From: Blautia parvula
Lineage (GTDB): Bacteria > Bacillota > Clostridia > Lachnospirales > Lachnospiraceae
Length of the DNA stretch: 64,000 nt
Reading direction: 5' to 3'
Assembly (NCBI RefSeq): GCF_020215665.1
Contig: NZ_CP084061.1
Coordinates: 5,237,001 to 5,301,000, forward strand
The position numbers and the translations under genes are program-made. The notes under the pieces are model-generated. The model did no database searches and had not been told where the DNA came from. It was given only the letters and a program-made list of their open reading frames with translations. Positions 1-64,000 of the stretch are shown piece by piece (the stretch's first letter is position 1; each line of letters starts with the position of its first letter).

Positions 1-156
1 CAGCGGCAAAGACTAATTGACAGTTTTGTAAATGCGGTGTATCTTTATGAGGATAAGATAATCCTTACTTTCAACTATAAGGACGGTTCTAAGACTATCA
101 CACTGGCGGAGGTTGAGGGTTCGGATTTATCCGTACTCGGTGCAGGAATAAAATAA
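1..156 (+). CDS. Large serine recombinase, C-terminal end (partial)
   Basis: An open frame runs from the first base to a TAA stop and gives 51 residues that start QRQRLIDSFVNAVYLYEDK and end LSVLGAGIK. The block RLIDSFVNAVYxYxDK followed by a short beta-rich tail is the usual end of large serine recombinases (TnpX/TndX type) that integrate and excise conjugative or mobilizable elements of Firmicutes. The resolvase domain and its catalytic serine lie outside the window. The gene is followed directly by a hairpin terminator, and these recombinase genes usually sit near one end of their element, so an element boundary is probably close. Family recognition is from memory of the C-terminal signature. 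Confidence 0.75.
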   Translation, partial: QRQRLIDSFVNAVYLYEDKIILTFNYKDGSKTITLAEVEGSDLSVLGAGIK

Positions 157-158
157 AA

Positions 159-200
159 AAGGATTCCCTTCTCATTTTTACTGAGAGGAGAATCCTTTTT
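159..200 (+). terminator. Intrinsic terminator after the recombinase
   Basis: Arms 159-173 and 183-197 form an imperfect 15-bp stem with a short T/A-rich loop, followed by a T run to 200. It starts 3 bases after the recombinase stop and lies between two convergent genes. Confidence 0.7.
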
Positions 201-213
201 GTGTTCAGGCCTT

Positions 214-369
214 TTATCTGCCTTCTGACTCTGCCACAATATCTTCCAGAACTTTGATCAAATCAGGCAGTGATTCTAATTGGACATTTCGTTCCAGAAT
301 ACAGTTTTTCAGATCAATGGACAGAGTTTCAAATTTGTCCCGGATTGCCGGGGATATATAGGATGCCAT
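214..369 (-). CDS. Small conserved-looking protein convergent with the recombinase (51 aa)
   Basis: ATG at 369-367 has a good GAGGTG ribosome binding site, and the frame stays open for 51 codons to a TAA at 216-214. The product starts MASYISPAIRDKFETLSIDL and is predicted to be mostly helical and acidic, with no cysteine cluster or membrane segment. I know small proteins of this style from Clostridia mobile elements but cannot assign a function. Its position tail-to-tail with the serine recombinase suggests it belongs to the same element. It is supported by start, RBS and length, not by homology I can verify. Confidence 0.6.
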   Translation of the reverse strand: MASYISPAIRDKFETLSIDLKNCILERNVQLESLPDLIKVLEDIVAESEGR

Positions 370-427
370 AAAATCACCTCAGCAATAGGATGTGTATGCT
401 TAGAATAAAATATGCGGGATATTGGAA

Positions 428-472
428 AAACACCAGGATTCTGTCTGATAAAAGACTATAATCCTGGTGTTT
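428..472 (-). terminator. Intrinsic terminator of the CofE-like gene
   Basis: Perfect 13-bp inverted repeat (428-440 and 460-472) with a 19-nt loop, starting 9 bases past the stop of the minus-strand gene and followed on that strand by a T run. Confidence 0.85.
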
Positions 473-480
473 CATTCCCG

Positions 481-1683
481 CTATTCTTTTGTATAATTGT
501 CAAAATACCCCTGGATATAGATAATAGGCGTACCTTTATCTCCCGAACCGGAGGTCAGATCAGCCAGGGAGCCCAGCAAATCTGTCAGGCGTCTTGGTGT
601 AGTACCCTGGGTTACCATGGTGCCTTTCAGGTTTTCTGCCTTCTCGTCCTTTTCCTGGATGTAATTCTTGATGGCAGCCTTTAACTCGTCTCCTGATAAG
701 TCGGCGAAATCATTGTCCGCCAGGTATTTCAGCTTCACCTCATTGGGTGTTCCATTCAGGCCGTCTGTGTAGGCCGGAGAGACTACCGGGTCAGCCAGCT
801 CCCAGATTTTGCCCACCGGATCTTTGAATGCGCCGTCACCGTAGATCATGACTTCCACATGTTTTCCTGTTTTTTCCAGAATGGAGCTGTGTATGGAATC
901 AACCATTTCCTGGCAGTGGATCGGGAAAAGCTTTACCGTGTCTTCAGTGGCTTTGTTGGAGCCGAGAAGTCCGTATGTATCATTGTATCCGCTTCCGTCA
1001 ATGCTCTGTGTCATGATATCATCCAGAGCGTATACTTTTTCCGCTCCGTTGGCATTCAGGATGCGCTTGGTGCGCTCTCTGCTGTGAATATCGCAGGTGA
1101 GTATGCTTTTTGTGTAGTCCAGGATCGCTTTGGGATTGTTGGCAAAAATGATCTCCACTTCTGCACCGCACTCACGGATCACATTTTTATAATAGTCCAC
1201 ATAGTCAACACCGGTAAATACGTGTTTTTCGTATCCGAACAATTCTCTGTATTTTTCTTCTGACAGTACGTCTGTCCATGGATTGACGCCTTTTTCGTCC
1301 ATGACATCCAGATCCACAAGATGATTGCCTACTTCATCAGAAGGATAACTCAGCATGAGGACGATCTTTCTGCAGCCTTTTGCGATTCCCTTCAGACAGA
1401 TGGAAAAGCGGTTACGGCTGAGAATCGGGAAGAGGACACCAACGGTGTCATCGCCGAATTTTTCATGTACATCTTTGGCAATCTGTTCCACACTGGCATA
1501 GTTGCCCTGGGCTCTGGCAACCACCGCCTCTGTGACAGCGATTACATCTTTATCGCGAATCTCAAAAGGTTCGCTCTTTGCGGCTTCCAGCACGCAGTCC
1601 ACTACGATTTCGGACAGGTTGTCACCTTCACGGATAATCGGAGCGCGGACGCCGCGGGATATGGTACCTACCATTTTAGACAT
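481..1683 (-). CDS. Coenzyme F420-0:L-glutamate ligase (CofE)-like protein
   Basis: The 400-residue product starts MSKMVGTISRGVRAPIIREG and has the CofE/FbiB-type ligase arrangement: an N-terminal strand reading VRAPIIREGDNL, then DVIAVTEAVVARAQGN (about 47-62), as in PF01996. Known members add glutamate to the deazaflavin cofactor F420-0 in archaea and actinobacteria. Many Clostridia carry this long variant although they are not known to make F420, so the substrate here is uncertain. The start is supported by a GGGGGAA ribosome binding site. It is a single-gene unit with its own terminator at 428-472. No other F420 gene is visible. The family call is fairly sure; the substrate is unknown. 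Confidence 0.75.
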   Translation of the reverse strand: MSKMVGTISRGVRAPIIREGDNLSEIVVDCVLEAAKSEPFEIRDKDVIAVTEAVVARAQGNYASVEQIAKDVHEKFGDDTVGVLFPILSRNRFSICLKGIAKGCRKIVLMLSYPSDEVGNHLVDLDVMDEKGVNPWTDVLSEEKYRELFGYEKHVFTGVDYVDYYKNVIRECGAEVEIIFANNPKAILDYTKSILTCDIHSRERTKRILNANGAEKVYALDDIMTQSIDGSGYNDTYGLLGSNKATEDTVKLFPIHCQEMVDSIHSSILEKTGKHVEVMIYGDGAFKDPVGKIWELADPVVSPAYTDGLNGTPNEVKLKYLADNDFADLSGDELKAAIKNYIQEKDEKAENLKGTMVTQGTTPRRLTDLLGSLADLTSGSGDKGTPIIYIQGYFDNYTKE

Positions 1684-1814
1684 TATGATATTCCCCCATT
1701 TTTAAATTTGTGGACATTGCCACCATTACTATTCTACGGTTTGTTGCCGAAATAAGCAAGTAATTCCTGACATAAAGCGACAAAAAAATTGTATCTGGCC
1801 GGAATCGTTTTGAA

Positions 1815-1871
1815 TTGACAATATCGTTATACGATATTATAATAAAAATAAGAAATATCGAGTATCGATAT
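1815..1871 (+). promoter_or_regulatory. padR promoter with two tandem palindromic operators
   Basis: TTGACA at 1815-1820 and TATAAT at 1838-1843 are separated by exactly 17 bases, a consensus sigma-A promoter. The whole spacer (1821-1837) is the palindrome ATATCG-N5-CGATAT, and the same palindrome recurs at 1855-1871, just downstream of the expected start of transcription. The centres are 34 bp apart, on nearly the same face of the helix. The obvious inference is autorepression by the PadR protein encoded next. Confidence 0.85.
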
Positions 1872-1967
1872 CAGGGGCTCAGGAATTCGGATGTAATGGA
1901 ATCCAAACCAGGGAAAAGTCAGGAAAAACCATCAAAGAGAAAAACATTTAAAAAGGAGGAAACGGGT

Positions 1968-2348
1968 ATGCCCAGAGAACAGTTTCAGAGTTTGACGGAG
2001 CCCATGTACTATATTCTGATGTCGCTTCAGGATGAGTGCTGCGGAGTGGATATTATGGAAAAAGTAAGAGGTTTATCGGGCGGGCGAGTGCAGGTTGGTC
2101 CCGGAACTCTGTATGCGCTTCTGGCAAAATTCCAGGAGGGGGATATGATCGAAGAGACAAGGCAGGAAGGACGGAAAAAGTGGTATAGGATTACGGAGAA
2201 AGGAAATGACTCCCTGAAAAAGGAGTACCGCCGCATTTTAGCCATGGCCAGGGACGGGGCCGCCGGATTGGAGGGGGATAGGGATGCTGTATTGGAGATG
2301 GAAAAACTTTGGGATTTTGGACGTTCCGGCAATGGAGTGCTTCTTTGA
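1968..2348 (+). CDS. PadR family transcriptional regulator
   Basis: The 126-residue product has the PadR winged-helix signature: LTEPMYYILMSLQ, then GVDIMEKV, then VQVGPGTLYALLAKFQEGDMI, then a KWYRITEKG wing. The start was chosen at ATG 1968 because AAGGAGGA lies 7 bases upstream, although the frame is open further upstream. PadR proteins are small dimeric repressors, often of membrane protein genes. The two identical palindromes in its promoter are the likely binding sites. The 3' end overlaps the DUF2812 gene by 65 bases, indicating translational coupling and a joint function. Confidence 0.9.
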   Translation: MPREQFQSLTEPMYYILMSLQDECCGVDIMEKVRGLSGGRVQVGPGTLYALLAKFQEGDMIEETRQEGRKKWYRITEKGNDSLKKEYRRILAMARDGAAGLEGDRDAVLEMEKLWDFGRSGNGVLL

Positions 2349-3729
2349 AAAAATGGCAGCGCGGGGATGGATGCTGAGAGACGCCCGGGGGAGTTTCTGG
2401 GGATTTGAGCGGCAGACTCCAAAGGATGTGAAATTTTCAGTTGCCATCCTGAAGGATGTTTCCATGTGGGAAGGCAGTGAGAATGAGGAATCGAGAAATT
2501 TTCAGTTCTATTGTGAGAGTGCAGGGTGGCATTTTGTGTGTGCTGAGAAGTGCAGGCAGATTTTGTGGAGCGATAACAGGGATATCGTTCCCATAGAGAC
2601 AGATGAGGAAATGAAAATGGAAGCGGTGAAGACCCAGTATCGGAAACAGGCCGCATTTACGATGTTTGTGGGTGTGCTTTGGACCTTGATTTATTTTTGG
2701 CCTGTACTGGCAGGAGGTGCGGAACTGGGTGGGTATTTAATGAAGTCACTTCTGGAAAGTAATGCGGGGATTTTGGTGCTGTTCTGTATACTGTACCTGC
2801 TTTTGGGCGGTTTGGCCGGTATCGTTTCCTATCTGGTTTGGTGTCAGATGGCAAAGAGAAATTTATCACGGAAAATGCCGGTGCTGTACAGACCTTATTC
2901 TGTCTTTATGGTAAAAGACATTGCTGAGAAAGTTTTTTGCCTGCTGTTGGTTGTACTTTTCTATATCACTGTGGTGCGTGTGACTGTTCAGGAACGTGAC
3001 TGGAGGACACTGACGAACCTGTTAGTATTTTTTATTGTCTTTTGGGGTGTGAGTCTTTTTTCACAGAGCAGAAGGAAAAAGGGTTTTCGCTGGAGGTACC
3101 TTGCAGCCGGTATGGCTGCCGTAATGATTATGATGTTTGGGATGTATAAAATAGATACGATTTTCGATATGGAGTCGTCCGGGGAGGATACATGGATGAC
3201 CGGAAATGGTCCGTTCCTGAAATGTTCTGAACTTTTTGCGGGGAATAAGAATGCGGAAGGTGAGGAAACGGAAAAGAAAGAAGCAGAAGATAGAGAGGAA
3301 GGGAGGTCAGTTCATACGAGAAACGCCAGTATTTTGCTGGAAAGTGAAAGCTACAACACATTCCCGAGTGAGATCTGCAGGGAGGACTTTTCCTATACTT
3401 TATACAAATCCAGATATAAAGCAGTCTTGAATTATATACGGAAATTGTCAGAGAACCGACCAGGTTATGAGGAAGACGGTGATTATTGGGACGGTTCTAT
3501 CTATATCCGGCGCTACAGTGATCAGAGAGGTATTCCTACGGAACAGGAAACAGCAGACGGAGCTGCGGCAGGCGATGTGCCGGCTGAGGTGATTTACCGG
3601 ATATCTGTTTTACGAAACGGTCCCTATATACTGGTGATCCGATACAAGGACCAGGGCCCGGGGTTAAGCAAGGAAATCGTTGACAGCCGTGCAGCTGATA
3701 AAATGAAGAGATTGCCGGGGATTTTATAA
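2284..3729 (+). CDS. DUF2812 domain membrane protein
   Basis: The 481-residue protein has an N-terminal soluble domain of about 115 residues (FEKMAARGWMLRDARGSFWGF, then YCESAGWHFV) typical of DUF2812, which is regularly paired with PadR genes in Firmicutes. About five hydrophobic segments follow between residues 120 and 290 (for example FTMFVGVLWTLIYFWPVL). The C-terminal 180 residues are polar and probably extracytoplasmic. The start is preceded by GGAGGGGG. It overlaps padR, so both come from the promoter at 1815. Molecular function is unknown; family members are often linked to envelope or antibiotic stress, which is only an association. Confidence 0.8.
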   Translation: MLYWRWKNFGILDVPAMECFFEKMAARGWMLRDARGSFWGFERQTPKDVKFSVAILKDVSMWEGSENEESRNFQFYCESAGWHFVCAEKCRQILWSDNRDIVPIETDEEMKMEAVKTQYRKQAAFTMFVGVLWTLIYFWPVLAGGAELGGYLMKSLLESNAGILVLFCILYLLLGGLAGIVSYLVWCQMAKRNLSRKMPVLYRPYSVFMVKDIAEKVFCLLLVVLFYITVVRVTVQERDWRTLTNLLVFFIVFWGVSLFSQSRRKKGFRWRYLAAGMAAVMIMMFGMYKIDTIFDMESSGEDTWMTGNGPFLKCSELFAGNKNAEGEETEKKEAEDREEGRSVHTRNASILLESESYNTFPSEICREDFSYTLYKSRYKAVLNYIRKLSENRPGYEEDGDYWDGSIYIRRYSDQRGIPTEQETADGAAAGDVPAEVIYRISVLRNGPYILVIRYKDQGPGLSKEIVDSRAADKMKRLPGIL

Positions 3730-3782
3730 AGTGTCTGCATGGAGAATCGGGGACCCGGAGGACGGTGGAGCAGAGATAAAAA

Positions 3783-3851
3783 AACGGCGTATAGGGAATA
3801 GAATGTATTTTGGCTGTCTGCCGGGAGAACATTTCTATGACTATACGCCGT
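3783..3851. terminator. Bidirectional terminator between convergent genes
   Basis: Arms 3783-3793 and 3841-3851 are an 11-bp perfect inverted repeat, extended inward by further pairing (GAATAGAATGT with ACATTTCTAT). A-rich and T-rich flanks suit termination of the DUF2812 gene on the plus strand and the deacetylase gene on the minus strand. Confidence 0.65.
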
Positions 3852-3858
3852 CTTTCTT

Positions 3859-4617
3859 TCAGTCCGGTATCTGCCGACCTTCATGGTCCATATGGTAATT
3901 TTCTTTGTAGATAAGCTGTGAGACAGGGACAAATTCATAGCCTTTGTCCTGCAGTGTGGTGATGAGAGTATCCAGCGCGTCTTTGGTATATTTGGCACCG
4001 TTATGGCAGAGGATAATGCTGCCGTTGCCCAGGTGGGAATCTTCGGTGACCCTTTTGATGATATCATCAGCGCCGTAATCCTTCCAGTCGAGAGAATCCA
4101 CATCCCACTGTATGGGGTAGTAATGATTGGCACGGGCATTTTTTACTACATCATTGTCATAGTCTCCGTAAGGAGGGCGGAACAGGAACATGTCATAGCC
4201 GGTCAGCTCTTTGACCTTGTTGTGTACGGACATGAGTTCCTGCGTTTTCTCCTCATCGCTGAGCTTTGTCATATATTTGTGGTTTTCGCTGTGGTTGCCC
4301 AGATCATGTCCTGCCTCGTAAATCTTTTTTACATCATCAGGATAACTGGAAACCCAACCGCCGGTCATGAAAAAGGTGGCCTTTACCTGGTGTTTGGCCA
4401 GGATATCCAGAAGAGCGGCTGTATCCTGATTGCCCCAGGCAGCATCAAAACTGATGGCTATCTGGGGCTTGTCAGTTTGTACACAGTATATGGGGAGCTC
4501 ACGGCTTCCCACTGTGCTGCTGACAGAGATGACACCGGGCAGATATGTGACGGCACAGAGGACGAGGGCACCGCAGAAGAGCAGTGTTATGGCTGTGTTG
4601 AGAAGTTTCTTTAACAT
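3859..4617 (-). CDS. Polysaccharide deacetylase family protein (PdaB-like)
   Basis: The 252-residue protein starts with a membrane anchor (about residues 5-27) followed by a NodB-type domain. Visible motifs are ISFDAAWGNQD (catalytic Asp region), GHDLGNHSENH (metal-binding H-x3-H), FRPPYGDYD and a late ILCHNG. This is the peptidoglycan or chitooligosaccharide deacetylase fold; in Clostridia such single-domain, N-anchored members often act on cell wall glycans or in sporulation. The start at 4617 was chosen because GGAGG lies 6 bases upstream; an upstream TTG at 4632 would overlap that site. It is monocistronic with a terminator on each side. Confidence 0.88.
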   Translation of the reverse strand: MLKKLLNTAITLLFCGALVLCAVTYLPGVISVSSTVGSRELPIYCVQTDKPQIAISFDAAWGNQDTAALLDILAKHQVKATFFMTGGWVSSYPDDVKKIYEAGHDLGNHSENHKYMTKLSDEEKTQELMSVHNKVKELTGYDMFLFRPPYGDYDNDVVKNARANHYYPIQWDVDSLDWKDYGADDIIKRVTEDSHLGNGSIILCHNGAKYTKDALDTLITTLQDKGYEFVPVSQLIYKENYHMDHEGRQIPD

Positions 4618-4691
4618 GGCAGACCTCCGCAATAGATGTTGTTTACATCATATGCCGTCCGGGATAGAAAAAGAACGCGGCAGACAGGGAA

Positions 4692-4725
4692 AGGGCTGTG
4701 CGCAGCCTGAACCGCGCACAGCCCT
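4692..4725 (-). terminator. Terminator of the UroD/CobW operon
   Basis: Perfect 12-bp G/C-rich inverted repeat (4692-4703 and 4714-4725) with a 10-nt loop, 12 bases beyond the stop of the minus-strand uroD-like gene. The U tract is weak. Confidence 0.7.
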
Positions 4726-4737
4726 GAAAGCAGGGGA

Positions 4738-5742
4738 TTATTTCCGGTAGAAGTTTCTTCCGTAGGAATCATATTCCTCGGTGATCCAGCGTGCTTTTGC
4801 TTTGATCGCCTCGTCATCCGGTGCGCCGTATGTGCTGGCCCAGAATACAAAGCCGCCTCCCGGCGCAAAGTTATCAATACATTTGCGGACTTCAGCTCTG
4901 ACAACCTCCTCGGAGGTGTCCGGCCAGCCTGCAGGGCCTGAGGAATCCCAGCAGCCTTCCAGTACCAGGCTGTTTCCGTATTTTTTCTTGATACCTGCCA
5001 GGTCATTCATGGTCTGGGCGGGATTCCAGGCACATACGCCGAAGTCACGCCAGTCTTCTATGAAATCCTCACATCGGCCGCAGTCGTGCATATCAATGGG
5101 GATTCCGGCCTCCTGCGCGAATTTTGCTTCGCTTGCATGGAAGGGTTTTATCATCTCCCGGTACATCTCCACAGAGATAAACGGATTGGTTGCAGTTGCC
5201 GTATCGTCTGTGATCGCCCATACATCCGGTTTGTAATAGTCCCTGACTTTGCTGCATATCTGGAGATAGAACTGATTCATATACTCAAACAGCGCCATGA
5301 CTTCATCCGGTTCCTCCAGCATGGCGCAGAGGCCTTCTGTAAATCCCATAAAATTCATGAGCTGCTGGAAGTATCCAACATGTATGGTGGCAGTCACGGA
5401 TGTCTGTGTTCTGTCAACACGCTCCAGATCCTTTTTCGCCATGGTTTCCCAGTCAATATGTGAAATATCAGGAGCCTTGATGACATCACGCCAGTGGCAG
5501 ATGTCGTCCAGTATGAAGCGGCCCGGTTTAGGCAGGGACATATAGCCGGTTTCCTTTGTGGCAACGTATTCCACACCCCAGATATCAAAGCCGCCCATAG
5601 GCGTCTTGCGGGCGTTCAGGAATCCGGGCCCAACCCAGGCGGTAGCCGGAGCATGTCCCGGGGACGGAATCAGAAGCCTTGGTATCCATTCCGGGGTTTC
5701 ACCGCGCAGAGTCATCAGATAGTTATCTTTTTCAGTTAACAT
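4738..5742 (-). CDS. Uroporphyrinogen decarboxylase-type methyltransferase
   Basis: The 334-residue protein belongs to the UroD/MtaA/CmuA superfamily (for example VEMYREMIKPFHASEAKFAQEAG). It keeps a possible zinc site of methylcobalamin:thiol methyltransferases: HDCG around residue 217 followed by LEGCWD near residue 260. Haem synthesis is unlikely, since no tetrapyrrole gene is near. In anaerobes such proteins move methyl groups between a corrinoid protein and a second acceptor, for example in O-demethylation. No corrinoid protein or activator is in the window. It is the last gene of an operon with a CobW-like GTPase, a His-rich protein and an MFS transporter. The start has GGAGG 9 bases upstream. 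Confidence 0.75.
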   Translation of the reverse strand: MLTEKDNYLMTLRGETPEWIPRLLIPSPGHAPATAWVGPGFLNARKTPMGGFDIWGVEYVATKETGYMSLPKPGRFILDDICHWRDVIKAPDISHIDWETMAKKDLERVDRTQTSVTATIHVGYFQQLMNFMGFTEGLCAMLEEPDEVMALFEYMNQFYLQICSKVRDYYKPDVWAITDDTATATNPFISVEMYREMIKPFHASEAKFAQEAGIPIDMHDCGRCEDFIEDWRDFGVCAWNPAQTMNDLAGIKKKYGNSLVLEGCWDSSGPAGWPDTSEEVVRAEVRKCIDNFAPGGGFVFWASTYGAPDDEAIKAKARWITEEYDSYGRNFYRK

Positions 5743-5789
5743 AATATTACCTCCTTCTTATAGATGAAGCACAGAGAGTATCCGTTTGT

Positions 5790-6980
5790 TCAGGCCCGGG
5801 AAGTCTTCTTGTTGCCGCCGGTGACTACGATATAGATGGTGGCGCCAAGTACCAGACAAAGTGTGGAGACTGCGGTAATCCGCCATTCAGCCCTCAAAAC
5901 ATTCAGGTTCAGCAGATTTTTCACACCGTTGATGAGATAAGGGGAGAGGAACTGTCCGAGCCCCACACAGCTTGTATACACAGCGATCGCCTGGGAACCG
6001 AATTTGGGTTTTGCCGCTGTCCCTGCAATGAGCAGGTTGTAAGTGGGGTTGTAAAAGCCAAATCCCAGGCCGAAGATTGCTCCGCACATAATAAACAGGG
6101 CGAAATTCTGGGCAAAACAAAGAATCGCCAGCGCCAGTCCCACAAGCCCTGTGGAAATGACAGCCATATACCGCTGTGTCCTTTTGTGCAGACTTCCGAA
6201 GATCAGACCGGCTATAAATGCAAATATAGTATTGGTAGATGCAACCATAGAAACCTGGCCGGCACCTCCGATGCTCTCTCCGGTTATGACAAGTGACAGT
6301 TCCACATTAAATGACATCATACATGCGTTAAAAAATATGGCAAACAGGAGAACATAGAAGGTCTTTCTGGTATACTTTTTTTCTCCGGCATTTGCCGCGG
6401 TGCGTTCCTTTTTGATCGGTTCATTGGAGGGGCAGAAAAAGAGTACCAGGAGTGCAACCGGGATTGCAAACAGATAGCCCCAGAAGGCATGCCGCCATCC
6501 AAAGGAGGTCAGCCAGCCGCCCACCATAGTGACGGCAGCACCGAACAATGCACCGAACCCAGCTCGAAACCCCAGAAGCCGGGCCTTTTCTTCGCCCTCA
6601 TACAACTGCTGAATGATCGCGTTGGCCAGCGGGAAAACCGTTCCTGACCCCATGCCGTAGATAACCCTCATAACAAGGATAGCCGGCAGATTAAATACGA
6701 AATAAGTTCCGAAACCTGCAGCAAACATAATACAGGCACAGCCGATCACAATTTTCTTAATAGGAAAAATCTGTATCAGCTTACCGGACATCAGAGAGCA
6801 GACGATCATCATAAGGGACGGGATGGTGGAGAACAGCTTTACGGTAGTGACATCATACTGCGGAAATTCCTTGACCATGTAGGCCAGAGATGACGCGTTG
6901 ATGGTTGCCAGATATAACAGGGTACTGACAGACAACACGGCCACAGTATTCATTAAAGTGTATTTTTTCTTTTCTGCCAT
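5790..6980 (-). CDS. MFS transporter of the UroD/CobW operon
   Basis: The 396-residue protein has about 12 hydrophobic segments, with MFS features such as GKLIQIFPIKK in the loop after helix 2 and RVIYGMGSGTVFPLANAI in helix 4. The start at 6980 was chosen because GGGAGG lies 7 bases upstream; the frame is open further but without an RBS. It lies between the His-rich protein gene (20 bases upstream) and the uroD-like gene, so it probably imports the substrate of that pathway, such as a methoxylated compound. The substrate cannot be read from sequence. Confidence 0.85.
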   Translation of the reverse strand: MAEKKKYTLMNTVAVLSVSTLLYLATINASSLAYMVKEFPQYDVTTVKLFSTIPSLMMIVCSLMSGKLIQIFPIKKIVIGCACIMFAAGFGTYFVFNLPAILVMRVIYGMGSGTVFPLANAIIQQLYEGEEKARLLGFRAGFGALFGAAVTMVGGWLTSFGWRHAFWGYLFAIPVALLVLFFCPSNEPIKKERTAANAGEKKYTRKTFYVLLFAIFFNACMMSFNVELSLVITGESIGGAGQVSMVASTNTIFAFIAGLIFGSLHKRTQRYMAVISTGLVGLALAILCFAQNFALFIMCGAIFGLGFGFYNPTYNLLIAGTAAKPKFGSQAIAVYTSCVGLGQFLSPYLINGVKNLLNLNVLRAEWRITAVSTLCLVLGATIYIVVTGGNKKTSRA

Positions 6981-6999
6981 AGTGATTCCTCCCTTGTGG

Positions 7000-7446
7000 T
7001 CAGATGGAGAATAAGGGGCTGCTGTCAATTGCAGACTCTACGATCTGTGTCAAGATCTTTTTATCTATGAAGAGGGCAATGACTGCAGCATGTATTTTTA
7101 TGGTTGGAGACAGAGCCTCCTTTTTCATTGCTTCCGTATCCGTGAGGGATATCATAATGACCTCACTGCGCTCCATGGATGCTTTGATATGGCCTATGAT
7201 GCCGTTTTGTTCGGTGATATTCCGGGCAATGTTTTTAAAGAGCTGTTTCAGCAGGATCTCCGTCTGTTTTACATCCTCGCAGGAGCTCCATTCCAGAGAA
7301 ATAACACTGGCCTCATCCTGTGTATAGGCGTTCAGAGTGATGATCGTGTTATTCCTGCGCAGAGATTGGGAGGCGTGTTCGTGATGCTCATGGGTGTGGC
7401 TGTGGTGGTCATGTCCGTGTGTAGCTTCGTGGGATATTTCATTCAT
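7000..7446 (-). CDS. His-rich protein coupled to a CobW-like GTPase
   Basis: The 148-residue product begins MNEISHEATHGHDHHSHTHE and contains ten histidines within residues 10-26, a typical metal-storage or metal-delivery tail. The remaining 120 residues form a compact alpha/beta domain without cysteine pairs or membrane segments, which I do not recognise. The ATG overlaps the end of the cobW-like gene by 8 bases, with GGAGG 9 bases upstream, so translation is coupled. By analogy with HypB and UreE, it may hold Ni, Co or Zn for the GTPase. That role is inference. Confidence 0.65.
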   Translation of the reverse strand: MNEISHEATHGHDHHSHTHEHHEHASQSLRRNNTIITLNAYTQDEASVISLEWSSCEDVKQTEILLKQLFKNIARNITEQNGIIGHIKASMERSEVIMISLTDTEAMKKEALSPTIKIHAAVIALFIDKKILTQIVESAIDSSPLFSI

Positions 7447-8050
7447 AAGAATCACCCTCCAGTATAAAATCCCAAATACAGTGGGAAACAGGCTGGTTTG
7501 CAGAAGTCCGGAAAATCTTTGGAACCCTGCCCATATCCTGTATCTGCCGTTCGACTGCTTTCAGCGTATCCGGTGTGACCAGGTCCATCTTGTTGATCAG
7601 TACGGTATCCGCGTTTATAAGCTGGCCTGTGATCAGTTCATGAAGCGGTACAAGGAGACGTTCCCAGCGTGAAGCGTCAGCCACAATACAGATTCTGGAG
7701 GAGAGGGCCATGCTGTCAGCCAGGTTTTTTTGGATCAGATGGGGATAGGCCAGGCCGGTGGTCTCCAGGATCAGCCAGTCCGGCTGAAGTTCTTTTTCAA
7801 TCTTACTGACGGTCGACAGCAATTCGCCGGACAAGGTGCAGCAGGCACATCCGGAAAACAGGTTTTCAACCTGATATCCGTTTCCCCGCAGCAGCTTGTC
7901 ATCAATGCCTTCCTCCCCGACTTCATTTTCCAATATCACAACCTGATATTTTTTATCATTTAAGGCATGTCCGGTTATGTAATAGGCAAGCTGCAGCAGG
8001 AGCGAGGTCTTTCCGGAACCAAGGAATCCTCCAAGGATCAAAACTTTCAT
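7439..8050 (-). CDS. CobW/HypB/UreG-type metallochaperone GTPase, short form
   Basis: The 203-residue protein has the G3E GTPase motifs: P-loop GGFLGSGKT (7-15), the metal-binding CxCC as C68-A-C70-C71, ETTG around 96-99 and NKMD (153-156). It lacks the C-terminal CobW_C domain, so it is shorter than most COG0523 proteins. Such GTPases deliver Zn, Co or other metals to target enzymes. Here it is first in an operon with a His-rich protein and a UroD-type methyltransferase whose family uses Zn and a corrinoid partner, so metal or cobamide handling for that enzyme is plausible. The start has a GAGGTG site. Confidence 0.88.
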   Translation of the reverse strand: MKVLILGGFLGSGKTSLLLQLAYYITGHALNDKKYQVVILENEVGEEGIDDKLLRGNGYQVENLFSGCACCTLSGELLSTVSKIEKELQPDWLILETTGLAYPHLIQKNLADSMALSSRICIVADASRWERLLVPLHELITGQLINADTVLINKMDLVTPDTLKAVERQIQDMGRVPKIFRTSANQPVSHCIWDFILEGDSYE

Positions 8051-8306
8051 AATGATTCACCTCTTTCTATATTAGAAGCAGATGATTCGAGAGACTGTGC
8101 ACACAGATTTCTGAATTAATTGAATTATAAAATGAATTGAAAGATAAAAATAGGAGATGAGCGCACAAAAAACAGAAAAAATAGAGGTCTCATTTGGTGT
8201 GATAAGCACAAATTAATTGTCTGTGTCGAATTATGTATTTTTTTGACGTTTTATGGTATGATTTACTTTAGTACTACAGCGTGTTTTATTACAAGGGGGG
8301 AACTTT
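8051..8306. other. Divergent intergenic region, cobW-like operon / pucR-type regulator
   Basis: 256 bases, strongly A/T-rich. It must hold the promoters of both divergent units. A TTGACG (8241-8246) and a TATGAT (8256-8261) are visible but only about 9 bases apart, so they are not a matched pair. No cobalamin riboswitch-like G/C-rich conserved core was recognised. Confidence 0.4.
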
Positions 8307-9764
8307 ATGAAGTTAAGTATGCACATGATCGCGAACAGGATATATTTTCTTGATATGGAGATAAATTTAAGTGACAGCGACCCGCCGGTCTTGAAAAGTG
8401 CCAGACTTGTGTACGCCACAGACTGTGCATATATCTATGCAGAGGGCAGTGATACCATATGCGCTGCGGAATCCGGCAGCATCAGGCTCCGGGATGTGAA
8501 TCTGGCGGAGGGTTTTGATATCATCCAGAGTGTGTTTGACTTTTATGATGACTGGCAGCAGAATATTCTGGAGCTGGTGCTTCAGAGGTCATATCAGGAC
8601 CTGGTGGATGCCTGTTTCCGTGTCTTCCACAATCCTATGATCATGTTTGATGCAGACTGCAAGGTTCTGGGGATGAGTTCCCAGTATGGGGAGAATGACG
8701 TGGACAGGGAGTGGGCCTATCTGTCACGCCACGGTTATTCCTCCATTCAGGCTCTGGAATATATGAAATCTTACTATCCTGACCACGATTTTGAGTATGA
8801 GAAAATACTGCCGTTTCATTTTAAAGGAACTATTTTAAACTGTGAAGGAATCACCGGTGCCCTTATATACCAAAATGAATTTTTTCTGAGGATCAATGTG
8901 ATAGAAAAAGAAAGACCGCTGAATTACGGGGATTATCAGATACTGGAGATGCTTCTGCACATTATGCATCAGCATTTGGAAAAGAAGGAGGGAGAAAAGG
9001 AGAAGAACGCTGAAAATTCTGTATTCTTCAGTCTTCTGAACCGGGATGCCGTGGATGATGAAAAGCTGGCAAGGAAACTTGATTATGCCGGCTGGAAGGT
9101 TTCAGACGAATACCAGATTGTCCTGGTGTGTCCAAAGAGAACGGAAATGTCGGCAAAGGCAGCAGAGGTCCTGCGGACTACGATTATGAATATATTTCCG
9201 GAGAGCAGGATCGTAGGCGGTGAGAATGCTTTTGTTCTCATATGGAATCTCAGTAAATGCGGCAGCTTTAAGAGGGAACGCGTACGGCTTCTGTTGGAGC
9301 AGACAGAGGCTGATGTGAGCATGAGTCTTTGGATGGAAGGGATTTATAACGTATGGCATTTATACAGACAGGCAAAATCTGCGCAGAATATGAAAACATG
9401 GTTTTCCGGGGAAACAGACCGTATTTTTGATTTTTATAAGGCGGCAGCAGACCATATCCTTCTGTCAGGCGATATGGAGGATATGGTGTATGCCTGCCAT
9501 CCGGATGTGAGAAGACTGTGGTTAAGGGAACAGGAGGAGAAGGACGGCCTGTTTGCTACCTTTTCCTCTTATCTGAAACATGAGCGCTCCGTACTGAATA
9601 CCTCACAGGATGTCTATATTCATAGAAATACCTTATTATACAGAATCAGGAAAATAAAAGAGTTTCTGGAATCCGATCTGGATGACGCCTATACCAGGAA
9701 TTATATGCAGCTTTCTGTCATGGTATTGGAATTATATGAGATGCTGCATAAAAATCAGCCTTAA
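8307..9764 (+). CDS. PucR-type transcriptional regulator
   Basis: The 485-residue protein ends with the PucR/CdaR helix-turn-helix: YLKHERSVLNTSQDVYIHRNTLLYRIRKIKEFL. The N-terminal 230 residues resemble a sensory domain (NPMIMFDADCKVLGMSSQ), followed by a GGDEF-like regulatory linker. Members activate catabolic operons in response to a pathway ligand. It has its own AAGGGGGG ribosome binding site and is divergent from the cobW/uroD operon, so it is the natural candidate regulator of that operon. The ligand is unknown. Confidence 0.85.
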   Translation: MKLSMHMIANRIYFLDMEINLSDSDPPVLKSARLVYATDCAYIYAEGSDTICAAESGSIRLRDVNLAEGFDIIQSVFDFYDDWQQNILELVLQRSYQDLVDACFRVFHNPMIMFDADCKVLGMSSQYGENDVDREWAYLSRHGYSSIQALEYMKSYYPDHDFEYEKILPFHFKGTILNCEGITGALIYQNEFFLRINVIEKERPLNYGDYQILEMLLHIMHQHLEKKEGEKEKNAENSVFFSLLNRDAVDDEKLARKLDYAGWKVSDEYQIVLVCPKRTEMSAKAAEVLRTTIMNIFPESRIVGGENAFVLIWNLSKCGSFKRERVRLLLEQTEADVSMSLWMEGIYNVWHLYRQAKSAQNMKTWFSGETDRIFDFYKAAADHILLSGDMEDMVYACHPDVRRLWLREQEEKDGLFATFSSYLKHERSVLNTSQDVYIHRNTLLYRIRKIKEFLESDLDDAYTRNYMQLSVMVLELYEMLHKNQP

Positions 9765-9779
9765 TTTTAAAGATACTGC

Positions 9780-9854
9780 TTGTAAAACAGCGTGCAAAAG
9801 GATATAATAGAAAAAACGCGTGCTATATATTGGAAAAGCGTGTGTTTTGCGTGC
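9780..9854 (+). promoter_or_regulatory. lacI-1 promoter with repeated GCGTG half-sites
   Basis: TTGTAA at 9780-9785 and TATAAT at 9803-9808 are 17 bases apart. GCGTGC or GCGTGT occurs four times: 9790-9795 (between -35 and -10), 9818-9823, 9838-9843 and 9849-9854. The same half-site, in either orientation, recurs in front of iolC, lacI-2 and iolG-2. Autoregulation by the LacI protein is inferred. Confidence 0.7.
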
Positions 9855-9888
9855 GAAATATTCTTATAAAAATTTCCGGAGGCGGATT

Positions 9889-10926
9889 ATGGCGGGGACA
9901 ATACAACAGATTGCGGAGCTGGCAGGGGTGTCACGGGGAACTGTGGACCGGGCTTTGAACAACCGGGGGAGGATCAACCCCGAAGTGGCTAAGAAAATAG
10001 AACAGATCGCAGATGAGATCGGATATGTGCCAAAACACAGGAAAAAGGCGGACAGCACAGGAAAACAGAGCGGCAGGGGAAAGCGTGTCGGAGTCGTGAC
10101 ACAGCTATCCCAGTCCTCCTTTATGCTCCAGGTCAACAAGGGAATCCGGGATGCGGCGAAAAAGCTGGCGGATCAGGGCGTGGAAGTGCTCATAAAAGAG
10201 AACGCTTCTGTGGATGAGGCAGAGCAGATGCGTGCGATCACAGAGCTGGAGGAGGAAGGCATGGACGCGCTGGCTGTGATGCCGGTGGACTGCGATAAGG
10301 TGAGGGTGAAGCTGAATGAGCTGACCGAGGAGAAGAACATACCGGTGGTCACTTTTAATTCCGATATTGTGGGAACAAAACGCTGCTGCTTTGTGGGCCT
10401 TGACAACTGGAAAAGCGGACAGACCGCAGCAGGACTCATGGGGATGATGATGCGCGGCAAGGGAAAGGTTCTGGTTATCACCGGATATTTTTCCAACAGC
10501 GCCGGCAGCCGCAGGGTGGACGGTTTTGTGGAGGAACTGAAGAAGAGTTTTCCGGAAATGGATCTGGTGGGGGTGCAGAGCAGTTTTGACCACACAGATG
10601 AAGTGGAGAAGATCATCGTAAACTCCATGTCGGCATTCCCGGATCTGGAGGGCATCTTTGTGGCCTCCGGCGGGCAGGCGGGAGTCAGAAAGGCATTTGA
10701 CAAGCTGAGCCTGGAAAAGCGTCCGTATGTGATCATCTATGACCTGACACCAAAGAATGAGAAGGCGCTTCTGGAAGGCACCGTGGACTTTCTCATTGAC
10801 CAGGAGGGATACGACCAGGGGTACCGGGCGCTTTCCATTCTGTCTGATATGCTGAGAAGAGGAAGAATGCCGGAAAAAGAATATATGTATACAGAGATCA
10901 ATATAAAGACAAAATATAATCTGTAA
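9889..10926 (+). CDS. LacI family regulator, inositol cluster (copy 1)
   Basis: The 345-residue product has an N-terminal LacI helix-turn-helix (TIQQIAELAGVSRGTVDRAL) and a periplasmic-binding-protein-like sensor domain (GVVTQLSQSSFMLQVNKGI, then MPVDCDKV, then TFNSDI). The start at 9889 has GGAGG 6 bases upstream. It lies just upstream of iolCDB and has a close relative at 29638 with an almost identical helix-turn-helix (SRGTVDRALNNRGRI in both). The probable ligand is inositol or a pathway intermediate. Both regulators probably recognise the shared TGCGT-N8-ACGCA type sites. Confidence 0.88.
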   Translation: MAGTIQQIAELAGVSRGTVDRALNNRGRINPEVAKKIEQIADEIGYVPKHRKKADSTGKQSGRGKRVGVVTQLSQSSFMLQVNKGIRDAAKKLADQGVEVLIKENASVDEAEQMRAITELEEEGMDALAVMPVDCDKVRVKLNELTEEKNIPVVTFNSDIVGTKRCCFVGLDNWKSGQTAAGLMGMMMRGKGKVLVITGYFSNSAGSRRVDGFVEELKKSFPEMDLVGVQSSFDHTDEVEKIIVNSMSAFPDLEGIFVASGGQAGVRKAFDKLSLEKRPYVIIYDLTPKNEKALLEGTVDFLIDQEGYDQGYRALSILSDMLRRGRMPEKEYMYTEINIKTKYNL

Positions 10927-10967
10927 CAGGTCCGTGCTGCGGCAGGGACGGGAACGGGAGTCCGGGA

Positions 10968-10992
10968 AACCGGACTCTTTTTGCGTTACATA
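10968..10992 (+). terminator. Terminator of lacI-1
   Basis: Perfect 8-bp stem (10968-10975 and 10980-10987) with a GAAA loop followed by T5, about 40 bases after the lacI-1 stop. Confidence 0.85.
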
Positions 10993-11023
10993 GGAAGATA
11001 AAACAGAGCAGCCATGGTATGCG

Positions 11024-11074
11024 CCTTGTCGGATATAACGCCTTATCGGATATAACGCCTTATCGGATATAACG
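11024..11074 (+). repeat. Three tandem 17-bp repeats upstream of the iol promoter
   Basis: The 17-mer CCTTATCGGATATAACG is present three times head to tail (11024-11040 with one change, 11041-11057, 11058-11074), with a degenerate start of a fourth copy. It lies between the lacI-1 terminator and the iolC promoter. Function unknown; it could be an extra regulator site or simple slippage. Confidence 0.85.
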
Positions 11075-11097
11075 CCCTGCCGGATTTGCTGCCTAAA

Positions 11098-11281
11098 AAG
11101 CACACAATGAAAAGCACGCATATATTATTGTGAAAATGCTACAAAACCAACTCTTAAAATTGTGCACAAAATAGAAAGGTTGTGAAAATAAAAAAAGTGC
11201 TTGCACATTTAATGTGCGTGTGATACTATAAAAGCACAAAAGGAAAGCACGTAAAACGCACACATAAATAAAAAGCACGCA
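11098..11281 (+). promoter_or_regulatory. iolCDB promoter and operator cluster
   Basis: TTGCAC (11201-11206) and TACTAT (11224-11229) are spaced by 17 bases. The palindrome GCACA-N5-TGTGC (11203-11217) overlaps the -35 box. AAAGCAC half-sites occur at 11098, 11112, 11231, 11244 and 11272, and ACGCA at 11116, 11256 and 11277. This density of CACGC/GCGTG motifs marks the region as the main target of the LacI regulator. Promoter position is inferred from sequence. Confidence 0.7.
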
Positions 11282-11314
11282 AACATGGATGAAAAAAACA
11301 GGAGGAAAGTTTTT

Positions 11315-12349
11315 ATGAAGTATGTAGAATTTGATCAGAGCAGACCAATGGATTTGGTTTTACTGGGCCGTGTGGCAATCGACTTTAACCCGGCTTACAA
11401 TGACCAGGTGAAAGAGGAGTTTAAACCTCTGAAAAAAGTGCATATGTTTGAGAAGTTCGTAGGCGGTTCACCGGCCAACATCGCTGTAGGTGTTACAAGA
11501 CACGGCATGAAAGCAGGATTCCTGGGAAAGGTTTCCGATGACCAGTTTGGCGAGTATGTAGTGGATTATTTTGATGAGCAGGGTATTGATACCTCACACA
11601 TCACAAAATGCACCGGCGGCGAGAAGCTGGGCCTGACATTTACCGAGATGCTGTCACCAAAGGAAAGCAGCATTCTGATGTACAGAAACTGCATCGCTGA
11701 TTTACAGCTTCATGTGGATGACATTGATGAGGAATACATAAAACAGACAAAGGCAATCCTGATCTCCGGAACAGCGCTGGCTGAGAGTCCATCAAGAGAA
11801 GCAGCCATCAAAGCCGTTCTGCTGGCAAAGAAAAATAATACGAAGATCATCTTTGACATTGACTACAGAGAGTATAACTGGAAGAACAGTGATGAGATCG
11901 CAATCTACTATTCCATGGTAGCAAAAGAAGCAGACATCATCATGGGCTCAAGAGAAGAGTTTGACCTGACTGAGAAGCTGATCCAGCCGGGCATGACAGA
12001 TGAAGAATCCGCAGCCCTGTGGCAGAGCTACAACGCCAAGATCGTTGTGATCAAACACGGCATGAAGGGCTCCACCGCTTACACCTGTGACGGACAGAAA
12101 TACTCCATCAAACCGTTCCCGGTTGACGCAAGAAAAGGCTTCGGCGGCGGCGACGGATACGGTTCAGGCTTCTTATACGGACTGTATCAGGGATGGGAAG
12201 TGATCGACTGTCTGGAATTCGGTTCCGCAGAGGCTTCCATGATGGTCAGAAGCAACAACTGTTCCGATTCCCTTCCGGGACCGGATGCAGTGCACGCATT
12301 CATCAAAGAGGAAAAAGAAAAATTCGGCGAAATGATCGCAAGAGTATAA
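11315..12349 (+). CDS. iolC: 5-dehydro-2-deoxygluconokinase IolC
   Basis: The 344-residue protein is a PfkB-type sugar kinase with the N-terminal GGSPANIAVGVTRHG motif and the C-terminal ATP-binding and catalytic motif GGGDGYGSGFLYGLYQG (Asp as base). IolC phosphorylates 5-dehydro-2-deoxy-D-gluconate before aldol cleavage in inositol catabolism. The assignment rests on the fold plus its place directly before iolD and iolB. The start at 11315 has AGGAGGAAAG just upstream. It is the first gene of the operon under the LacI-type operator cluster. Confidence 0.9.
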   Translation: MKYVEFDQSRPMDLVLLGRVAIDFNPAYNDQVKEEFKPLKKVHMFEKFVGGSPANIAVGVTRHGMKAGFLGKVSDDQFGEYVVDYFDEQGIDTSHITKCTGGEKLGLTFTEMLSPKESSILMYRNCIADLQLHVDDIDEEYIKQTKAILISGTALAESPSREAAIKAVLLAKKNNTKIIFDIDYREYNWKNSDEIAIYYSMVAKEADIIMGSREEFDLTEKLIQPGMTDEESAALWQSYNAKIVVIKHGMKGSTAYTCDGQKYSIKPFPVDARKGFGGGDGYGSGFLYGLYQGWEVIDCLEFGSAEASMMVRSNNCSDSLPGPDAVHAFIKEEKEKFGEMIARV

Positions 12350-12359
12350 TGGTTTTGAC

Positions 12360-12388
12360 AGGTCTGCGCACTTACTGCGCTGACCGTA
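12360..12388. repeat. Fragment of the interspersed GGTCTGCGCA...TGCGCTGACC element
   Basis: The imperfect palindrome GGTCTGCGCA-N5-TGCGCTGACC lies at 12361-12385 in the iolC-iolD spacer and matches the core of the elements at 30685, 30825, 35583 and 55588. The remaining spacer to 12529 shows no other clear feature. Confidence 0.75.
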
Positions 12389-12529
12389 CGGAAACGCAGC
12401 GTCATAGCGGTTACAGACAACCGTTGACATAGATACTAACATAAACACTGACTGCGGGGCGGGCCGGGAGTTTCCCCCCTCGCCCATGTGGCAGGCAGCG
12501 CCTGCCCGGTATATGAAAGGAGATTAATC

Positions 12530-14461
12530 ATGGCAAAGACAACAAGAATGACGGTTGCACAGGCTATCGTTAAGTTTTTAGATAATCAGTATGTATCCAT
12601 GGACGGTGTGGAAACAAAATTCGTGGAAGGTTTCTTCACCATTTTCGGACACGGCATTGCAGTAGGCCTGGGAGAGGCACTGGATACCAATCCGGGACAG
12701 TTAAGAGTTATGCAGGGAAGAAATGAGCAGGGTATGTGCCATGTGGCAACAGCATTTGCAAAACAGAACAACAGAAAGAGCATCATTCCCTGTGCTTCAT
12801 CCGTAGGACCGGGAGCTGCCAATATGGTAACTGCCTGTGCCACAGCAACTGTAAATAATATTCCGCTTCTTGTATTTCCGGCAGATACATTTGCATCCAG
12901 ACAGCCTGACCCGGTTCTGCAGCAGTTAGAGCAGAGCAGCAGCCTGGCTACCACAACAAACGATGCGTTCAAGCCGGTCTGCAAATACTGGGACAGAATC
13001 ACCCGTCCGGAGCAGCTTATGACAGCGCTGATCAACGCAATGCGCGTGCTGACAGACCCGTCAGAGACAGGTGCATGCTGTATCGCACTTCCTCAGGATG
13101 TGGAAGGGGAATCTTATGATTACCCGGATTATTTCTTCGAGAAACGCGTACACAGGATCACCCGTCCGGTGGCTGTGGAAGAAGAGCTGGAAGATATAGC
13201 CGAAATCATTGCAAAAGCAAAGAGACCACTGCTTATCGTAGGCGGCGGTGTGAAATATTCAGAAGCCGGCGAGACCGTTGAAAAATTCTGTGAGGAGTTT
13301 CACATTCCCTTTGGCGAGAGCCAGGCAGGGAAAAGTGCGTGCCAGACCAGCAACCCTTACTGCCTGGGCGGTATCGGTGTGACAGGAACCCTGGCATCCA
13401 ATGTCATTGCAAAAGACGCGGATGTGGTGATAGCAGTAGGCTCCAGACTTTCCGACTTCACAACAAGCTCCAAACATTTATTCAGAAATGAAGACGTGAA
13501 ATTCGTGACCATCAACAACAACAGATACCATGCATACAAGATGGACGCTGTAAAAGCCATCGGTGACGCGAAAGTGACAGTGGAAGCTCTGGCAGAGAAG
13601 CTGCGTGCCAAAGGATATGTTTCTTCCTACAACGGAGAAATCGAAGCTGCCAAAGAAGCATGGGACAAAGAGTGGGACCGCCTGGCCGGAATCGAATACA
13701 CAGGTGATGACTTTGAACCGATCATCAAGGCCAGAGACCCGAGAACCGTTCCTGAGTTCGTAAAACTCACAAATGGTAAGATCACACAGACTGCAGCACT
13801 GGCTGCTATCAATAAAACGATTGACAAGGACGCTACCATCATCACAGCAGGCGGTTCCCTGCCAAGCTGTATGCAGCGTATGTGGAAAACAGACAAGAGA
13901 GGCGGATATCATGCAGAGTACGGCTATTCCTGCATGGGCTACGAAGTGGCTGCCACTCTGGGCGTAAAATTTGCTGAGCCGGACAATGAAGTATACTGTG
14001 TGGTAGGAGACTCCAGTTTCCAGATGCTTCACAGCGAGATAATGACGATCATGCAGGAGAGAAAGAAAGTAAACATCCTGGTATTCGATAACTGCGGATT
14101 CGGCTGCATTAACAATCTGGAAATGAATCACGGTATCGGCAGTATTGCCACAGAGTTCCGTTATACAGATGGCAAGAAACCGACCGGGGACCTGATTCCT
14201 GTAGACTACGCAAAAATCGGCGAGGGCTATGGCCTGAAGACGTATACCTGCAGGACCATCGCTGAACTGGTTGCCGCTCTTGAGGATGCGAAGAAACAGG
14301 ATATTGCCTGTCTCTTTGATCTGAAGGTAATTCCGAAAACCATGACAGACGGTTATGAATCCTGGTGGAATGTGGGTATTGCCACAACTTCTGACAAGGA
14401 CAGTGTAAAGAAAGCATGCGAAGGCGTTATGACAGGACGTAATGAGTCCAGAGCTTATTAA
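12530..14461 (+). CDS. iolD: 3D-(3,5/4)-trihydroxycyclohexane-1,2-dione hydrolase IolD
   Basis: The 643-residue thiamine-diphosphate enzyme hydrolyses the cyclic dione to 5-deoxy-glucuronate, opening the inositol ring. The N-terminal domain shows QGRNEQGMCHVATAFAKQ with the cofactor-activating Glu; the C-terminal domain shows the ThDP/Mg motif starting GDSSFQMLHSEI and ending near FDNCGFGCINN. Length fits IolD and is longer than acetolactate synthase. The start at 12530 has AAAGGAGA upstream; earlier in-frame codons lack an RBS. It lies between iolC and iolB in the same operon. Confidence 0.93.
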   Translation: MAKTTRMTVAQAIVKFLDNQYVSMDGVETKFVEGFFTIFGHGIAVGLGEALDTNPGQLRVMQGRNEQGMCHVATAFAKQNNRKSIIPCASSVGPGAANMVTACATATVNNIPLLVFPADTFASRQPDPVLQQLEQSSSLATTTNDAFKPVCKYWDRITRPEQLMTALINAMRVLTDPSETGACCIALPQDVEGESYDYPDYFFEKRVHRITRPVAVEEELEDIAEIIAKAKRPLLIVGGGVKYSEAGETVEKFCEEFHIPFGESQAGKSACQTSNPYCLGGIGVTGTLASNVIAKDADVVIAVGSRLSDFTTSSKHLFRNEDVKFVTINNNRYHAYKMDAVKAIGDAKVTVEALAEKLRAKGYVSSYNGEIEAAKEAWDKEWDRLAGIEYTGDDFEPIIKARDPRTVPEFVKLTNGKITQTAALAAINKTIDKDATIITAGGSLPSCMQRMWKTDKRGGYHAEYGYSCMGYEVAATLGVKFAEPDNEVYCVVGDSSFQMLHSEIMTIMQERKKVNILVFDNCGFGCINNLEMNHGIGSIATEFRYTDGKKPTGDLIPVDYAKIGEGYGLKTYTCRTIAELVAALEDAKKQDIACLFDLKVIPKTMTDGYESWWNVGIATTSDKDSVKKACEGVMTGRNESRAY

Positions 14462-14479
14462 TTTTATATAAACACAGGA

Positions 14480-14569
14480 TGCCGCACGGACCCATCCGCC
14501 CTTGGCACAGCCCTCCATTCCCTGAACGGAATGTCTGCGGCAGTGCAGGGAAATCGGGCCGGTGCGGCA
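14480..14569. repeat. Inverted repeat in the iolD-iolB spacer
   Basis: TGCCGCAC (14480-14487) pairs with GTGCGGCA (14562-14569), and smaller internal arms (GGAATG with CATTCC) allow further folding. There is no T tract, so it is more likely an mRNA-stabilising or processing structure than a terminator. Confidence 0.45.
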
Positions 14570-14642
14570 AAACCAGATGCTGCAGCCGGTTATCCCGGCT
14601 ATGGCAGGATAACAGCATACAAGACAAGGAGGATATTTAGAT

Positions 14643-15428
14643 ATGGGAAAAGTGTTCGGATACCCGGAATTTGACGCAAACGGTGAAAAGATTCTGACAA
14701 CCTATGACAACGAATATAAAGACATGATGATGGACATCCGTGTTTACCGCATGAAAGCCGGTGAGACAAGATCATTCAAAAGGGACGGGGAGGAGCTGGC
14801 TGTACTTCTGCTCTCCGGAAACATCACCTATGCATGGGATGGAAACAAGGAGACTGTCAGCAGAAAAGATGTATTTACAGAAGGCCCCTGGTGCGTTCAT
14901 GTGTGTACAGGAACAGAAGTCAGCGTAACTGCAGAGGCAGATTCCGAGATTTTAGTACAGTGTACAAAGAATGATACAGAGTTTGCAGCAAAATTATACA
15001 AACCGGAGGATGCTCCCTGGGGTTATTCCTGCAAGGGCAAATTCGGAAATGTTGCCAAGAGAAGAGTCAACACCATCTTTGACCATGATATCGCTCCCTG
15101 GTCTAACATGGTTCTGGGTGAGGTTCTCAATGACAGAGGAAACTGGTCAGGATATCTGCCTCACAGACATCCGCAGCCGGAGACTTATTACTTTATGTTC
15201 GACCGTCCGGAAGGCTTTGGTGCCAGCTTTGTGGGTGACCAGGTTTTCAAAAGCACAGACGGAAGCTTTTCAGCGATCCCGGGTGGTGAACTGCATCCCC
15301 AGGCAGTGGCTCCCGGCTTTCAGATGTACACCTGCTGGATGATCCGCCACATTGAGGGTAATCCGTGGCTGCAGACAGACCGCTGTGAAGACGAGCGGTA
15401 TACCTGGCTGCACGACGCAGAATTTTAG
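14643..15428 (+). CDS. iolB: 5-deoxy-glucuronate isomerase IolB
   Basis: The 261-residue cupin-type protein carries the metal-binding stretch PHRHPQPETYYFMF in its C-terminal half and GGELHPQAVAPG further on. IolB converts 5-deoxy-glucuronate into 5-dehydro-2-deoxy-gluconate, the substrate of IolC. AAGGAGG lies 10 bases before the start. The iolC-iolD-iolB order makes the assignment secure. Confidence 0.93.
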   Translation: MGKVFGYPEFDANGEKILTTYDNEYKDMMMDIRVYRMKAGETRSFKRDGEELAVLLLSGNITYAWDGNKETVSRKDVFTEGPWCVHVCTGTEVSVTAEADSEILVQCTKNDTEFAAKLYKPEDAPWGYSCKGKFGNVAKRRVNTIFDHDIAPWSNMVLGEVLNDRGNWSGYLPHRHPQPETYYFMFDRPEGFGASFVGDQVFKSTDGSFSAIPGGELHPQAVAPGFQMYTCWMIRHIEGNPWLQTDRCEDERYTWLHDAEF

Positions 15429-15480
15429 TATTCAAACAGACATTTCATAAAATATAGAAAAGAAAAAGGAGAACACGATT

Positions 15481-16632
15481 ATGGCAAGAGAATTTATCGT
15501 ACCGGGTCAGATCATTTCCGGTTCAGGCGCATTAAATATGGCAGAGGAAGTATTAAAAGGACTTGGAAAAAAGGCCCTTATTGTTACAGATAAAGTGATG
15601 ATTCAGTTGGGAAACTGCGCAAAAGTTGAGGCAGCCCTGAAAAACCAGGGAGTAGAATATGCCATTTACTCTGAGATCGTAGGCGAGCCCACAGATACCA
15701 TGATTGAAAACGGCCTGAAATTATACAAAGAGGAAGGCTGTGACTTTTTAGTGGCTCTGGGCGGAGGAAGCCCCATTGACTCCATGAAAGCCATCGGTTC
15801 TCTGGTTATAAACGGCGGATGTATTTCCGATTATATGGGCAAAGTGATTGATGTGGAGATGCCTCCTATGGTAGCGATTCCGACCACAGCCGGAACAGGT
15901 TCCGAGGCAACACAGTTTACGATCATCACAGATACAAAGAAAAATATCAAAATGCTGTTAAAGGGCAAAGTCCTGATGCCAAGCCTGGCGATCATTGATC
16001 CGCAGTTCACCATGACGGCACCGCCTAAAATCACAGCAGCCACAGGTCTCGATGCTTTATGCCACGCAGTGGAGGCATACACATCCAGAAAAGCACAGAC
16101 ACTTTCCGATACATTTGCCATGTCAGCAGTAAAACGTATCTTCAAATATCTGCCGGCTGCATTCAAGGACGGCAGCAATGAGGAGGCCAGAGTACAGATG
16201 TCCGTAGCTGCTCTGGAGGCTGGTATTGCATTTAACAATGCATCTGTCACCATCATTCACGGAATGAGCCGTCCGATCGGCGCTCTGTTCCATGTAGCTC
16301 ACGGCCTTTCCAATGCCATGCTGCTGAAAGAATGCCTGACCTTTGCTCTGGAAGGGGCATATGACCGCTTTGCAGACCTGGGACGCGCAGTGGGTGTTGC
16401 AGTGGATACAGATTCCGATAAAGAGGCAAGTGAGAAGTTCCTTGCAGCAGTGGAAGCTATTACAAAAGAGCTGGAGACACCTACATTGGGTGAATTTGGT
16501 ATTGATAAGGATGAGTTCTTTAAGGTGATTGATAAGATGGCGTTCGATGCCATGGACAGTGGTAGTCCGCAGAATACGATGAGAGAAGTTACGGAGGATG
16601 ATGTGAAACAGATTTATAGAAATCTGTGGTAA
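15481..16632 (+). CDS. Iron-containing alcohol dehydrogenase of the iol operon
   Basis: The 383-residue protein has the group III alcohol dehydrogenase motifs GGGSPIDSMKAIG (NAD binding), TAGTGSEATQFTII, the metal-binding GLDALCHAVEAYTS and the late IHGMSRPIGALFHVAHG. AAAGGAG is well placed before the start. It ends the iolCDB operon and is followed by a terminator. Since no malonate-semialdehyde dehydrogenase (IolA) is in the window, this enzyme may reduce malonate semialdehyde to 3-hydroxypropionate to recycle NADH in fermentation. That substrate is inference; family membership is clear. Confidence 0.85.
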   Translation: MAREFIVPGQIISGSGALNMAEEVLKGLGKKALIVTDKVMIQLGNCAKVEAALKNQGVEYAIYSEIVGEPTDTMIENGLKLYKEEGCDFLVALGGGSPIDSMKAIGSLVINGGCISDYMGKVIDVEMPPMVAIPTTAGTGSEATQFTIITDTKKNIKMLLKGKVLMPSLAIIDPQFTMTAPPKITAATGLDALCHAVEAYTSRKAQTLSDTFAMSAVKRIFKYLPAAFKDGSNEEARVQMSVAALEAGIAFNNASVTIIHGMSRPIGALFHVAHGLSNAMLLKECLTFALEGAYDRFADLGRAVGVAVDTDSDKEASEKFLAAVEAITKELETPTLGEFGIDKDEFFKVIDKMAFDAMDSGSPQNTMREVTEDDVKQIYRNLW

Positions 16633-16656
16633 TTTGATTCCGTAAGGTGGTGAAGC

Positions 16657-16693
16657 TCCGGGACCGATGGATTGTCGGTTCTGGGGTTTTTTT
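16657..16693 (+). terminator. Terminator of the iolCDB-adh operon
   Basis: Imperfect stem of about 10 bp (CCGGGACCGA against TCGGTTCTGG) followed by GGG and a run of seven T, starting 25 bases after the stop. Confidence 0.75.
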
Positions 16694-16725
16694 GTGTGAG
16701 ATGAAGGTGGATCAGAAGGCGGACG

Positions 16726-16925
16726 GAAGTGGATGGAAGCGGGCCGGGGAAGGGATATGCCTGTGAGCGAAGCGTTCCGCTGCCGGGGAGCTAACCTGCT
16801 CCCATTTACTAAATTCATCGGCAATGGCCTCTTCATTAAGTAACTGGGGCAGGTGGATCTCCCCGCGCTCCACTGAGACATCGCTCCCAGGCATATCCCT
16901 TCCCCGGCCCGCTTCCATCCACTTC
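16726..16925. repeat. Giant hairpin 1: 38-bp perfect inverted repeat
   Basis: The arms 16726-16763 and 16888-16925 are perfect complements over 38 bases, enclosing a 124-base centre that itself has G/C-rich complementary parts. No gene covers it. A minus-strand frame through it exists (from about 16918) but has no RBS and depends on the arms. It may be a non-autonomous mobile element, a structured RNA or a recombination product. Confidence 0.85.
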
Positions 16926-17099
16926 CTGTTCTTCGGCGTCCCCGTTAGTTATAGTAGTTTTTAGTGCGAAAGTATTTGGAAAAGGTTGAAGTAGTTAAAA
17001 CTTTGCGGTGTGAAAGAATTAATTTTGTTTTGTGAAAAGGGTTTCTCAGTGTGTCTGTCAGACTTGTATATTTACTGGGGAGTTTGCGTATAGGAGTAG

Positions 17100-17170
17100 C
17101 GGTGGCAGGTATTCGCACAATCATAAAGCTATTTTTGATAGGTGAATACCCGTAACTATTCCGCTAGTTC
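17100..17170. repeat. Diverged copy of the GTAACTATTC-type element
   Basis: GTGGCAGGTATTCG, a T-rich centre, GGTGAATACCCGTAACTATTC matches the right half of the elements at 30685 and 35583 with several changes. It keeps the internal GTATTCGC/GTGAATAC pairing. The rest of 16926-17286 shows nothing recognisable. Confidence 0.6.
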
Positions 17171-17286
17171 AAGGGTTATAATGTTTTTTCGAAAAAGAAT
17201 CAGTATAGGGAAAAGAGTTTTCTTTTCTGTTCCGAGAGCAAACAGTATCGGATAGAGGGATTTTTTCGCTATAGAATGTCAGGACT

Positions 17287-17456
17287 GGTGGAGCGGGCGG
17301 GGGTCTCCTGTGGAAGACATTGCGGTAGAGAGCCTGAAAATCCATCGCTTACTAAGACTTAGGCGCGAAGTCTTTACTGAGCGTCTTAGTCGCAGTTAGC
17401 GATTAGTTGAAGGGGAACGAAGCTGGCTTCCACAGGAGACCCCCGCCCGCTCCACC
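17287..17456. repeat. Giant hairpin 2: 30-bp perfect inverted repeat
   Basis: The arms 17287-17316 and 17427-17456 are perfect complements over 30 bases, with a 110-base centre that folds further (CTAAGAC with GTCTTAG, AAGACTT with AAGTCTT, ATCGCT with AGCGAT). It is the same design as hairpin 1, only 361 bases away, but the arm sequences are unrelated. Confidence 0.85.
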
Positions 17457-17524
17457 GGGCCGTCCCCATACCAGCCACCCCACCCCGCCCGCTCCATCAG
17501 GCTGTCCCCATACCAGCCACCATA
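17441..17524. repeat. 42-bp tandem duplication at the edge of hairpin 2
   Basis: 17441-17482 and 17483-17524 are two copies of a 42-base unit beginning CCCCGCCCGCTCCA and ending CAGCCACC, differing at about six positions. The first copy contains part of the right arm of hairpin 2, so the duplication arose from or together with that arm. Confidence 0.8.
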
Positions 17525-17600
17525 CAAAAAACATTGCCATCTTGTAACTACTTGGCGAAAATGATAAACTGAAAACAAAACAATTATGAGGGAATGTGGA

Positions 17601-18536
17601 ATGCGAAAGAGTATAACAAAGCTTTTTCTGGCAGCTCTCAGCCTTTTATGCATCAGCGGCTGTGCCGGCAGGGATGTGCGGGAACCGGAGCAGGAGATCA
17701 TTATCGGGGTCGTGACAAAATCCAGGAACAGCGAATACTGGATGTCTGTCAATGCAGGTATGGAGAAGGCTGCCAAAGAGAGGAACGTGAAGACAGTCAT
17801 TTTGTCCCCGGATACGGAGACCGACAAAAAAATACAGAAAAAAATGATACAGGACCTGCTGAAAATGCAGGTGGATGCCCTGGCGGTATCCCCCATTGAT
17901 TCTTACGATAATCAGGATTACTATGCCCAGGCCCTGGAAATGGGAATTCCGGTGTATGCCTATGACACCCCTATCGCGGATGTGGAGGTCCCCTACATAG
18001 GCATTGACAATGAGACGGTAGGGTATGAGCTTGCCAGAGTGCTGGCTGATAAGATGGAGCACAAGGGGAACATTGCCATCATTGCGGGCAGCAGGCAGCA
18101 GACATCCCATGAGAAACGGATCGCCGGATTTGAAAAATACATGGAGCAGGAACCGGATATCCATATAGAGGTGGAGAAGAGCGGATACAGCAACCTGCGC
18201 GTATCGGAGCAGGAGATGGAGGAGATCCAGGCCAATTATCCGAATCTGGATGGGATTATGACCACCAGTGCCGTCACTGCCCTGGGACTTGCGGAAGCTA
18301 CCAGGGGGAGCGGCATTGCCATAGCTACCCTGGATGACCAGGAGGACGCGATCCGGGCAGTGGAGGAAGGGCGCATCACTGTGCTGGGAGCCCAGTCCGG
18401 CTATGAGATTGGATATGAGACCGTGAAATATATAGTGAATGATAAAAAAGGAATCAAACAGGACCGTGAAAAGATTTTGGATACACAAATTTTGACCCGG
18501 GAAAACGTGGAAGATTATCAGAACCTAAAAAAATGA
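17601..18536 (+). CDS. Orphan sugar-binding lipoprotein
   Basis: The 311-residue protein has a lipoprotein signal (MRKSITKLFLAALSLL then CISGC, Cys21) and a ribose/galactose-type binding domain (GVVTKSRNSEYWMSVNAGMEKAA, VDALAVSPID, GIDNETVGYELA). No ABC permease or ATPase gene adjoins it. It lies ahead of the GPH symporter, IolG-like protein and YesM/YesN pair. A role as an extracellular sensor feeding the histidine kinase is possible, since such pairings exist in Clostridia. The start at 17601 was chosen for its GAGGGA site; ATG 17586 is the alternative. Confidence 0.8.
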   Translation: MRKSITKLFLAALSLLCISGCAGRDVREPEQEIIIGVVTKSRNSEYWMSVNAGMEKAAKERNVKTVILSPDTETDKKIQKKMIQDLLKMQVDALAVSPIDSYDNQDYYAQALEMGIPVYAYDTPIADVEVPYIGIDNETVGYELARVLADKMEHKGNIAIIAGSRQQTSHEKRIAGFEKYMEQEPDIHIEVEKSGYSNLRVSEQEMEEIQANYPNLDGIMTTSAVTALGLAEATRGSGIAIATLDDQEDAIRAVEEGRITVLGAQSGYEIGYETVKYIVNDKKGIKQDREKILDTQILTRENVEDYQNLKK

Positions 18537-18735
18537 CACAAAAATCAAAAAATAATCCCTGTCTTCCGGTTAGCTGCTGATCTGTACCCCAAAATCGGAA
18601 TATTTTTAGAATGCCACAGGAAAACACGTAAAAATAAAACTATGGAATCTAAAATTTCTATTACTAGGATTTTCCCTGCAAAAAGGTAAAATAAAATCAT
18701 CAAAAGGATGATTCAAAGAAAGGCAGGGAAACAAA

Positions 18736-20127
18736 ATGGGAAAAGAATTAGCACAGAAAATAACCGGAGGAAAGCTGTCGTGGGGAACCAGACTGTCTTA
18801 TGCCAGCGGTGATGTGGCGTGCAACGTTGTGTTCGGAATGATCGGCACGCTGCTTACTCTGTTCTACACAGACTATGTGGGAATCAGCCCGGCTACCGTA
18901 GGCCTGATGATGCTGCTGTCAAGGCTTTTTGACGGTGTGTCTGACCTCATCATGGGTGTTATCGTAGAGCGTACCAATTCCAAATGGGGAAAATCAAGAC
19001 CGTGGATCCTCTGGATGAGCGTACCCTTCGCATTGTCAGCAGTTCTGCTGTTTACAGTGCCGCATACCACAGGAATGCTTCAGTTCCTTTATCTGTTTGT
19101 AACTTATAACTTCTGTACAACTGTATGTTATACAGCCATCAATCTTCCTTACGGAAGCCTCTCAGCCATGATGACCAGGGTTTCTTCTGAGAGAGATATG
19201 CTGAGTGTTGTGAGAATGGGACTCTCTCCCATCGGTAAGATCATTGCAGCCACCTGTACACTTCCAATCGTTAAACTTTTCGGAGATGATCAGGCAGCAT
19301 GGGTTAAGACCATGTCCATCTGGGCAGTGCTGGCACTGATTCTTCTTCTGGTATGCTTCTTCAAATGTGAAGAGACCGTAAGGATTGAGGCAAAGGAAAA
19401 AGCAGAGAAAGTACCCCTTGGAAAAGGATTTGCAGCACTTTTTAAAAACCAGTATTTCTGGGCAGTTCTGGTATTATGGATGGTACAGAGTGTTTCCTTC
19501 GGTATCTCAGGAACCATTTTACCGTACTACTGCAAATACATATTCGGAAATGATACATGGATGTACAGTGCTCTTTTCCTGACAGAGACACTGACACTGG
19601 TAGCAGGCATCTTCGCCTGTACACCGCTGATTCGTAAATTCGGAAAACGTAATATTGCTCTTGTGGGTTCACTGATCGCGCTGGCAGGACAGCTTCTGTT
19701 CTTCTTAAATCCATACAGCTTCCCGTGGATGGTAATGAGCTGTGTGGCACGTGCCATCGGCCTGGCTCCGCTGAATGCGGTTGTATTCGGTATGGTAGGT
19801 GATGTAGTGGAATTCGGACAGTGGAAAACACACATCAGACAGGAAAGCCTTATTTTTGCCGGCGGTTCTATCGGAACAAAGGTAGGCGCAGGTCTTGCAT
19901 CTGCAGCTATGACAGGGCTTCTCTCCCTGGCAGGTTATGTAAGCTCTTCTGTGGGAACCGCAGCCCAGCCGGAAACAGCACTTAACATGATCGTAAATAT
20001 TTATAAATTCGGACCGATTCTTATTGCAGCAGTGGCATTTATCACACTTGCTCTGTACAAATTGGATAGGATGTACCCGGATATTATGAAAGAGTTGATC
20101 GAACGTGAGTCAAGAGGGGAGTTATAA
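18736..20127 (+). CDS. GPH-family sugar:cation symporter
   Basis: The 463-residue protein has about 12 membrane segments and the glycoside-pentoside-hexuronide signature: TRLSYASGDVACN near the N-terminus, FYTDYVGISPATVG, then SRLFDGVSDLIMGVIVERTNSKWGKSRPW. Substrates of this family are glycosides, hexuronides or pentosides; in this context inositol, an inositol methyl ether or an inositol glycoside is likely. A cytidylate-kinase-like gene starts 3 bases after its stop, so they are co-transcribed. Confidence 0.88.
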   Translation: MGKELAQKITGGKLSWGTRLSYASGDVACNVVFGMIGTLLTLFYTDYVGISPATVGLMMLLSRLFDGVSDLIMGVIVERTNSKWGKSRPWILWMSVPFALSAVLLFTVPHTTGMLQFLYLFVTYNFCTTVCYTAINLPYGSLSAMMTRVSSERDMLSVVRMGLSPIGKIIAATCTLPIVKLFGDDQAAWVKTMSIWAVLALILLLVCFFKCEETVRIEAKEKAEKVPLGKGFAALFKNQYFWAVLVLWMVQSVSFGISGTILPYYCKYIFGNDTWMYSALFLTETLTLVAGIFACTPLIRKFGKRNIALVGSLIALAGQLLFFLNPYSFPWMVMSCVARAIGLAPLNAVVFGMVGDVVEFGQWKTHIRQESLIFAGGSIGTKVGAGLASAAMTGLLSLAGYVSSSVGTAAQPETALNMIVNIYKFGPILIAAVAFITLALYKLDRMYPDIMKELIERESRGEL

Positions 20128-20130
20128 GAT

Positions 20131-20742
20131 ATGAAAGAACGTACATTGATTACCATCAGCCGTCAGTATGGCAGCGGCGGCAAGGAAATTGCAGAGCTGC
20201 TTGCAAAGAAAATGGAGACCCGCTGCTATGACAGACAGATTCTGTACCTGGCAGCAGAGAAGTTGGGCGATTCAGACATGGATATGGATACCATTTTGGA
20301 TATGTCTTATAAAATGCCGGATAACAGCATGGGTTCCTTTATGGAGGGTGTGAATTCCCTGGGATATGAATCCATTCCTTCCTATAATAAAATGTATCGG
20401 GAACAGGCAAAAGTTATCCGCAGGATCGCGGAGAAGGAGAGCGCTGTATTTTTGGGAAGATGTGCGGACGTGGTTTTAAAAGAATTTCCGGAATGCTACA
20501 ATTTCTTCATCTACGCAGATGAGGAATTCCGAAGAGAGCGGGCAAAGGAATTTTACGGGAACAAATCCATAAAGGAACTGGAAAAAGAGAATAAGACACG
20601 TGAGCGTTACTATAACTATTATACAGGACAGAAGTGGGGAGACCCTCTGAACTATGATCTGATGATCAACACAAGCAGATTTTCCGTACAGAAGGCAGCA
20701 GACCTGATTTGGGATTATGTGACAAGCTGTCAGTCTGAGTGA
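20131..20742 (+). CDS. Cytidylate kinase-like protein
   Basis: The 203-residue protein begins with ITISRQYGSGGKEIAELLAKKM, the P-loop-like start of the cytidylate-kinase-like family (PF13189), and has FLGRCADVVLKE in the middle. These proteins are common in Firmicutes and often sit beside transporter genes; the real substrate is not known and is probably not CMP. It lies 3 bases after the GPH symporter and 66 bases before the IolG-like gene, so it is part of the uptake operon. Confidence 0.82.
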   Translation: MKERTLITISRQYGSGGKEIAELLAKKMETRCYDRQILYLAAEKLGDSDMDMDTILDMSYKMPDNSMGSFMEGVNSLGYESIPSYNKMYREQAKVIRRIAEKESAVFLGRCADVVLKEFPECYNFFIYADEEFRRERAKEFYGNKSIKELEKENKTRERYYNYYTGQKWGDPLNYDLMINTSRFSVQKAADLIWDYVTSCQSE

Positions 20743-20808
20743 TATATGTGTTGCTGTAAATTTCAATATAAATTTCAATTATTTAATTATCAAGAAAGAG
20801 GTAAAAAC

Positions 20809-21828
20809 ATGAAAAAAGTAAAAGTAGGTATCGCAGGTTTAGGAAGATTAGGTAAAGTACACGCAAACAACATCGCATTCAAGATTCCGAATGCAGAGCT
20901 GACAGCGGCCTGCTCCATCATGCCGGCAGAGCTGGAATATGCAAAGAAGGAACTGGGTGTCCAGGATGTTTACTCTGATTACCGTGAAATGCTGGAAAAG
21001 GCAGACATTGATGCTGTGGCTATCGTAACTACAAGCGGTGAGCACTGCTGGCAGATCGCGGCAGCTCTTGACGCAGGAAAGCACGTTTTCTCCGACAAAC
21101 CCCTTGGTGTTACGGTGGAGGAATGTAAGCTGGCAGAGGAAGCTGTTGAGCGTCATCCGGAGCTGGCATTTTTCCTGGGATTTATGCGCCGCTTTGACCC
21201 ATCCTATGCGTATGCAAAGAAGAAAATCGAGGAGGGCGCAATCGGAACTCCTTACATGGTAAAGGCAACAGGGATTGACCCGGAAGCACTGGTGGAGGGC
21301 GCCATCAAGTTCGCGGCTACCAGCGGCGGTATCTTCATTGACATGGCGATTCATGATATTGACCTGATGAGATGGTTCTTAGGTTCCGACCCTGTTGAAG
21401 TTTACGCTGCAGGCGCGACCTTCAAACATCCGGAATTCAAAGAAGCAGGGGATGACGAGACAGGTGTAGCTATGTACCGCTGTGAAAACGGCGCACTGGG
21501 ATTTGTACATGTGGGACGTACTGCAGCTCATGGTTACCATGTTGAGACAGAGATCATCGGTACCGAAGGCTCCCTGCGTATCAGTCCGGTTCCGGAGAAG
21601 AATCTGTGCATGATCTACGACAAGAACGGTGCAGTGGTTGAATGTGTAAGCGGGTTCCCGGAGCGATTCGCAGAGTCCTACCAGCTTGAGATGCAGGAGT
21701 TTATCAACTGTGTAGAATCCGGAAGAAAACCGGAAGTGACTGTATACGACGGAACAAAATCTACCCAGATTGGTTTCGCTACCACAGAAGCATGGAAAAA
21801 AGGCGGTATTGTTAAAATCGAATATTGA
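20809..21828 (+). CDS. Gfo/Idh/MocA dehydrogenase, inositol dehydrogenase-like (IolG copy 1)
   Basis: The 339-residue protein has an N-terminal Rossmann motif (GIAGLGRLGKVHANNI), the catalytic Lys in FSDKPLGV and the substrate-binding GGIFIDMAIHDIDLMRWF with its Asp and His. It is clearly different from the second IolG at 31209. One may oxidise myo-inositol and the other scyllo- or chiro-inositol or a methyl ether. The start at 20809 has AAGAGG upstream; earlier in-frame codons lack an RBS. A terminator follows. Confidence 0.82.
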   Translation: MKKVKVGIAGLGRLGKVHANNIAFKIPNAELTAACSIMPAELEYAKKELGVQDVYSDYREMLEKADIDAVAIVTTSGEHCWQIAAALDAGKHVFSDKPLGVTVEECKLAEEAVERHPELAFFLGFMRRFDPSYAYAKKKIEEGAIGTPYMVKATGIDPEALVEGAIKFAATSGGIFIDMAIHDIDLMRWFLGSDPVEVYAAGATFKHPEFKEAGDDETGVAMYRCENGALGFVHVGRTAAHGYHVETEIIGTEGSLRISPVPEKNLCMIYDKNGAVVECVSGFPERFAESYQLEMQEFINCVESGRKPEVTVYDGTKSTQIGFATTEAWKKGGIVKIEY

Positions 21829-21870
21829 TCCGTATTCCTATATTGTTTACAGGAAGACCTCTATAGACCG

Positions 21871-21907
21871 GAAGTGTGCTGCTTTTTTAGCGGCACACTT
21901 CTGTTAT
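21871..21907 (+). terminator. Terminator after the IolG-like gene
   Basis: GAAGTGTGCTG (21871-21881) pairs with CGGCACACTTC (21891-21901) around a T-rich loop, followed by a T-rich tail. It ends the GPH/kinase/IolG operon. Confidence 0.7.
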
Positions 21908-21913
21908 TCTTTT

Positions 21914-21974
21914 GTTACTGTTCACACGCCACTGTCCCGCGAAGCGTGTTGCTGGGCACGCAGTGAACAGTAAC
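21914..21974. repeat. Short element with GTTACTGTTCAC/GTGAACAGTAAC ends
   Basis: Perfect 12-bp terminal inverted repeats at 21914-21925 and 21963-21974 enclose 37 bases. The ends resemble those of the larger elements at 30685 and 35583. It lies between the upstream terminator and the histidine kinase gene; TATAAT at 22023-22028 is a possible -10 for the kinase operon. Confidence 0.7.
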
Positions 21975-22078
21975 ATTCTTTACCGAAGTCTTCGGAGGCG
22001 TGATTTCTAATGGGTTCTATGTTATAATGTACGCATAAGTGACGTGCGTCAGAATGTATGAACGGCAAAGGAGAGAGT

Positions 22079-23800
22079 ATGCTGCAAAGTATCAGAAGCA
22101 AGGTGCTGCTGGCAATTCTGGTGGTGACCATAGTGACCGCCTGTTCTATCACTGTGGTATTTTATTTTAAATCAGCAGGGATGATAGAGGAGAATTATTC
22201 CACGAACCTTTACGGCAGGGTAAAGCAGACGGTTACCTCCCTGGATGATTCCCTCCAGGAAATTTACTATATCAACGTAAAAGCAGCCAGCGATATAAAT
22301 ATGGTCCAATACATAAAAGAATACAGGTCATCACATAGCGGTGAAGCCCTGGATGGGATTGCAGAACTTCTGAGAAATTACCGCACAGAATACAAGGATT
22401 TAAGCTCGCTGTATTTCATTTTTCCGGATGAGAGGATCGCTGTCACCTCAGAGGACTATCCTGTGTGCAAAAGGGATATTCCGGAGGCGGAGATCGAGAA
22501 GATACGCCGGACGGAGACCGAGGAAGCAGTCCCCATAATGTTCGGGGATATGGTCCATGACACGGGAAAACAGCTTTCCTGCATTCAGGCTGTCACAGAT
22601 GATGACGGCATCGTGCTGGGATATATGCTGGCAAACACAGAGGAGAGGACACTTTTTTACGAATATCTGGAACCTGTGTATGATGAGAAGGTGTCCAAGG
22701 CGCTGATTCTGGATAAAAACAGGGAGATCGTCACAAGCAAGGATTATGAGAGTGTGGGGCAGGTATATGAGGGCGTGGACCGACTGCCAAGTACCAGCGG
22801 TATTGAGAGTCAGGATGCCAGGGAGATCCGTATTTTCTATCAGGGGGCATTTTCCAAATGCGGTCTGTATATGGATATTCAGAAAAGTGAGGTTCTGCGG
22901 GATTTGAAGCAGATGCAGATATTTCTGGTGGCTATTTTTCTGCTGTTTCTCATGATCGGCGGCATTCTTGCCACATCCATTACCAGAGCCATGTATAAAC
23001 CCATTAAAAATATGACAGATACCGTGGAAAAGGTCAGCAAAGGTGATCTGAGCCTTCGGGTGGATGTGACCACAGAGGATGAGATCGGAACCCTTTGCCG
23101 GGAATTTAACCACATGCTTGACAACCTGGAGGATCTGATCGCCAGGGTGATCGAGGAGGAGAGACTGAAAAAGGACGCGGAGCTTGAGGCGCTGCAGTAT
23201 CAGATCACCCCTCATTTTATGTACAATACACTGAATTCTATCAAATACGCGGCCCTGATAAAGGGAGAGAAGGAGCTGGGCGGCCTCATCGGAGATTTTG
23301 TGGAGCTGCTGCAGGCCAGCGTTAATAAGAAGGGAACTTTTATATCCGTGGCGGATGAACTGCATATTTTAAAAAATTACATCCATCTGCAGGAATTTCG
23401 CTATCAGGGAAGTTTTGATGTGGAGTACGATATTGCGAAGGATGCTTATGGATGTTATATTCCCAGGCTGATCCTGCAGCCCCTGGTGGAGAATGCCATA
23501 CTTCACGGAATTGATATGAAGGGCGGCAACGGGCGTCTTGTGATCAGAGGCAGAGTGGAGGGCACACGGCTGACGCTGTCTGTCATTGACAATGGGCGGG
23601 GAATGACAAAGGAGCAGATAGAGGAACTGCTCTCCAGCAAAGCCAAGAAGACAAACGGCCTGAGTGCCATCGGCGTGCCGAATGTGCGGGAACGTCTGGA
23701 ACTCTATTATGAGGCGGAAGGCGGAATTACATATGAGAGCAGTGAAAACGGTACTACTGCCACCATCTTCCTGCCGGCAGACAGGGAAGTGAATATTTGA
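22079..23800 (+). CDS. YesM-type sensor histidine kinase
   Basis: The 573-residue protein has a first membrane helix at about residues 9-30, an extracellular sensor region to about 280, a second helix (FLVAIFLLFLMIGGILA), a HAMP domain (MYKPIKNMTDTVEKVSKGDLS), the phosphoacceptor region QITPHFMYNTLNSIKYAAL of the His_kinase family and a DNGRGM ATP-binding motif. GGAGAGAGT precedes the start at 22079. It is paired with the response regulator 35 bases downstream. Likely inputs are sugars or a sugar-loaded binding protein such as that at 17601. Confidence 0.9.
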   Translation: MLQSIRSKVLLAILVVTIVTACSITVVFYFKSAGMIEENYSTNLYGRVKQTVTSLDDSLQEIYYINVKAASDINMVQYIKEYRSSHSGEALDGIAELLRNYRTEYKDLSSLYFIFPDERIAVTSEDYPVCKRDIPEAEIEKIRRTETEEAVPIMFGDMVHDTGKQLSCIQAVTDDDGIVLGYMLANTEERTLFYEYLEPVYDEKVSKALILDKNREIVTSKDYESVGQVYEGVDRLPSTSGIESQDAREIRIFYQGAFSKCGLYMDIQKSEVLRDLKQMQIFLVAIFLLFLMIGGILATSITRAMYKPIKNMTDTVEKVSKGDLSLRVDVTTEDEIGTLCREFNHMLDNLEDLIARVIEEERLKKDAELEALQYQITPHFMYNTLNSIKYAALIKGEKELGGLIGDFVELLQASVNKKGTFISVADELHILKNYIHLQEFRYQGSFDVEYDIAKDAYGCYIPRLILQPLVENAILHGIDMKGGNGRLVIRGRVEGTRLTLSVIDNGRGMTKEQIEELLSSKAKKTNGLSAIGVPNVRERLELYYEAEGGITYESSENGTTATIFLPADREVNI

Positions 23801-23835
23801 CAGACAGATAAAATGTGACAAAGGGGATGAGGCCT

Positions 23836-25419
23836 ATGTTTCGTACATTATTAGTGGATGATGATTTTTTAGTCAGGAGTTATTTGAAGACTCTGAATGC
23901 CTGGGAGAAAGCAGGATATGAGGTGGTAAAGGATGTACAGGACGGCGAGGAGGCCCTGCACGTTCTGGAGGAAGAGAAGATTGACGTGATCATCACAGAC
24001 ATCTCCATGCCGCTTATGGACGGCATTGAACTGATACGCCATATCAGGGAAGAGAAGGAAAATATATACATCATGGTTCTGAGTTGTCATGATGATTTTG
24101 AGTATGTCAAGGAGGCCATGCGCCTGGGAGCAGACGAGTATATCCTGAAAAATACTCTGGATGAGGATACACTTTTGGATATCCTGGAAAAGTCCAGGCA
24201 CCAGATCGAGTCACGACTGGAGAAAAGCAGTGAGCAGGAACGGACCAGGAAACTGATTCGTATGGGAAGCCATACCCTGAAATACCACTTTTTCAACGGC
24301 ATTCTCTCCGGCACCTTAAACGGGCAGGAGCGGGAGGCAAAGAGAGCAGAAGCCGGTATCCGCGGGCGGTTCCAGAACAGTGCGGTCATCAATATGTTCA
24401 TGCACGAATGGAATGAGAAGAACCAGGTATGGAGTCCTTTGGAGGCGGAACAGTATTCCCAGAGCTTCCGCCATGGGCTGATGACAGAGATGGAGGACCT
24501 TCTGCAGGAGGACAGTGACTATGCGGAGATCATTTACCTGGGAGCCGGGATATTCTGCTGCTTTCTGGATATGTCATCCATGCGGAGAAGCTCTGTCATG
24601 CGCCAGCGCCTGACAAATGTGGCATCCGCCTGCTTCAGGTACTGCAAAAAGGAGCCGTATCATTTCGGGATTGGGGTGAGCAATATCTGTTTCGGCGAGG
24701 AGGGTATCCGTCAGGCATACCAACAGGCCAGAGAAATGATGAAGCTGAGTTTTTATGATGACAGCGATATCCTCTATTTTGACAATGGAAAAGAGATCAG
24801 TTCCAGGCTTCCGGAAGCCGCGGAAGAGCTGTATGAGCGGATTGAGATCTTGAAAAAGGGGAGGAAGCAGGAGGAACTTGCAGAAATGTGGAGGCGTGTC
24901 ACGGATGCCTGTAAGCGTACGCATGTGGACAGCAAACTGGTTCTCCAGTGGCTCAGACGCCTGGATAAAAGGGCTGGTCTTGAACGGCCGGCGGAATTTT
25001 ACAGCAATGTGCACAATATGGATGAGCTGTGCAGGATTGCCGAGAGTTACAGCCGGGAATTATTTGCTGATAAAAAAATAGCGGTACCCGCCGGCGTATC
25101 CGGGGCTGTGCGCCATGCCATTGAATTTATAAACGGTAATTATAAGAAACCCATCAGCCTGCAGGACGCTGCGGAAGCGGCGGGAGTGAATCCGGCTTAC
25201 CTGAGTTATCTCTTTAAGCAGGAGATGGAGATCGGTTTTTCCAATTATCTACAGGAGTGCAGAATGGAATGTGCCAAGGAACTTCTCTGCACCACCAATT
25301 ACAAGATCAAGGATGTGGCATCTGAGGCGGGATTCAATGATTACCATTATTTTTCCAAGACATTTAAGAAGCTCAATGACTGCAGTCCCGCGGATTATCG
25401 CAGGGAACACAGCCAGTGA
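23836..25419 (+). CDS. YesN-type response regulator with AraC output domain
   Basis: The 527-residue protein begins with a receiver domain (LLVDDDFLVRSYL, then the phosphorylatable Asp in IITDISMPLMDG, then VLSCHDDFEYVKEAM) and ends with an AraC helix-turn-helix pair (DAAEAAGVNPAYLSYLFKQ and YKIKDVASEAGFNDYHYFSK). The 280-residue middle is typical of YesN proteins. It forms an operon with the kinase and precedes iolE-1, a candidate target. The start at 23836 was chosen because the receiver domain begins there; an in-frame start 21 bases upstream is possible. Confidence 0.9.
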   Translation: MFRTLLVDDDFLVRSYLKTLNAWEKAGYEVVKDVQDGEEALHVLEEEKIDVIITDISMPLMDGIELIRHIREEKENIYIMVLSCHDDFEYVKEAMRLGADEYILKNTLDEDTLLDILEKSRHQIESRLEKSSEQERTRKLIRMGSHTLKYHFFNGILSGTLNGQEREAKRAEAGIRGRFQNSAVINMFMHEWNEKNQVWSPLEAEQYSQSFRHGLMTEMEDLLQEDSDYAEIIYLGAGIFCCFLDMSSMRRSSVMRQRLTNVASACFRYCKKEPYHFGIGVSNICFGEEGIRQAYQQAREMMKLSFYDDSDILYFDNGKEISSRLPEAAEELYERIEILKKGRKQEELAEMWRRVTDACKRTHVDSKLVLQWLRRLDKRAGLERPAEFYSNVHNMDELCRIAESYSRELFADKKIAVPAGVSGAVRHAIEFINGNYKKPISLQDAAEAAGVNPAYLSYLFKQEMEIGFSNYLQECRMECAKELLCTTNYKIKDVASEAGFNDYHYFSKTFKKLNDCSPADYRREHSQ

Positions 25420-25631
25420 CTATCCGGAAGAAGGGATTTCTAAAAAAAAGACACAAAAAAATTCCACATTCTCAGGAGACCGGAAAACAGCATATGAAAT
25501 GACAACAAAGCTAAAAAAATTTCCGATTTAAGCCATGACTGAATTCTGGTATTCTTTATTCAAGAACAAAGGAACGGCACGCCGGAGGCACCGGCCCCGG
25601 ACAAAAGACAGTGAATAAAGGAGAATGAACA

Positions 25632-26531
25632 ATGTTTAATAAGGAAAAAGTAAAATTAGGAATCGCACCTATCGCATGGACTAATGATGACCTTCCGGAC
25701 CTGGGAAAAGAGAATACCTTTGAGCAGTGCGTCAGCGAGATGGCACTGGCAGGCTTCACAGGTTCTGAGGTTGGAAATAAATACCCCAAAGACCCGGAAG
25801 TGCTGAGAGAAGCCCTGGAGCTTCGCGGCATGGAAATCTGCAATCAGTGGTTCTCCTCCTTTCTGATCACAAAGCCCTTTGAAGAAGTGGAGAAGGAGTT
25901 CCGAGCACAGCTTGCGTTCTTAAAGGCAATGGGCGCCAAGATCATCGGTGCATCCGAGCAGAGCCACAGCGTACAGGGCATGCAGGACACTCCCATTTTC
26001 GGCCACAAATACGTGATGAACGACCAGGAGTGGGAGACCTTCTGTACAGGTATGAACAGACTGGGTAAGATCGCAAAGGAAGAGTACGGGATCAGCCTGA
26101 CCTTCCATCACCACATGGGAACCGTGGTGCAGAACCCGGACGAGGTGGAGAGAATGATGGAAAATACAGATCCGGAATATGTGAGTCTGTTATTTGATAC
26201 CGGCCATTTTACCTACTGCGGCGCAGACCCTCTTGAGATGGTAAAGAAGTACGTGGGCAGGATCAAACACGTACATTTAAAGGATATCCGTCCGGAAGTG
26301 GTGGAGAAGGTAAAGAAAGAGAATTTAAGTTTTCTGGAAGGCGTGCGCCTGGGCGCGTTCACAGTACCGGGAGACGGATGCATAGACTTTGAGCCAATCT
26401 TCCAGGTGCTGGAAGAAGCGGGATATGAAGGATATATGCTGGTAGAGGCAGAGCAGGACCCTGCAAAAGCCAATCCGCTTAAGTATGCCATCAAGGCAAG
26501 AAAATTCATTGCTGAGAAGACAGGGCTTTAA
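25632..26531 (+). CDS. iolE: Inosose dehydratase IolE, copy 1
   Basis: The 299-residue TIM-barrel protein (AP endonuclease 2 fold) matches myo-inosose-2 dehydratase: LGIAPIAWTNDDLPDLG at the start, TFHHHMGTVVQNPDEV around 158-172, LLFDTGHF and HVHLKDIRPEV. It removes water from 2-keto-myo-inositol to give the dione used by IolD. AAAGGAGAA precedes the start. It is a stand-alone gene after the yesM/yesN pair. The second copy at 32237 encodes the same protein except for E5 to D5, although the two genes differ at about 20 bases. Confidence 0.93.
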   Translation: MFNKEKVKLGIAPIAWTNDDLPDLGKENTFEQCVSEMALAGFTGSEVGNKYPKDPEVLREALELRGMEICNQWFSSFLITKPFEEVEKEFRAQLAFLKAMGAKIIGASEQSHSVQGMQDTPIFGHKYVMNDQEWETFCTGMNRLGKIAKEEYGISLTFHHHMGTVVQNPDEVERMMENTDPEYVSLLFDTGHFTYCGADPLEMVKKYVGRIKHVHLKDIRPEVVEKVKKENLSFLEGVRLGAFTVPGDGCIDFEPIFQVLEEAGYEGYMLVEAEQDPAKANPLKYAIKARKFIAEKTGL

Positions 26532-26649
26532 AATATCTTTGAGACAGGTATGAACTGTCCTGCAGAAGATCGCAGCCTCCTGCATGTACAGCTTATATAA
26601 TAAATGCCCCTCTAATTGAAAATTGTGGTAACTATTTATGCCGCAAAAA

Positions 26650-26701
26650 ATACTGCCGTGGAACAGGACCTGTGAGGAAATGTTCTGCGGCAGTATCTTT
26701 G
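26650..26701. terminator. Terminator between iolE-1 and tauE
   Basis: ATACTGCCG (26650-26658) and CGGCAGTAT (26688-26696) form a 9-bp stem with inner pairing (GAACA with TGTTC). The minus strand continues into a run of six T, which suits the tauE/marR operon that ends at 26706. Confidence 0.7.
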
Positions 26702-26705
26702 TATA

Positions 26706-27479
26706 TCAGCTTAAAAATTTTACACCTACCATGAGCAGACCCAGAAGAGAGAGCACTACGCCGGTGACACGGTTCAGGGTTTTGGCCGGCGCCTTGTTGG
26801 CAAACAGAGCTGCGACTCTGGCACCCAGAAAAGTGAACAGGATGCAGAAGAAAAGTGCTCCCAGATCAGGCAGGGAACCGTCAATGAAGAAGTGGGAGGC
26901 AGCGCCTGTGAATGCGGTGAAAGCCATAATAAACACACTGGTGCCAACCGCAGTCTTCAGTTCGTATCCCAGTACACTTGTGAGGATGAGAAGCATCATC
27001 ATACCGCCTCCGGCGCCTATGAATCCGCAGATAAAGCCAATCACCGCGCCGCACAGAAGGGACTGGATGATCTTTGTCCTCTCGCTTTTATTTTCCAGGG
27101 CGCTTTTTTCTGTCATGACAGGACGTATGATAAATTTGATGCCCAGAAGCAGTGTCATGAAGACGGAGAAGTTTCCCATAGTGGTGCCCGGCAGCAGGGA
27201 TGCAATATAGCTTCCCACCAGGGTAAAGGCCAGGACAGAGAAGAGCATGATGACACCATGGCGTACATCCAGGTTTCCGTGTTTTTTATAGGTATAGGCA
27301 GAGACTGCCGATGCCAGTACATCAGACGCCAGGGCGATTCCCACAGCCTGATAGGGATCAAAGTGCAGGAAGGTGATCAGCATGGGAGATATTACGGCAG
27401 CAGCCGAGAGACCTGCAAGGCCTGTCCCGATTCCGGCCCCCATTCCTGCCAGCAGATAGACGATCAGTTTCAGTATCAT
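26706..27479 (-). CDS. TauE/SafE family sulfite exporter-like permease
   Basis: The 257-residue protein has about eight membrane segments with the family pattern: GAGIGTGLAGLSAAAVISPML in the first helix, VGIALASDVLASAVSAYTY, and in the second half GFICGFIGAGGGMMMLLILTSVLGY. Members export or import small organic or inorganic anions such as sulfite, sulfonates or organosulfur acids. The start codon overlaps the marR stop by 4 bases (ATGA), so the two form an operon controlled by MarR. Confidence 0.88.
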   Translation of the reverse strand: MILKLIVYLLAGMGAGIGTGLAGLSAAAVISPMLITFLHFDPYQAVGIALASDVLASAVSAYTYKKHGNLDVRHGVIMLFSVLAFTLVGSYIASLLPGTTMGNFSVFMTLLLGIKFIIRPVMTEKSALENKSERTKIIQSLLCGAVIGFICGFIGAGGGMMMLLILTSVLGYELKTAVGTSVFIMAFTAFTGAASHFFIDGSLPDLGALFFCILFTFLGARVAALFANKAPAKTLNRVTGVVLSLLGLLMVGVKFLS

Positions 27480-27913
27480 TTTTCAAGTGCCTCCTTTATA
27501 TTCTCAGTTATCTGGCGGAAAGCCAGGTTCACCTCTTTTTTTCTTTCTTCCGGTATCTTTTGTGTGATAAGAGCAAAGATTTCTTCCTGTGTTTTTCTTA
27601 AATCCGTAAGTGCAGCATTAGCTTCTTCCGTCAGCCGCAAATGTGTGATTCTCCGGTCCCTTCGGTCCACTGAGGTTGTCAGGTACTGCTTTTGGACCAG
27701 TATCTCTATGGATTTTGATACATATGATTTTGCGATTCCACGGATATTCACAATGTCTCTGGCTGTGTCAAAACCGGGATTATTACAGAGGAAGAGAAGA
27801 ATATCCGCCTCTGTTTTGGAAACGCCATAACGGGACGCGCTTTCCCCTATTTTCCTGGAATAGAGCTGATGAAAAAGCCAGCTTGTTGTCAGAGCATCGC
27901 TCAGTGCGTTCAT
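27476..27913 (-). CDS. MarR family transcriptional regulator
   Basis: The 145-residue protein shows the MarR winged helix: YGVSKTEADILLFLCNNPGF, IRGIAKSYVSKSIEILVQKQYL and the wing VDRRDRRITHLRLTEEA. AAAAGGAGG lies just upstream of the start at 27913. It is co-transcribed with tauE and its promoter contains a perfect 12-bp inverted repeat, so autoregulation is likely. The ligand is unknown. Confidence 0.9.
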   Translation of the reverse strand: MNALSDALTTSWLFHQLYSRKIGESASRYGVSKTEADILLFLCNNPGFDTARDIVNIRGIAKSYVSKSIEILVQKQYLTTSVDRRDRRITHLRLTEEANAALTDLRKTQEEIFALITQKIPEERKKEVNLAFRQITENIKEALEK

Positions 27914-27974
27914 AACATCCTCCTTTTTGATAAAGTATATTCTGCTGCGGTTTTGCGGCAGAAATGCGTAGTAG

Positions 27975-28035
27975 ATAGTTCTATATAAAACTGTTCCATA
28001 TAGAACTATTATACAGAATGAAAGAGAGATGTCAA
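27975..28035 (-). promoter_or_regulatory. marR promoter with a long palindromic operator
   Basis: On the minus strand, TTGACA (28035-28030) and TATAAT (28013-28008) are 16 bases apart. A perfect inverted repeat, ATAGTTCTATAT (27975-27986) with ATATAGAACTAT (27998-28009), begins inside the -10 box and runs over the transcription start, an ideal repressor site. Confidence 0.8.
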
Positions 28036-28047
28036 TAGTTAAATGCA

Positions 28048-28185
28048 CCACTGTACCGCCAGGTATTTTCAGGCCGAAGGCATGGAAATCCCCAGGCGGC
28101 CAGGACGATATGGAGCCGAATGCTTTATATCTGTGCATCGCGAAGCTTGTTGCTGAGTACGCAGTGAACAGTCACTGCCTGACAG
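28048..28185. repeat. Repeat-rich intergenic segment sharing 42 bp with 29410-29451
   Basis: 28048-28089 (CCACTGTACCGCCAGGT to GGCATGGAAAT) matches 29410-29451 at 39 of 42 positions. Further on, GCGAAGCTTGTTGCTGAGTACGCAGTGAACAGT resembles the element at 21914. The segment 28186-28380 shows nothing else recognisable. Confidence 0.7.
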
Positions 28186-28380
28186 ATTCAAATGCAGCGG
28201 GGCAAAAATACTGTTGCGGTTAATTTCATGATATGTTAGAATTATGAAAAGCATATTTTCTATGTAACTTTTCTGGTTTTGGATCCAATCAGGATACAAA
28301 ATATCTAAGAGCATTTCATAACAGCAGGTTTGCATCTTTGACCTGTCTTTTCGGAAAATTCGTGCTTTTCTCTCATTTTA

Positions 28381-28464
28381 GCAGGGGTTTTCTGAAGCGC
28401 TTAGAAACCTCCTGCAGTCATTCATTTATGATAATAGAAAATCAACGAAGCGTTTTTCTATTAT
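28381..28464 (+). promoter_or_regulatory. Two hairpins in front of the PD-(D/E)XK-like gene
   Basis: GCAGGGGTTT pairs with AAACCTCCTGC (28381-28415), and ATAATAGAAAA (28431-28441) pairs with TTTTCTATTAT (28454-28464). The second ends 9 bases before the AAGGAGG site of the next gene and could hide or expose it. They might also be upstream terminators. Confidence 0.4.
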
Positions 28465-28485
28465 GGAATAAGGAGGAGGTTTTAT

Positions 28486-29382
28486 ATGGAAAAACGGAGG
28501 ACACATGTGCTGCAGTGGCATCCTGCCTTTTATGCCGATATTCAGATTGAGCTGGAAGCGGAGGCAGGTCTTCTGATTTTTGAAAATGAACATCAGTTGG
28601 GGACAAAACCAAAGGAGATTGACGTGCTGATCGTAAAAAAGGAACAGGAAGTGCCTGTACGAAAAAATATCGGAAGGATCTTTCGGAAATATAATATTGT
28701 AGAATATAAGAGTCCGACAGATTATTTGAGTATAGACGATTTCTATAAAGTTTATGGCTATGCCTGTTTTTACAAGGCGGATACATCCAGGGAAGACAGT
28801 ATTAAAATTCAAGATATCACCATAACATTTGTATGTCACAGGTATCCGCGCAGTCTTATACGGCATCTGAAGGAGGAAAGGGGATATCAGATCACCAGAG
28901 TAGAGGATGGGATCTATTATATTATCGGAGATAAGATTCCCATACAGATGATTCTGACGAAAGAATTATCGGAGAAACACAATTTATGGCTGAAAAGTCT
29001 GACTGACGACCTGGAAGGGGCAGATACCGTAAGGCGTTTGATTGAGCAGTACGGAGAGCATAAAGAAAATAAACTGTATAAATCGGTGATGAATCTGATT
29101 GTCCGTGCGAATCAGGATAAATTCAAGGAGGTAAAGACAATGTGTGAAGCATTGGAAGAGTTAATGAAAGATGAGATGGATGCAAAAAAGGCAGAAGGAA
29201 AAATGGAAGGAAAAACAGAATCTGTTTTGGATCTGCTGCTTGATTTGGGAGAAGTGCCTGAAAAATTACAGGCGGAAATTATGGGGCAGAAGAACCCTGA
29301 GATTTTGAAGCAGTGGATAAAATATGCAGCCAGGGCTGAGACAGTCGAAGAGTTTGAACAGAAGATCAGGAAGATGGAATAA
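28486..29382 (+). CDS. Predicted PD-(D/E)XK nuclease-fold protein
   Basis: The 298-residue protein has an acidic N-terminal part, then KEIDVLIVKK (Asp46) and NIVEYKSPTDYLSIDDFYKVYGYA (Glu73-x-Lys75), which fit the D-x(n)-E-x-K metal site of PD-(D/E)XK nucleases. Near the C-terminus it has a short KKAEGKMEGKTE stretch like those of Rpn/transposase-related PD-(D/E)XK proteins. Lachnospiraceae genomes carry many such paralogues of unknown role. It has a strong RBS, stands alone and is flanked by repeats, which hints at mobility. No transposase ends were found. Confidence 0.65.
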   Translation: MEKRRTHVLQWHPAFYADIQIELEAEAGLLIFENEHQLGTKPKEIDVLIVKKEQEVPVRKNIGRIFRKYNIVEYKSPTDYLSIDDFYKVYGYACFYKADTSREDSIKIQDITITFVCHRYPRSLIRHLKEERGYQITRVEDGIYYIIGDKIPIQMILTKELSEKHNLWLKSLTDDLEGADTVRRLIEQYGEHKENKLYKSVMNLIVRANQDKFKEVKTMCEALEELMKDEMDAKKAEGKMEGKTESVLDLLLDLGEVPEKLQAEIMGQKNPEILKQWIKYAARAETVEEFEQKIRKME

Positions 29383-29409
29383 CAGTATGAATACGTTACT
29401 TTTCACACC

Positions 29410-29540
29410 CCACTGTCCCGCCAGGTGTTTTCAGGCCAAAGGCATGGAAATGTTACTATGCACGGTCAATATCCCGGGAGGTGTTTTCCCCAAGGGGATG
29501 CTGCGCGATGCGAAGCAAAATCCCGAGGCAGCCAGTGCGA
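29410..29540. repeat. Intergenic repeat segment before lacI-2
   Basis: 29410-29451 is the second copy of the 42-bp segment seen at 28048. It is followed by a related tract (GCACGGTC, then CCCGGGAGGTGTTTTCCCC) that looks like a degraded partial duplicate. Confidence 0.6.
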
Positions 29541-29551
29541 ACGGATATCTC

Positions 29552-29610
29552 TTGCACATTTGACTAAGGGATTATATAATAGTCATAGACATTGCGTGCC
29601 CAGGAACGCA
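29552..29610 (+). promoter_or_regulatory. lacI-2 promoter and operator
   Basis: TTGCAC (29552-29557) and TATAAT (29575-29580) are 17 bases apart. TGCGT-N8-ACGCA lies at 29593-29610, a few bases after the expected transcription start, where a bound repressor would block elongation or initiation. Confidence 0.8.
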
Positions 29611-29637
29611 CACAGGGGCGCGTCAGAAGGAGACAGT

Positions 29638-30678
29638 ATGGGAGTGACAATACGGCAGATCGCAGAGGCGGCTGGAGTCTCACGGGGAACTGTGGACCGG
29701 GCCCTCAATAATCGGGGCAGAATTAAGCCGGAAGTGGCTGATCGGATCAGACAAATTGCGGAGGAGATGGGATATAAGCCCAACCAGCTTGGACGTGCCC
29801 TCTCTATGAGTAAAAATAACATTAAGATAGGGGTGATCCTCCAGGCAGCAGAGACCCCCTTTATGCAGTGCGTCCTGGAGGGGATTGAACGTGCAAAGGA
29901 CGAGGTGGACAGCCTGGGCGGGACGGTCCTTCTCTGTAAAATCCCTCACATAAGCGGCAGAGACACCATAGACGCCATGGAGCACATGAGAAGTGAAGGT
30001 GTGAGCGCCATCGCCATGGTTCCCATTGAGGAGGAGGAGATAAAGGCGCATATCAATCTTTTTGTGGAGGAGTACCATATACCCATTGTGACTTTTAACT
30101 CCGATATGGAGGATACGAAGCGTCTCTGTTTTGTCGGCCAGAATGCCTTTCAGTGCGGACGCGCGGCGGCAGGCCTGATGGGGGAACTGGTGGGAGGCTG
30201 CGGAAAGGTGGCTGTTATTTCAGGATACAGTTCCAATCCGTCTCTGAGTAACCGTGTTCTCGGCTTCGGTTCGGAGCTGAAGGCAAAATACCCGGAGATT
30301 GAACTGGTGGGACCGGAATACTGTTTTGAGGATAATCATCTGGCAGGACAGGCTACAGAGAAGATTCTGAAAGAAAATCCTGATCTGAAAGGTATTTACA
30401 TGACATCCCACGGTGAGGAAGGTGTATGCAGAATGCTGGCAAAATACGGCAGGGCAGGCACCGTTAAAATGATAGCCAATGATTTTATGGGTAAAAACTA
30501 TGAGTTGATGCGGGAAGGAAGTATCCATTTTCTGATCGGACAGGATGCACAGATACAGGGATATGAACCGGTAATGATCTTGTTTCGCCTTCTCTTTAAC
30601 GGGGAACAGCCCAAGGGAGAGCTGCAGTACACGGAGATATTTATCCGAAATGAATATACCATACCGGAGAATCTGTAA
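29638..30678 (+). CDS. LacI family regulator, inositol cluster (copy 2)
   Basis: The 346-residue protein has a LacI helix-turn-helix (TIRQIAEAAGVSRGTVDRAL) and a Peripla_BP_4-type sensor domain (GVILQAAETPFMQCVLEGIERA, MVPIEEEEI, TFNSDMEDTKRLCFVG). It parallels the protein at 9889 along the whole length. The start at 29638 was chosen for the AAGGAGA site. It lies upstream of iolG-2/iolE-2, whose promoter has two sites like its own operator, so it most likely represses these and itself until an inositol-derived ligand binds. Confidence 0.88.
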   Translation: MGVTIRQIAEAAGVSRGTVDRALNNRGRIKPEVADRIRQIAEEMGYKPNQLGRALSMSKNNIKIGVILQAAETPFMQCVLEGIERAKDEVDSLGGTVLLCKIPHISGRDTIDAMEHMRSEGVSAIAMVPIEEEEIKAHINLFVEEYHIPIVTFNSDMEDTKRLCFVGQNAFQCGRAAAGLMGELVGGCGKVAVISGYSSNPSLSNRVLGFGSELKAKYPEIELVGPEYCFEDNHLAGQATEKILKENPDLKGIYMTSHGEEGVCRMLAKYGRAGTVKMIANDFMGKNYELMREGSIHFLIGQDAQIQGYEPVMILFRLLFNGEQPKGELQYTEIFIRNEYTIPENL

Positions 30679-30684
30679 AATACA

Positions 30685-30817
30685 GTAACTATTCAGTAGG
30701 TCTGCGCATTTACTGCGCTGACCGTGCAAAAGAGTAGTGGCGGCAGGTATTCGTCCCATCGCGAAGCGATTTTTAATGGGCGAATACCCGTAACGATTCA
30801 GCTGGCTGAATAGTTAC
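30685..30817. repeat. MITE-like element A (133 bp)
   Basis: It begins GTAACTATTCAG and ends CTGAATAGTTAC, a perfect 12-bp terminal inverted repeat. Inside are the imperfect palindrome GGTCTGCGCA-N5-TGCGCTGACC and a second hairpin built on GGTATTCG/CGAATACC around CGCGAAGCG. The whole unit is almost identical to element C at 35583 in opposite orientation. Confidence 0.85.
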
Positions 30818-30824
30818 AAATACA

Positions 30825-30958
30825 GTAACTATTCAGTAGGTCTGCGCATTTACTGCGCTGACCGTAAGAAAACGTTTAGCAGCCAAGCAAAAATTCCATC
30901 GCCAAAGGCGATTTTGCATGGATTTTTGCCTGTAACTGTGAGGGCACTGAACAGTTAC
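30825..30958. repeat. MITE-like element B (134 bp)
   Basis: It begins GTAACTATTCAG and ends CTGAACAGTTAC. The left 45 bases are identical to element A, but the inner right half has a different hairpin (CCATCGCCAAAGGCGAT centre, AAAATTCCAT/ATGGATTTTT arms). Elements A and B are seven bases apart, head to tail. Confidence 0.82.
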
Positions 30959-30990
30959 AAAATACAGCAGATTTTCACAGAAATGCCCGG

Positions 30991-31042
30991 CCTGCCGGGA
31001 CAGCGTCACTACACATAGGATGCTGCCCCGGCAGGTTTTTTT
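30991..31042 (+). terminator. Terminator after lacI-2 and the repeat pair
   Basis: CCTGCCGG (30991-30998) pairs with CCGGCAGG (31028-31035), with an inner ACAGC/TGCTG extension, followed by T7. It ends transcription coming from lacI-2. Confidence 0.8.
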
Positions 31043-31090
31043 GGTAAAAATGAATAGAAATGTTATGGTAAAATTGTACAAAATTCAGGG

Positions 31091-31151
31091 TTGCGTTTTC
31101 GGGCACGCAATGATATTATAACATTATCAGATATGCGTGTTCGGGCACACA
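31091..31151 (+). promoter_or_regulatory. iolG-2/iolE-2 promoter with two operators
   Basis: TTGCGT (31091-31096) and TATTAT (31114-31119) are 17 bases apart. The palindrome TTGCGT-N8-ACGCAA (31091-31110) covers the -35 box, and TGCGT-N8-ACACA (31134-31151) lies past the start site. The centres are 42 bp apart, four helical turns, suited to cooperative or looped binding by a LacI protein. Confidence 0.8.
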
Positions 31152-31208
31152 TCAAAAGACACACGCAGAACCATAAAATCATAAAAATGAGTAAAAGGAG
31201 ATCAGAAA

Positions 31209-32219
31209 ATGGTAAAAGTAGGTATTATCGGAGCAGGCAGAATCGGAAGAGTACATATCACAAGTATCAGCACAAGAGTGAAGGACGCAGTGATCAAAAC
31301 AGTTGCAGATCCGTTCTTAAATGATGAGACAGCAGCATGGGCAAAGAGCATGGGTGTGGAGCATACAACAAAAGATTACAAGGAGATCATCAACGATCCG
31401 GAAATCAACGCGGTATTGATCTGCTCATCCACAGACACACATTCTCCCATCTCTCTGGAAGCGATCAAAGCAGGAAAGCATGTTTTCTGTGAAAAACCGA
31501 TTGACCATGATGTAGATAAGATCAAAGAAGTTATCGAAGCACTGGAAGGAACTGACATTAAATACCAGGTAGGATTCAACAGAAGATTTGATCACAACTT
31601 TGAGGCAGTGCAGCAGGCAGTTGCAGCAGGCAAAGTCGGCAAACCGGAGATCATTAAGATCACCTCCCGCGACCCGGAACCGCCAAGCATTGACTATGTG
31701 AAAGTTTCCGGCGGTATGTTCCTGGATATGACGATCCATGATTTCGATATGGTACGTTTCCTGGCTGGCTGTGATGCCACAGAGGTTTATGTACAGGGCG
31801 CTAACCTGGTTGATCCGGCTATCGGTGAGGCAGGTGACGTGGATACAGCAGTTATCACCTTACAGATGGAAAACGGCGCGATCGCAGTGATCGACAACTG
31901 CAGAAAAGCTGTTTACGGTTATGACCAGAGAGCTGAAGTATTCGGTTCTGAGGGAATGGTAGCAGTCAGCAATGACAGCCAGTCCTCCGCAGTTATCAGC
32001 AACGCAGACGGTGTGACAGGTGAAAAACCCATGTTCTTCTTCCTGGAGAGATATATGGATGCATACGGAAAAGAGATCGCAGCGTTCATCGACGCAATCG
32101 AAAATGACAAGGAGACTCCTCTGAACGTTATGGATGGCCTGAAACCCGTACTTATGGGCCTGGCTGCAAAGAAATCCTGCGAGGAACACAGACCGGTTAA
32201 AATTTCTGAAATCATGTAA
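31209..32219 (+). CDS. iolG: Inositol 2-dehydrogenase IolG (copy 2)
   Basis: The 336-residue Gfo/Idh/MocA protein has the NAD-binding GIIGAGRIGRVHITSI, the catalytic Lys in FCEKPIDHD and the substrate motif GGMFLDMTIHDFDMVRFL. Overall it resembles classic myo-inositol 2-dehydrogenase more closely than the copy at 20809. It oxidises inositol to 2-keto-inositol, the substrate of IolE encoded 17 bases downstream. AAAGGAGA precedes the start. It is controlled by the two TGCGT-N8-ACGCA-type sites upstream. Confidence 0.9.
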   Translation: MVKVGIIGAGRIGRVHITSISTRVKDAVIKTVADPFLNDETAAWAKSMGVEHTTKDYKEIINDPEINAVLICSSTDTHSPISLEAIKAGKHVFCEKPIDHDVDKIKEVIEALEGTDIKYQVGFNRRFDHNFEAVQQAVAAGKVGKPEIIKITSRDPEPPSIDYVKVSGGMFLDMTIHDFDMVRFLAGCDATEVYVQGANLVDPAIGEAGDVDTAVITLQMENGAIAVIDNCRKAVYGYDQRAEVFGSEGMVAVSNDSQSSAVISNADGVTGEKPMFFFLERYMDAYGKEIAAFIDAIENDKETPLNVMDGLKPVLMGLAAKKSCEEHRPVKISEIM

Positions 32220-32236
32220 GGAAAGGCAGACAGACT

Positions 32237-33136
32237 ATGTTTAATAAAGATAAAGTAAAATTAGGAATCGCACCCATTGCATGGACCAATGATGACCTTC
32301 CGGACCTGGGAAAAGAGAATACCTTTGAGCAGTGCGTCAGCGAGATGGCACTGGCAGGCTTCACAGGTTCTGAGGTTGGAAATAAATACCCCAAAGACCC
32401 GGAAGTGCTGAGAGAAGCCCTGGAGCTTCGCGGCATGGAGATCTGCAATCAGTGGTTCTCCTCCTTTCTGATCACAAAGCCCTTTGAAGAGGTGGAGAAG
32501 GAGTTCCGCGCACAGCTTGCGTTCTTAAAGGCAATGGGCGCCAAGATCATCGGCGCATCCGAGCAGAGCCACAGCGTACAGGGCATGCAGGACACCCCCA
32601 TTTTCGGCCACAAATACGTGATGAATGATCAGGAGTGGGAGACCTTCTGTACAGGTATGAACAGACTGGGTAAGATCGCGAAGGAAGAGTACGGGATCAG
32701 CCTGACCTTCCATCACCACATGGGAACCGTGGTGCAGAACCCGGACGAGGTGGAGAGAATGATGGAAAATACAGACCCGGAATATGTGAGCCTGTTATTT
32801 GATACCGGCCATTTCACCTACTGCGGCGCAGACCCTCTTGAGATGGTAAAGAAGTACGTGGGCAGGATCAAACACGTACATTTAAAGGATATCCGTCCGG
32901 AAGTGGTGGAGAAGGTAAAGAAAGAGAATTTAAGTTTTCTGGAAGGCGTGCGCCTGGGCGCGTTCACAGTACCGGGAGACGGTTGCATAGACTTTGAGCC
33001 AATCTTCCAGGTGCTGGAAGAGGCAGGATATGAAGGATATATGCTGGTAGAGGCAGAGCAGGACCCTGCAAAAGCCAATCCGCTTAAGTATGCCATCAAG
33101 GCAAGAAAATTCATTGCTGAGAAGACAGGCTTATAA
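32237..33136 (+). CDS. iolE: Inosose dehydratase IolE, copy 2
   Basis: The 299-residue protein is identical to the product of the gene at 25632 apart from D5 in place of E5; the two genes differ at about 20 of 900 bases, nearly all silent. It shows the same inosose dehydratase features (TFHHHMGTVV, DTGHF, HVHLKD). It is the second gene of the iolG-iolE operon, 17 bases after iolG, and ends at a bidirectional terminator. Flanking DNA outside the reading frames is not similar, so only the gene is conserved. Confidence 0.93.
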   Translation: MFNKDKVKLGIAPIAWTNDDLPDLGKENTFEQCVSEMALAGFTGSEVGNKYPKDPEVLREALELRGMEICNQWFSSFLITKPFEEVEKEFRAQLAFLKAMGAKIIGASEQSHSVQGMQDTPIFGHKYVMNDQEWETFCTGMNRLGKIAKEEYGISLTFHHHMGTVVQNPDEVERMMENTDPEYVSLLFDTGHFTYCGADPLEMVKKYVGRIKHVHLKDIRPEVVEKVKKENLSFLEGVRLGAFTVPGDGCIDFEPIFQVLEEAGYEGYMLVEAEQDPAKANPLKYAIKARKFIAEKTGL

Positions 33137-33210
33137 AATTGTTACCTCTATGGTATGTCAGCAGAGAAAATACAAAGCGTGTTCTCTGCTGCAGATAATT
33201 GAAAATATTG

Positions 33211-33262
33211 AAAACAGCCGAAGGTACCGGTTCCGGATGGAGCCTGTGCCTTCGGCTGTTTT
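33211..33262. terminator. Bidirectional terminator between iolE-2 and deoR
   Basis: Perfect 14-bp inverted repeat AAAACAGCCGAAGG/CCTTCGGCTGTTTT (33211-33224 and 33249-33262) with A-rich and T-rich flanks serving both convergent genes. Confidence 0.85.
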
Positions 33263-33283
33263 GTATAAAAAAACGCATTGCTT

Positions 33284-34045
33284 TTATGCCAGGTGGACAG
33301 AGATGTCGTATTCCCGGCAGTAATCCTCATATTCCTCCGCCAGCGGCCGGTCTGTGATAATATGCTGCACTTCGTTCAGACGGCAGTAAGTCATAAGTGC
33401 AAACTTGCCGAATTTGGTGTGGTCTGAGAGCAGGCAGCGTGTCTGGCTGTTCTGAATGACCGCTTTTTTAACCGCATACTCTTCCGCGGAGGCATTTGTC
33501 AGGCCGTTTTCAATGGTCACGCCTGTGGAGGCCATGAACGCTTTGGTTATATTGAAGGTCCGCAGATATCCCGGAATCTCACTTCCTACAAAGGAGAGGG
33601 TGTCCCTGTTCAGGATTCCCGGCAGGGAAATAACCTGGAGATTGGGATAGGGGACTGCGCGGATATAAATCTGCAGGCTGTTTGTTATGATCGTGCAGTT
33701 TAAATGGGACAGGGAATCCACCATATTGAGGCAGGTAGTTCCCGTATCAATATAGATCACATCCCCGTTCTCCACAAAGGAGGCAGCTTTTTTTGATATG
33801 GCATCTTTTTCTGCGCTCAGCACAGTATGGCGCTGTTCATAGGGCAGCAGACGTGTATCTGAGGCCTGCTGCGTGCTGACCACGCCGCCGTATACCTTTT
33901 CTACAGTACCCTTTTTCACAAGGTCATCAATATCCCTTCGGATCGTGTTTTTAGATACATTAAATTTTTCGCACAGGGTATCCAGGGACACGGATTTTTC
34001 CTGTTCAATGAAAGTCTCTATTAAATCAATTCGTTTTGTACGCAT
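33284..34045 (-). CDS. DeoR family transcriptional regulator
   Basis: The 253-residue protein has the DeoR/GlpR N-terminal helix-turn-helix (VSLDTLCEKFNVSKNTIRRDIDDL) and the C-terminal sugar-phosphate sensor (DVIYIDTGTTCLNM, TIITNSLQI, FMASTGVTIENGLTN). The start at 34045 has AAAGGATA upstream; the frame is open further without an RBS. It is divergent from the OFA-type transporter and is the candidate regulator of that gene and of iolJ. By analogy with IolR of Bacillus the ligand could be the phosphorylated inositol intermediate made by IolC. Confidence 0.88.
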   Translation of the reverse strand: MRTKRIDLIETFIEQEKSVSLDTLCEKFNVSKNTIRRDIDDLVKKGTVEKVYGGVVSTQQASDTRLLPYEQRHTVLSAEKDAISKKAASFVENGDVIYIDTGTTCLNMVDSLSHLNCTIITNSLQIYIRAVPYPNLQVISLPGILNRDTLSFVGSEIPGYLRTFNITKAFMASTGVTIENGLTNASAEEYAVKKAVIQNSQTRCLLSDHTKFGKFALMTYCRLNEVQHIITDRPLAEEYEDYCREYDISVHLA

Positions 34046-34069
34046 AAAAATATCCTTTCCCGGAAGTCT

Positions 34070-34107
34070 GTAACCATTCAGACAAGCTGACCTGTCTGAG
34101 CGGTTAC
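34070..34107. repeat. Minimal GTAACCATTCAG/CTGAGCGGTTAC element
   Basis: A 38-base unit with 12-bp imperfect ends matching the terminal repeats of the MITE-like elements and little inside. It may be a deletion derivative of the family. Confidence 0.55.
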
Positions 34108-34180
34108 GGAGGTCTGGCATCGCGCGGCACAGGGCCTGCAGTAAGCGGTTTCCAATATGTTTTGGTATAAGTATAGTATA

Positions 34181-34266
34181 TTTTGGGTAAATTGTGAAGG
34201 GCTTAATGAAATAAATACAAAAAATCATCAAAAACTATTGACTAAGTACCCAAAAGGTGATACTTT
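34181..34266 (+). promoter_or_regulatory. Promoter of the first OFA transporter with inverted TTTTGGGTA sites
   Basis: TTGACT (34238-34243) and TACTTT (34261-34266) are 17 bases apart. TACCCAAAA (34247-34255) lies in the spacer and its complement TTTTGGGTA at 34181-34189, 66 bp between starts. These are candidate DeoR sites controlling both divergent genes. Confidence 0.6.
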
Positions 34267-34327
34267 AAATGCAAAGAGATAACCAATATATAACAAAGAG
34301 TTTATCAAAAGAGGAAGGAAAGCTATC

Positions 34328-35578
34328 ATGACAGGAAAAGCAAATTCTAAAACAAAATATCTGATACTGATATTTGGTGCCTTTGCAGTATTTTTTACAG
34401 GGTATCCCCATATCTGGTCCATTTACCAGCCCTACGCTATGGAACTGACAGGCTGGAGCCAGAGTCAGGCGTCCATGTGTTTCTACCTGTACTTTGTCAC
34501 TTTTGTGCTGGGTAATATTTTCGGAGGACGTATCCAGGATAAATACAGCCCCAGGATCGCGGTGATCTGCGGCGGCGGGATATTTACCGTGAGTGTACTG
34601 TTATGCGCGCTGGCGCTTCGTCCGTCACCTCTGATGATGTATTTTACATATGGAATTTTACAGGGATTCGGACAGGGTATGATCTATACGACCATTATCT
34701 CCACCGCGCAGAAATGGTTCCCGGGAAGAACCGGTTTTGCATCCGGGGTGATTGTTACAGCCAATGGATTGTTCGGATTTTTCATGGCACCGTTTTCAAG
34801 AGCGCTGCTTTCCAGCCAGGGAATCAAAGTTACCTTCCTTGTGATCGGTGTTATGATAGGAATCTCCTGGATCTTCGCAAGCATTTTCATTAAAAATCCG
34901 GAGAATGCCAATAAGGCCGGGGGGAATATAATTCACAGATATGATGGAAAACAATATTCCTCCATGGAAATGATCAAGACAAAGAAATTTTACTTTCTTC
35001 TGGCAACCATGCTGTTCGGGCTGATACCATACCTGATCTTGTCACCGCTGTCCCAGACAGTCCAGATGGACAGGGGAATCGCATCCACAGTGGCAGTGGC
35101 AGCAGTCATGGCAGGCTCTGTGTTCAATGCGGGAACACGTCTGGCACTTCCCACAGCAGCGGATAAAGTGGGCAGGATCATCTGCCTGAAGGTGGTTTTA
35201 GTGGTGGCAGCAGCAGCTATGATTCTCCTGGTGATCGCACCGGCAGCAGTCACAACCGTCTGTGTGGTTCTCGTATACGCATGCTACGGCGGTATCATGG
35301 GAAGTTTCCCTTCACTGACCAGCAACATTTTCGGCATGGAGCATTCCGGTGAGAATTACGGCTATGTAATGCTGGGAATCGCGGTTGCCACTTTAGGGGC
35401 ACCGGCGATCACAAACACAGTCCTGGGACGTGGATATGACATCAACGTGGTATTTACCATCGGAGCAGTATGCGCAGCGATTTCCTTCCTGTTCCTGCTT
35501 CTTCTGGAGAGAGAAATAAAAAGGGAAAAATGCAGCCGGTCAAAGATCACATCGCCAAAAGCGATCCAAGGAAATTGA
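34328..35578 (+). CDS. OFA-type MFS transporter, copy 1
   Basis: The 416-residue protein has 12 membrane segments and resembles the oxalate/formate antiporter branch of MFS: GYPHIWSIYQPYAMELTGWS at the start, GRIQDKYSPR after helix 2, YGILQGFGQGMIYTTIIS and KWFPGRTGFASGVIVTANGL. GGAAGG precedes the start. A paralogue lies at 36741, with iolJ between them. A role in uptake of inositol or export of a product is likely; the substrate is not readable. Confidence 0.85.
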   Translation: MTGKANSKTKYLILIFGAFAVFFTGYPHIWSIYQPYAMELTGWSQSQASMCFYLYFVTFVLGNIFGGRIQDKYSPRIAVICGGGIFTVSVLLCALALRPSPLMMYFTYGILQGFGQGMIYTTIISTAQKWFPGRTGFASGVIVTANGLFGFFMAPFSRALLSSQGIKVTFLVIGVMIGISWIFASIFIKNPENANKAGGNIIHRYDGKQYSSMEMIKTKKFYFLLATMLFGLIPYLILSPLSQTVQMDRGIASTVAVAAVMAGSVFNAGTRLALPTAADKVGRIICLKVVLVVAAAAMILLVIAPAAVTTVCVVLVYACYGGIMGSFPSLTSNIFGMEHSGENYGYVMLGIAVATLGAPAITNTVLGRGYDINVVFTIGAVCAAISFLFLLLLEREIKREKCSRSKITSPKAIQGN

Positions 35579-35582
35579 ACCG

Positions 35583-35716
35583 ATAACTATTCAGCCAGCT
35601 GAATAGTTACGGGTATTCGCCCATTAAAAATCGCTTCGCGATGGGGCGAATACCTGCCGCCACTACTCTTTTGCACGGTCAGCGCAGTAAATGCGCAGAC
35701 CTGACTGAACAGTTAC
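35583..35716. repeat. MITE-like element C (134 bp), inverted copy of A
   Basis: Read on the minus strand it starts GTAACTGTTCAG, contains GGTCTGCGCA-N5-TGCGCTGACC and GGTATTCGCCCCATCGCGAAG, and ends CTGAATAGTTAT, matching element A almost base for base. It fills the space between the first OFA transporter and iolJ. Confidence 0.85.
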
Positions 35717-35761
35717 CTGAACCGATACAAATAAAGAATGAGATAAAGGAGAAAAATCATT

Positions 35762-36634
35762 ATGGCACTGGTAAAAATGAAAACATTACTGGAAAACGCA
35801 GCAAAAAACAACAGGGGATGCGGTGCATTCAGTGTAGGCAATATGGAAATGGTAAAAGGAGCCATCCGGGCAGCAGAGGAGCTTGATACTCCTATCATCT
35901 TACAGATCGCAGAAGTGCGTCTGAAACATTCCCCCCTTGACCTGATGGGTCCTATGATGGTGCAGGCGGCAAAATCAGCTAAGGTGGATGTGGCAGTGCA
36001 TCTGGACCACGGCCTTACTTTTGAGACGGTTCAGAGAGCGCTGGAGCTTGGTTTTACATCCGTAATGCTGGATGCCTCCACACTTCCTTTTGAAGAAAAC
36101 ATTGCAAATACCAGAAAAGTTGTGGAACTGGCAGCAGAGTACGGCGCTACAGTGGAGGCCGAACTGGGCCTGGTAGGCGGCAGTGAGGACGGAAGCTGTG
36201 ACCATGGTATCCGCTGTACTGACCCGGATGACGCCAAAGTATTTGCAGAGAAGACAGGCATTGACGCCCTTGCCGTGGCGATCGGCAACGCGCATGGAAA
36301 TTATCCGGTGGCTCCGAAGCTGGCCTTTGATGTGCTGGAGCAGATACATAATAAAGTGGATATTCCCCTGGTGCTTCACGGCGGCAGCGGCATCACGGAT
36401 TCTGATTTCCAGAGAGCAATCTCCCTTGGTATCAGGAAAGTAAACATTGCGACTGCAAGCTTTAACTGCCTGACAAAGAAAGTGGAGGAGTACATTGCCT
36501 CAGAGGGAAAACACAATTACTTTGACCTGAACGAGGCTATGGTGCAGGGGACATATGAGAATGTAAAACGTCATATTCTGGTATTCAACACACCATACGA
36601 ATGCCTGTCTGAAAATTCATTCCGGGCACAGTAA
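35762..36634 (+). CDS. iolJ: Class II aldolase, probably 6-phospho-5-dehydro-2-deoxy-D-gluconate aldolase
   Basis: The 290-residue protein is a class II fructose-bisphosphate-aldolase-type enzyme: VAVHLDHGLTFETV with the zinc His, TVEAELGLVGGSEDG, AIGNAHGNYP and LVLHGGSGITDSDFQRAI. In this inositol gene setting it is most likely IolJ, which cleaves the IolC product into dihydroxyacetone phosphate and malonate semialdehyde. A tagatose- or fructose-bisphosphate aldolase cannot be excluded. AAAGGAGAAA precedes the start and a strong terminator follows. Confidence 0.82.
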   Translation: MALVKMKTLLENAAKNNRGCGAFSVGNMEMVKGAIRAAEELDTPIILQIAEVRLKHSPLDLMGPMMVQAAKSAKVDVAVHLDHGLTFETVQRALELGFTSVMLDASTLPFEENIANTRKVVELAAEYGATVEAELGLVGGSEDGSCDHGIRCTDPDDAKVFAEKTGIDALAVAIGNAHGNYPVAPKLAFDVLEQIHNKVDIPLVLHGGSGITDSDFQRAISLGIRKVNIATASFNCLTKKVEEYIASEGKHNYFDLNEAMVQGTYENVKRHILVFNTPYECLSENSFRAQ

Positions 36635-36642
36635 GAACAATG

Positions 36643-36678
36643 ACCGGACAGCAGTGTACGCTGCTGTCCGGTATTTTA
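36643..36678 (+). terminator. Terminator of iolJ
   Basis: Perfect 12-bp stem (36643-36654 and 36661-36672) with a 6-base loop followed by a T-rich tail. Confidence 0.88.
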
Positions 36679-36740
36679 AAACAAAAATAGGGGAATAGTG
36701 GTTTACATAAAGCAGTAACAAAGGGAGCGAGGGAGAGATT

Positions 36741-37988
36741 ATGAGAGAGAATAAAACCAGTGCAAAGACAAAATATCTGATACTGATCTTCGGTGCCTTT
36801 GCCATATTTTTTACAGGGTATCCGCATATATGGTCCATATACCAGCCCTACGCCATGGAGCTGACAGGCTGGAGCCAGAGTCAGGCCAGTATGGGATTCT
36901 ATTTAAGCTTTCTGGCATTTGTACCGGGAAATATTATCGGGGGAAGGATTCAGGACAGATCAAACCCCAGGATCGTGGTGGCTGTGGGAGGCGGGATATT
37001 CGCGGCGGGGATTCTGCTGTCCGCTTTTTCCATGCGGCAGTCACCGGTTATGCTGTATCTGACATATGGGATCATGCAGGGATTTGGGCAGGGCATGATA
37101 TATACCACCATTATATCCACAGCCCAGAAATGGTTTCCTGACAGGACAGGCTTTGCGTCAGGGGTTATCGTGACAGCAAACGGCCTCTGCGGATTTTTTC
37201 TGGCTCCGCTTTCCAGAGTGTTGCTGGCAGAGCGGGGCATTCAGTTTACCCTGCTGACGATCGGTTCCGTACTGGCGCTGGCCTGGATACTGGCAAGCAT
37301 TTTTATCAGAAATCCGGAGAAACGGGATCTTGGATCTGGCGGAGGAAAAGAGTCTGCTGCTGCGCTCTATGAGGGACGCCAGTATTCATCAGGGGAGATG
37401 CTGCGGACAAAGAAATTCTATTATTTGCTGGCAGTCATGCTGTTTGGGCTGATCCCCTATCTGATTCTTTCGCCTCTGTCCCAGACCGTCCAGATGGACA
37501 GGGGCATAGCCTCAGGCATAGCCGTCACTTCGGTCATGGCGGGTTCCGTCTGCAACGCAGCTGCCAGGCTTCTTCTGCCTACTGCCGCAGATAAGGTGGG
37601 GCGTACCATCTGTCTGAAAGGGGTTTTGGCTTTCATAGTCCTTGCCATGGTCCTTCTGATCACAGCTCCGGCACCGATGACTACGGTGTGCGTGGTGCTG
37701 ATGTATGCCTGCTACGGCGGCATTATGGGAAGTTTTCCCTCCCTGGCAAGTTCTATTTTCGGTATGAAGCATTCCGGGGAGAATTACGGGTATGTTATGT
37801 TTGGAATTATTGTGGCAACCTTAAGCGCCCCTGCTGTCACCAATTCCGTGCTGGGTGCAGGCATGGATATCAATGTGGTATTTGCCATAGGTGCGCTGTG
37901 CGGGGCTGCGGCTCTTGGATTTTTACTGCTTCTTGAGAGAGAGTTAAAGAAAGAGACCGCTGTGCAGATACAGCCGGAAATAGAATAA
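36741..37988 (+). CDS. OFA-type MFS transporter, copy 2
   Basis: The 415-residue protein is a close paralogue of the transporter at 34328: the first 55 residues are almost identical, and MIYTTIISTAQKWFP, LFGLIPYLILSPLSQTVQMD and CYGGIMGSFPSL are shared. The loop after helix 6 and the C-terminus differ. Two related carriers around iolJ suggest different substrates (for example two inositol isomers) or separate uptake and export. GGGAGCGAGGGAGAG precedes the start. Confidence 0.85.
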   Translation: MRENKTSAKTKYLILIFGAFAIFFTGYPHIWSIYQPYAMELTGWSQSQASMGFYLSFLAFVPGNIIGGRIQDRSNPRIVVAVGGGIFAAGILLSAFSMRQSPVMLYLTYGIMQGFGQGMIYTTIISTAQKWFPDRTGFASGVIVTANGLCGFFLAPLSRVLLAERGIQFTLLTIGSVLALAWILASIFIRNPEKRDLGSGGGKESAAALYEGRQYSSGEMLRTKKFYYLLAVMLFGLIPYLILSPLSQTVQMDRGIASGIAVTSVMAGSVCNAAARLLLPTAADKVGRTICLKGVLAFIVLAMVLLITAPAPMTTVCVVLMYACYGGIMGSFPSLASSIFGMKHSGENYGYVMFGIIVATLSAPAVTNSVLGAGMDINVVFAIGALCGAAALGFLLLLERELKKETAVQIQPEIE

Positions 37989-38000
37989 AGACAGAGTGAA

Positions 38001-38030
38001 AAAGGTCCGGTTTATATTCCGGGCCTTTTC
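38001..38030. terminator. Terminator between the second OFA transporter and araC
   Basis: AAAGGTCCGG (38001-38010) pairs with CCGGGCCTTT (38019-38028) with one mismatch, followed by TTC. The right arm overlaps the end of the convergent araC-type gene. Confidence 0.75.
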
Positions 38031-38905
38031 TGTGTTCTGTATTCCTTGGGGGTCATGCCTGTATATTCCCGAAAGACCTTGTTAAAATAAGAGGGGGAGG
38101 AGAAACCCACAAATTCAGAAATTTTATTGATGCTCAGATTGGAGGTGATGAGCATCTTTTTTGCGTTGTCAATCCTGATCTGTATGATGGCCTTGTTTGG
38201 GGTGATTCCGTATTCCCTTTTCAGGCACCGTATGATATGTACCGGATGAAAATTAAAATAATCTGCTATACTTTCCAGGGTAAGCTGTGTGTGGAATTTC
38301 TGAAGGATGTATTCCATAATATTAGCAGCCAGAAGTTCTGAGGAGTTACGCTGGGGCTGAAACACCTGTACAAAGCTCAGAAGCCGGAAAAACAGCTCCT
38401 GGCATTCCAGAGGTGATAAAAGTGCCTGGTCCTGGGTCTCTTTCTGCTGGTATTTGTCTATGTTGGCAGATATTAATTTCGAGAATATGGATGTAAATTC
38501 ACTGCTCTCCAGCGGTGTCATTTTTTTATAAAGGGGGAGTGTAAGTGTGCTCTTCCGATCCGTATATGTACTCAGTGATTTCCGCTCTTCTTTCACCAGA
38601 TGAAATTCTTCGGAGTAATGATATTCTCCCACACTTCTGAAATGAAGCCAGTCAAATTTTGTTTTCTCCGTCACCTTTTTGTGTCCGTAATGGGTGGAAT
38701 CCGGTTTTAAAATAATCAGTTCGTTTTCCCTGAGATGATACGAGGCGTCTCCGTCTGTAATATAAAGTTCTCCGTATTCGATAAAGATCAGGTCAAAGAT
38801 CCCAATGTTGCTGCGTCTCCCGTGTGCGTCCCCGGGGCGGTAGAGGGCAGACCCTGCAATGATGAAGTGCGGGTAAGGGGGAGTAGAAAAGTTCACATAT
38901 TCCAT
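38012..38905 (-). CDS. AraC family transcriptional regulator
   Basis: The 297-residue protein has an N-terminal cupin-like sensor (GIFDLIFIEYGELYITDGD, then LRENELIILKPDSTHYG) and a C-terminal AraC domain (ESIADYFNFHPVHIIRCLKRE and LSINKISEFVGFSSPSYFNKVFRE). Such proteins sense a sugar and activate a nearby glycan-use operon. It is divergent from the ABC/GH127 operon, its likely target. The start at 38905 has ACAGGAGG upstream. Confidence 0.9.
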   Translation of the reverse strand: MEYVNFSTPPYPHFIIAGSALYRPGDAHGRRSNIGIFDLIFIEYGELYITDGDASYHLRENELIILKPDSTHYGHKKVTEKTKFDWLHFRSVGEYHYSEEFHLVKEERKSLSTYTDRKSTLTLPLYKKMTPLESSEFTSIFSKLISANIDKYQQKETQDQALLSPLECQELFFRLLSFVQVFQPQRNSSELLAANIMEYILQKFHTQLTLESIADYFNFHPVHIIRCLKREYGITPNKAIIQIRIDNAKKMLITSNLSINKISEFVGFSSPSYFNKVFREYTGMTPKEYRTQKRPGI

Positions 38906-39060
38906 GACGGCCTCCTGTCTTATATGTTTGTATTTTAATATAATTATAAACGGATATTTGCTGTAAATCAACTAAAAATTAGAAAATATATTTCGTTATA
39001 TGTTAAATTATTACAATTTTATGCTGTTAATATTTTACTATTTTAGGTAAAGAATATGAA

Positions 39061-39089
39061 TTTACTTATAGAAAGAGCTTTTGTATAAT
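39061..39089 (+). promoter_or_regulatory. Promoter of the ABC/GH127 operon
   Basis: TTTACT (39061-39066) and TATAAT (39084-39089) are 17 bases apart, about 90 bases before the binding-protein gene. The weak -35 box suits activation by the divergent AraC protein. Confidence 0.6.
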
Positions 39090-39178
39090 ATACCCAAGAT
39101 ATCGGCCCGATACCACGTAAAACATATCAAAATGCATAATGATGCAGAAGTTGAGGTCTGCGTCCAAGGAGGAAAATT

Positions 39179-40474
39179 ATGAAAACAGGAAACATGAAGA
39201 AATGGGCAGCTCTTTCCATGACATCTCTTATGGCAGTTTCCATGCTGGCAGGCTGCGGCGGTGACAGGAATTCCGGTGAGAAAAAAGACAAGGAGACAGC
39301 TTCCGAAAAGTCGGAGATCGTTGTGTGGACACGTGATTCCACAGTAGCGGCTGTAAAAAGCGCTGCGGAAAAATACAATGAGCAGAACGAAAACGTGGAA
39401 GTGAAAGTAGTGGAGCAGCCCGCATCCCAGATGGCAGACCAGCTCTCCCTGGCGCTGTCCTCAGGCGAGGCGCCGGATATTGTCTCCCTGGACTGCACAA
39501 AGGTTCCCTACTTTGCATCTATAGGAGCCTTTGCTGATATTTCTGATAAGTACGAGGCTCTGGATTATAAGGATACCTTCAGTGAAGGCATGATAAAGTC
39601 AGGACAGCTTGAAGGCAAGACTTATGCAGTGCCCTTTGCGCCGGACGTTTCCGTACTTCTGTACAACAAAGACCATTATCAGGAGGCCGGTCTTGACCCG
39701 GAAACACCGCCCAAGACCTGGGATGAGCTGATCGCTGATTCCCAGAAACTGACCACAGCAGACCGATACGGCTATGTCTATGCCGGAGGTGACGCGGGGG
39801 GCCATATGTTTACCTTCATGCCCTATGTATGGAACAACGGAGGGGAAGTGCTCTCAGAAGACGGTAAGACATGTGAGCTGGATTCCGAAAATGCAGTCGC
39901 AGCCCTTTCCATGTTCAATGATCTGACAAATACCTATAAAGTAACGCCTCCCAGTGTTACCACATACTCCTGGAATGAGGCACAGGATGCATTCCTCACA
40001 GGAAAAGCCAGCCAGGTAGTGCTGGGCAGTGCAGCTATTTATTCTTTCATAAGCGGTGAACACGATGATATGAACTGGGGCGCCTGCCTTCTTCCAAAGG
40101 GACCGGAGGGCACAGAGTATGCGTCTTTCTCCGGCGGGGATTCCATCGGCATTACCTCCCAGTGCAAAGATGTGGACGCAGCCTGGGAATTCATACAGTT
40201 TGGCCTGTCAAAGGAAGTACAGGTGGACGAGCTGGCAAAAGGCGGTCTGCTCCCTGCAAGAAGTGATTTCTTTGACAACGAATATTTCAATGATACACCG
40301 GAATACCAGGTGCTGAAAGAGGCGCTGGAGGTAGGACATACCCCGGTATCTCTGAAATACGATGAGATGTATGTGCCCATTCTGGAGGCTATGCAGACCT
40401 GTCTGAACGGGGAGAAGACACCGGAACAGGCATTTGGGGATGCTGCGGAGGCTATCAATAAAATTATGCAGTGA
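39179..40474 (+). CDS. ABC transporter sugar-binding lipoprotein
   Basis: The 431-residue protein has a lipoprotein signal ending LAGC (Cys26) and the family 1 solute-binding fold (IVVWTRDSTVAAVKSAAEKYNEQN, PDIVSLDCTKVPYFASIGAF, YAVPFAPDVSVLLYNKDHY). It captures a sugar or oligosaccharide for the two permeases encoded just downstream. AGGAGG precedes the start. With the GH127 enzyme in the operon, arabinofuranosyl oligosaccharides are a reasonable guess for the ligand. Confidence 0.92.
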   Translation: MKTGNMKKWAALSMTSLMAVSMLAGCGGDRNSGEKKDKETASEKSEIVVWTRDSTVAAVKSAAEKYNEQNENVEVKVVEQPASQMADQLSLALSSGEAPDIVSLDCTKVPYFASIGAFADISDKYEALDYKDTFSEGMIKSGQLEGKTYAVPFAPDVSVLLYNKDHYQEAGLDPETPPKTWDELIADSQKLTTADRYGYVYAGGDAGGHMFTFMPYVWNNGGEVLSEDGKTCELDSENAVAALSMFNDLTNTYKVTPPSVTTYSWNEAQDAFLTGKASQVVLGSAAIYSFISGEHDDMNWGACLLPKGPEGTEYASFSGGDSIGITSQCKDVDAAWEFIQFGLSKEVQVDELAKGGLLPARSDFFDNEYFNDTPEYQVLKEALEVGHTPVSLKYDEMYVPILEAMQTCLNGEKTPEQAFGDAAEAINKIMQ

Positions 40475-40527
40475 CAACAAGAGGGGGCCTGCCTGCAGGC
40501 ACCCCTCCATAAAGTAAGGAGAAACTG

Positions 40528-41409
40528 ATGAAGAGAAGACATAAAAAGAAAATACCGCTGGTATCCTATTTGTTCATACTCCCGGCACTGATATTGAATC
40601 TCATGTTTTTTGTATTTCCATTTCTCCAGTCACTGCTCATGTCATTTTACGACTGGCCGGTGCTGGGGGAGAAAACGTTTGTCTTTCTGGATAATTATAT
40701 AAAACTGTTTCAGGATGCCCAGTTTTGGAATTCATTGCTGTTCACCATGAAATACGCGGTCTTTGTGACCCCGTGCCTGTTTATTCTGGCTTTTATCCTG
40801 GCACTTCTGATCAATGGGGCATTTAAGGGTGTGAATTTGTTCCGTTCCCTGTATTTTGCTCCGGTGGTCATATCCATGACATGCTGCAGTATGGTATGGC
40901 TCTGGATCTACAATGATCTGTACGGTGTGCTGAATTACCTTCTCCAGACACTGGGGATCATACAGGACCCTATCCTGTGGATGAATTCGGCTAAGACATC
41001 CCTGCCCGCCGTGATATTTATGGTCACCTGGAAGATGTCGGGATTTTCCATGCTGATCATTCTGGCGGCATTCCAGTCCGTAGATGAACAGATCTACGAG
41101 GCTGCAAGTGTGGATGGGGCCAATAAAGTAAAGCAGTTTTTCAGGATCACTCTGCCGATCATCAAGCCGCATGCGGCTCTGGCACTGATTTTGTCGGTCA
41201 TCGGCTCCGTACTGGCATTTGAGCAGTTCCTGATCATGACAAAAGGCGGTCCTGCGCAGGATACCACAACCATTGTCCATTACATATACAATACGTCATT
41301 TAAGTATTTTAAGATGGGATATGGATCTGCCATGACAATGATTCTGCTGCTTGTGCTCGGTGTTCTGAGTTATTTTGAAAATAAGGTCCTGCAGGACCCC
41401 ACGAAATAG
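40528..41409 (+). CDS. ABC sugar transporter permease, MalF type
   Basis: The 293-residue protein has six membrane segments and the permease EAA loop EQIYEAASVDGANKVKQFFRI that contacts the ATPase. The N-terminus KKKIPLVSYLFILPALIL is typical of MalF/UgpA relatives. It lies between the binding protein and the MalG-type permease. AAGGAG precedes the start. Confidence 0.92.
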   Translation: MKRRHKKKIPLVSYLFILPALILNLMFFVFPFLQSLLMSFYDWPVLGEKTFVFLDNYIKLFQDAQFWNSLLFTMKYAVFVTPCLFILAFILALLINGAFKGVNLFRSLYFAPVVISMTCCSMVWLWIYNDLYGVLNYLLQTLGIIQDPILWMNSAKTSLPAVIFMVTWKMSGFSMLIILAAFQSVDEQIYEAASVDGANKVKQFFRITLPIIKPHAALALILSVIGSVLAFEQFLIMTKGGPAQDTTTIVHYIYNTSFKYFKMGYGSAMTMILLLVLGVLSYFENKVLQDPTK

Positions 41410-41419
41410 AGGAGAAAGT

Positions 41420-42244
41420 ATGAAGAGAGTGACGAAAAAAACTTGGATGAATACAGTTCTGGCAGTCATCTTTTTCCTGCCGCTGTACTGGACGGTGGTG
41501 ACGTCTCTGAAGGACAAGACAGAGATATACGGAACACCGCCCACATTGATTCCAAAGCATCCGACCTTGGCTAATTATATCAAGATATTTACCCTGGATG
41601 ATGGTCTGTACAGAGGATATCTGCTGAATTCCTTTGTCATTACCGCGATCACGATTTTACTGGTGGTCTTTGTCAGCGTGCTGGCCGGGTATGGGTTCTC
41701 AAAGCTGCAGTTAAAGGGAAAGGGGCTTTTCATGGCCTGTATTCTGGCGGCGATCATGATCCCTTTCCAGGCACTGCTGAATCCGCTGTACTCCATCATG
41801 TCAAAGCTGCATCTTTTAAATACGATTCCGAGTATGGTGCTGATCTACGCCACCTTCCAGTCACCGTTCTGTATTTATATGATGAAAAACGCCTTTGACA
41901 TGGTGCCGGACAGTCTGCTGGAGTCTGCAAAACTGGACGGTGCGGGGGCGTTCTCCGTGTTTTCCAACATATGTCTGCCGCTGACCTGGTCATCTGTGGC
42001 GACCATTGCCGTTTATGCGGCGTATACCACATGGAACGACTATCTGATCGCGCTGGTATTTGCCAACAGCAATTCCATTAAGACGTTTAATGTGGGACTT
42101 ACCAATCTGGCGATCGGCCAGTACGGTACGGACTGGGGACTTCTGACATCCAGTTCCATTATAGGCCTGATGCCTATCCTGATCCTGTTCGTATTCCTGC
42201 AGAAATATTTTATCAAGGGAATGCTGAGCGGAGCACTAAAATAA
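41420..42244 (+). CDS. ABC sugar transporter permease, MalG type
   Basis: The 274-residue protein has six membrane segments and the EAA loop DSLLESAKLDGAGAFSVFSNICLPL. The start at 41420 has GAGGAGAAAGT directly upstream, 10 bases after the preceding stop. No ATPase gene is in the operon; such CUT1 systems usually share an MsmK/UgpC-like ATPase encoded elsewhere. Confidence 0.92.
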   Translation: MKRVTKKTWMNTVLAVIFFLPLYWTVVTSLKDKTEIYGTPPTLIPKHPTLANYIKIFTLDDGLYRGYLLNSFVITAITILLVVFVSVLAGYGFSKLQLKGKGLFMACILAAIMIPFQALLNPLYSIMSKLHLLNTIPSMVLIYATFQSPFCIYMMKNAFDMVPDSLLESAKLDGAGAFSVFSNICLPLTWSSVATIAVYAAYTTWNDYLIALVFANSNSIKTFNVGLTNLAIGQYGTDWGLLTSSSIIGLMPILILFVFLQKYFIKGMLSGALK

Positions 42245-42266
42245 AAGGCACCCTGGAGGAACTATT

Positions 42267-44183
42267 ATGAGCAATAAAAATGAGAAAAGATTACATACAT
42301 TTTCCATCCCGGAAGTGAAACCGGAGGGATGGCTGAAACGACAGCTGGAAATTCAGATGCAGGGACTTACGGGAAAACTGTTTGACATCTGGGACAGTGT
42401 GGGCAGTTATTCCGGCTGGCTGGGCGGTACAGGAGAAAATTGGGAGAGAGCGCCTTACTACCTGGACGGGCTTCTGCCGCTCTCCTGTTATCTGGAGGAC
42501 AAAGAACACTGGGACATTGCCTGCAGGTTTGTGGAATGGACTCTGGGCAGCCAGGATGAGGAGGGAAACTTCGGTCCTGTAGCCAGTAAGGAGGACTACT
42601 GGTCCAGATTTGTCATGCTGAAGGTCCTGATCCAATACTATGAGATCAAAAAAGACAGCAGGGTACTTCCGTTTTTTGACAGGTATTTTCAGTATCTATA
42701 TAAAAAGATACCCCAGGTGCCTATGAAACAGTGGTCAAGCGCCAGAATAGGGGATTTGCTGTACTGTATCCAGTGGTACTGCGAACGGGAAGAGAGAAGC
42801 TATATTCCGGCGCTTGTGGAAATGCTCAGGAAACAGGCTCTTGACTGGGTGGATATTTTTACTGATTTTCCTTTTACAAGGCCTGCGGGTTATTATTATG
42901 ACTGGAATAAGGAATACAGCCATTTTTCATGGGAAGATTATCATGACACTATGAAATACCACGCAAACCATATCGTAAATGTGACCATGGGATTTAAATA
43001 CCCTGCAATGCTGTCCTATTTCTTCGATGACCTGGACTATGAGGCAGTTTCACTGGCAGGGATGGAGAGTGCTGATAAATATCACGGGGTCGCAAGCGGT
43101 GCCGTCAACGGGGATGAGCATTTAAGCGGAAACAATCCCTCCCAGGGAGCAGAACTCTGCTCAATAGTGGAATATATGTTCAGCCTGCAGACCATGCTGG
43201 AGGCCTTCGGACTTCCCTGTTTTGCGGATAAAATGGAGCGTCTTGCCTACAATGCGCTGCCGGCTACCATTACAGAGGATTTCATGGCACATCAGTATGT
43301 GCAGCAGGCAAATCAGGTGCTTGTGAGCAAAGCAAAGCGGAACTGGTTCAATAACAATGAGGAATCCAATATGTTCGGTCTGGAACCGAATTTCGGCTGC
43401 TGTACAGCCAACATGCATCAGGGATGGCCGAAATTCGTGAAGAGCCTGTGGTACAGGGAAAGTGACTCGGAAGTGGTCTCTATGGTATTTGCCCCCTGCA
43501 GGCTGGAGACGGAGGCTGAGGGAAAGAAACTGTGTATCAGGGAGGAGACAGAGTATCCTTTTAAAGAAAAAATCACGTACCATGTGGAGGAGGCTTCCCA
43601 TGACGGGCTGGAATTTAAGATCAGGATCCCGGGATGGTGCAGTGCCTGTAAAATATACAAGAACGGAATCTGTGTCAAAGAAGTGAAGAACAGAGAAAAG
43701 ACAGGAGATGTGGCATCTGTCTGCAGAGGAATCCGTACAGGGGACAAGATCGAAGCGGAGTTTTCCATGGAGATTGAAACATCTCATTGGTTCCATAACA
43801 GCGTGGCAGTTGAGAGAGGCCCCCTGGTGTATGCGCTGGACATGAAGGAGAGATGGGAGGCAGTCAGAGAAGTGGCAGGTGTCAGAGATTATGAGGTCTA
43901 CCCTGAAAGTGACTGGAATTATGCACTGGAAGAGAATCCTTCCTTTGAAATGCAGGCAGGCTGCGTGGGAGTGGTCCCGTTTTCCAAGGAGCACCCTCCA
44001 ATCCGCCTGAAGACCAGGGGACGCAGACTTGACTCCTGGAAATTGGAGGATAACAGCGCAGGGACGCTTCCCGTCAGTCCGATCAGTCCGGACGGGACAG
44101 AGGAGGAAATCACCCTGATCCCTTATGGCTGTACCAAGCTGAGGGTCACACAATTTCCATGGTACAAAAAAGAGGATAAGTAA
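42267..44183 (+). CDS. Glycoside hydrolase family 127 (beta-L-arabinofuranosidase-type)
   Basis: The 638-residue protein has an (alpha/alpha)6 barrel with the DUF1680/GH127 features: GELC-like SQGAELCSIVEYMFSLQ with a catalytic Glu/Cys pair and NFGCCTANMHQGWPKF with the double Cys that binds zinc. No signal peptide is present, so it acts in the cytoplasm on imported oligosaccharides. Known family members release beta-L-arabinofuranose, but the family has other activities. The stop is followed at once by the next glycosidase gene. Confidence 0.85.
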   Translation: MSNKNEKRLHTFSIPEVKPEGWLKRQLEIQMQGLTGKLFDIWDSVGSYSGWLGGTGENWERAPYYLDGLLPLSCYLEDKEHWDIACRFVEWTLGSQDEEGNFGPVASKEDYWSRFVMLKVLIQYYEIKKDSRVLPFFDRYFQYLYKKIPQVPMKQWSSARIGDLLYCIQWYCEREERSYIPALVEMLRKQALDWVDIFTDFPFTRPAGYYYDWNKEYSHFSWEDYHDTMKYHANHIVNVTMGFKYPAMLSYFFDDLDYEAVSLAGMESADKYHGVASGAVNGDEHLSGNNPSQGAELCSIVEYMFSLQTMLEAFGLPCFADKMERLAYNALPATITEDFMAHQYVQQANQVLVSKAKRNWFNNNEESNMFGLEPNFGCCTANMHQGWPKFVKSLWYRESDSEVVSMVFAPCRLETEAEGKKLCIREETEYPFKEKITYHVEEASHDGLEFKIRIPGWCSACKIYKNGICVKEVKNREKTGDVASVCRGIRTGDKIEAEFSMEIETSHWFHNSVAVERGPLVYALDMKERWEAVREVAGVRDYEVYPESDWNYALEENPSFEMQAGCVGVVPFSKEHPPIRLKTRGRRLDSWKLEDNSAGTLPVSPISPDGTEEEITLIPYGCTKLRVTQFPWYKKEDK

Positions 44184-45731
44184 ATGCACCTCAGAGAGAA
44201 ACTGAAATTCTACGCAGAGAAATTTTCCGCCCGGGATGATGAGCCTCATGGACAGGAAATTGACAATAAACACGCCGCGGTCTGGATGGGGGAGCACATC
44301 CCCCTGCTGGACTGTCAGGACCCGGTCCTTGAGGAAATCTATTATTTCCGCTGGTGGGTCTACCGGAAACATATCAAAAAGACCCCGGAAGGCTATATCC
44401 TCACAGAATTTCTTCCCCAAGTCCCCTGGTCAGGGCCCTATAACGGCATATCCTGCGCGGCAGGCCATCATCTTATGGAAGGGCGCTGGCTACGGGGCAG
44501 TGATACATATCTGAGGGATTACTGTGTGTACTGGTTCCTGGGAAGCGGCAGGGAGCATGAACAGGATTACAGCAACTGGCTGATCCACGCTGTTTACCGG
44601 TTCACCAGGACAACCGGAAATTATGATCTGGCATCAGAGCTGTTTCCCTATATGGAAGACAGTTATAAAAGGTGGAAGATAAAAAGTCTGCACAGATGCG
44701 GATTGTTCTGGTCTTCAGACAACAGGGACGGTATGGAATATTCAGCAGGCGGGAACGGCATTCGGCTCACCTTAAATTCCTATATGGCAGCAGCAGCCTC
44801 TGCCCTCTCTCGGATAGCAGGGTGGAAGGGGGACAAATCCGCTGAGGAAAGATATCAGCGAGAGGCAGAATCCATCTGGCGCAGAATGCAGACCATGCTC
44901 TGGAGGCCGGAACTGAACTTCTACAGGGGAATCCGGGTGCAGGAGAAAACAGGGACGCCGGGAGAGATGGCGGAGATGGACGAGATAACCGGCTATCTCC
45001 CCTGGTATTTTGAGCTGCCTTTTCAGTTTGAGGGGGATGCGCAGGTAAAGCGCATGGGGGCGGCTTTTTCCAGGCTTTTTGACCGGGAATGCTTTTATGC
45101 ACCCTATGGGCCGTCCACCTGCAGCCGGTATCCCGGGTTCCTGGAAAAAAAGGCTGTGCATCCCTGTCTGTGGAATGGCTGGTCCTGGCCTTTTTCTACA
45201 TCGCAGACTTTGACGGCAGCAGCGGAGTATCTGCAGAAGAACCGGGAGAAAAGAGGAAATACCGAATTTGGAAGAAGAGAATACGGGGAACTGCTCCTTT
45301 TGTATGCCGGTTCCCATTACAGAACAGACAGGTACGGCAGAAAGTCCTGCTGGATCGATGAAAATCTCCATCCCGACACCGGAGAGTGGGAGGCGCGCAG
45401 GTTTTTGAAGGAACAGGGATTTCCGCAGGAAGCAGGGGGATACGAGAGGGGAAAGGATTACAATCATTCAACCTTCTGTGACCTGATCATCAGCGGCGCG
45501 GCGGGAATCCATATGTATGAGGACGGGAGGCTTACGGTGACACCTCTTTTGGACCATAGATGGAAGTATTTCAAACTGGAGGATGTTCCGGCAGGCGGTC
45601 ATCTTGTGACGGTCCAATATGATAAAACGGGGGAGCGATATGGCAGCGGGCCGGGATTTCAGATATACGCGGACGGCAGACTGCAGGCGGGATTTGATTC
45701 TGTACCGGAATCTGTCACCTGTATTTTATAA
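44184..45731 (+). CDS. MGH1/GH63-like glycosidase
   Basis: The 515-residue protein has an (alpha/alpha)6 barrel of the mannosylglycerate hydrolase/GH63 type: LFWSSDNRDGMEYSAGG with a possible acid, NSYMAAAASALSRIAG, CLWNGWSWPFSTSQTL and DYNHSTFCDLIISGAAGI. It has no signal peptide. The exact activity is unknown; alpha-glucosidase, alpha-mannosidase or alpha-rhamnosidase activity is possible. The start codon directly follows the GH127 stop, so the two enzymes are probably used on the same imported glycan. Confidence 0.72.
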   Translation: MHLREKLKFYAEKFSARDDEPHGQEIDNKHAAVWMGEHIPLLDCQDPVLEEIYYFRWWVYRKHIKKTPEGYILTEFLPQVPWSGPYNGISCAAGHHLMEGRWLRGSDTYLRDYCVYWFLGSGREHEQDYSNWLIHAVYRFTRTTGNYDLASELFPYMEDSYKRWKIKSLHRCGLFWSSDNRDGMEYSAGGNGIRLTLNSYMAAAASALSRIAGWKGDKSAEERYQREAESIWRRMQTMLWRPELNFYRGIRVQEKTGTPGEMAEMDEITGYLPWYFELPFQFEGDAQVKRMGAAFSRLFDRECFYAPYGPSTCSRYPGFLEKKAVHPCLWNGWSWPFSTSQTLTAAAEYLQKNREKRGNTEFGRREYGELLLLYAGSHYRTDRYGRKSCWIDENLHPDTGEWEARRFLKEQGFPQEAGGYERGKDYNHSTFCDLIISGAAGIHMYEDGRLTVTPLLDHRWKYFKLEDVPAGGHLVTVQYDKTGERYGSGPGFQIYADGRLQAGFDSVPESVTCIL

Positions 45732-45751
45732 TAGAAAATAATGGAAGGTAG

Positions 45752-45800
45752 AATAAGGCGGAAGGAACGCATCACCTGCGTTCCTTCCGCCTTATTTTTC
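45752..45800. terminator. Strong bidirectional terminator after the glycosidase operon
   Basis: Perfect 20-bp inverted repeat (45752-45771 and 45777-45796) with a 5-base loop and T-rich tails on both strands. It overlaps the end of the convergent DUF3783 gene. Confidence 0.92.
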
Positions 45801-46196
45801 CTCTTCTTCTCTCTCCATAAAATCTCTGTGTTCTTCCTCCAGCTCTTTTACAAGATGTGCGAATGTCCAGAAGCAGTTCTGGGATGTGAGGACTGCTTTT
45901 AAGGCAACGGATGGAAGTTCCCCGTTCTTCATCATGCGAAGAAGGTGGTTCAGGTTATCGTCAGTGAAATTGCACATAACCATAACATCCACAGGAATAG
46001 AAGGAAGGTTTTCCAGCACGGATATTTTCCGCTGCGGAAAGCCTTTGATTTTGGCCAGATATCCCACAGTCTGAAGCACATTCTGCGGGAGAATGGGAGT
46101 AAAGTCGAATCCCATTCGGCGTGCTGCTTTTTCCAACACTTTTCCTTTTTCCGTCTGCCCATTGTTATAGTATAAGATATTGGGTCTGCGAATCAT
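45792..46196 (-). CDS. DUF3783 domain protein
   Basis: The 134-residue protein begins RRPNILYYNNGQTEKGKVLEKAARRMG and has VMVMCNFTDDNLNHLLRMMKNG in the middle and KAVLTSQNCFWTFAHLVKELEEEH at the end, the DUF3783 pattern common in Clostridia. No catalytic motif is visible and the function is unknown. It is monocistronic with an RBS (GGAGGGATT) ahead of the start. Confidence 0.8.
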   Translation of the reverse strand: MIRRPNILYYNNGQTEKGKVLEKAARRMGFDFTPILPQNVLQTVGYLAKIKGFPQRKISVLENLPSIPVDVMVMCNFTDDNLNHLLRMMKNGELPSVALKAVLTSQNCFWTFAHLVKELEEEHRDFMEREEEEK

Positions 46197-46394
46197 AACA
46201 ATCCCTCCAGGCAGTTTTCATATTTTCATCATATACTATAAGTTATGAATTTTCAACGGGGTTCTTACATCTTTTGTAAATATTAAGGAAGCAGATAAAA
46301 GGCTCCGTTTGAGGGAATCATAAGGAGCAATTTACGAAAACATAAGAAGATGATAGAATAAGAGGAGTAAAAAAAGAGGATGGAGAGATGCCAA

Positions 46395-47057
46395 ATGAAT
46401 GGACTGGAAAAGTATGAAAAAATCCTGAAACAGAGCTGTCTGTTCCGGCAAAAGGACGCAGAGGAGCTGCAGGAACTGGGCAGGCTTCTTGGGGGAAAGA
46501 TACAGGATTACGGAAAAGGGCAGCAGTTACTGCATGAGGGAGACACGATCGGACAGCTCGGAATCGTGCTGGAGGGGGAAGTGCGGATCGTCCGGATCGA
46601 TATGGATGGAAATGAAAGGCTTTTTCAGAAACTGATTCCCTCCTATATGCTGGGGGCTGATATTGTCTGCACGCCCAGCCGTCAAAGCCCATATTCCGCT
46701 TACTGCAGCCAGGATACAAAAGTGTGGTTTTTTGACTGGATGCCGGGACATGAAAAATGGGAGGAGGAGCTGGAACGGAGACTGATGGAATTTATAGCCA
46801 ACGAAAACGTCAGAAAATTTTACAGGATTGATATCCTCTCCACAAAAAGTGTGCGCAGAAGGGTACTGAAATACCTGCGCATACAATGCCGGAAGACAGG
46901 GAGTAATACGGTGGAGATTCCCTATTCCAGGGAGGAACTGGCAAATTATCTGTGTGTAAACCGCAGCGTGCTCTCCGACGAACTGGGCAGAATGCAGGAG
47001 GAGGGAATCATCACCTTCCGCAAAAACCGTTTTACACTCTGCAAAGGGGGATCGTGA
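46395..47057 (+). CDS. Crp/Fnr family transcriptional regulator
   Basis: The 220-residue protein has a cyclic-nucleotide-binding-type beta barrel (LLHEGDTIGQLGIVLEGEVRIVRIDMDGNERLFQKL) and a C-terminal winged helix (YSREELANYLCVNRSVLSDELGRMQEEGII). The N-terminal Cys cluster of oxygen-sensing FNR is absent. The start at 46395 fits a GGAGAG site; ATG 46380 is an alternative five codons upstream. Target genes are not evident, and no neighbour shares its transcript. Confidence 0.88.
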   Translation: MNGLEKYEKILKQSCLFRQKDAEELQELGRLLGGKIQDYGKGQQLLHEGDTIGQLGIVLEGEVRIVRIDMDGNERLFQKLIPSYMLGADIVCTPSRQSPYSAYCSQDTKVWFFDWMPGHEKWEEELERRLMEFIANENVRKFYRIDILSTKSVRRRVLKYLRIQCRKTGSNTVEIPYSREELANYLCVNRSVLSDELGRMQEEGIITFRKNRFTLCKGGS

Positions 47058-47369
47058 CGCCCGGTTAACGGAATCCCTGCCGCCGCTGCCTTTCGGCACG
47101 GTCGGCGCAGGAGTTTCTTCCTATAATAAGCAGGTGAGGAAGCAAACTGTGAAAATATATAAGAAACAGGGAAGAAATACGGCTGTATCCGTAAAAATGG
47201 CCGAGAAAAACCACATATAACAATTTTGCATGGTAAAGTAGTAACAAGAAAGAACTTTAAATTTCCATAATTTGGGGAAGTATTGACAGTTGTGTCTGCA
47301 TTAGAGTATACTTAATACAATACATTTTGTTACTTTGGGACTGTAAATTGAGAATATGAGGGATAAATT
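47058..47369 (+). promoter_or_regulatory. Upstream region and promoter of the BTAD regulator
   Basis: TTGACA (47283-47288) and TATACT (47307-47312) are 18 bases apart, 57 bases before the GTG start. Near 47080-47115 a GCACGGTCGGCGCAGGAGT stretch recalls a decayed copy of the interspersed element. The rest is A/T-rich with no other visible feature. Confidence 0.6.
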
Positions 47370-50234
47370 GTGGCGAACATCAGTGTACATCTTTTGGGAA
47401 GACCTTATGTTGAGGTGGACGGAGAGCGTGTGAATTTTCCATACAAGAAAGCAGAGGGATTTTTCTATTATCTCTGTGTGAAGAAGACAGCTACAAGGGA
47501 AGAAATCATATACGTGCTCTGGGGGGCAGACAATGAAAATGTGGGAAGAAAGAACCTGAGGGAAGCAGTCTACCAGATCAAAAAGCTGCTTGGCAAGGAA
47601 ATCCTGGTGACAGCAGGCCATACCAGCATCTCTCTGAATCCGGAGTGTATGCCGGATATTGACTGGGACCATATCAGTGAAGAGAATATTCTGGAGAACG
47701 AGGAAGAAGGATTTCTCTCCCATTTTATGATAAAGAACAGTTATGAATATGAAGAGTGGATCACCTCCATGCAGGAGCAGTATAACCAGGCATTTATCAA
47801 ATGTGCCAGGGAAAAGCTGTACGACGCGGATGCCACAAAGGATGTGGATCTGATTCAGAAATACAGCAACATTCTGTTAAAGCATGATCCCTATAATGAG
47901 AAGCTCTACTATGAGATCATGGATATCTATGCGGTGAATGGAAACTATAATATGGCGATCAAGCTGTATTACGATTTGGAGAAGGTTCTGGCAGATGAGC
48001 TGGGCGTGGAGCCGTCCCCGGAGATCAAGGAACTGTTTCACCGTATTTTCAATGTTAAGGGAAACACCACGGTGGAGTCTGCTGCCTGGAACGCGCCGTT
48101 TTTGGGCCGTACCGCTGAAATATACCAGGTCAGTGAGTGTATTGTGGGAACCGGCAAGAGCCGCCATCCCCAATGTGTGGCCATCAGCGGGGAGGACGGA
48201 GTAGGCAAATCAGCGCTTCTGGACAAGGCAAAACAGATGGTGCGGGGCTATCAGATGATTCCATTGTATGCTGCCTGCTACCGGGAGGAGTCGGAATTTT
48301 TCCTGCGCCCCTGGAATGACATATTCTGGGAGGTGGAGCAGTGTGTGGAGAACGGACTGCTGGAGCGCTCCATCACAGAGGAGGAGCAGGCACAGCTTGA
48401 CCGTTTCTTTAAGGGAAGCATCCTGGGGGATGAGAAGCCGCTGGGCAGGCTGACATATCAGCTTATGGAAAAAGCCATCCTGGACATGTTCCGCAAAATC
48501 GTGGAAAAGCACAAGGTAGTGCTGTTCTTTGACGATATCCAGTGGATGGATGCCATGAGCTTCCAGCTTCTGAACAGGATTCTCCTGACGCTGGGCACAG
48601 AGAGGATCCTTCTCATGTGTACTTATAACCAGAACAATGATGTGGAAGTTATGGAATCCCTGGAGAAACTCATGAAGAAAGATTATCTCCATGTTATTTC
48701 TCTGAATCCCTTTACGGAGGAGGAGACCATGGAGCTGCTCCACAAATATCTGCCGGAGCTTAACGGGGATGAGCAGAAGCTCAGGAGTATATTCCAGATG
48801 ACTGACGGAAATGCATTTTTCCTGATGGAGCTGGTGAATCTGATAAAGGAAAAGGGATATACCCTGGAAAAATCCCAGAAGACCAACAATGTGATCAAAG
48901 CAAGGCTTGCAGGCCTGCCGGAGACGGAAAATGAAGTGCTGGACTGCATGAGCATGTTTCCTGAGAAGATCAGCATTGAGGAGATAGAGCTGCTGCTTCC
49001 GAAGATGGACAGGCTGACCCTGGTCCGTATTCTTGAAAAGCTGCAGGAGCGTCATCTGATCAAGGAAATACTTGTCGGCTGGAATGTGTACTATAAATTT
49101 GAACATCAGGTCTTCCGCCAGTTCATATACGAGCGCCAGAGTGAGGGAAAGAAGCGCATGTACCATCAGATGCTGGCAGAGTATTATGAGTCAAAGGCTG
49201 AGGGGAAGAAAAATTTTGGGTATCTTCCAATGACGATTCACCACTATGAGAAGTGCCATAACATGGTGAAAGCGTATCAATATAAGATTAAATATCTGAA
49301 AGAGTATTATACGATTGTCAATGAGAACTTTCCTGTACTTCATTGGGAGATGGAATATGGCGACGACAATTACGGAGTAACCTTTGAGGCCAATGAACTT
49401 CTTGAACTAGCTCAGAAGGTGATCCAGTTTGACGAGGATTCTCATCAGCTGCAGGAAATGAAAAAGGAAATGTACTATGTCAAGGGCCGTTTTGACATCG
49501 CTGTGGGAGATTACGCATCCGGTATCCGCAATATTGAGGAGAGCATGAAGCTGGCTGAGATGCTGGAGGATAAGAAATCTCTCCTGAATAATTTCAAGCA
49601 GATGATTTTCTACGGGATCCAAGTGGAAGACCTGGAGCTGGTGAAAAAATATGTGGACGAGGGCCTGTCCCTGATCAATGTGCAGGAACCGGACGAGAGA
49701 GGGGCTTTCATGAGGCTGAGAGGCTGGTATCTGCTCCATGAGGGCAGATATGAGGAGGCCCGCCAGACGCTCACAGAGGCCCGCCAGATATTTGAGGATT
49801 ACAGTGGAAGAGATTCCCGCTATATTATGAGCATTGCGGCGTGTTATAATTATATCGGGGATGCCTGCCGTGCCACCGGTGATTACCAGTCAGCACTTTC
49901 CTACTATAAAATAGCCATCGAAAAGGGAACCGGCAAAGTGGTGACCAACGGACTTGGACAGTTCTATTCCAACGCGGGGCAGATCTATTACCTTCTCGGA
50001 AAGATCAAACTGGCCCAGGAGTATCTGGAACAGGCAGTGGCATGTTTTGAACGCCATGGATATTACTGGGGACTGGAACGTGCGGAAGCGTACATGGCTT
50101 TAGTCCTTTTGGAAAAGGGAGAGGCAGAGGAAGCCAGAAAGCATTATAAAAAGGGCGTACAGCTCTCACAAAAAATGAATAATCCGACCACTGTGAAGGT
50201 TTTAAAGGAGATCAAGAATAAGGCGGGATTCTGA
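47370..50234 (+). CDS. BTAD/AAA/TPR transcriptional regulator (SARP-like)
   Basis: The 954-residue protein starts with a winged-helix DNA-binding domain (about 1-95) and a bacterial transcriptional activator domain (about 98-230: IDWDHISEEN, LDxGVEPSPEIKELF-type end). An AAA ATPase follows with Walker A GEDGVGKS (274-281) and Walker B VVLFFDDIQWMD (near 390). The C-terminal 400 residues are TPR-like. This is the AfsR/LuxR-like signalling ATPase layout. GTG is the start, with GAGGGA upstream. The gene ends in a terminator and precedes hutH, whose promoter has SARP-like direct repeats, so it probably activates histidine breakdown. Confidence 0.85.
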   Translation: MANISVHLLGRPYVEVDGERVNFPYKKAEGFFYYLCVKKTATREEIIYVLWGADNENVGRKNLREAVYQIKKLLGKEILVTAGHTSISLNPECMPDIDWDHISEENILENEEEGFLSHFMIKNSYEYEEWITSMQEQYNQAFIKCAREKLYDADATKDVDLIQKYSNILLKHDPYNEKLYYEIMDIYAVNGNYNMAIKLYYDLEKVLADELGVEPSPEIKELFHRIFNVKGNTTVESAAWNAPFLGRTAEIYQVSECIVGTGKSRHPQCVAISGEDGVGKSALLDKAKQMVRGYQMIPLYAACYREESEFFLRPWNDIFWEVEQCVENGLLERSITEEEQAQLDRFFKGSILGDEKPLGRLTYQLMEKAILDMFRKIVEKHKVVLFFDDIQWMDAMSFQLLNRILLTLGTERILLMCTYNQNNDVEVMESLEKLMKKDYLHVISLNPFTEEETMELLHKYLPELNGDEQKLRSIFQMTDGNAFFLMELVNLIKEKGYTLEKSQKTNNVIKARLAGLPETENEVLDCMSMFPEKISIEEIELLLPKMDRLTLVRILEKLQERHLIKEILVGWNVYYKFEHQVFRQFIYERQSEGKKRMYHQMLAEYYESKAEGKKNFGYLPMTIHHYEKCHNMVKAYQYKIKYLKEYYTIVNENFPVLHWEMEYGDDNYGVTFEANELLELAQKVIQFDEDSHQLQEMKKEMYYVKGRFDIAVGDYASGIRNIEESMKLAEMLEDKKSLLNNFKQMIFYGIQVEDLELVKKYVDEGLSLINVQEPDERGAFMRLRGWYLLHEGRYEEARQTLTEARQIFEDYSGRDSRYIMSIAACYNYIGDACRATGDYQSALSYYKIAIEKGTGKVVTNGLGQFYSNAGQIYYLLGKIKLAQEYLEQAVACFERHGYYWGLERAEAYMALVLLEKGEAEEARKHYKKGVQLSQKMNNPTTVKVLKEIKNKAGF

Positions 50235-50258
50235 GAAAAGGTTCCCGCCTTAAAAAAA
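50221..50258 (+). terminator. Terminator of the BTAD regulator
   Basis: AAGGCGGGA (50221-50229) pairs with TCCCGCCTT (50244-50252). The left arm is part of the last codons, and the right side runs into A7 rather than T, so termination may be inefficient. Confidence 0.55.
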
Positions 50259-50375
50259 TATTTTAATTTAGCCTGATAACACGAAAAAATATTGTTCGCC
50301 AATGACGGAATAATGACCGTGACACGAGGAATTTGACGATGAAAGATAATTGTCAGACAATTGTGTTTGTGGATT

Positions 50376-50418
50376 TTGACATTTATTGACGCTTTTTTGA
50401 CACGGAGGTGTGTATAAT
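50376..50418 (+). promoter_or_regulatory. hutH promoter with TTGAC direct repeats
   Basis: TTGAC occurs at 50376, 50386 and 50397, at 10- and 11-bp steps, and TATAAT follows at 50413-50418, 11 bases after the last TTGAC. There is no good -35 box at 17 bases. Direct repeats with 11-bp steps placed this close to the -10 box are the classic target layout of SARP-type activators. Confidence 0.65.
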
Positions 50419-50452
50419 TGCACTATAAAATATAAGGAAAAGAGGGTGCGAT

Positions 50453-51988
50453 ATGAGCAATATTGTAATTACTGGTAAAGACCTCACACTGGAACAGATT
50501 GCTTTAATTTGTCGTGAGAATGTAAAAATCGAGTTAGCCGAGGAGGCAAAACAGAACATTATCGAATCAAGAAAAGTGGTTGATGACCTTGTTGCGGAAG
50601 AGAAGGTCGTTTATGGAATCACAACAGGATTTGGTAAATTCAGCGACGTTGTAATTTCTCAGGACCAGTGCAAGGCTCTTCAGAAAAACCTGATCATCAC
50701 TCATGCGGTAGGTGCTGGTGATCCGTTCCCCATTGATGTTGCAAGAGGTGTGATGCTGCTTAGGATCAACAACCTGGTAAAAGGATTTTCAGGCATTCGT
50801 CTGGAGACTGTTCAGACCATGATCGATATGCTGAATAAAGGTGTGACTGCGTTTATCCCGGAGAAAGGTTCCCTTGGAGCATCCGGAGACCTGGCACCGT
50901 TATCCCATATGGTTCTGCCGATGCTGGGCCTTGGTATGGCTTATTACGAAGGAGAACTTCTTCCCGGTGCAGAGGCTATGAAGCGTGCGGGAATTCCTAC
51001 GATTGAACTGTCCGCAAAAGAAGGACTGGCTCTGAACAACGGAACACAGGCAATGACAAGCGCCGGCTCCCTGGCACTGTACGATGCGCTGCAGCTTCTG
51101 AAGGTTGCAGATATCGCTGACTCTCTGTGCTTTGAGGCGCAGAATGGTGTTGTAAGTGCTCTGGATCACCGTCTGCATGACGTACGTCCTCATTCAGGAC
51201 AGCTTGCAACAGCCAGAAACCTGTTAAGACTTCTGGAAGGCAGCAAGAATACTACGGTTCAGGGTGAGATCCGTGTACAGGATGCATATTCCCTGCGCTG
51301 CTCACCGCAGATTCACGGCGCCAGCAAGGATGCAGTGAATTATGTACTGGATCATGTAAATATTGAAATTAACTCTGTAACAGACAACCCGATCATCTTC
51401 AAAGAAGATAAGAATGGTATCTCCGGCGGCAACTTCCATGGACAGCCTATGGCACTGAGCTTTGACTTCCTGGGAATCGCAGTTTCCGAGCTGGCTAACG
51501 TATCTGAGAGACGTATTGAGCGTCTGGTCAACCCGGCATACAGTGACCTGCCTGCATTCCTGACACCGCACGGCGGCGTTTGCTCCGGATTCATGATCGT
51601 TCAGTATTCTGCAGCAGCATTAGTATCTGAGAACAAAGTTCTTGCACATCCGGCTTCTGTTGACAGTATCCCGTCATCCGCTGGTCAGGAAGACCACGTA
51701 TCCATGGGTACCATCGCTGCCAGAAAAGCAGGAGAGATCGCTAAGAACGTAAGACGTGTTCTGGCTATGGAACTTATGGTTGCATGCCAGGGTATCGATA
51801 TGCGCGGCAATAAAGGCCTGGGCAAAGGAACACAGGCTGCTTATGACTTAGTCCGCAAAGCAGTAGCCACATTAGATGAGGACCGCGAATTATACGGTGA
51901 TATCAACTATTGTGAAGAAATTATTAAGGATGGCTCTCTCGTCAAAGCGGTAGAGGAGGCCCTTGGCGGAGCTATAGAAACAAAATAA
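50453..51988 (+). CDS. hutH: Histidine ammonia-lyase
   Basis: The 511-residue protein has the MIO-forming Ala-Ser-Gly at 143-145 in GSLGASGDLAPLSHM, the catalytic Tyr in VYGITTGFGKF (Tyr54) and His84 in IITHAVGAGD. That His is a mark of histidine rather than phenylalanine or tyrosine specificity. It deaminates L-histidine to urocanate. No urocanase (hutU), hutI or hutG gene is nearby, so urocanate may be the end product or be exported. It is the first gene of an operon with an NhaC antiporter and a small membrane protein. Confidence 0.93.
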   Translation: MSNIVITGKDLTLEQIALICRENVKIELAEEAKQNIIESRKVVDDLVAEEKVVYGITTGFGKFSDVVISQDQCKALQKNLIITHAVGAGDPFPIDVARGVMLLRINNLVKGFSGIRLETVQTMIDMLNKGVTAFIPEKGSLGASGDLAPLSHMVLPMLGLGMAYYEGELLPGAEAMKRAGIPTIELSAKEGLALNNGTQAMTSAGSLALYDALQLLKVADIADSLCFEAQNGVVSALDHRLHDVRPHSGQLATARNLLRLLEGSKNTTVQGEIRVQDAYSLRCSPQIHGASKDAVNYVLDHVNIEINSVTDNPIIFKEDKNGISGGNFHGQPMALSFDFLGIAVSELANVSERRIERLVNPAYSDLPAFLTPHGGVCSGFMIVQYSAAALVSENKVLAHPASVDSIPSSAGQEDHVSMGTIAARKAGEIAKNVRRVLAMELMVACQGIDMRGNKGLGKGTQAAYDLVRKAVATLDEDRELYGDINYCEEIIKDGSLVKAVEEALGGAIETK

Positions 51989-52040
51989 ATTCTTAAACTG
52001 TCCTGCAAAAAATAATTTGAGAAAAGAGGGGTAAGTCTTA

Positions 52041-53579
52041 ATGGGAAAGAACGAAAAGAAAGAACGTACAGTTCGTCTTCCGAATTTTTTTGAAGCTATT
52101 ATTCCAATTGTTGTCATGATGGCACTGATGCTTTATGGCTTCGTAGGAGGAAGCGGATACAGTGATGCCCACATGCCGTTACTGGTATCTATCGTAGTGG
52201 CCTGTATCATCGGCTGTCTCTGCGGACACAGCTTCTCCGACATGCTGGCTGGTATGTTGGACAGGCTGAGTGCTACAATGGAAGCGATACTGATTCTTTG
52301 TACAGTCGGTATCCTCGTGGCATCTTTCATTATGTCCGGTACAATTCCGGCCCTGATCTATTACGGCCTGGATTTACTGACACCTAAGCTTTTCCTGCCA
52401 ATCGGCTGTATTATGTGTGCGGTTGTTGGTCTGGCATGCGGTTCTTCCTGGACTGCTACTGCTACCATCGGTATCGCCTTTTTAGGTATCGGTGCCGGCC
52501 TGGGAATCAATCCTGCTATCACTGCAGGTATGATCATCTCCGGCGCTTATGTTGGTGATAAATTTTCACCGCTTTCCGATACTACAAACCTGGCGGCAGC
52601 GGTTTCCGAAACCGGCTTGTTTGACCACGTTACGGCAATGGTTTCCACCACAGGCCCAACGTTTGTGATCGCTTTGATCTTATACACGATCATGGGTCTG
52701 AATATTGATACATCAGGATTTGACGCCTCTGTGGCAACAGATTTACAGGCAGCTCTGGCAGAAGGCTTTAACTTAAGCCCGATTCTGCTGCTTCCGATCG
52801 TTGTTATCGTGGTGGTTTGTATTATGAAAGTACCGGGACTTGTGGGTATTTCAATCTCTGTGGGATGCGGTGTTCTCTTTGCCGCAGTTTTCCAGGGTAT
52901 GCACAGCTTAGGAGAACTGTTCGACGTTCTGCATTATGGTACAACATTTGAATCCACCAATGATTTAGCGAACGACCTGCTGAGCCGAGGCGGTATGGAC
53001 CACCAGATGTGGACCATTAACCTGATTCTGCTGGCAGTAGCCTACGGCGGTGCGCTGGAGCGCTGCGGATGTGTAGATACACTGTTCGGAGGCCTGAAGA
53101 AGAGACTCCACTCTGTGGGAAGTCTGATTCTGGCAACACTTCTGACATCCTTATTCTGCGATGCTACCATGTGCGACCAGTTCCTGGGAATTGGTGTACC
53201 GGCTCCGCTGTATGTTGACAAATATGACGAGATGGGTCTGGGACGTAATATGCTGTCCAGGACTTTGGAGGACTGCGGTACTCTGTGGGCAGTTATGTTC
53301 CCGTGGACGGGCTGCGGCGCTTACCAGATGGGTGTTCTGGGAGTGCATCCGTTCGCATACTTCCCATTTGCGTTCGTTAACCTGCTGAACCCGATCCTGG
53401 CTGCAATCCTTGCGTTCCTGGGTCGTAACATCTTCTGGGCTGACGGTGCTTATACGAATATTTTCGGCAAAACGACAATGCGTAAACCGGCCGCTGCTCC
53501 TGCAGATAAGCACGAGCTTGCAGTGAAGAATCTGGAAGCTATGCGTGCAGCCGGCAGGGCACCCAAAGCACAGGCATAA
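52041..53579 (+). CDS. NhaC-family Na+/H+ antiporter-like transporter
   Basis: The 512-residue protein has about 12 membrane segments and NhaC features: CGSSWTATATIGIAFLGIGAGLGI and SGAYVGDKFSPLSDTTNLAAA, where Ser/Asp/Thr of SPLSDTTN are the conserved polar core, repeated later as TTFESTNDLANDLLSRGGMDHQMW. Bacillus MleN of this family exchanges malate for lactate, so carboxylate exchange is also possible. Following hutH, a histidine/urocanate exchange driven by Na+ or H+ is worth considering. AAGAGGGG precedes the start. Confidence 0.85.
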   Translation: MGKNEKKERTVRLPNFFEAIIPIVVMMALMLYGFVGGSGYSDAHMPLLVSIVVACIIGCLCGHSFSDMLAGMLDRLSATMEAILILCTVGILVASFIMSGTIPALIYYGLDLLTPKLFLPIGCIMCAVVGLACGSSWTATATIGIAFLGIGAGLGINPAITAGMIISGAYVGDKFSPLSDTTNLAAAVSETGLFDHVTAMVSTTGPTFVIALILYTIMGLNIDTSGFDASVATDLQAALAEGFNLSPILLLPIVVIVVVCIMKVPGLVGISISVGCGVLFAAVFQGMHSLGELFDVLHYGTTFESTNDLANDLLSRGGMDHQMWTINLILLAVAYGGALERCGCVDTLFGGLKKRLHSVGSLILATLLTSLFCDATMCDQFLGIGVPAPLYVDKYDEMGLGRNMLSRTLEDCGTLWAVMFPWTGCGAYQMGVLGVHPFAYFPFAFVNLLNPILAAILAFLGRNIFWADGAYTNIFGKTTMRKPAAAPADKHELAVKNLEAMRAAGRAPKAQA

Positions 53580-53611
53580 TTTATCCGTTGTTGACTGAAA
53601 GGAGTATCATT

Positions 53612-54094
53612 TTGAGTGTTGAGCATCTTCCCTGGGACTCTTTAGAAGGACCGATTTATCATGCAAGGGAACTGAAACCCCGTAAGCAGTGGGTAACATA
53701 CGGCTGCTGGATCTTGTCCGCAGCTCTGATCATTGGAGGTATTGTGACGCCTTACCGCGTAGCCGCCGTATTTGGTGTGCTGTACATACTGACGCTGTTG
53801 ATGAAAAAAGATACAGTCATTACCGAGAGGGGACTGGAGATTTTTTATCAGATGAGGATTACCACACATTATGACTTCTGGAGCTGGAAGGAGATTGTTT
53901 CCGTGATTCGGGAAGACAGAAAGCATCCGGAACTGGTGGCGCTCCATTTTGGCAGGGGCAACAGAAGTAAACGCCTGTTTTTCACAAAGGCGGATGCGAA
54001 ACAGATAATGGTGCTTGCAAGAAAGAAAAACTCCAGAGCCGTGGTGTCAGATGCTGATCCGCGGCAGATGGCCGGATACAAAAAGAAGAAGTAG
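53612..54094 (+). CDS. Small membrane protein of the hutH operon
   Basis: The 160-residue protein starts at TTG 53612 (AAAGGAG, spacing 7), has two membrane segments (about 30-65) and a C-terminal cytoplasmic part with a PH-like pattern (DTVITERGLEIFYQMRITTHYDFWSWKEIVSVI). This recalls the YcxB/DUF304-type domains, but I cannot assign a family with confidence. It follows the antiporter by 32 bases and is probably co-transcribed with it. Function unknown. Confidence 0.7.
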   Translation: MSVEHLPWDSLEGPIYHARELKPRKQWVTYGCWILSAALIIGGIVTPYRVAAVFGVLYILTLLMKKDTVITERGLEIFYQMRITTHYDFWSWKEIVSVIREDRKHPELVALHFGRGNRSKRLFFTKADAKQIMVLARKKNSRAVVSDADPRQMAGYKKKK

Positions 54095-54153
54095 ATATTT
54101 GTGAATATGTCCAGGAAATCTGTTTTATCAACAGGTCTCCGAATTATAGGGAA

Positions 54154-54228
54154 GGGAAAGTAAACTCCTCTTACTTTCCCCGGACGAGAGGCTGCGCACT
54201 TATGAATAACATAAGTGTGCAGTCTTTT
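54154..54228 (+). terminator. Two hairpins ending the hutH operon
   Basis: GGGAAAGTAA/TTACTTTCCC (54154-54163, 54171-54180) is followed by CTGCGCACTTATG/CATAAGTGTGCAG (54192-54204, 54210-54222, one G-T pair), which is followed by a T5 run. The second is the likely terminator. Confidence 0.75.
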
Positions 54229-54355
54229 TAAAAGAGATTTTTAACAAATTTTTAAATTGGACAAAAAAAGACTAGATTTATAGGAGAATATGTGATAGAA
54301 TCAGTGTAATTCAGGAGATAACTGGAGAAGCTATATACAGGAGGTATAAAATATT

Positions 54356-54514
54356 ATGAAGAAATATGTATGCGAACCATGCGGATATGAATATGACCCT
54401 GAGGTAGGAGATCCGGAAAGCGGAATTGCTCCGGGAACCTCATTTGATGACCTTCCGGAAGACTGGGTATGCCCAATCTGCGGTATGGGAAAAGATGTAT
54501 TTATTGAGGCTTAA
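54356..54514 (+). CDS. Rubredoxin
   Basis: The 52-residue protein has both CxxC pairs of rubredoxin, Cys6-x2-Cys9 ([12 protein letters not shown]) and Cys39-x2-Cys42 ([10 protein letters not shown]), and the conserved DPExGxPxxGIAPGTxFxDLPxDW core. It binds one iron and carries electrons in the cytoplasm, often to peroxide or superoxide-removing enzymes. CAGGAGG precedes the start. It is too short to appear among long frames but is certain from the motif. A separate monocistronic unit with its own terminator. Confidence 0.96.
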
Positions 54515-54515
54515 T

Positions 54516-54550
54516 AAAAAAGGCTGCCGCGTATAACGGCAGCTTTTTTG
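54516..54550. terminator. Terminator between rubredoxin and lysR
   Basis: GCTGCCG (54523-54529) pairs with CGGCAGC (54537-54543), extended by A/T pairs at the base, with T runs on both strands for the convergent genes. Confidence 0.85.
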
Positions 54551-54555
54551 CGGAC

Positions 54556-55479
54556 TTAACTGTCCACCAGTTTTCCGCCGGGCAGCTTCCGGATCTCCTC
54601 CGCATCATTGTAGCTGCTCACAATCTCTTTCAGCCGGAGAATGGAGTCTGTCAGGTATTTGTCCTTGTGGTACACAAAGGAGAAATGCCGGTTCCATTCC
54701 TTGTGAGGACCTGTGAATACATACATCTCACCGTTCTGGATCTCCTTTTCCAGAAGGCGGATGGAGATGACTGCCATACAGTTGTTGATCTGTATGGCAT
54801 TTTTTATGGAATCAGGGGTGCTCTCCTCAAATACGGTATGGATGTCAAGGCCATGGCGCACAATGAAATTCTCAAACAGTTCCCTGGTACCGCTCCCGGG
54901 TTCTCTTTTTACAAAGTCATGTCCGTTCAGTTCATTGATGAATAAAGTGTGGCGGCCGAAAAAGAGGTGGTTCTGTCCGCATGCCAGCACAAGCATGTCG
55001 TCAATGAGGGGAATGGATACCAGATCCCGGCTCTTGACACGGCCTTCCACGATACCCACATCCAGCTCCATATTCAGAAGTTTTTGTTCTATGATCTGGG
55101 TATTGTTCATATAAGAATAGATATCAAGGTCGGGCTGCTCTGCGCGCAGGTCCCGCACCACCCTGGAGAGGATTCCGCTGCCAAGGGTAATCGTGCCGCC
55201 GATACGGAGCTTTTCCCGGCGGTTTTCCTTCTGCATGCTCTCCTCCAGGCTTTCAAACTGGGTGACGAGCTGTTTGGCAGTGACATAGAGCTTTTTTCCA
55301 TCCTCTGTGATGTAGAGCTTTTTTGACAGGCGCTCAAAGAGCAGTGTCTGGTAGTGCTCCTCCAGTTCCCGGATCGCCTGGCTGACGGAGGGCTGGGTGA
55401 TGAAGAGCTGTTCTGCTGCCAGGCTCATTTTACCGGATTCTGCCACGGCCAGAAATATCTTCAAATGTCTGATGGTCAT
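54556..55479 (-). CDS. LysR family transcriptional regulator
   Basis: The 307-residue protein starts with the LysR helix-turn-helix (HLKIFLAVAESGKMSLAAEQLFITQPSVSQAIRELE) and has the usual substrate-binding domain (LRIGGTITLGSGIL, LDVGIVEGRV, FVKREPGSGTRELF), close to CysL/CbbR. AAAGGAGA precedes the start. It is divergent from the CoA-disulfide reductase/sulfite reductase-like genes 195 bases away, which it probably regulates. Confidence 0.92.
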   Translation of the reverse strand: MTIRHLKIFLAVAESGKMSLAAEQLFITQPSVSQAIRELEEHYQTLLFERLSKKLYITEDGKKLYVTAKQLVTQFESLEESMQKENRREKLRIGGTITLGSGILSRVVRDLRAEQPDLDIYSYMNNTQIIEQKLLNMELDVGIVEGRVKSRDLVSIPLIDDMLVLACGQNHLFFGRHTLFINELNGHDFVKREPGSGTRELFENFIVRHGLDIHTVFEESTPDSIKNAIQINNCMAVISIRLLEKEIQNGEMYVFTGPHKEWNRHFSFVYHKDKYLTDSILRLKEIVSSYNDAEEIRKLPGGKLVDS

Positions 55480-55587
55480 AAGACGTCTCCTTTATCATAG
55501 GTAAATCCTATTAATTATATAAAATTATATTACTTTTCTTATACATGTGCAAGTGTTATACTAATCATAAACCAAAGAGAGCAAGTT

Positions 55588-55646
55588 GTAACTGTTCAAA
55601 TCAGGTCTGTGTATTGACTGCGTTGACCGTGCATAAGAGTAGTTAC
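55588..55646. repeat. Truncated interspersed element in the lysR promoter region
   Basis: GTAACTGTTCAA, then CAGGTCTGTGTATTGACTGCG, TTGACCGTGCATAAGAGTAG and GTTAC matches the left part of elements A and C with several changes. It lies directly upstream of the reductase gene and may have brought or altered its promoter. Confidence 0.7.
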
Positions 55647-55674
55647 GCAAATTTGAGAAAAGAAGGTATGGGCT

Positions 55675-57309
55675 ATGAAAGTATTGGTTATCGGCGGCGT
55701 GGCCGCAGGCACAAAGGTTGCGGCAAAATTAAAAAGAGAGAGCAGAGAGACAGAGGTATTGATTCTTACCAAGAGTGAGGATATTTCTTATGCGGGCTGC
55801 GGACTTCCTTATTATGTAGGTGATGTGATTCATGAGAGAAGCCAGTTGATCGTCAACACACCTGAGAAATTTGCAAAACTGACCGGAGCGGAAGTTGAGA
55901 CAGGTATTGAGGTGACGGGTCTTGACCGTGAAGGCAGAAAAGTGACTGCCAAAGACCTGAAATCAGGTGAGACAAAAGAATATACATATGATAAACTGGT
56001 AATAGCAACCGGTGCGTCTCCAGTTGTACCGCCCCTTCCGGGACTTGATATGAAGAATGTATTTATGATGAGAACGCCTGATGACGCGGAGGCCCTCAGA
56101 AAAGCAGCGGAATCCGGCACGATCAAGCGTGCAGTGATCGCGGGCGGTGGATTTATCGGTCTGGAAGTTGCGGAGAATCTTCAGAGCCGCGGCATCCGCA
56201 CCACAGTTCTGGATATGCTCCCGCACATTATGCCGGGATTTGACCCGGAGATGGCAGAGTTTGTGGAGGACCATCTGGCAGACCAGGGAATCATGACACT
56301 TCTGGATACGAAGCTGGAAGGTGTGGAAGGTGACGGGACTGTTGAGAAGGTTAAGACATCCAGAAGAGCGATCAAGGCAGATGCCCTGGTACTCTCCCTT
56401 GGTATCCGTGCAAATACAGCATTCCTGGCAGATACGGGAATTGAGCTTGCGCCAAACAGAACGGTTCTGGTAGATGACCATATGAGAACCAATGACGAGA
56501 ATATTTATGCTCTCGGTGACTGCTCCATGGTCACCAACCGTATGACACATGCAAGAGCATGGTCACCCATGGGTTCCTCTGCAAACATTGAAGGCAGGAT
56601 CGCAGCACAGAATATTGCCGGTGCTGATGTTTCCTATCCGGGCGTTCTGGGAACAGGCGTGGTAAAACTGCCGGGACTGAACGCAGGCCGTACAGGACTT
56701 ACAGAGCAGGTGGCTAAGGAAGCGGGACATGATGTGGTTTCCGTTGTAGCTGTTGTAGATGACAAGGCACATTATTATCCGGGTGCAGACTCCTTCCTGG
56801 TCAAGATGATCGCAGATAAAACGACCGGTGAATTCCTGGGAATCCAGGTATTGGGAAAGGGCGCTGTGGATAAGATGGTGGATATCGCTGTAGTGGCACT
56901 GAGCATGAAGGCCACTGTGCAGCAGCTGGAGCATCTGGATTTTGCGTATGCACCGCCGTTCTCAACAGCGATCCACCCCTTCGCACACTGCATCAATATC
57001 CTTCTGAACAAAATGTCCGGTTCTTTAGATACCTTTACGCCGGTTGAGTTCGCAGAAGGCAAGGCAGAGGGCTACAAAGTGATTGACGCATCCCTGAAAC
57101 CGACTCTGGAAGGTGTGGAATTTATGAATCTGGAGGAGATTGACGGTGAAGTGGAAGGTCATCCGAAGGATGAGAAGATGCTTCTTGTATGCGCAAAAGG
57201 TAAGAGGGCATATATGCTGCAGAACCGTCTGAGATATTACGGATACACCAATACCAAGGTTCTGGAGGGCGGAAGCACATTCAATGGAGAAGATCTGACA
57301 GAAGACTGA
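55675..57309 (+). CDS. CoA-disulfide reductase with C-terminal rhodanese domain
   Basis: The 544-residue flavoprotein has the FAD motif VIGGVAAGTKVAAKLKRE, the active Cys42 in SYAGCGLPYYVGD, the NAD(P)H motif AGGGFIGLEVAENL and a C-terminal rhodanese domain with Cys506 in LLVCAKGKRAY. Known fusions (CoADR-RHD) reduce CoA disulfide, CoA-persulfide or polysulfide. Sequence alone does not decide the substrate. It is the first gene ahead of a siroheme-type reductase, suggesting a common role in sulfur reduction or thiol redox control. Confidence 0.9.
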   Translation: MKVLVIGGVAAGTKVAAKLKRESRETEVLILTKSEDISYAGCGLPYYVGDVIHERSQLIVNTPEKFAKLTGAEVETGIEVTGLDREGRKVTAKDLKSGETKEYTYDKLVIATGASPVVPPLPGLDMKNVFMMRTPDDAEALRKAAESGTIKRAVIAGGGFIGLEVAENLQSRGIRTTVLDMLPHIMPGFDPEMAEFVEDHLADQGIMTLLDTKLEGVEGDGTVEKVKTSRRAIKADALVLSLGIRANTAFLADTGIELAPNRTVLVDDHMRTNDENIYALGDCSMVTNRMTHARAWSPMGSSANIEGRIAAQNIAGADVSYPGVLGTGVVKLPGLNAGRTGLTEQVAKEAGHDVVSVVAVVDDKAHYYPGADSFLVKMIADKTTGEFLGIQVLGKGAVDKMVDIAVVALSMKATVQQLEHLDFAYAPPFSTAIHPFAHCINILLNKMSGSLDTFTPVEFAEGKAEGYKVIDASLKPTLEGVEFMNLEEIDGEVEGHPKDEKMLLVCAKGKRAYMLQNRLRYYGYTNTKVLEGGSTFNGEDLTED

Positions 57310-57388
57310 AGAATGATGTAAAACATAACAGCAGGAACGCACAAGACAGGCAAGACCAGAAAAGATAAAAAGTTGGAGGAAAGTAGAA

Positions 57389-58342
57389 ATGGCAACATTA
57401 ACAGTGAGCAAAGAAGATGAGAAAAGAGTAAAGGCCCTGGGCTTTTTGAACAACAAGGGAACGGATAATTTTTCCGCCAGGATCATAACCAAGAACGGAA
57501 AAATCACAGCAGAACAGCAGATATGTATTGGTGAGGCAGCAAAACTGTTCGGCAACGGCGGGGTGACATACACCACACGTCTTACCGTGGAAGTTCAGGG
57601 AGTCCCATATGAGAAAATTGATGAGTTTCGTGCCTATATCCAGAAATGCGGGCTGGACACAGGCGGTACCGGTTCTAAAGTGCGCCCTGTAGTATCCTGT
57701 AAAGGAACCACCTGCCAGTATGGCCTTCTGGATTCCTTTGGACTTTCCGAAGAGATTCATGATGAGTTTTATGTAAACTGGCATGATGTAAAACTGCCTC
57801 ACAAATTTAAAATCGCAGTGGGCGGATGTCCAAACAACTGTGTGAAACCGAACCTGAATGATTTGGGTATTGTCGGTCAGCTCATTCCAAACTTTGATCA
57901 GGATATGTGCAGCGGATGTAAGAAGTGCAGCGTTGTGAAAATCTGTCCCATTGATGCTGTGAAGCTTGTGGACGGGGTCATGGAGCTTGACCGGGAAAAA
58001 TGTATCAACTGCGGACGTTGTATCGGCACCTGTCATTTTGACGCCATTGAGGACGGCACCTACGGATATAAGATCTATCTGGGCGGAAGATGGGGAAAGA
58101 AGATCGCCATCGGAAAGCCTATGAGCAAGATCTTTACAACCAAGGAAGAGCTTATGAGTGTAATTGAGAAAACCCTTCTTCTGTACAGGGAACAGGGAAA
58201 GACAGGAGAACGTTTCTCTGATACGATTGAGCGTCTTGGATTTGAGAATGTGGAGGCACAGCTTCTCTCCGATGAGATCCTGGAGAGGAAAGAGGAAATC
58301 CTGTCTGCCAAACTGCACGAGGTGGGCGGAGCTACCTGCTAA
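57389..58342 (+). CDS. Siroheme/Fe-S nitrite-sulfite reductase-like protein with ferredoxin domain
   Basis: The 317-residue protein has the siroheme-[4Fe-4S] motif C104-x4-C109 (SCKGTTCQYG) and C147-x3-C151 (GGCPNNCVKP), then a double-cluster ferredoxin insert (C174, C177, C180, C186 and C205, C208, C211, C215). It is shorter than assimilatory sulfite reductase and resembles AsrC, the catalytic subunit of anaerobic sulfite reductase. AsrA and AsrB are not next to it, so its electron donor would be different. It follows the CoADR-rhodanese gene by 79 bases. GGAGGAAAG precedes the start. Confidence 0.85.
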   Translation: MATLTVSKEDEKRVKALGFLNNKGTDNFSARIITKNGKITAEQQICIGEAAKLFGNGGVTYTTRLTVEVQGVPYEKIDEFRAYIQKCGLDTGGTGSKVRPVVSCKGTTCQYGLLDSFGLSEEIHDEFYVNWHDVKLPHKFKIAVGGCPNNCVKPNLNDLGIVGQLIPNFDQDMCSGCKKCSVVKICPIDAVKLVDGVMELDREKCINCGRCIGTCHFDAIEDGTYGYKIYLGGRWGKKIAIGKPMSKIFTTKEELMSVIEKTLLLYREQGKTGERFSDTIERLGFENVEAQLLSDEILERKEEILSAKLHEVGGATC

Positions 58343-58391
58343 GATGCCTTACCGGCTGCATAATGACAGCTATGAAAAATGTCTTTCTGCA

Positions 58392-58468
58392 TTGACAAAA
58401 GAATTATGGATTGCTATGATTAATAGCAAAGAAACGAAGAGGGTATCTTTTACAGACACCCTCTTTTT
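58392..58468 (+). promoter_or_regulatory. dapF promoter followed by a hairpin terminator
   Basis: TTGACA (58392-58397) and TATGAT (58415-58420) are 17 bases apart, a strong promoter. A hairpin AGAGGGT/ACCCTCT with a T6 run (58438-58468) begins about 10 bases after the expected start. It either ends readthrough from the reductase gene or is a leader attenuator in front of dapF. Confidence 0.6.
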
Positions 58469-58550
58469 TCTCTGCGGGCAGGTGCGGGAATGCGCTGCCC
58501 GGGGAAAAGAAAATGAAGACACAGGATACAGAGCAAAGGAGGCAGCAGCG

Positions 58551-59384
58551 ATGAAATTTACAAAGATGCAGGGAATCGGCAATGATTATGTGTATGTGAA
58601 TTGTTTTCAGGAGACAGTGGAAAATCCGTCGGAAGCGGCAAAGAAGGTCAGTGACCGGCATTTCGGCATTGGGTCTGACGGGCTGATCCTGATCAAACCC
58701 TCAGAAAAAGCGGATTTTGAGATGGAAATGTACAATGCGGACGGCAGCCAGGGCGCCATGTGCGGCAACGGCATCCGTTGTGTGGCAAAATATGTGTATG
58801 ATTACGGCCTCACAGACAAGACAAGGATCAGTGTGGATACGAAAAGCGGCATCAAGTACCTGGATCTGACTGTGAAAAACGGCAGAGTGGCTCTGGTGAA
58901 AGTGAATATGGGAAAGCCGGAATTCCATACGGAGAACATTCCCATGAAGCACAGAAAAGAAAAGGTCATCCGTGAGCCGTTGGCTGTGAAGCAGCAGGTC
59001 TATGAGGTGACGGCAGTATCCATGGGAAACCCCCATGCGGTGGTGTTCATGGAGGATGTGAAAGGACTGGATATTAAGGAGATTGGTCCTTATTTTGAGA
59101 AACACGAGGCATTTCCGGAGGGTGTCAACACAGAATTTGTCCGTGTTTTAGATGAGAAGACCGTGGAGATGCGGGTCTGGGAAAGAGGCAGCGGGGAGAC
59201 CCTGGCCTGCGGGACAGGAGCCTGTGCTGTGGCGGCAGCCTGCGTGATGAACGGATATACAGAGGAGGAGGTAACGGTAAAACTGCTGGGCGGTGACCTG
59301 AAGATTTTCTGGGACAGAAAAGAGGACACCATCTACATGACAGGTCCTGCGGAAGTGGTTTTTGACGGTACGATCGAACTATGA
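58551..59384 (+). CDS. dapF: Diaminopimelate epimerase
   Basis: The 277-residue protein has both catalytic cysteines: MCGNGIRCVAKYVYD (about 73) and LACGTGACAVAAACV (about 217), with MQGIGNDYVYVN at the start. It converts LL- into meso-diaminopimelate for lysine and peptidoglycan synthesis. The start at 58551 has AAAGGAGG and the true DapF N-terminus; the frame is open for another 129 codons upstream without family similarity. The stop overlaps the MATE gene start by 4 bases. Confidence 0.95.
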   Translation: MKFTKMQGIGNDYVYVNCFQETVENPSEAAKKVSDRHFGIGSDGLILIKPSEKADFEMEMYNADGSQGAMCGNGIRCVAKYVYDYGLTDKTRISVDTKSGIKYLDLTVKNGRVALVKVNMGKPEFHTENIPMKHRKEKVIREPLAVKQQVYEVTAVSMGNPHAVVFMEDVKGLDIKEIGPYFEKHEAFPEGVNTEFVRVLDEKTVEMRVWERGSGETLACGTGACAVAAACVMNGYTEEEVTVKLLGGDLKIFWDRKEDTIYMTGPAEVVFDGTIEL

Positions 59385-60739
59385 GATTTCGTATGACAAC
59401 AGAGGACAAGCGCTTCTACGGAAATGTGATGCGGCTTGTCATGCCTATGGCACTTCAGAACCTGATCAACGTGGGGGTTACCTCCACGGACGTGATTATG
59501 CTGGGAAGAGTGGGAGAGACAGCGCTTTCCGGCGTTTCCCTGGCGAACCAGGTATATTTTATCCTGTCCCTGATCTTCTTCGGACTGACCTCAGGGGCCT
59601 GTGTGCTGACTGCCCAGTATTGGGGAAAGCAGGATACCCGGACCATTGAGAAGGTCATGGGCATGTCCTTCCGCATAGCGATCCTGTCCGCTGCGGTATT
59701 CACGGCGCTGGCGCTGTGCGTGCCGGATCTGCTGATGCGGATCTTCACCTCAGACGAGGCGATCATTGCGGAGGGTGTGAGCTATCTTCGGATCGTGGCG
59801 TTTTCCTACATACTTGCAGCGTTTACCAATGTATATCTGAATATTATCAGGAGTATTGAGCGTGTAGTGATCGCGACGGTGGTATATGCCACATCCCTGT
59901 CCGTCAATATTATCCTCAATGCGGTTTTTATTTTCGGTCTTCTGGGTGCTCCCGCCCTGGGGGCTGCAGGTGCGGCTATCGGCACGCTGTGCGCGAGAGC
60001 TGTGGAGGTCATTATTGTCGTATATTATGCCCGGAAGAAAAATGATGTAGTGCGCATCCGCATAAAGGATATGTTCAAAAGATACAAATGGCTGGAAAAA
60101 GACTTTTTCGTGTATGCCTTCCCTGTGCTTCTCAATGAGTTTGCCTGGGGCGCAGGCATGGCTGCCATCTCGTCCATTGTGGGGCATCTGGGCAGTGCGT
60201 CTGTGGCTGCTCATTCCGTGGCACAGGTGTGCAGACAGTTATCCATGGTCATTGCATTCGGTATCTCCAACGCCACTGCCATCATGATAGGCAAGGCGAT
60301 CGGGGAGAAGAAAGAGGCGCTTGCCAGGGATTACGGCAGCCGGTTTGCAAAGCTTTCCCTTCTGTTCGGAGCAGCGGGCGGTATCCTGATCCTTGTGATC
60401 TCGCCCTTTGTGTGCAATATGCTGAAACTGACGCCTCTGGCGAAATCCTATCTCCAGGTCATGATGGTGATCATGTCCTACTATGTGGTGGGACAGTCCT
60501 TCAACTCCACTTTGGTGGTAGGCGTGTTCAGAGCCGGGGGAGACACTATGTTCGGGCTGTTCCTGGACGTGGGAATCATGTGGCTGTGCTCCATTTTCGC
60601 TGCGGCTGTGGCGGCCTTTGTGATACACGTACCCATGCCATGGGTTTACATAATCCTGTGCAGCGATGAGGTGATCAAAGTGCCGTTTTCCTGGAAGCGA
60701 TATAAAAGTTATAAATGGCTGAATAATATTACGAGATAA
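59381..60739 (+). CDS. MATE family efflux transporter
   Basis: The 452-residue protein has 12 membrane segments and MATE features: MPMALQNLINVGVTSTDVIMLGRVGE at the start, QYWGKQDTRTIEKVMG after helix 2, and VAAHSVAQVCRQLSMVIAFGISNAT in the second half. It uses an Na+ or H+ gradient to export cationic drugs or metabolites. ATGA overlap with dapF means coupled translation; the link between these two functions is not obvious. Confidence 0.92.
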   Translation: MRFRMTTEDKRFYGNVMRLVMPMALQNLINVGVTSTDVIMLGRVGETALSGVSLANQVYFILSLIFFGLTSGACVLTAQYWGKQDTRTIEKVMGMSFRIAILSAAVFTALALCVPDLLMRIFTSDEAIIAEGVSYLRIVAFSYILAAFTNVYLNIIRSIERVVIATVVYATSLSVNIILNAVFIFGLLGAPALGAAGAAIGTLCARAVEVIIVVYYARKKNDVVRIRIKDMFKRYKWLEKDFFVYAFPVLLNEFAWGAGMAAISSIVGHLGSASVAAHSVAQVCRQLSMVIAFGISNATAIMIGKAIGEKKEALARDYGSRFAKLSLLFGAAGGILILVISPFVCNMLKLTPLAKSYLQVMMVIMSYYVVGQSFNSTLVVGVFRAGGDTMFGLFLDVGIMWLCSIFAAAVAAFVIHVPMPWVYIILCSDEVIKVPFSWKRYKSYKWLNNITR

Positions 60740-60764
60740 AAAATATTGAAGCCTCAAGGCTTTC

Positions 60765-60812
60765 GTGGGGATATTGGATTAAATTCATCTGGATTTTGTG
60801 CAATATTCCCAC
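60765..60812. repeat. 12-bp inverted repeat between the MATE gene and nrdD
   Basis: GTGGGGATATTG (60765-60776) and CAATATTCCCAC (60801-60812) pair at 11 positions plus a G-T. There is no T tract after it. It could be a regulator site or an mRNA structure. No clear NrdR box (ACACTATATATAGTGT) was found nearby. Confidence 0.45.
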
Positions 60813-60921
60813 TTCCCTTTCAGAAAGAAACATGATATACTTTGTGATACAAAATCTGGTAATAACAAAAGAATAAAATAATAAGTGACACAAGATGTAG
60901 TGCTGCAATGAGGTGAAGGCA

Positions 60922-63057
60922 ATGATTTATGTAATTAAGAAAGATGGAACAAAAGAAGAATTTGACGTTCAGAAAATAGTCAGGGCAGTCAATAAATCCG
61001 CGGAAAGGATCATGTACAGCTTTACGGAGAAGGAGATTGACTTCCTGTGCAGATATGCCACAGACAAGGCGGAGTCCCTGGGGAAGAAAGAAATTACGAT
61101 CCAGGAAATGCACAATATTGTGGAGGGGGCTTTGGAGCAGGTAAACCCTGCGGTTGCCAAGAGTTACCGGGATTACAGAAATTATAAGCATGATTTTATC
61201 CACATGATGGACGAGGTCTATACCAAGAGCCAGTCTATCCGCTATATCGGGGACAAGAGCAATGCAAACACAGACAGTGCGCTGGTTGCAACCAAGAGAA
61301 GCCTGATATTCAATGAACTGAACAAGGAGCTTTACCGGAAATTCTTTATGAACCGCAATGAGCTGCAGGCATGCAAGGACGGCTATATTTATATTCATGA
61401 CCAGTCTGCAAGGCTGGATACCATGAACTGCTGTCTCTTTGACGTGGCAAATGTGTTAAAGGGCGGATTTGAGATGGGCAATGTCTGGTACAACGAGCCG
61501 AAGACACTGGACACTGCATTTGACGTTATGGGGGATATTATCCTGAGCACCGCTGCCCAGCAGTACGGCGGTTTCACGGTGCCGGAGGTGGATAAGATCC
61601 TGGCCCCTTATGCAGAGAAAAGCTACAGAAAATATAAAGAAGAATTTTTGAAATATGTGGACCCGGAGTGGGAGCATGCACAGGACAGGGCTGAAAAGTA
61701 CGCGTATGACAAGGTACACCGCGACTTTGACCAGGGCTGGCAGGGGATTGAGTACAAGCTCAATACCGTCGGTTCTTCCAGAGGAGATTATCCTTTTGTG
61801 ACTGTGACACTGGGGCTTGGAACAGAACGTTTTGAGAAGATGTGCAGCATTTCCCTCCTCAATGTGCATAAAGAGGGGCAGGGAAAAGCGGGACACAAAA
61901 AGCCGGTACTGTTTCCAAAAATCGTCTTTCTCTATGATGAGGAAATTCACGGAGAGGGCGGCGTAAGCGAGGATGTGTTTGAGGCCGGCATTGCGTGTTC
62001 GGCAAAGACTATGTATCCGGACTGGCTGTCTATGAGCGGGGACGGCTATATTTCCAGTATGTACAAAAAGTATAAAAGGGTGATCAGCCCCATGGGATGC
62101 CGTGCCTTTTTAAGCCCCTGGTATGAGCGCGGCGGCATGACACCTGCGGATGACAAGGATGTGCCTGTATTCGTGGGAAGGTTCAATGTGGGTGCAGTCA
62201 GCCTGCATCTGCCCATGATCCTGGCAAAGGCAAGAGCGGAGAACCGGGATTTTTACGAGGTGCTTGATTTCTATCTGGAAATGATACGCCAGCTTCATAT
62301 CAGAACCTATGACTATCTGGGAGAGATGAAGGCATCCACCAATCCCCTGGCCTACTGTGAAGGCGGCTTTTACGGCGGGAATCTGAAACCCTCAGACAAG
62401 ATCAAACCGCTTCTGAAGCCCATGACAGCTTCCTTCGGCATCACGGCCCTTAACGAGCTGCAGGAGCTGTACAACGGAAAATCCATTCGGGAGGACGGGG
62501 CCTTTGCCCTGGAAGTACTTCAGTATATCAACAGCAAGGTGACGCAGTTTAAGGAGGAGGACGGAAATCTGTATGCCATCTACGGTACCCCGGCAGAGAG
62601 TCTCTGCGGTCTGCAGGTGGAGCAGTTCAGGAAAATGTACGGTATCGTGGAGGGTGTATCCGACCGTCCCTATGTAAGCAACAGTTTCCACTGTCATGTG
62701 ACGGAGGAAATGACCCCGATTGAGAAGCAGGACTGTGAGGGCCGTTTCTGGGAACTGTGCAACGGCGGCAAGATCCAGTATGTGCGTTATCCCATAGGGT
62801 ATAACACGGATGCGATCCGTGCTTTGGTGAGAAGGGCAATGGCGCTGGGATATTATGAGGGTGTGAATCTCTCTCTGGCCTACTGTGATGACTGCGGACA
62901 TGAAGAGCTGGAGATGGATGTCTGCCCGGTCTGCGGTTCCACCAACCTGACGAAGATAGACAGGATGAACGGGTATCTGTCATACAGCCGCGTACATGGC
63001 GATACCAGACTGAACACTGCCAAGATGGCGGAAATTGCGGAGCGTAAATCCATGTAA
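60922..63057 (+). CDS. nrdD: Anaerobic ribonucleoside-triphosphate reductase
   Basis: The 711-residue protein begins with an ATP cone (MIYVIKKDGTKEEFDVQKIVRAVNKSAERI), continues with the glycyl-radical barrel and ends with a zinc site (CDDCGHEEL, DVCPVCGSTN) followed by the radical Gly in RMNGYLSY. It reduces NTPs to dNTPs without oxygen and needs the activase NrdG, which is not in the window. The start at 60922 has GAGGTGAAGG; an in-frame GTG three codons upstream is less likely. Confidence 0.95.
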   Translation: MIYVIKKDGTKEEFDVQKIVRAVNKSAERIMYSFTEKEIDFLCRYATDKAESLGKKEITIQEMHNIVEGALEQVNPAVAKSYRDYRNYKHDFIHMMDEVYTKSQSIRYIGDKSNANTDSALVATKRSLIFNELNKELYRKFFMNRNELQACKDGYIYIHDQSARLDTMNCCLFDVANVLKGGFEMGNVWYNEPKTLDTAFDVMGDIILSTAAQQYGGFTVPEVDKILAPYAEKSYRKYKEEFLKYVDPEWEHAQDRAEKYAYDKVHRDFDQGWQGIEYKLNTVGSSRGDYPFVTVTLGLGTERFEKMCSISLLNVHKEGQGKAGHKKPVLFPKIVFLYDEEIHGEGGVSEDVFEAGIACSAKTMYPDWLSMSGDGYISSMYKKYKRVISPMGCRAFLSPWYERGGMTPADDKDVPVFVGRFNVGAVSLHLPMILAKARAENRDFYEVLDFYLEMIRQLHIRTYDYLGEMKASTNPLAYCEGGFYGGNLKPSDKIKPLLKPMTASFGITALNELQELYNGKSIREDGAFALEVLQYINSKVTQFKEEDGNLYAIYGTPAESLCGLQVEQFRKMYGIVEGVSDRPYVSNSFHCHVTEEMTPIEKQDCEGRFWELCNGGKIQYVRYPIGYNTDAIRALVRRAMALGYYEGVNLSLAYCDDCGHEELEMDVCPVCGSTNLTKIDRMNGYLSYSRVHGDTRLNTAKMAEIAERKSM

Positions 63058-63061
63058 TGAT

Positions 63062-63088
63062 GGCTGCCCTTTTTGGGGCAGCCTTTTT
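63062..63088 (+). terminator. Terminator of nrdD
   Basis: GGCTGCCC (63062-63069) and GGGCAGCC (63076-63083) form a perfect 8-bp stem, followed by T5, 4 bases after the stop. Confidence 0.9.
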
Positions 63089-63222
63089 GCGCGGAATTTT
63101 GAGGTTTTGTGACGTTTTTCCATTTCCTTTTTTTTAGAATTGTGGTACGATTAATTGGATTTCGTTTTGTGCGGAAAACGGGAAAAGAGTAAGACACAGG
63201 GGAGAGAAAGGACGGAAAAACT

Positions 63223-64000
63223 ATGAACTCTTATACTTATTTACTGGACCTGGCGCTTATACTGCTGAGCACCAAGGTCTTCGGACTGCTTACCAGAAAA
63301 GTGAGGATGCCCCAGGTGGTGGGTGCGCTGCTTGCGGGACTGCTGCTGGGACCGGCCTGTTTCGGGATACTGAAGCAGACAGAGTTTATCCATGAGGTGT
63401 CGGAGATCGGCGTGATCGTGCTGATGTTCTGCGCAGGCCTGGAGACAGATATTGATGAACTGAAAAGGAGCGGCAAGGCATCCTTTGTCATTGCGCTGTT
63501 AGGTGTACTGGTACCGCTTGCGGGAGGTCTTGGAGTGGCCTGGTTCTTCAACAGGCCGGGCATGATAGAATCCAATGCTTCGGCAAGTATCATGCTGCAG
63601 AATATTTTTATCGGTGTTATCCTTACCGCTACCAGTGTGAGTATCTCAGTGGAGACCCTGAAAGAGATGGGCAAGCTGAACACCAAGGCCGGAAATGCCA
63701 TTCTGGGTGCAGCCATTATTGACGATGTGCTGGGGATTATCGCGCTGACAATCATCACAAGCCTGGCGGATTCCAGTGTAAATGTGGTGGTTGTGTTTGC
63801 GAAGATCGTGGGATTTTTCGTGTTCGTCGGTGTGGGAGGCTATCTGCTTCACGTTATTTTTAAAAAGTGGGTGAAGGGTTACGAGAGGGATCTGCAGCGG
63901 TTTGTCATTATCTCATTTGTGATCTGTCTGCTCTTTTCCTATTGTGCAGAGAAGTTCTTCGGAGTTGCGGACATTACAGGTGCATTTTTCGCAGGTCTGA
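63223..64000 (+). CDS. CPA2 family cation:proton antiporter (partial)
   Basis: The frame runs from ATG 63223 to the window end (259 codons) and gives MNSYTYLLDLALILLSTKVFG, then PQVVGALLAGLLLGPACFG, GVIVLMFCAGLETDIDEL and GNAILGAAIIDDVLGIIAL. This is the KefB/NapA-type antiporter pattern; the two Asp in IIDDV are the ion-binding site of electrogenic members. ACAGGGGAGAGA lies upstream. The C-terminal part, including any TrkA/RCK domain, is outside the window. Confidence 0.9.
   Translation, partial: MNSYTYLLDLALILLSTKVFGLLTRKVRMPQVVGALLAGLLLGPACFGILKQTEFIHEVSEIGVIVLMFCAGLETDIDELKRSGKASFVIALLGVLVPLAGGLGVAWFFNRPGMIESNASASIMLQNIFIGVILTATSVSISVETLKEMGKLNTKAGNAILGAAIIDDVLGIIALTIITSLADSSVNVVVVFAKIVGFFVFVGVGGYLLHVIFKKWVKGYERDLQRFVIISFVICLLFSYCAEKFFGVADITGAFFAGL

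Follow-up and report, generated by a model that had tools for sequence, protein, structure and literature searches.

Organization of the locus

Why would an operon for a transporter and a UroD-type enzyme also encode a small metal-handling GTPase and a His-rich protein? This question is raised by a locus in a 64,000-nt stretch of the Blautia parvula genome, referred to here as the window. The five ORFs listed in the original prediction were all found at the same coordinates, and the locus has the following features.

4738..5742, minus strand: UroD-superfamily enzyme, probably a corrinoid-dependent methyltransferase (putative MT1) (PF01208, 4.2e-10)
5080..5088, minus strand: His219-x-Cys221 in the UroD enzyme, a candidate metal site with both residues present in 114/114 clade members
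5790..6980, minus strand: MFS transporter (PF07690, 7e-46); the ORF extends to 7028 (TTG)
7000..7446, minus strand: His-rich GHIK-domain protein, 148 aa from ATG; the ORF extends to 7455 (GTG)
7183..7194, minus strand: GHIK signature, residues 88-91; G, H, and K invariant in 16/16, I nearly so
7375..7431, minus strand: His-rich segment with 10 His among 19 residues (9-27, counted from the GTG start)
7439..8050, minus strand: short COG0523 (CobW-type) G3E GTPase, 203 aa (PF02492, 1.2e-35)
7838..7849, minus strand: CxCC metal motif (CACC), GTPase residues 68-71; C68, C70, and C71 invariant in 7/7
8006..8032, minus strand: Walker A/P-loop GGFLGSGKT, GTPase residues 7-15, invariant in 7/7 aligned
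8307..9764, plus strand: divergent PucR-type regulator (PF13556, HTH_30, 1.4e-13)

The MFS ORF contains an internal ATG at 6980 with a Shine-Dalgarno-like sequence, which is most likely its true start. The His-rich gene most likely begins at its fourth codon, ATG 7446, also based on a Shine-Dalgarno-like sequence. With these starts, the GTPase and His-rich genes overlap by 8 nt, and gaps of 19 and 47 nt separate the His-rich gene from the MFS gene and the MFS gene from the UroD gene, in agreement with the four tightly spaced genes first described. The HTH_30 match on the divergent gene likewise upheld the assignment of a PucR regulator, and PucR genes also adjoin the homologous operons of three other loci (L032, L033, and L036). 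An Rfam scan of the window gave no match at gathering thresholds, and promoter-like sites in the window were at chance level (6 versus 5.8). Terminator-like sites numbered 8 versus 3.8. We used neither count as evidence.

The GTPase and the His-rich protein as a putative two-part chaperone

The GTPase consists of a cobW nucleotide-binding domain at residues 3-175 (PF02492, 123.2 bits against a cut-off of 20.7), and the 203-aa chain ends after this domain, with no CobW_C found by the Pfam scan. The P-loop and the three cysteines are invariant across the window protein and six short homologues at 34-85% identity. CxCC is the metal motif of COG0523 (PMC7689651, available text). Pfam and the alignment thus bear out the original description of a CxCC GTPase lacking the CobW C-terminal domain. 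The NCBIfam model NF041053, a CobW-related selenoprotein, is similarly short (195 positions) and matches residues 1-174 at 77.6 bits, under its cut-off of 180.

The His-rich protein at 7000-7455(-) matched no Pfam family over cut-off. It does contain the ten histidines noted originally, spread over 19 residues rather than 17. The domain that follows is predicted with a mean pLDDT of 92, and GHIK domains belong to no consistent Pfam or NCBIfam family. In one relative the two parts are fused: L221, a 366-aa single gene (1480-2580+), carries the GTPase, a His-rich linker, and a GHVK domain. With a GHIK profile made of 46 stand-alone domains, its C terminus scores 17.3 bits, against 6.4 for the best shuffled decoy. 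Its coordinates identify L221 as the 366-aa COG0523 gene of L119, a stretch that also holds UroD, corrinoid protein, and MT2 genes. Two further long COG0523 proteins score 22.6 and 19.4 bits. L222, a long COG0523 protein with GHLK, is flanked on both sides by corrinoid protein matches. Because of the fused gene and the long GHIK-bearing COG0523 proteins, the His-rich protein looks like a linker plus a COG0523 C-terminal half encoded on its own, the piece missing from the short GTPase. The original prediction had overlooked this relationship.

A match to the ordinary CobW C-terminal domain was unsupported (hhalign E of 0.04-0.06, probability about 1%), and none of 13 full-length ordinary CobW proteins, read from the 24 loci L007-L030, scored above decoys with the GHIK profile. 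We therefore confine the claim to the GHIK-bearing subset of COG0523. The Pfam family iSTAND (PF19995, cut-off 24) gave 20.1 bits with the window protein and 27.9 bits with its L033 orthologue, while 0/9 other full-length GHIK members matched at E <= 0.01 and 2/16 domain members did overall; because the other GHIK members tested show no match, we set this identity aside, and the L033 score over cut-off counts against our reading of the protein. A PDB structure search with the GHIK model returned generic folds only, and at sequence level an initial GHIK profile drew only a mitoribosomal protein from the PDB (E 0.084). A 377-aa frame in L212 was rejected as a fusion, as its GTPase frame lies in another phase.

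The UroD-type enzyme and its putative metal site

The UroD enzyme matches PF01208 at 39.6 bits (cut-off 23.9), and its structure is predicted with a mean pLDDT of 91.7. The best Foldseek match in the PDB is the Methanosarcina mazei methyltransferase 4ay8 (2.9e-10); matches to zinc methionine synthase were weaker, ranking under MtaA-type and UroD matches. The MtaA/CmuA model TIGR01463 reached 22.1 bits against a cut-off of 235.4, and no HemE model appears in the NCBIfam listing, which holds 5 families with E <= 1.

For the HxCG...C metal site proposed originally, the sequence has His219-x-Cys221-Gly, and a further Cys follows in GCWD. Of these candidate ligands, a 16-member alignment keeps the HxCG His and Cys in every sequence but not the GCWD Cys, and no third ligand was identified in the enzyme. 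His219 and Cys221 are also found in all 114 members of the UroD clade, whose 340-bit limit, like the distance limits of the analysis, was our own choice; outside the clade, Cys is present in 43/78. In the UroD count, frames of <280 aa or <30 bits are left out and each set of identical proteins contributes one entry; L063 is the window copy found again, and its label was corrected manually. The available text of PMC13222342 describes UroD-family MT1s without zinc, namely CdmB and the Moorella O-demethylase, so a metal requirement of the UroD enzyme is not a given.

Linkage across genomes

Among 55 distinct GHIK loci, 47 have a short CobW gene no more than 2.5 kb away on the same strand, 38 have a UroD gene within 3.5 kb, and 41 have UroD, corrinoid protein, or MT2. 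No short CobW gene reached the threshold in the other 8/55. Eight of the 55 loci came from a UroD-first scan; without them, short CobW is found at 40/47 and UroD at 30/47. These counts support a link between the metal-handling pair and UroD-type enzymes well beyond this genome.

At the genome level, a class sample of 391 genomes contained GHIK in 14, the UroD clade in 12, and both in 11; this table is partly circular, since most sequences that seeded the UroD profile were taken from genomes of this sample that carry GHIK. The 14 retain three weak matches (G317, G374, and G428), two of which adjoin corrinoid protein and MT2 genes. A match in a 2171-aa frame of G432 was discarded as likely false, and it is absent with a larger profile. 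Starting instead from UroD, GHIK was found somewhere in 27/31 genomes, versus 14/391 in the class sample; these include 23/27 genomes picked at UroD loci where the available sequence shows no pair within 4 kb. For this genome search, 32 of the 79 UroD-first loci were hand-picked, largely near the head of the list rather than at random, with both 4-kb flanks complete in 23. One of these GHIK matches (G517) is the fused gene near its UroD. GHIK was not found at E <= 1e-3 in 4/31 genomes.

In many cases UroD does not have the pair in cis. Within 4 kb of the 79 UroD-first loci we found a short CobW gene at 14, a GHIK gene at 11, a corrinoid protein gene at 4, and MT2 at 3. The nearest UroD orthologues, L102 (82%) and L103 (81%), have MFS and PucR genes and no chaperone genes within 4-kb flanks that are incomplete, and L104, L105, L106, and L108 (UroD 72-76%) have no pair within complete 4-kb flanks. 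The original prediction would be weakened if relatives did not keep the four genes together, and they do so only in part. What recurs is UroD with CobW and the His-rich gene, MFS not belonging to the recurrent set; the exact four-gene set was seen in only 2/116 genomes, this one included, and at the closest orthologous loci with divergent PucR and MFS-UroD the available sequence shows no chaperone genes.

Corrinoid proteins and probable demethylation

The absence of a corrinoid protein gene, noted originally, holds for the window, where a corrinoid protein profile gave nothing above 12 bits. MT2 is also absent from the window and present elsewhere in the genome. Genome-wide there are 30 URO-D, seven B12-binding_2, and three RACo_C_ter matches; the six B12-binding_2 matches with places listed lie outside the window, as do three neighboring pairs of corrinoid protein and MT2 genes. 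The original prediction had overlooked these genes beyond the locus.

Corrinoid protein and MT2 genes both lie within 5 kb of 8/55 GHIK loci, and example neighbors were confirmed as a B12-binding corrinoid protein and a methyltetrahydrofolate:corrinoid methyltransferase. On this basis the UroD enzyme is probably a corrinoid-dependent demethylase (MT1). Clade members L092, L095, L096, and L099 are encoded with both genes, two of these (L095 and L099) branching deep, and L119, L123, L124, and L126 are encoded with a corrinoid protein. The suggestion of a demethylation or metal-dependent catabolic system thus gains on the demethylation side, as the trio is found in corrinoid methyltransferase operons of some relatives.

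Proposed mechanism and alternatives

We propose that the PucR-controlled operon serves a methylated substrate, which the MFS protein would import. The UroD-fold enzyme would act as a substrate-specific MT1, moving the methyl group to a corrinoid protein whose gene lies at another genomic site, from which MT2 would transfer it to tetrahydrofolate. The GTPase and GHIK protein would be the two halves of a single metal chaperone: the short COG0523 GTPase would hold metal at CxCC and hydrolyze GTP, the His-rich linker would store metal, and the GHIK domain would recognize the client. The pair probably helps UroD-type enzymes acquire metal, and we infer that it would do so directly, inserting a divalent metal, probably Zn(II), into the His-x-Cys site. 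For the operon as a whole, a UroD MT1 with its corrinoid protein in trans and a split chaperone loading its metal is the reading toward which we lean, with somewhat better than even confidence. The broader proposal, that short CobW and GHIK are a two-gene insertase dedicated to the His-x-Cys UroD clade and acting in cis or in trans on the orphan MT1s of a genome, is tentative, and we would expect it to fail a little more often than it holds.

The pair could instead be a general metal supply of methyl-using anaerobes, serving several MT1s, corrinoid proteins, and other clients, and placed in this operon for coregulation. Co-occurrence by genome (27/31) is indeed stronger than adjacency (14/79 loci), 14/55 GHIK loci have no UroD, corrinoid protein, or MT2 nearby, and adjacency was repeatedly gained and lost on the UroD tree, with at least 13 changes among scored rows. 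However, UroD is the neighbor at 38/55 GHIK loci (30/47 without UroD-first loci), including two copies in this genome, and adjacency is clustered on the tree, where it changes 16 times; the average after shuffling is 28.9, and 0/500 shuffles are as low. We consider general supply unlikely, though far from implausible.

The other alternatives concern the client and its chemistry. The UroD enzyme might need no corrinoid, being either a zinc enzyme that passes a methyl group straight to a thiol or a lyase or decarboxylase of another kind. This would fit the missing corrinoid protein in cis, the excess of URO-D over B12-binding_2 matches in the genome (30 versus 7), the rarity of corrinoid protein genes at UroD-first loci (4/79 within 4 kb), and the weaker structural matches to zinc methionine synthase; the clade members encoded with a corrinoid protein and, in part, MT2, and the methanogen methyltransferase as top PDB match speak against it, and we consider it quite improbable. 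The pair might also act on the corrinoid side, delivering cobalt, or loading or gating the corrinoid protein in the way that MeaB serves methylmalonyl-CoA mutase. There are precedents in the gating of B12 loading by MeaB and the supply of Co(II) by CobW (PMC7689651, available text), corrinoid protein genes occur at 8/55 GHIK loci, and L222 lies between two corrinoid protein matches. UroD is nevertheless the commoner neighbor of GHIK (38/55 versus 8/55), including in the window, and we give a corrinoid-side role little credence.

Relation to known systems and implications

In nickel insertion, UreG/UreE and HypB combine a small G3E GTPase with a His-rich metal-holding partner, and the pair described here would work in the same manner. 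It differs in that the GTPase is a CxCC COG0523 protein (the HypB model reaches 21.7 bits against a cut-off of 121.2), the partner has a GHIK domain, and the client is probably a UroD-type enzyme. The relation of UreE and UreG is treated in PMC2770081 (available text).

COG0523 subfamily 13 is co-localized with corrinoid-dependent methyltransferases, also in clostridia (Haas et al. 2009, PMC2770081), and shares with our locus a CobW-type GTPase near methyltransferase genes; compared by description only, the available text gives it no separate His-rich GHIK partner and no UroD-only operon. A cobW gene is also reported in the Intestinibacter bartlettii O-demethylase cluster (PMC8398226, available text). 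The proximity of COG0523 to corrinoid methyltransferases has thus been known since 2009, and what looks new is the two-gene design and its tie to UroD: in the available text of open-licence literature, we found no description of a COG0523 protein split in this way, with a His-rich partner and serving UroD methyltransferases. Corrinoid O-demethylase and Cdm systems (PMC13222342, available text) likewise use a UroD-superfamily MT1, and, as in Cdm-type sets of MT1, corrinoid protein, and MT2, some relatives of our enzyme are encoded with the latter two. Unlike those systems, the window has neither in cis and carries chaperone genes in the operon. It also differs from Type 1 mlp clusters, described in the available text of PMC10418091 as Mlp with a corrinoid protein and Ram/RACE, in having no corrinoid protein.

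Demethylation of methoxyl groups from diet and drugs is known from gut Blautia and other bacteria (PMC9602652 and PMC12915777, available text), and the set of working MT1s bears on this activity. The link between the two-gene chaperone and one His-x-Cys clade bears on how UroD-type demethylases acquire metal and why some need none. The clients of COG0523 proteins are generally hard to name, and genome context here points to one, while GHIK, a domain without a clear family, gains a probable role. If the insertase reading is true, the need for a chaperone would mark which corrinoid demethylases are metalloenzymes.

The window operon and its nearest relatives

The window lies within a single-contig genome of 6.25 Mb (G000), and the operon under study extends leftward from a divergent regulator gene:

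8307-9764, + strand: PucR-type regulator, divergent from the four-gene set
7000-7446, - strand: His-rich protein (~148 aa; the GHIK protein)

Next to the PucR gene comes a 203-aa CobW-type GTPase, then the His-rich protein, then an MFS transporter, and last a UroD-family enzyme. The spacing of these four genes and their Shine-Dalgarno-like sequences are consistent with a predicted single transcript. No corrinoid protein (CP) gene was seen in the 64-kb window. Elsewhere in the window, two 299-aa open reading frames (25632-26531 and 32237-33136), located 6.6 kb apart, differ by 1 residue and 22 bases; judged by eye, their surroundings resemble myo-inositol catabolism genes.

Among 116 related genomes, G000 included, the exact gene order was observed only in G000 and G008. 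A short CobW close to that of the window (E <= 1e-30) was found in six (G000, G002, G008, G009, G018, and G068); both G000 and G008 have two such genes. The GHIK search matched five genomes, and a divergent sixth GHIK gene was observed next to the G068 CobW. The second copies in G000 and G008 and the loci in G009 and G018 all combine UroD, CobW, and His-rich genes, with a GPH-type transporter in addition in G018. In G002, UroD and CobW lie with PucR and a GPH-type transporter, and the His gene is at the edge of a different contig. The CobW and His-rich pair of G068 (L035, 8003-9138) has no UroD nearby; by eye, NifB- and NifV-like genes and GcvH lie within a few kb. In two same-genus genomes (L037, 6938-8422, and L072), an AAA ATPase follows the GHIK gene.

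Association of the chaperone pair with a UroD clade

The first GHIK profile matched 12 of 391 class genomes, G000 among them. Of 12 neighborhoods outside our own genome (L090 to L101), 11 contained a short CobW and 11 a UroD (E <= 1e-15); the exception, L097, stops close to the end of its contig, where a later count showed a CobW piece. A CP and the methyltransferase acting from CP to tetrahydrofolate (MT2) were present too in L092, L095, L096, and L099, with the identities of two of these genes checked. Across 55 distinct GHIK loci, short CobW was found at 47, UroD at 38, CP at 8, and MT2 at 8, with any of the last three at 41; without the eight loci from the UroD-first scan described below, short CobW remained at 40/47 and UroD at 30/47. 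At L224 and L225, next to CP and MT2, the likely substrate-specific methyltransferases (MT1s) are also of the URO-D family, with different site residues.

The later GHIK profile, as used on the UroD-first genomes, matched 14 of the 391 class genomes and the UroD-clade profile 12 (E <= 1e-60), with 11 shared (Fisher's test, p ~6e-18, with partly circular seeds and relatedness uncorrected). Because the UroD-clade seeds were drawn largely from GHIK carriers among these 391 genomes, we gave more weight to a search that started from UroD.

Scanning contigs with the UroD alignment gave 366 relatives, of which the best 79 loci were retained, 46 with both 4-kb flanks complete. Within 4 kb of these 79 UroD genes were short CobW (14), GHIK (11, every one with CobW), CP (4), MT2 (3), PucR (17), GPH transporter (13), and MFS transporter (7) genes. 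The nearest UroD orthologues (L102 and L103) have PucR, MFS, and UroD, and the pair is absent from the flanking DNA covered; it is also absent from L104, L105, L106, and L108, where flanks are complete. Thus, the pair is an optional neighbor of UroD, and the window operon looks like a PucR/MFS/UroD operon with the pair placed between PucR and MFS.

At the genome level, we searched hosts of 32 hand-picked loci of the 79, representing 31 distinct genomes. GHIK was detected in 27/31 at E <= 1e-3 and in 25/31 at E <= 1e-10. When the four genomes selected for a pair in cis (L136, L142, L150, and L171) were excluded, it was present in 23/27; in one of these 23 (G517), the match is a fused gene ~4 kb from its UroD.

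The putative metal site of the UroD clade

We aligned 192 distinct UroD proteins and took as the clade the 114 whose score against the clade profile exceeded 340 bits. The His and Cys of the H-x-C motif are present in 114/114 clade members, while the Cys position in the other 78 holds Cys in 43 and Asp or Glu in 35. The 23 other UroDs listed from our own genome have Cys (9), Asp (11), or Glu (3) there. In chaperone-adjacent UroDs (n = 52), His is present in all 52 and Cys in 47. The best PDB match of the window UroD model is 4ay8, a Methanosarcina mazei methyltransferase that uses zinc and has a His-x-Cys site. On a tree of 106 clade members and 8 others, chaperone adjacency requires 16 changes versus a shuffled mean of 28.9; it is clustered, though repeatedly gained and lost.

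The GHIK domain and a split chaperone

In an alignment of 16 members, the C-terminal ~110 residues of the His-rich protein show the motifs G-H-[IL]-K and S-x-T. At most 2 of the 16 have any one Pfam or NCBIfam family in common. The sole match above a cut-off was iSTAND (PF19995) in the L033 orthologue (27.9 bits versus a cut-off of 24); the window protein scored 20.1 bits, and the match was absent from all nine other full-length members. The AlphaFold model of the domain (mean pLDDT 92) has the secondary-structure order bb-a-bb-a, and Foldseek returned generic folds (ribosomal, ACT-like) with TM scores by query length of at most 0.49 among the 50 matches listed.

Profile searches located the same domain in long COG0523 proteins. 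L221 encodes one 366-aa chain consisting of the GTPase, a His/Asp-rich linker, and a GHVK domain, while L222 and L223 encode long proteins without the His linker and with GHLK in the C-terminal part. Against a profile of 46 separate GHIK domains, L221, L222, and L223 scored 17.3, 22.6, and 19.4 bits, versus 2.7, 2.6, and 6.4 bits for the best of 200 shuffled C termini each. Ordinary CobW proteins of relatives have a His/Cys-rich linker in the same position (7/8 listed), and their C-terminal domain went undetected by the GHIK profile in 13/13. The long proteins with a GHIK-type domain indicate that the CobW and His-rich genes of the window are counterparts of the two halves of one chaperone.

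The His/Cys-rich linker seems extended by in-frame tandem repeats at L034 (7556-8365) and L091 (6526-7347), reaching up to 68 His in 273 aa, so that its length differs widely among relatives. At L095 (7636-7938), a separate 100-aa protein with HHHHHGETCNCHHDD, which matches DUF1292 below the cut-off, adjoins a GHIK protein without a His-rich tail.

Corrinoid supply and a proposed role for the pair

Elsewhere, our own genome has three CP/MT2 neighbor pairs, three RACo_C_ter matches, and 30 URO-D matches versus 7 B12-binding_2 matches, making it plausible that its UroD enzymes share corrinoid proteins. In G391 and G478, both clostridia as well, URO-D matches outweigh corrinoid-protein matches by 25 to 2 and 28 to 1, hinting at orphan MT1s that use few corrinoid proteins in common; the ratio is opposite in G204 (17 to 26) and G406 (28 to 36), so the excess is not general.

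COG0523 genes adjoining corrinoid methyltransferases have been known since 2009 (PMC2770081), and a gut O-demethylase cluster with a cobW gene was described in 2021 (PMC8398226). As far as the literature searched shows, three features are new: a chaperone encoded by two genes, the GHIK domain together with the fused proteins related to it, and the tie, at the level of whole genomes, to one His-x-Cys UroD clade.

COG0523 proteins are described as using CxCC and as linked to Zn(II), Co(II), or Fe, with a variable C-terminal domain thought to select the client (PMC7689651). UroD-superfamily MT1s are reported both with zinc (veratrol and vanillate O-demethylases) and zinc free (CdmB, Moorella O-demethylase) (PMC13222342). 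The most economical reading is that the pair is a chaperone serving a metal-dependent MT1 clade, in which the client-choosing domain and a His-rich metal reserve would be split from the GTPase.
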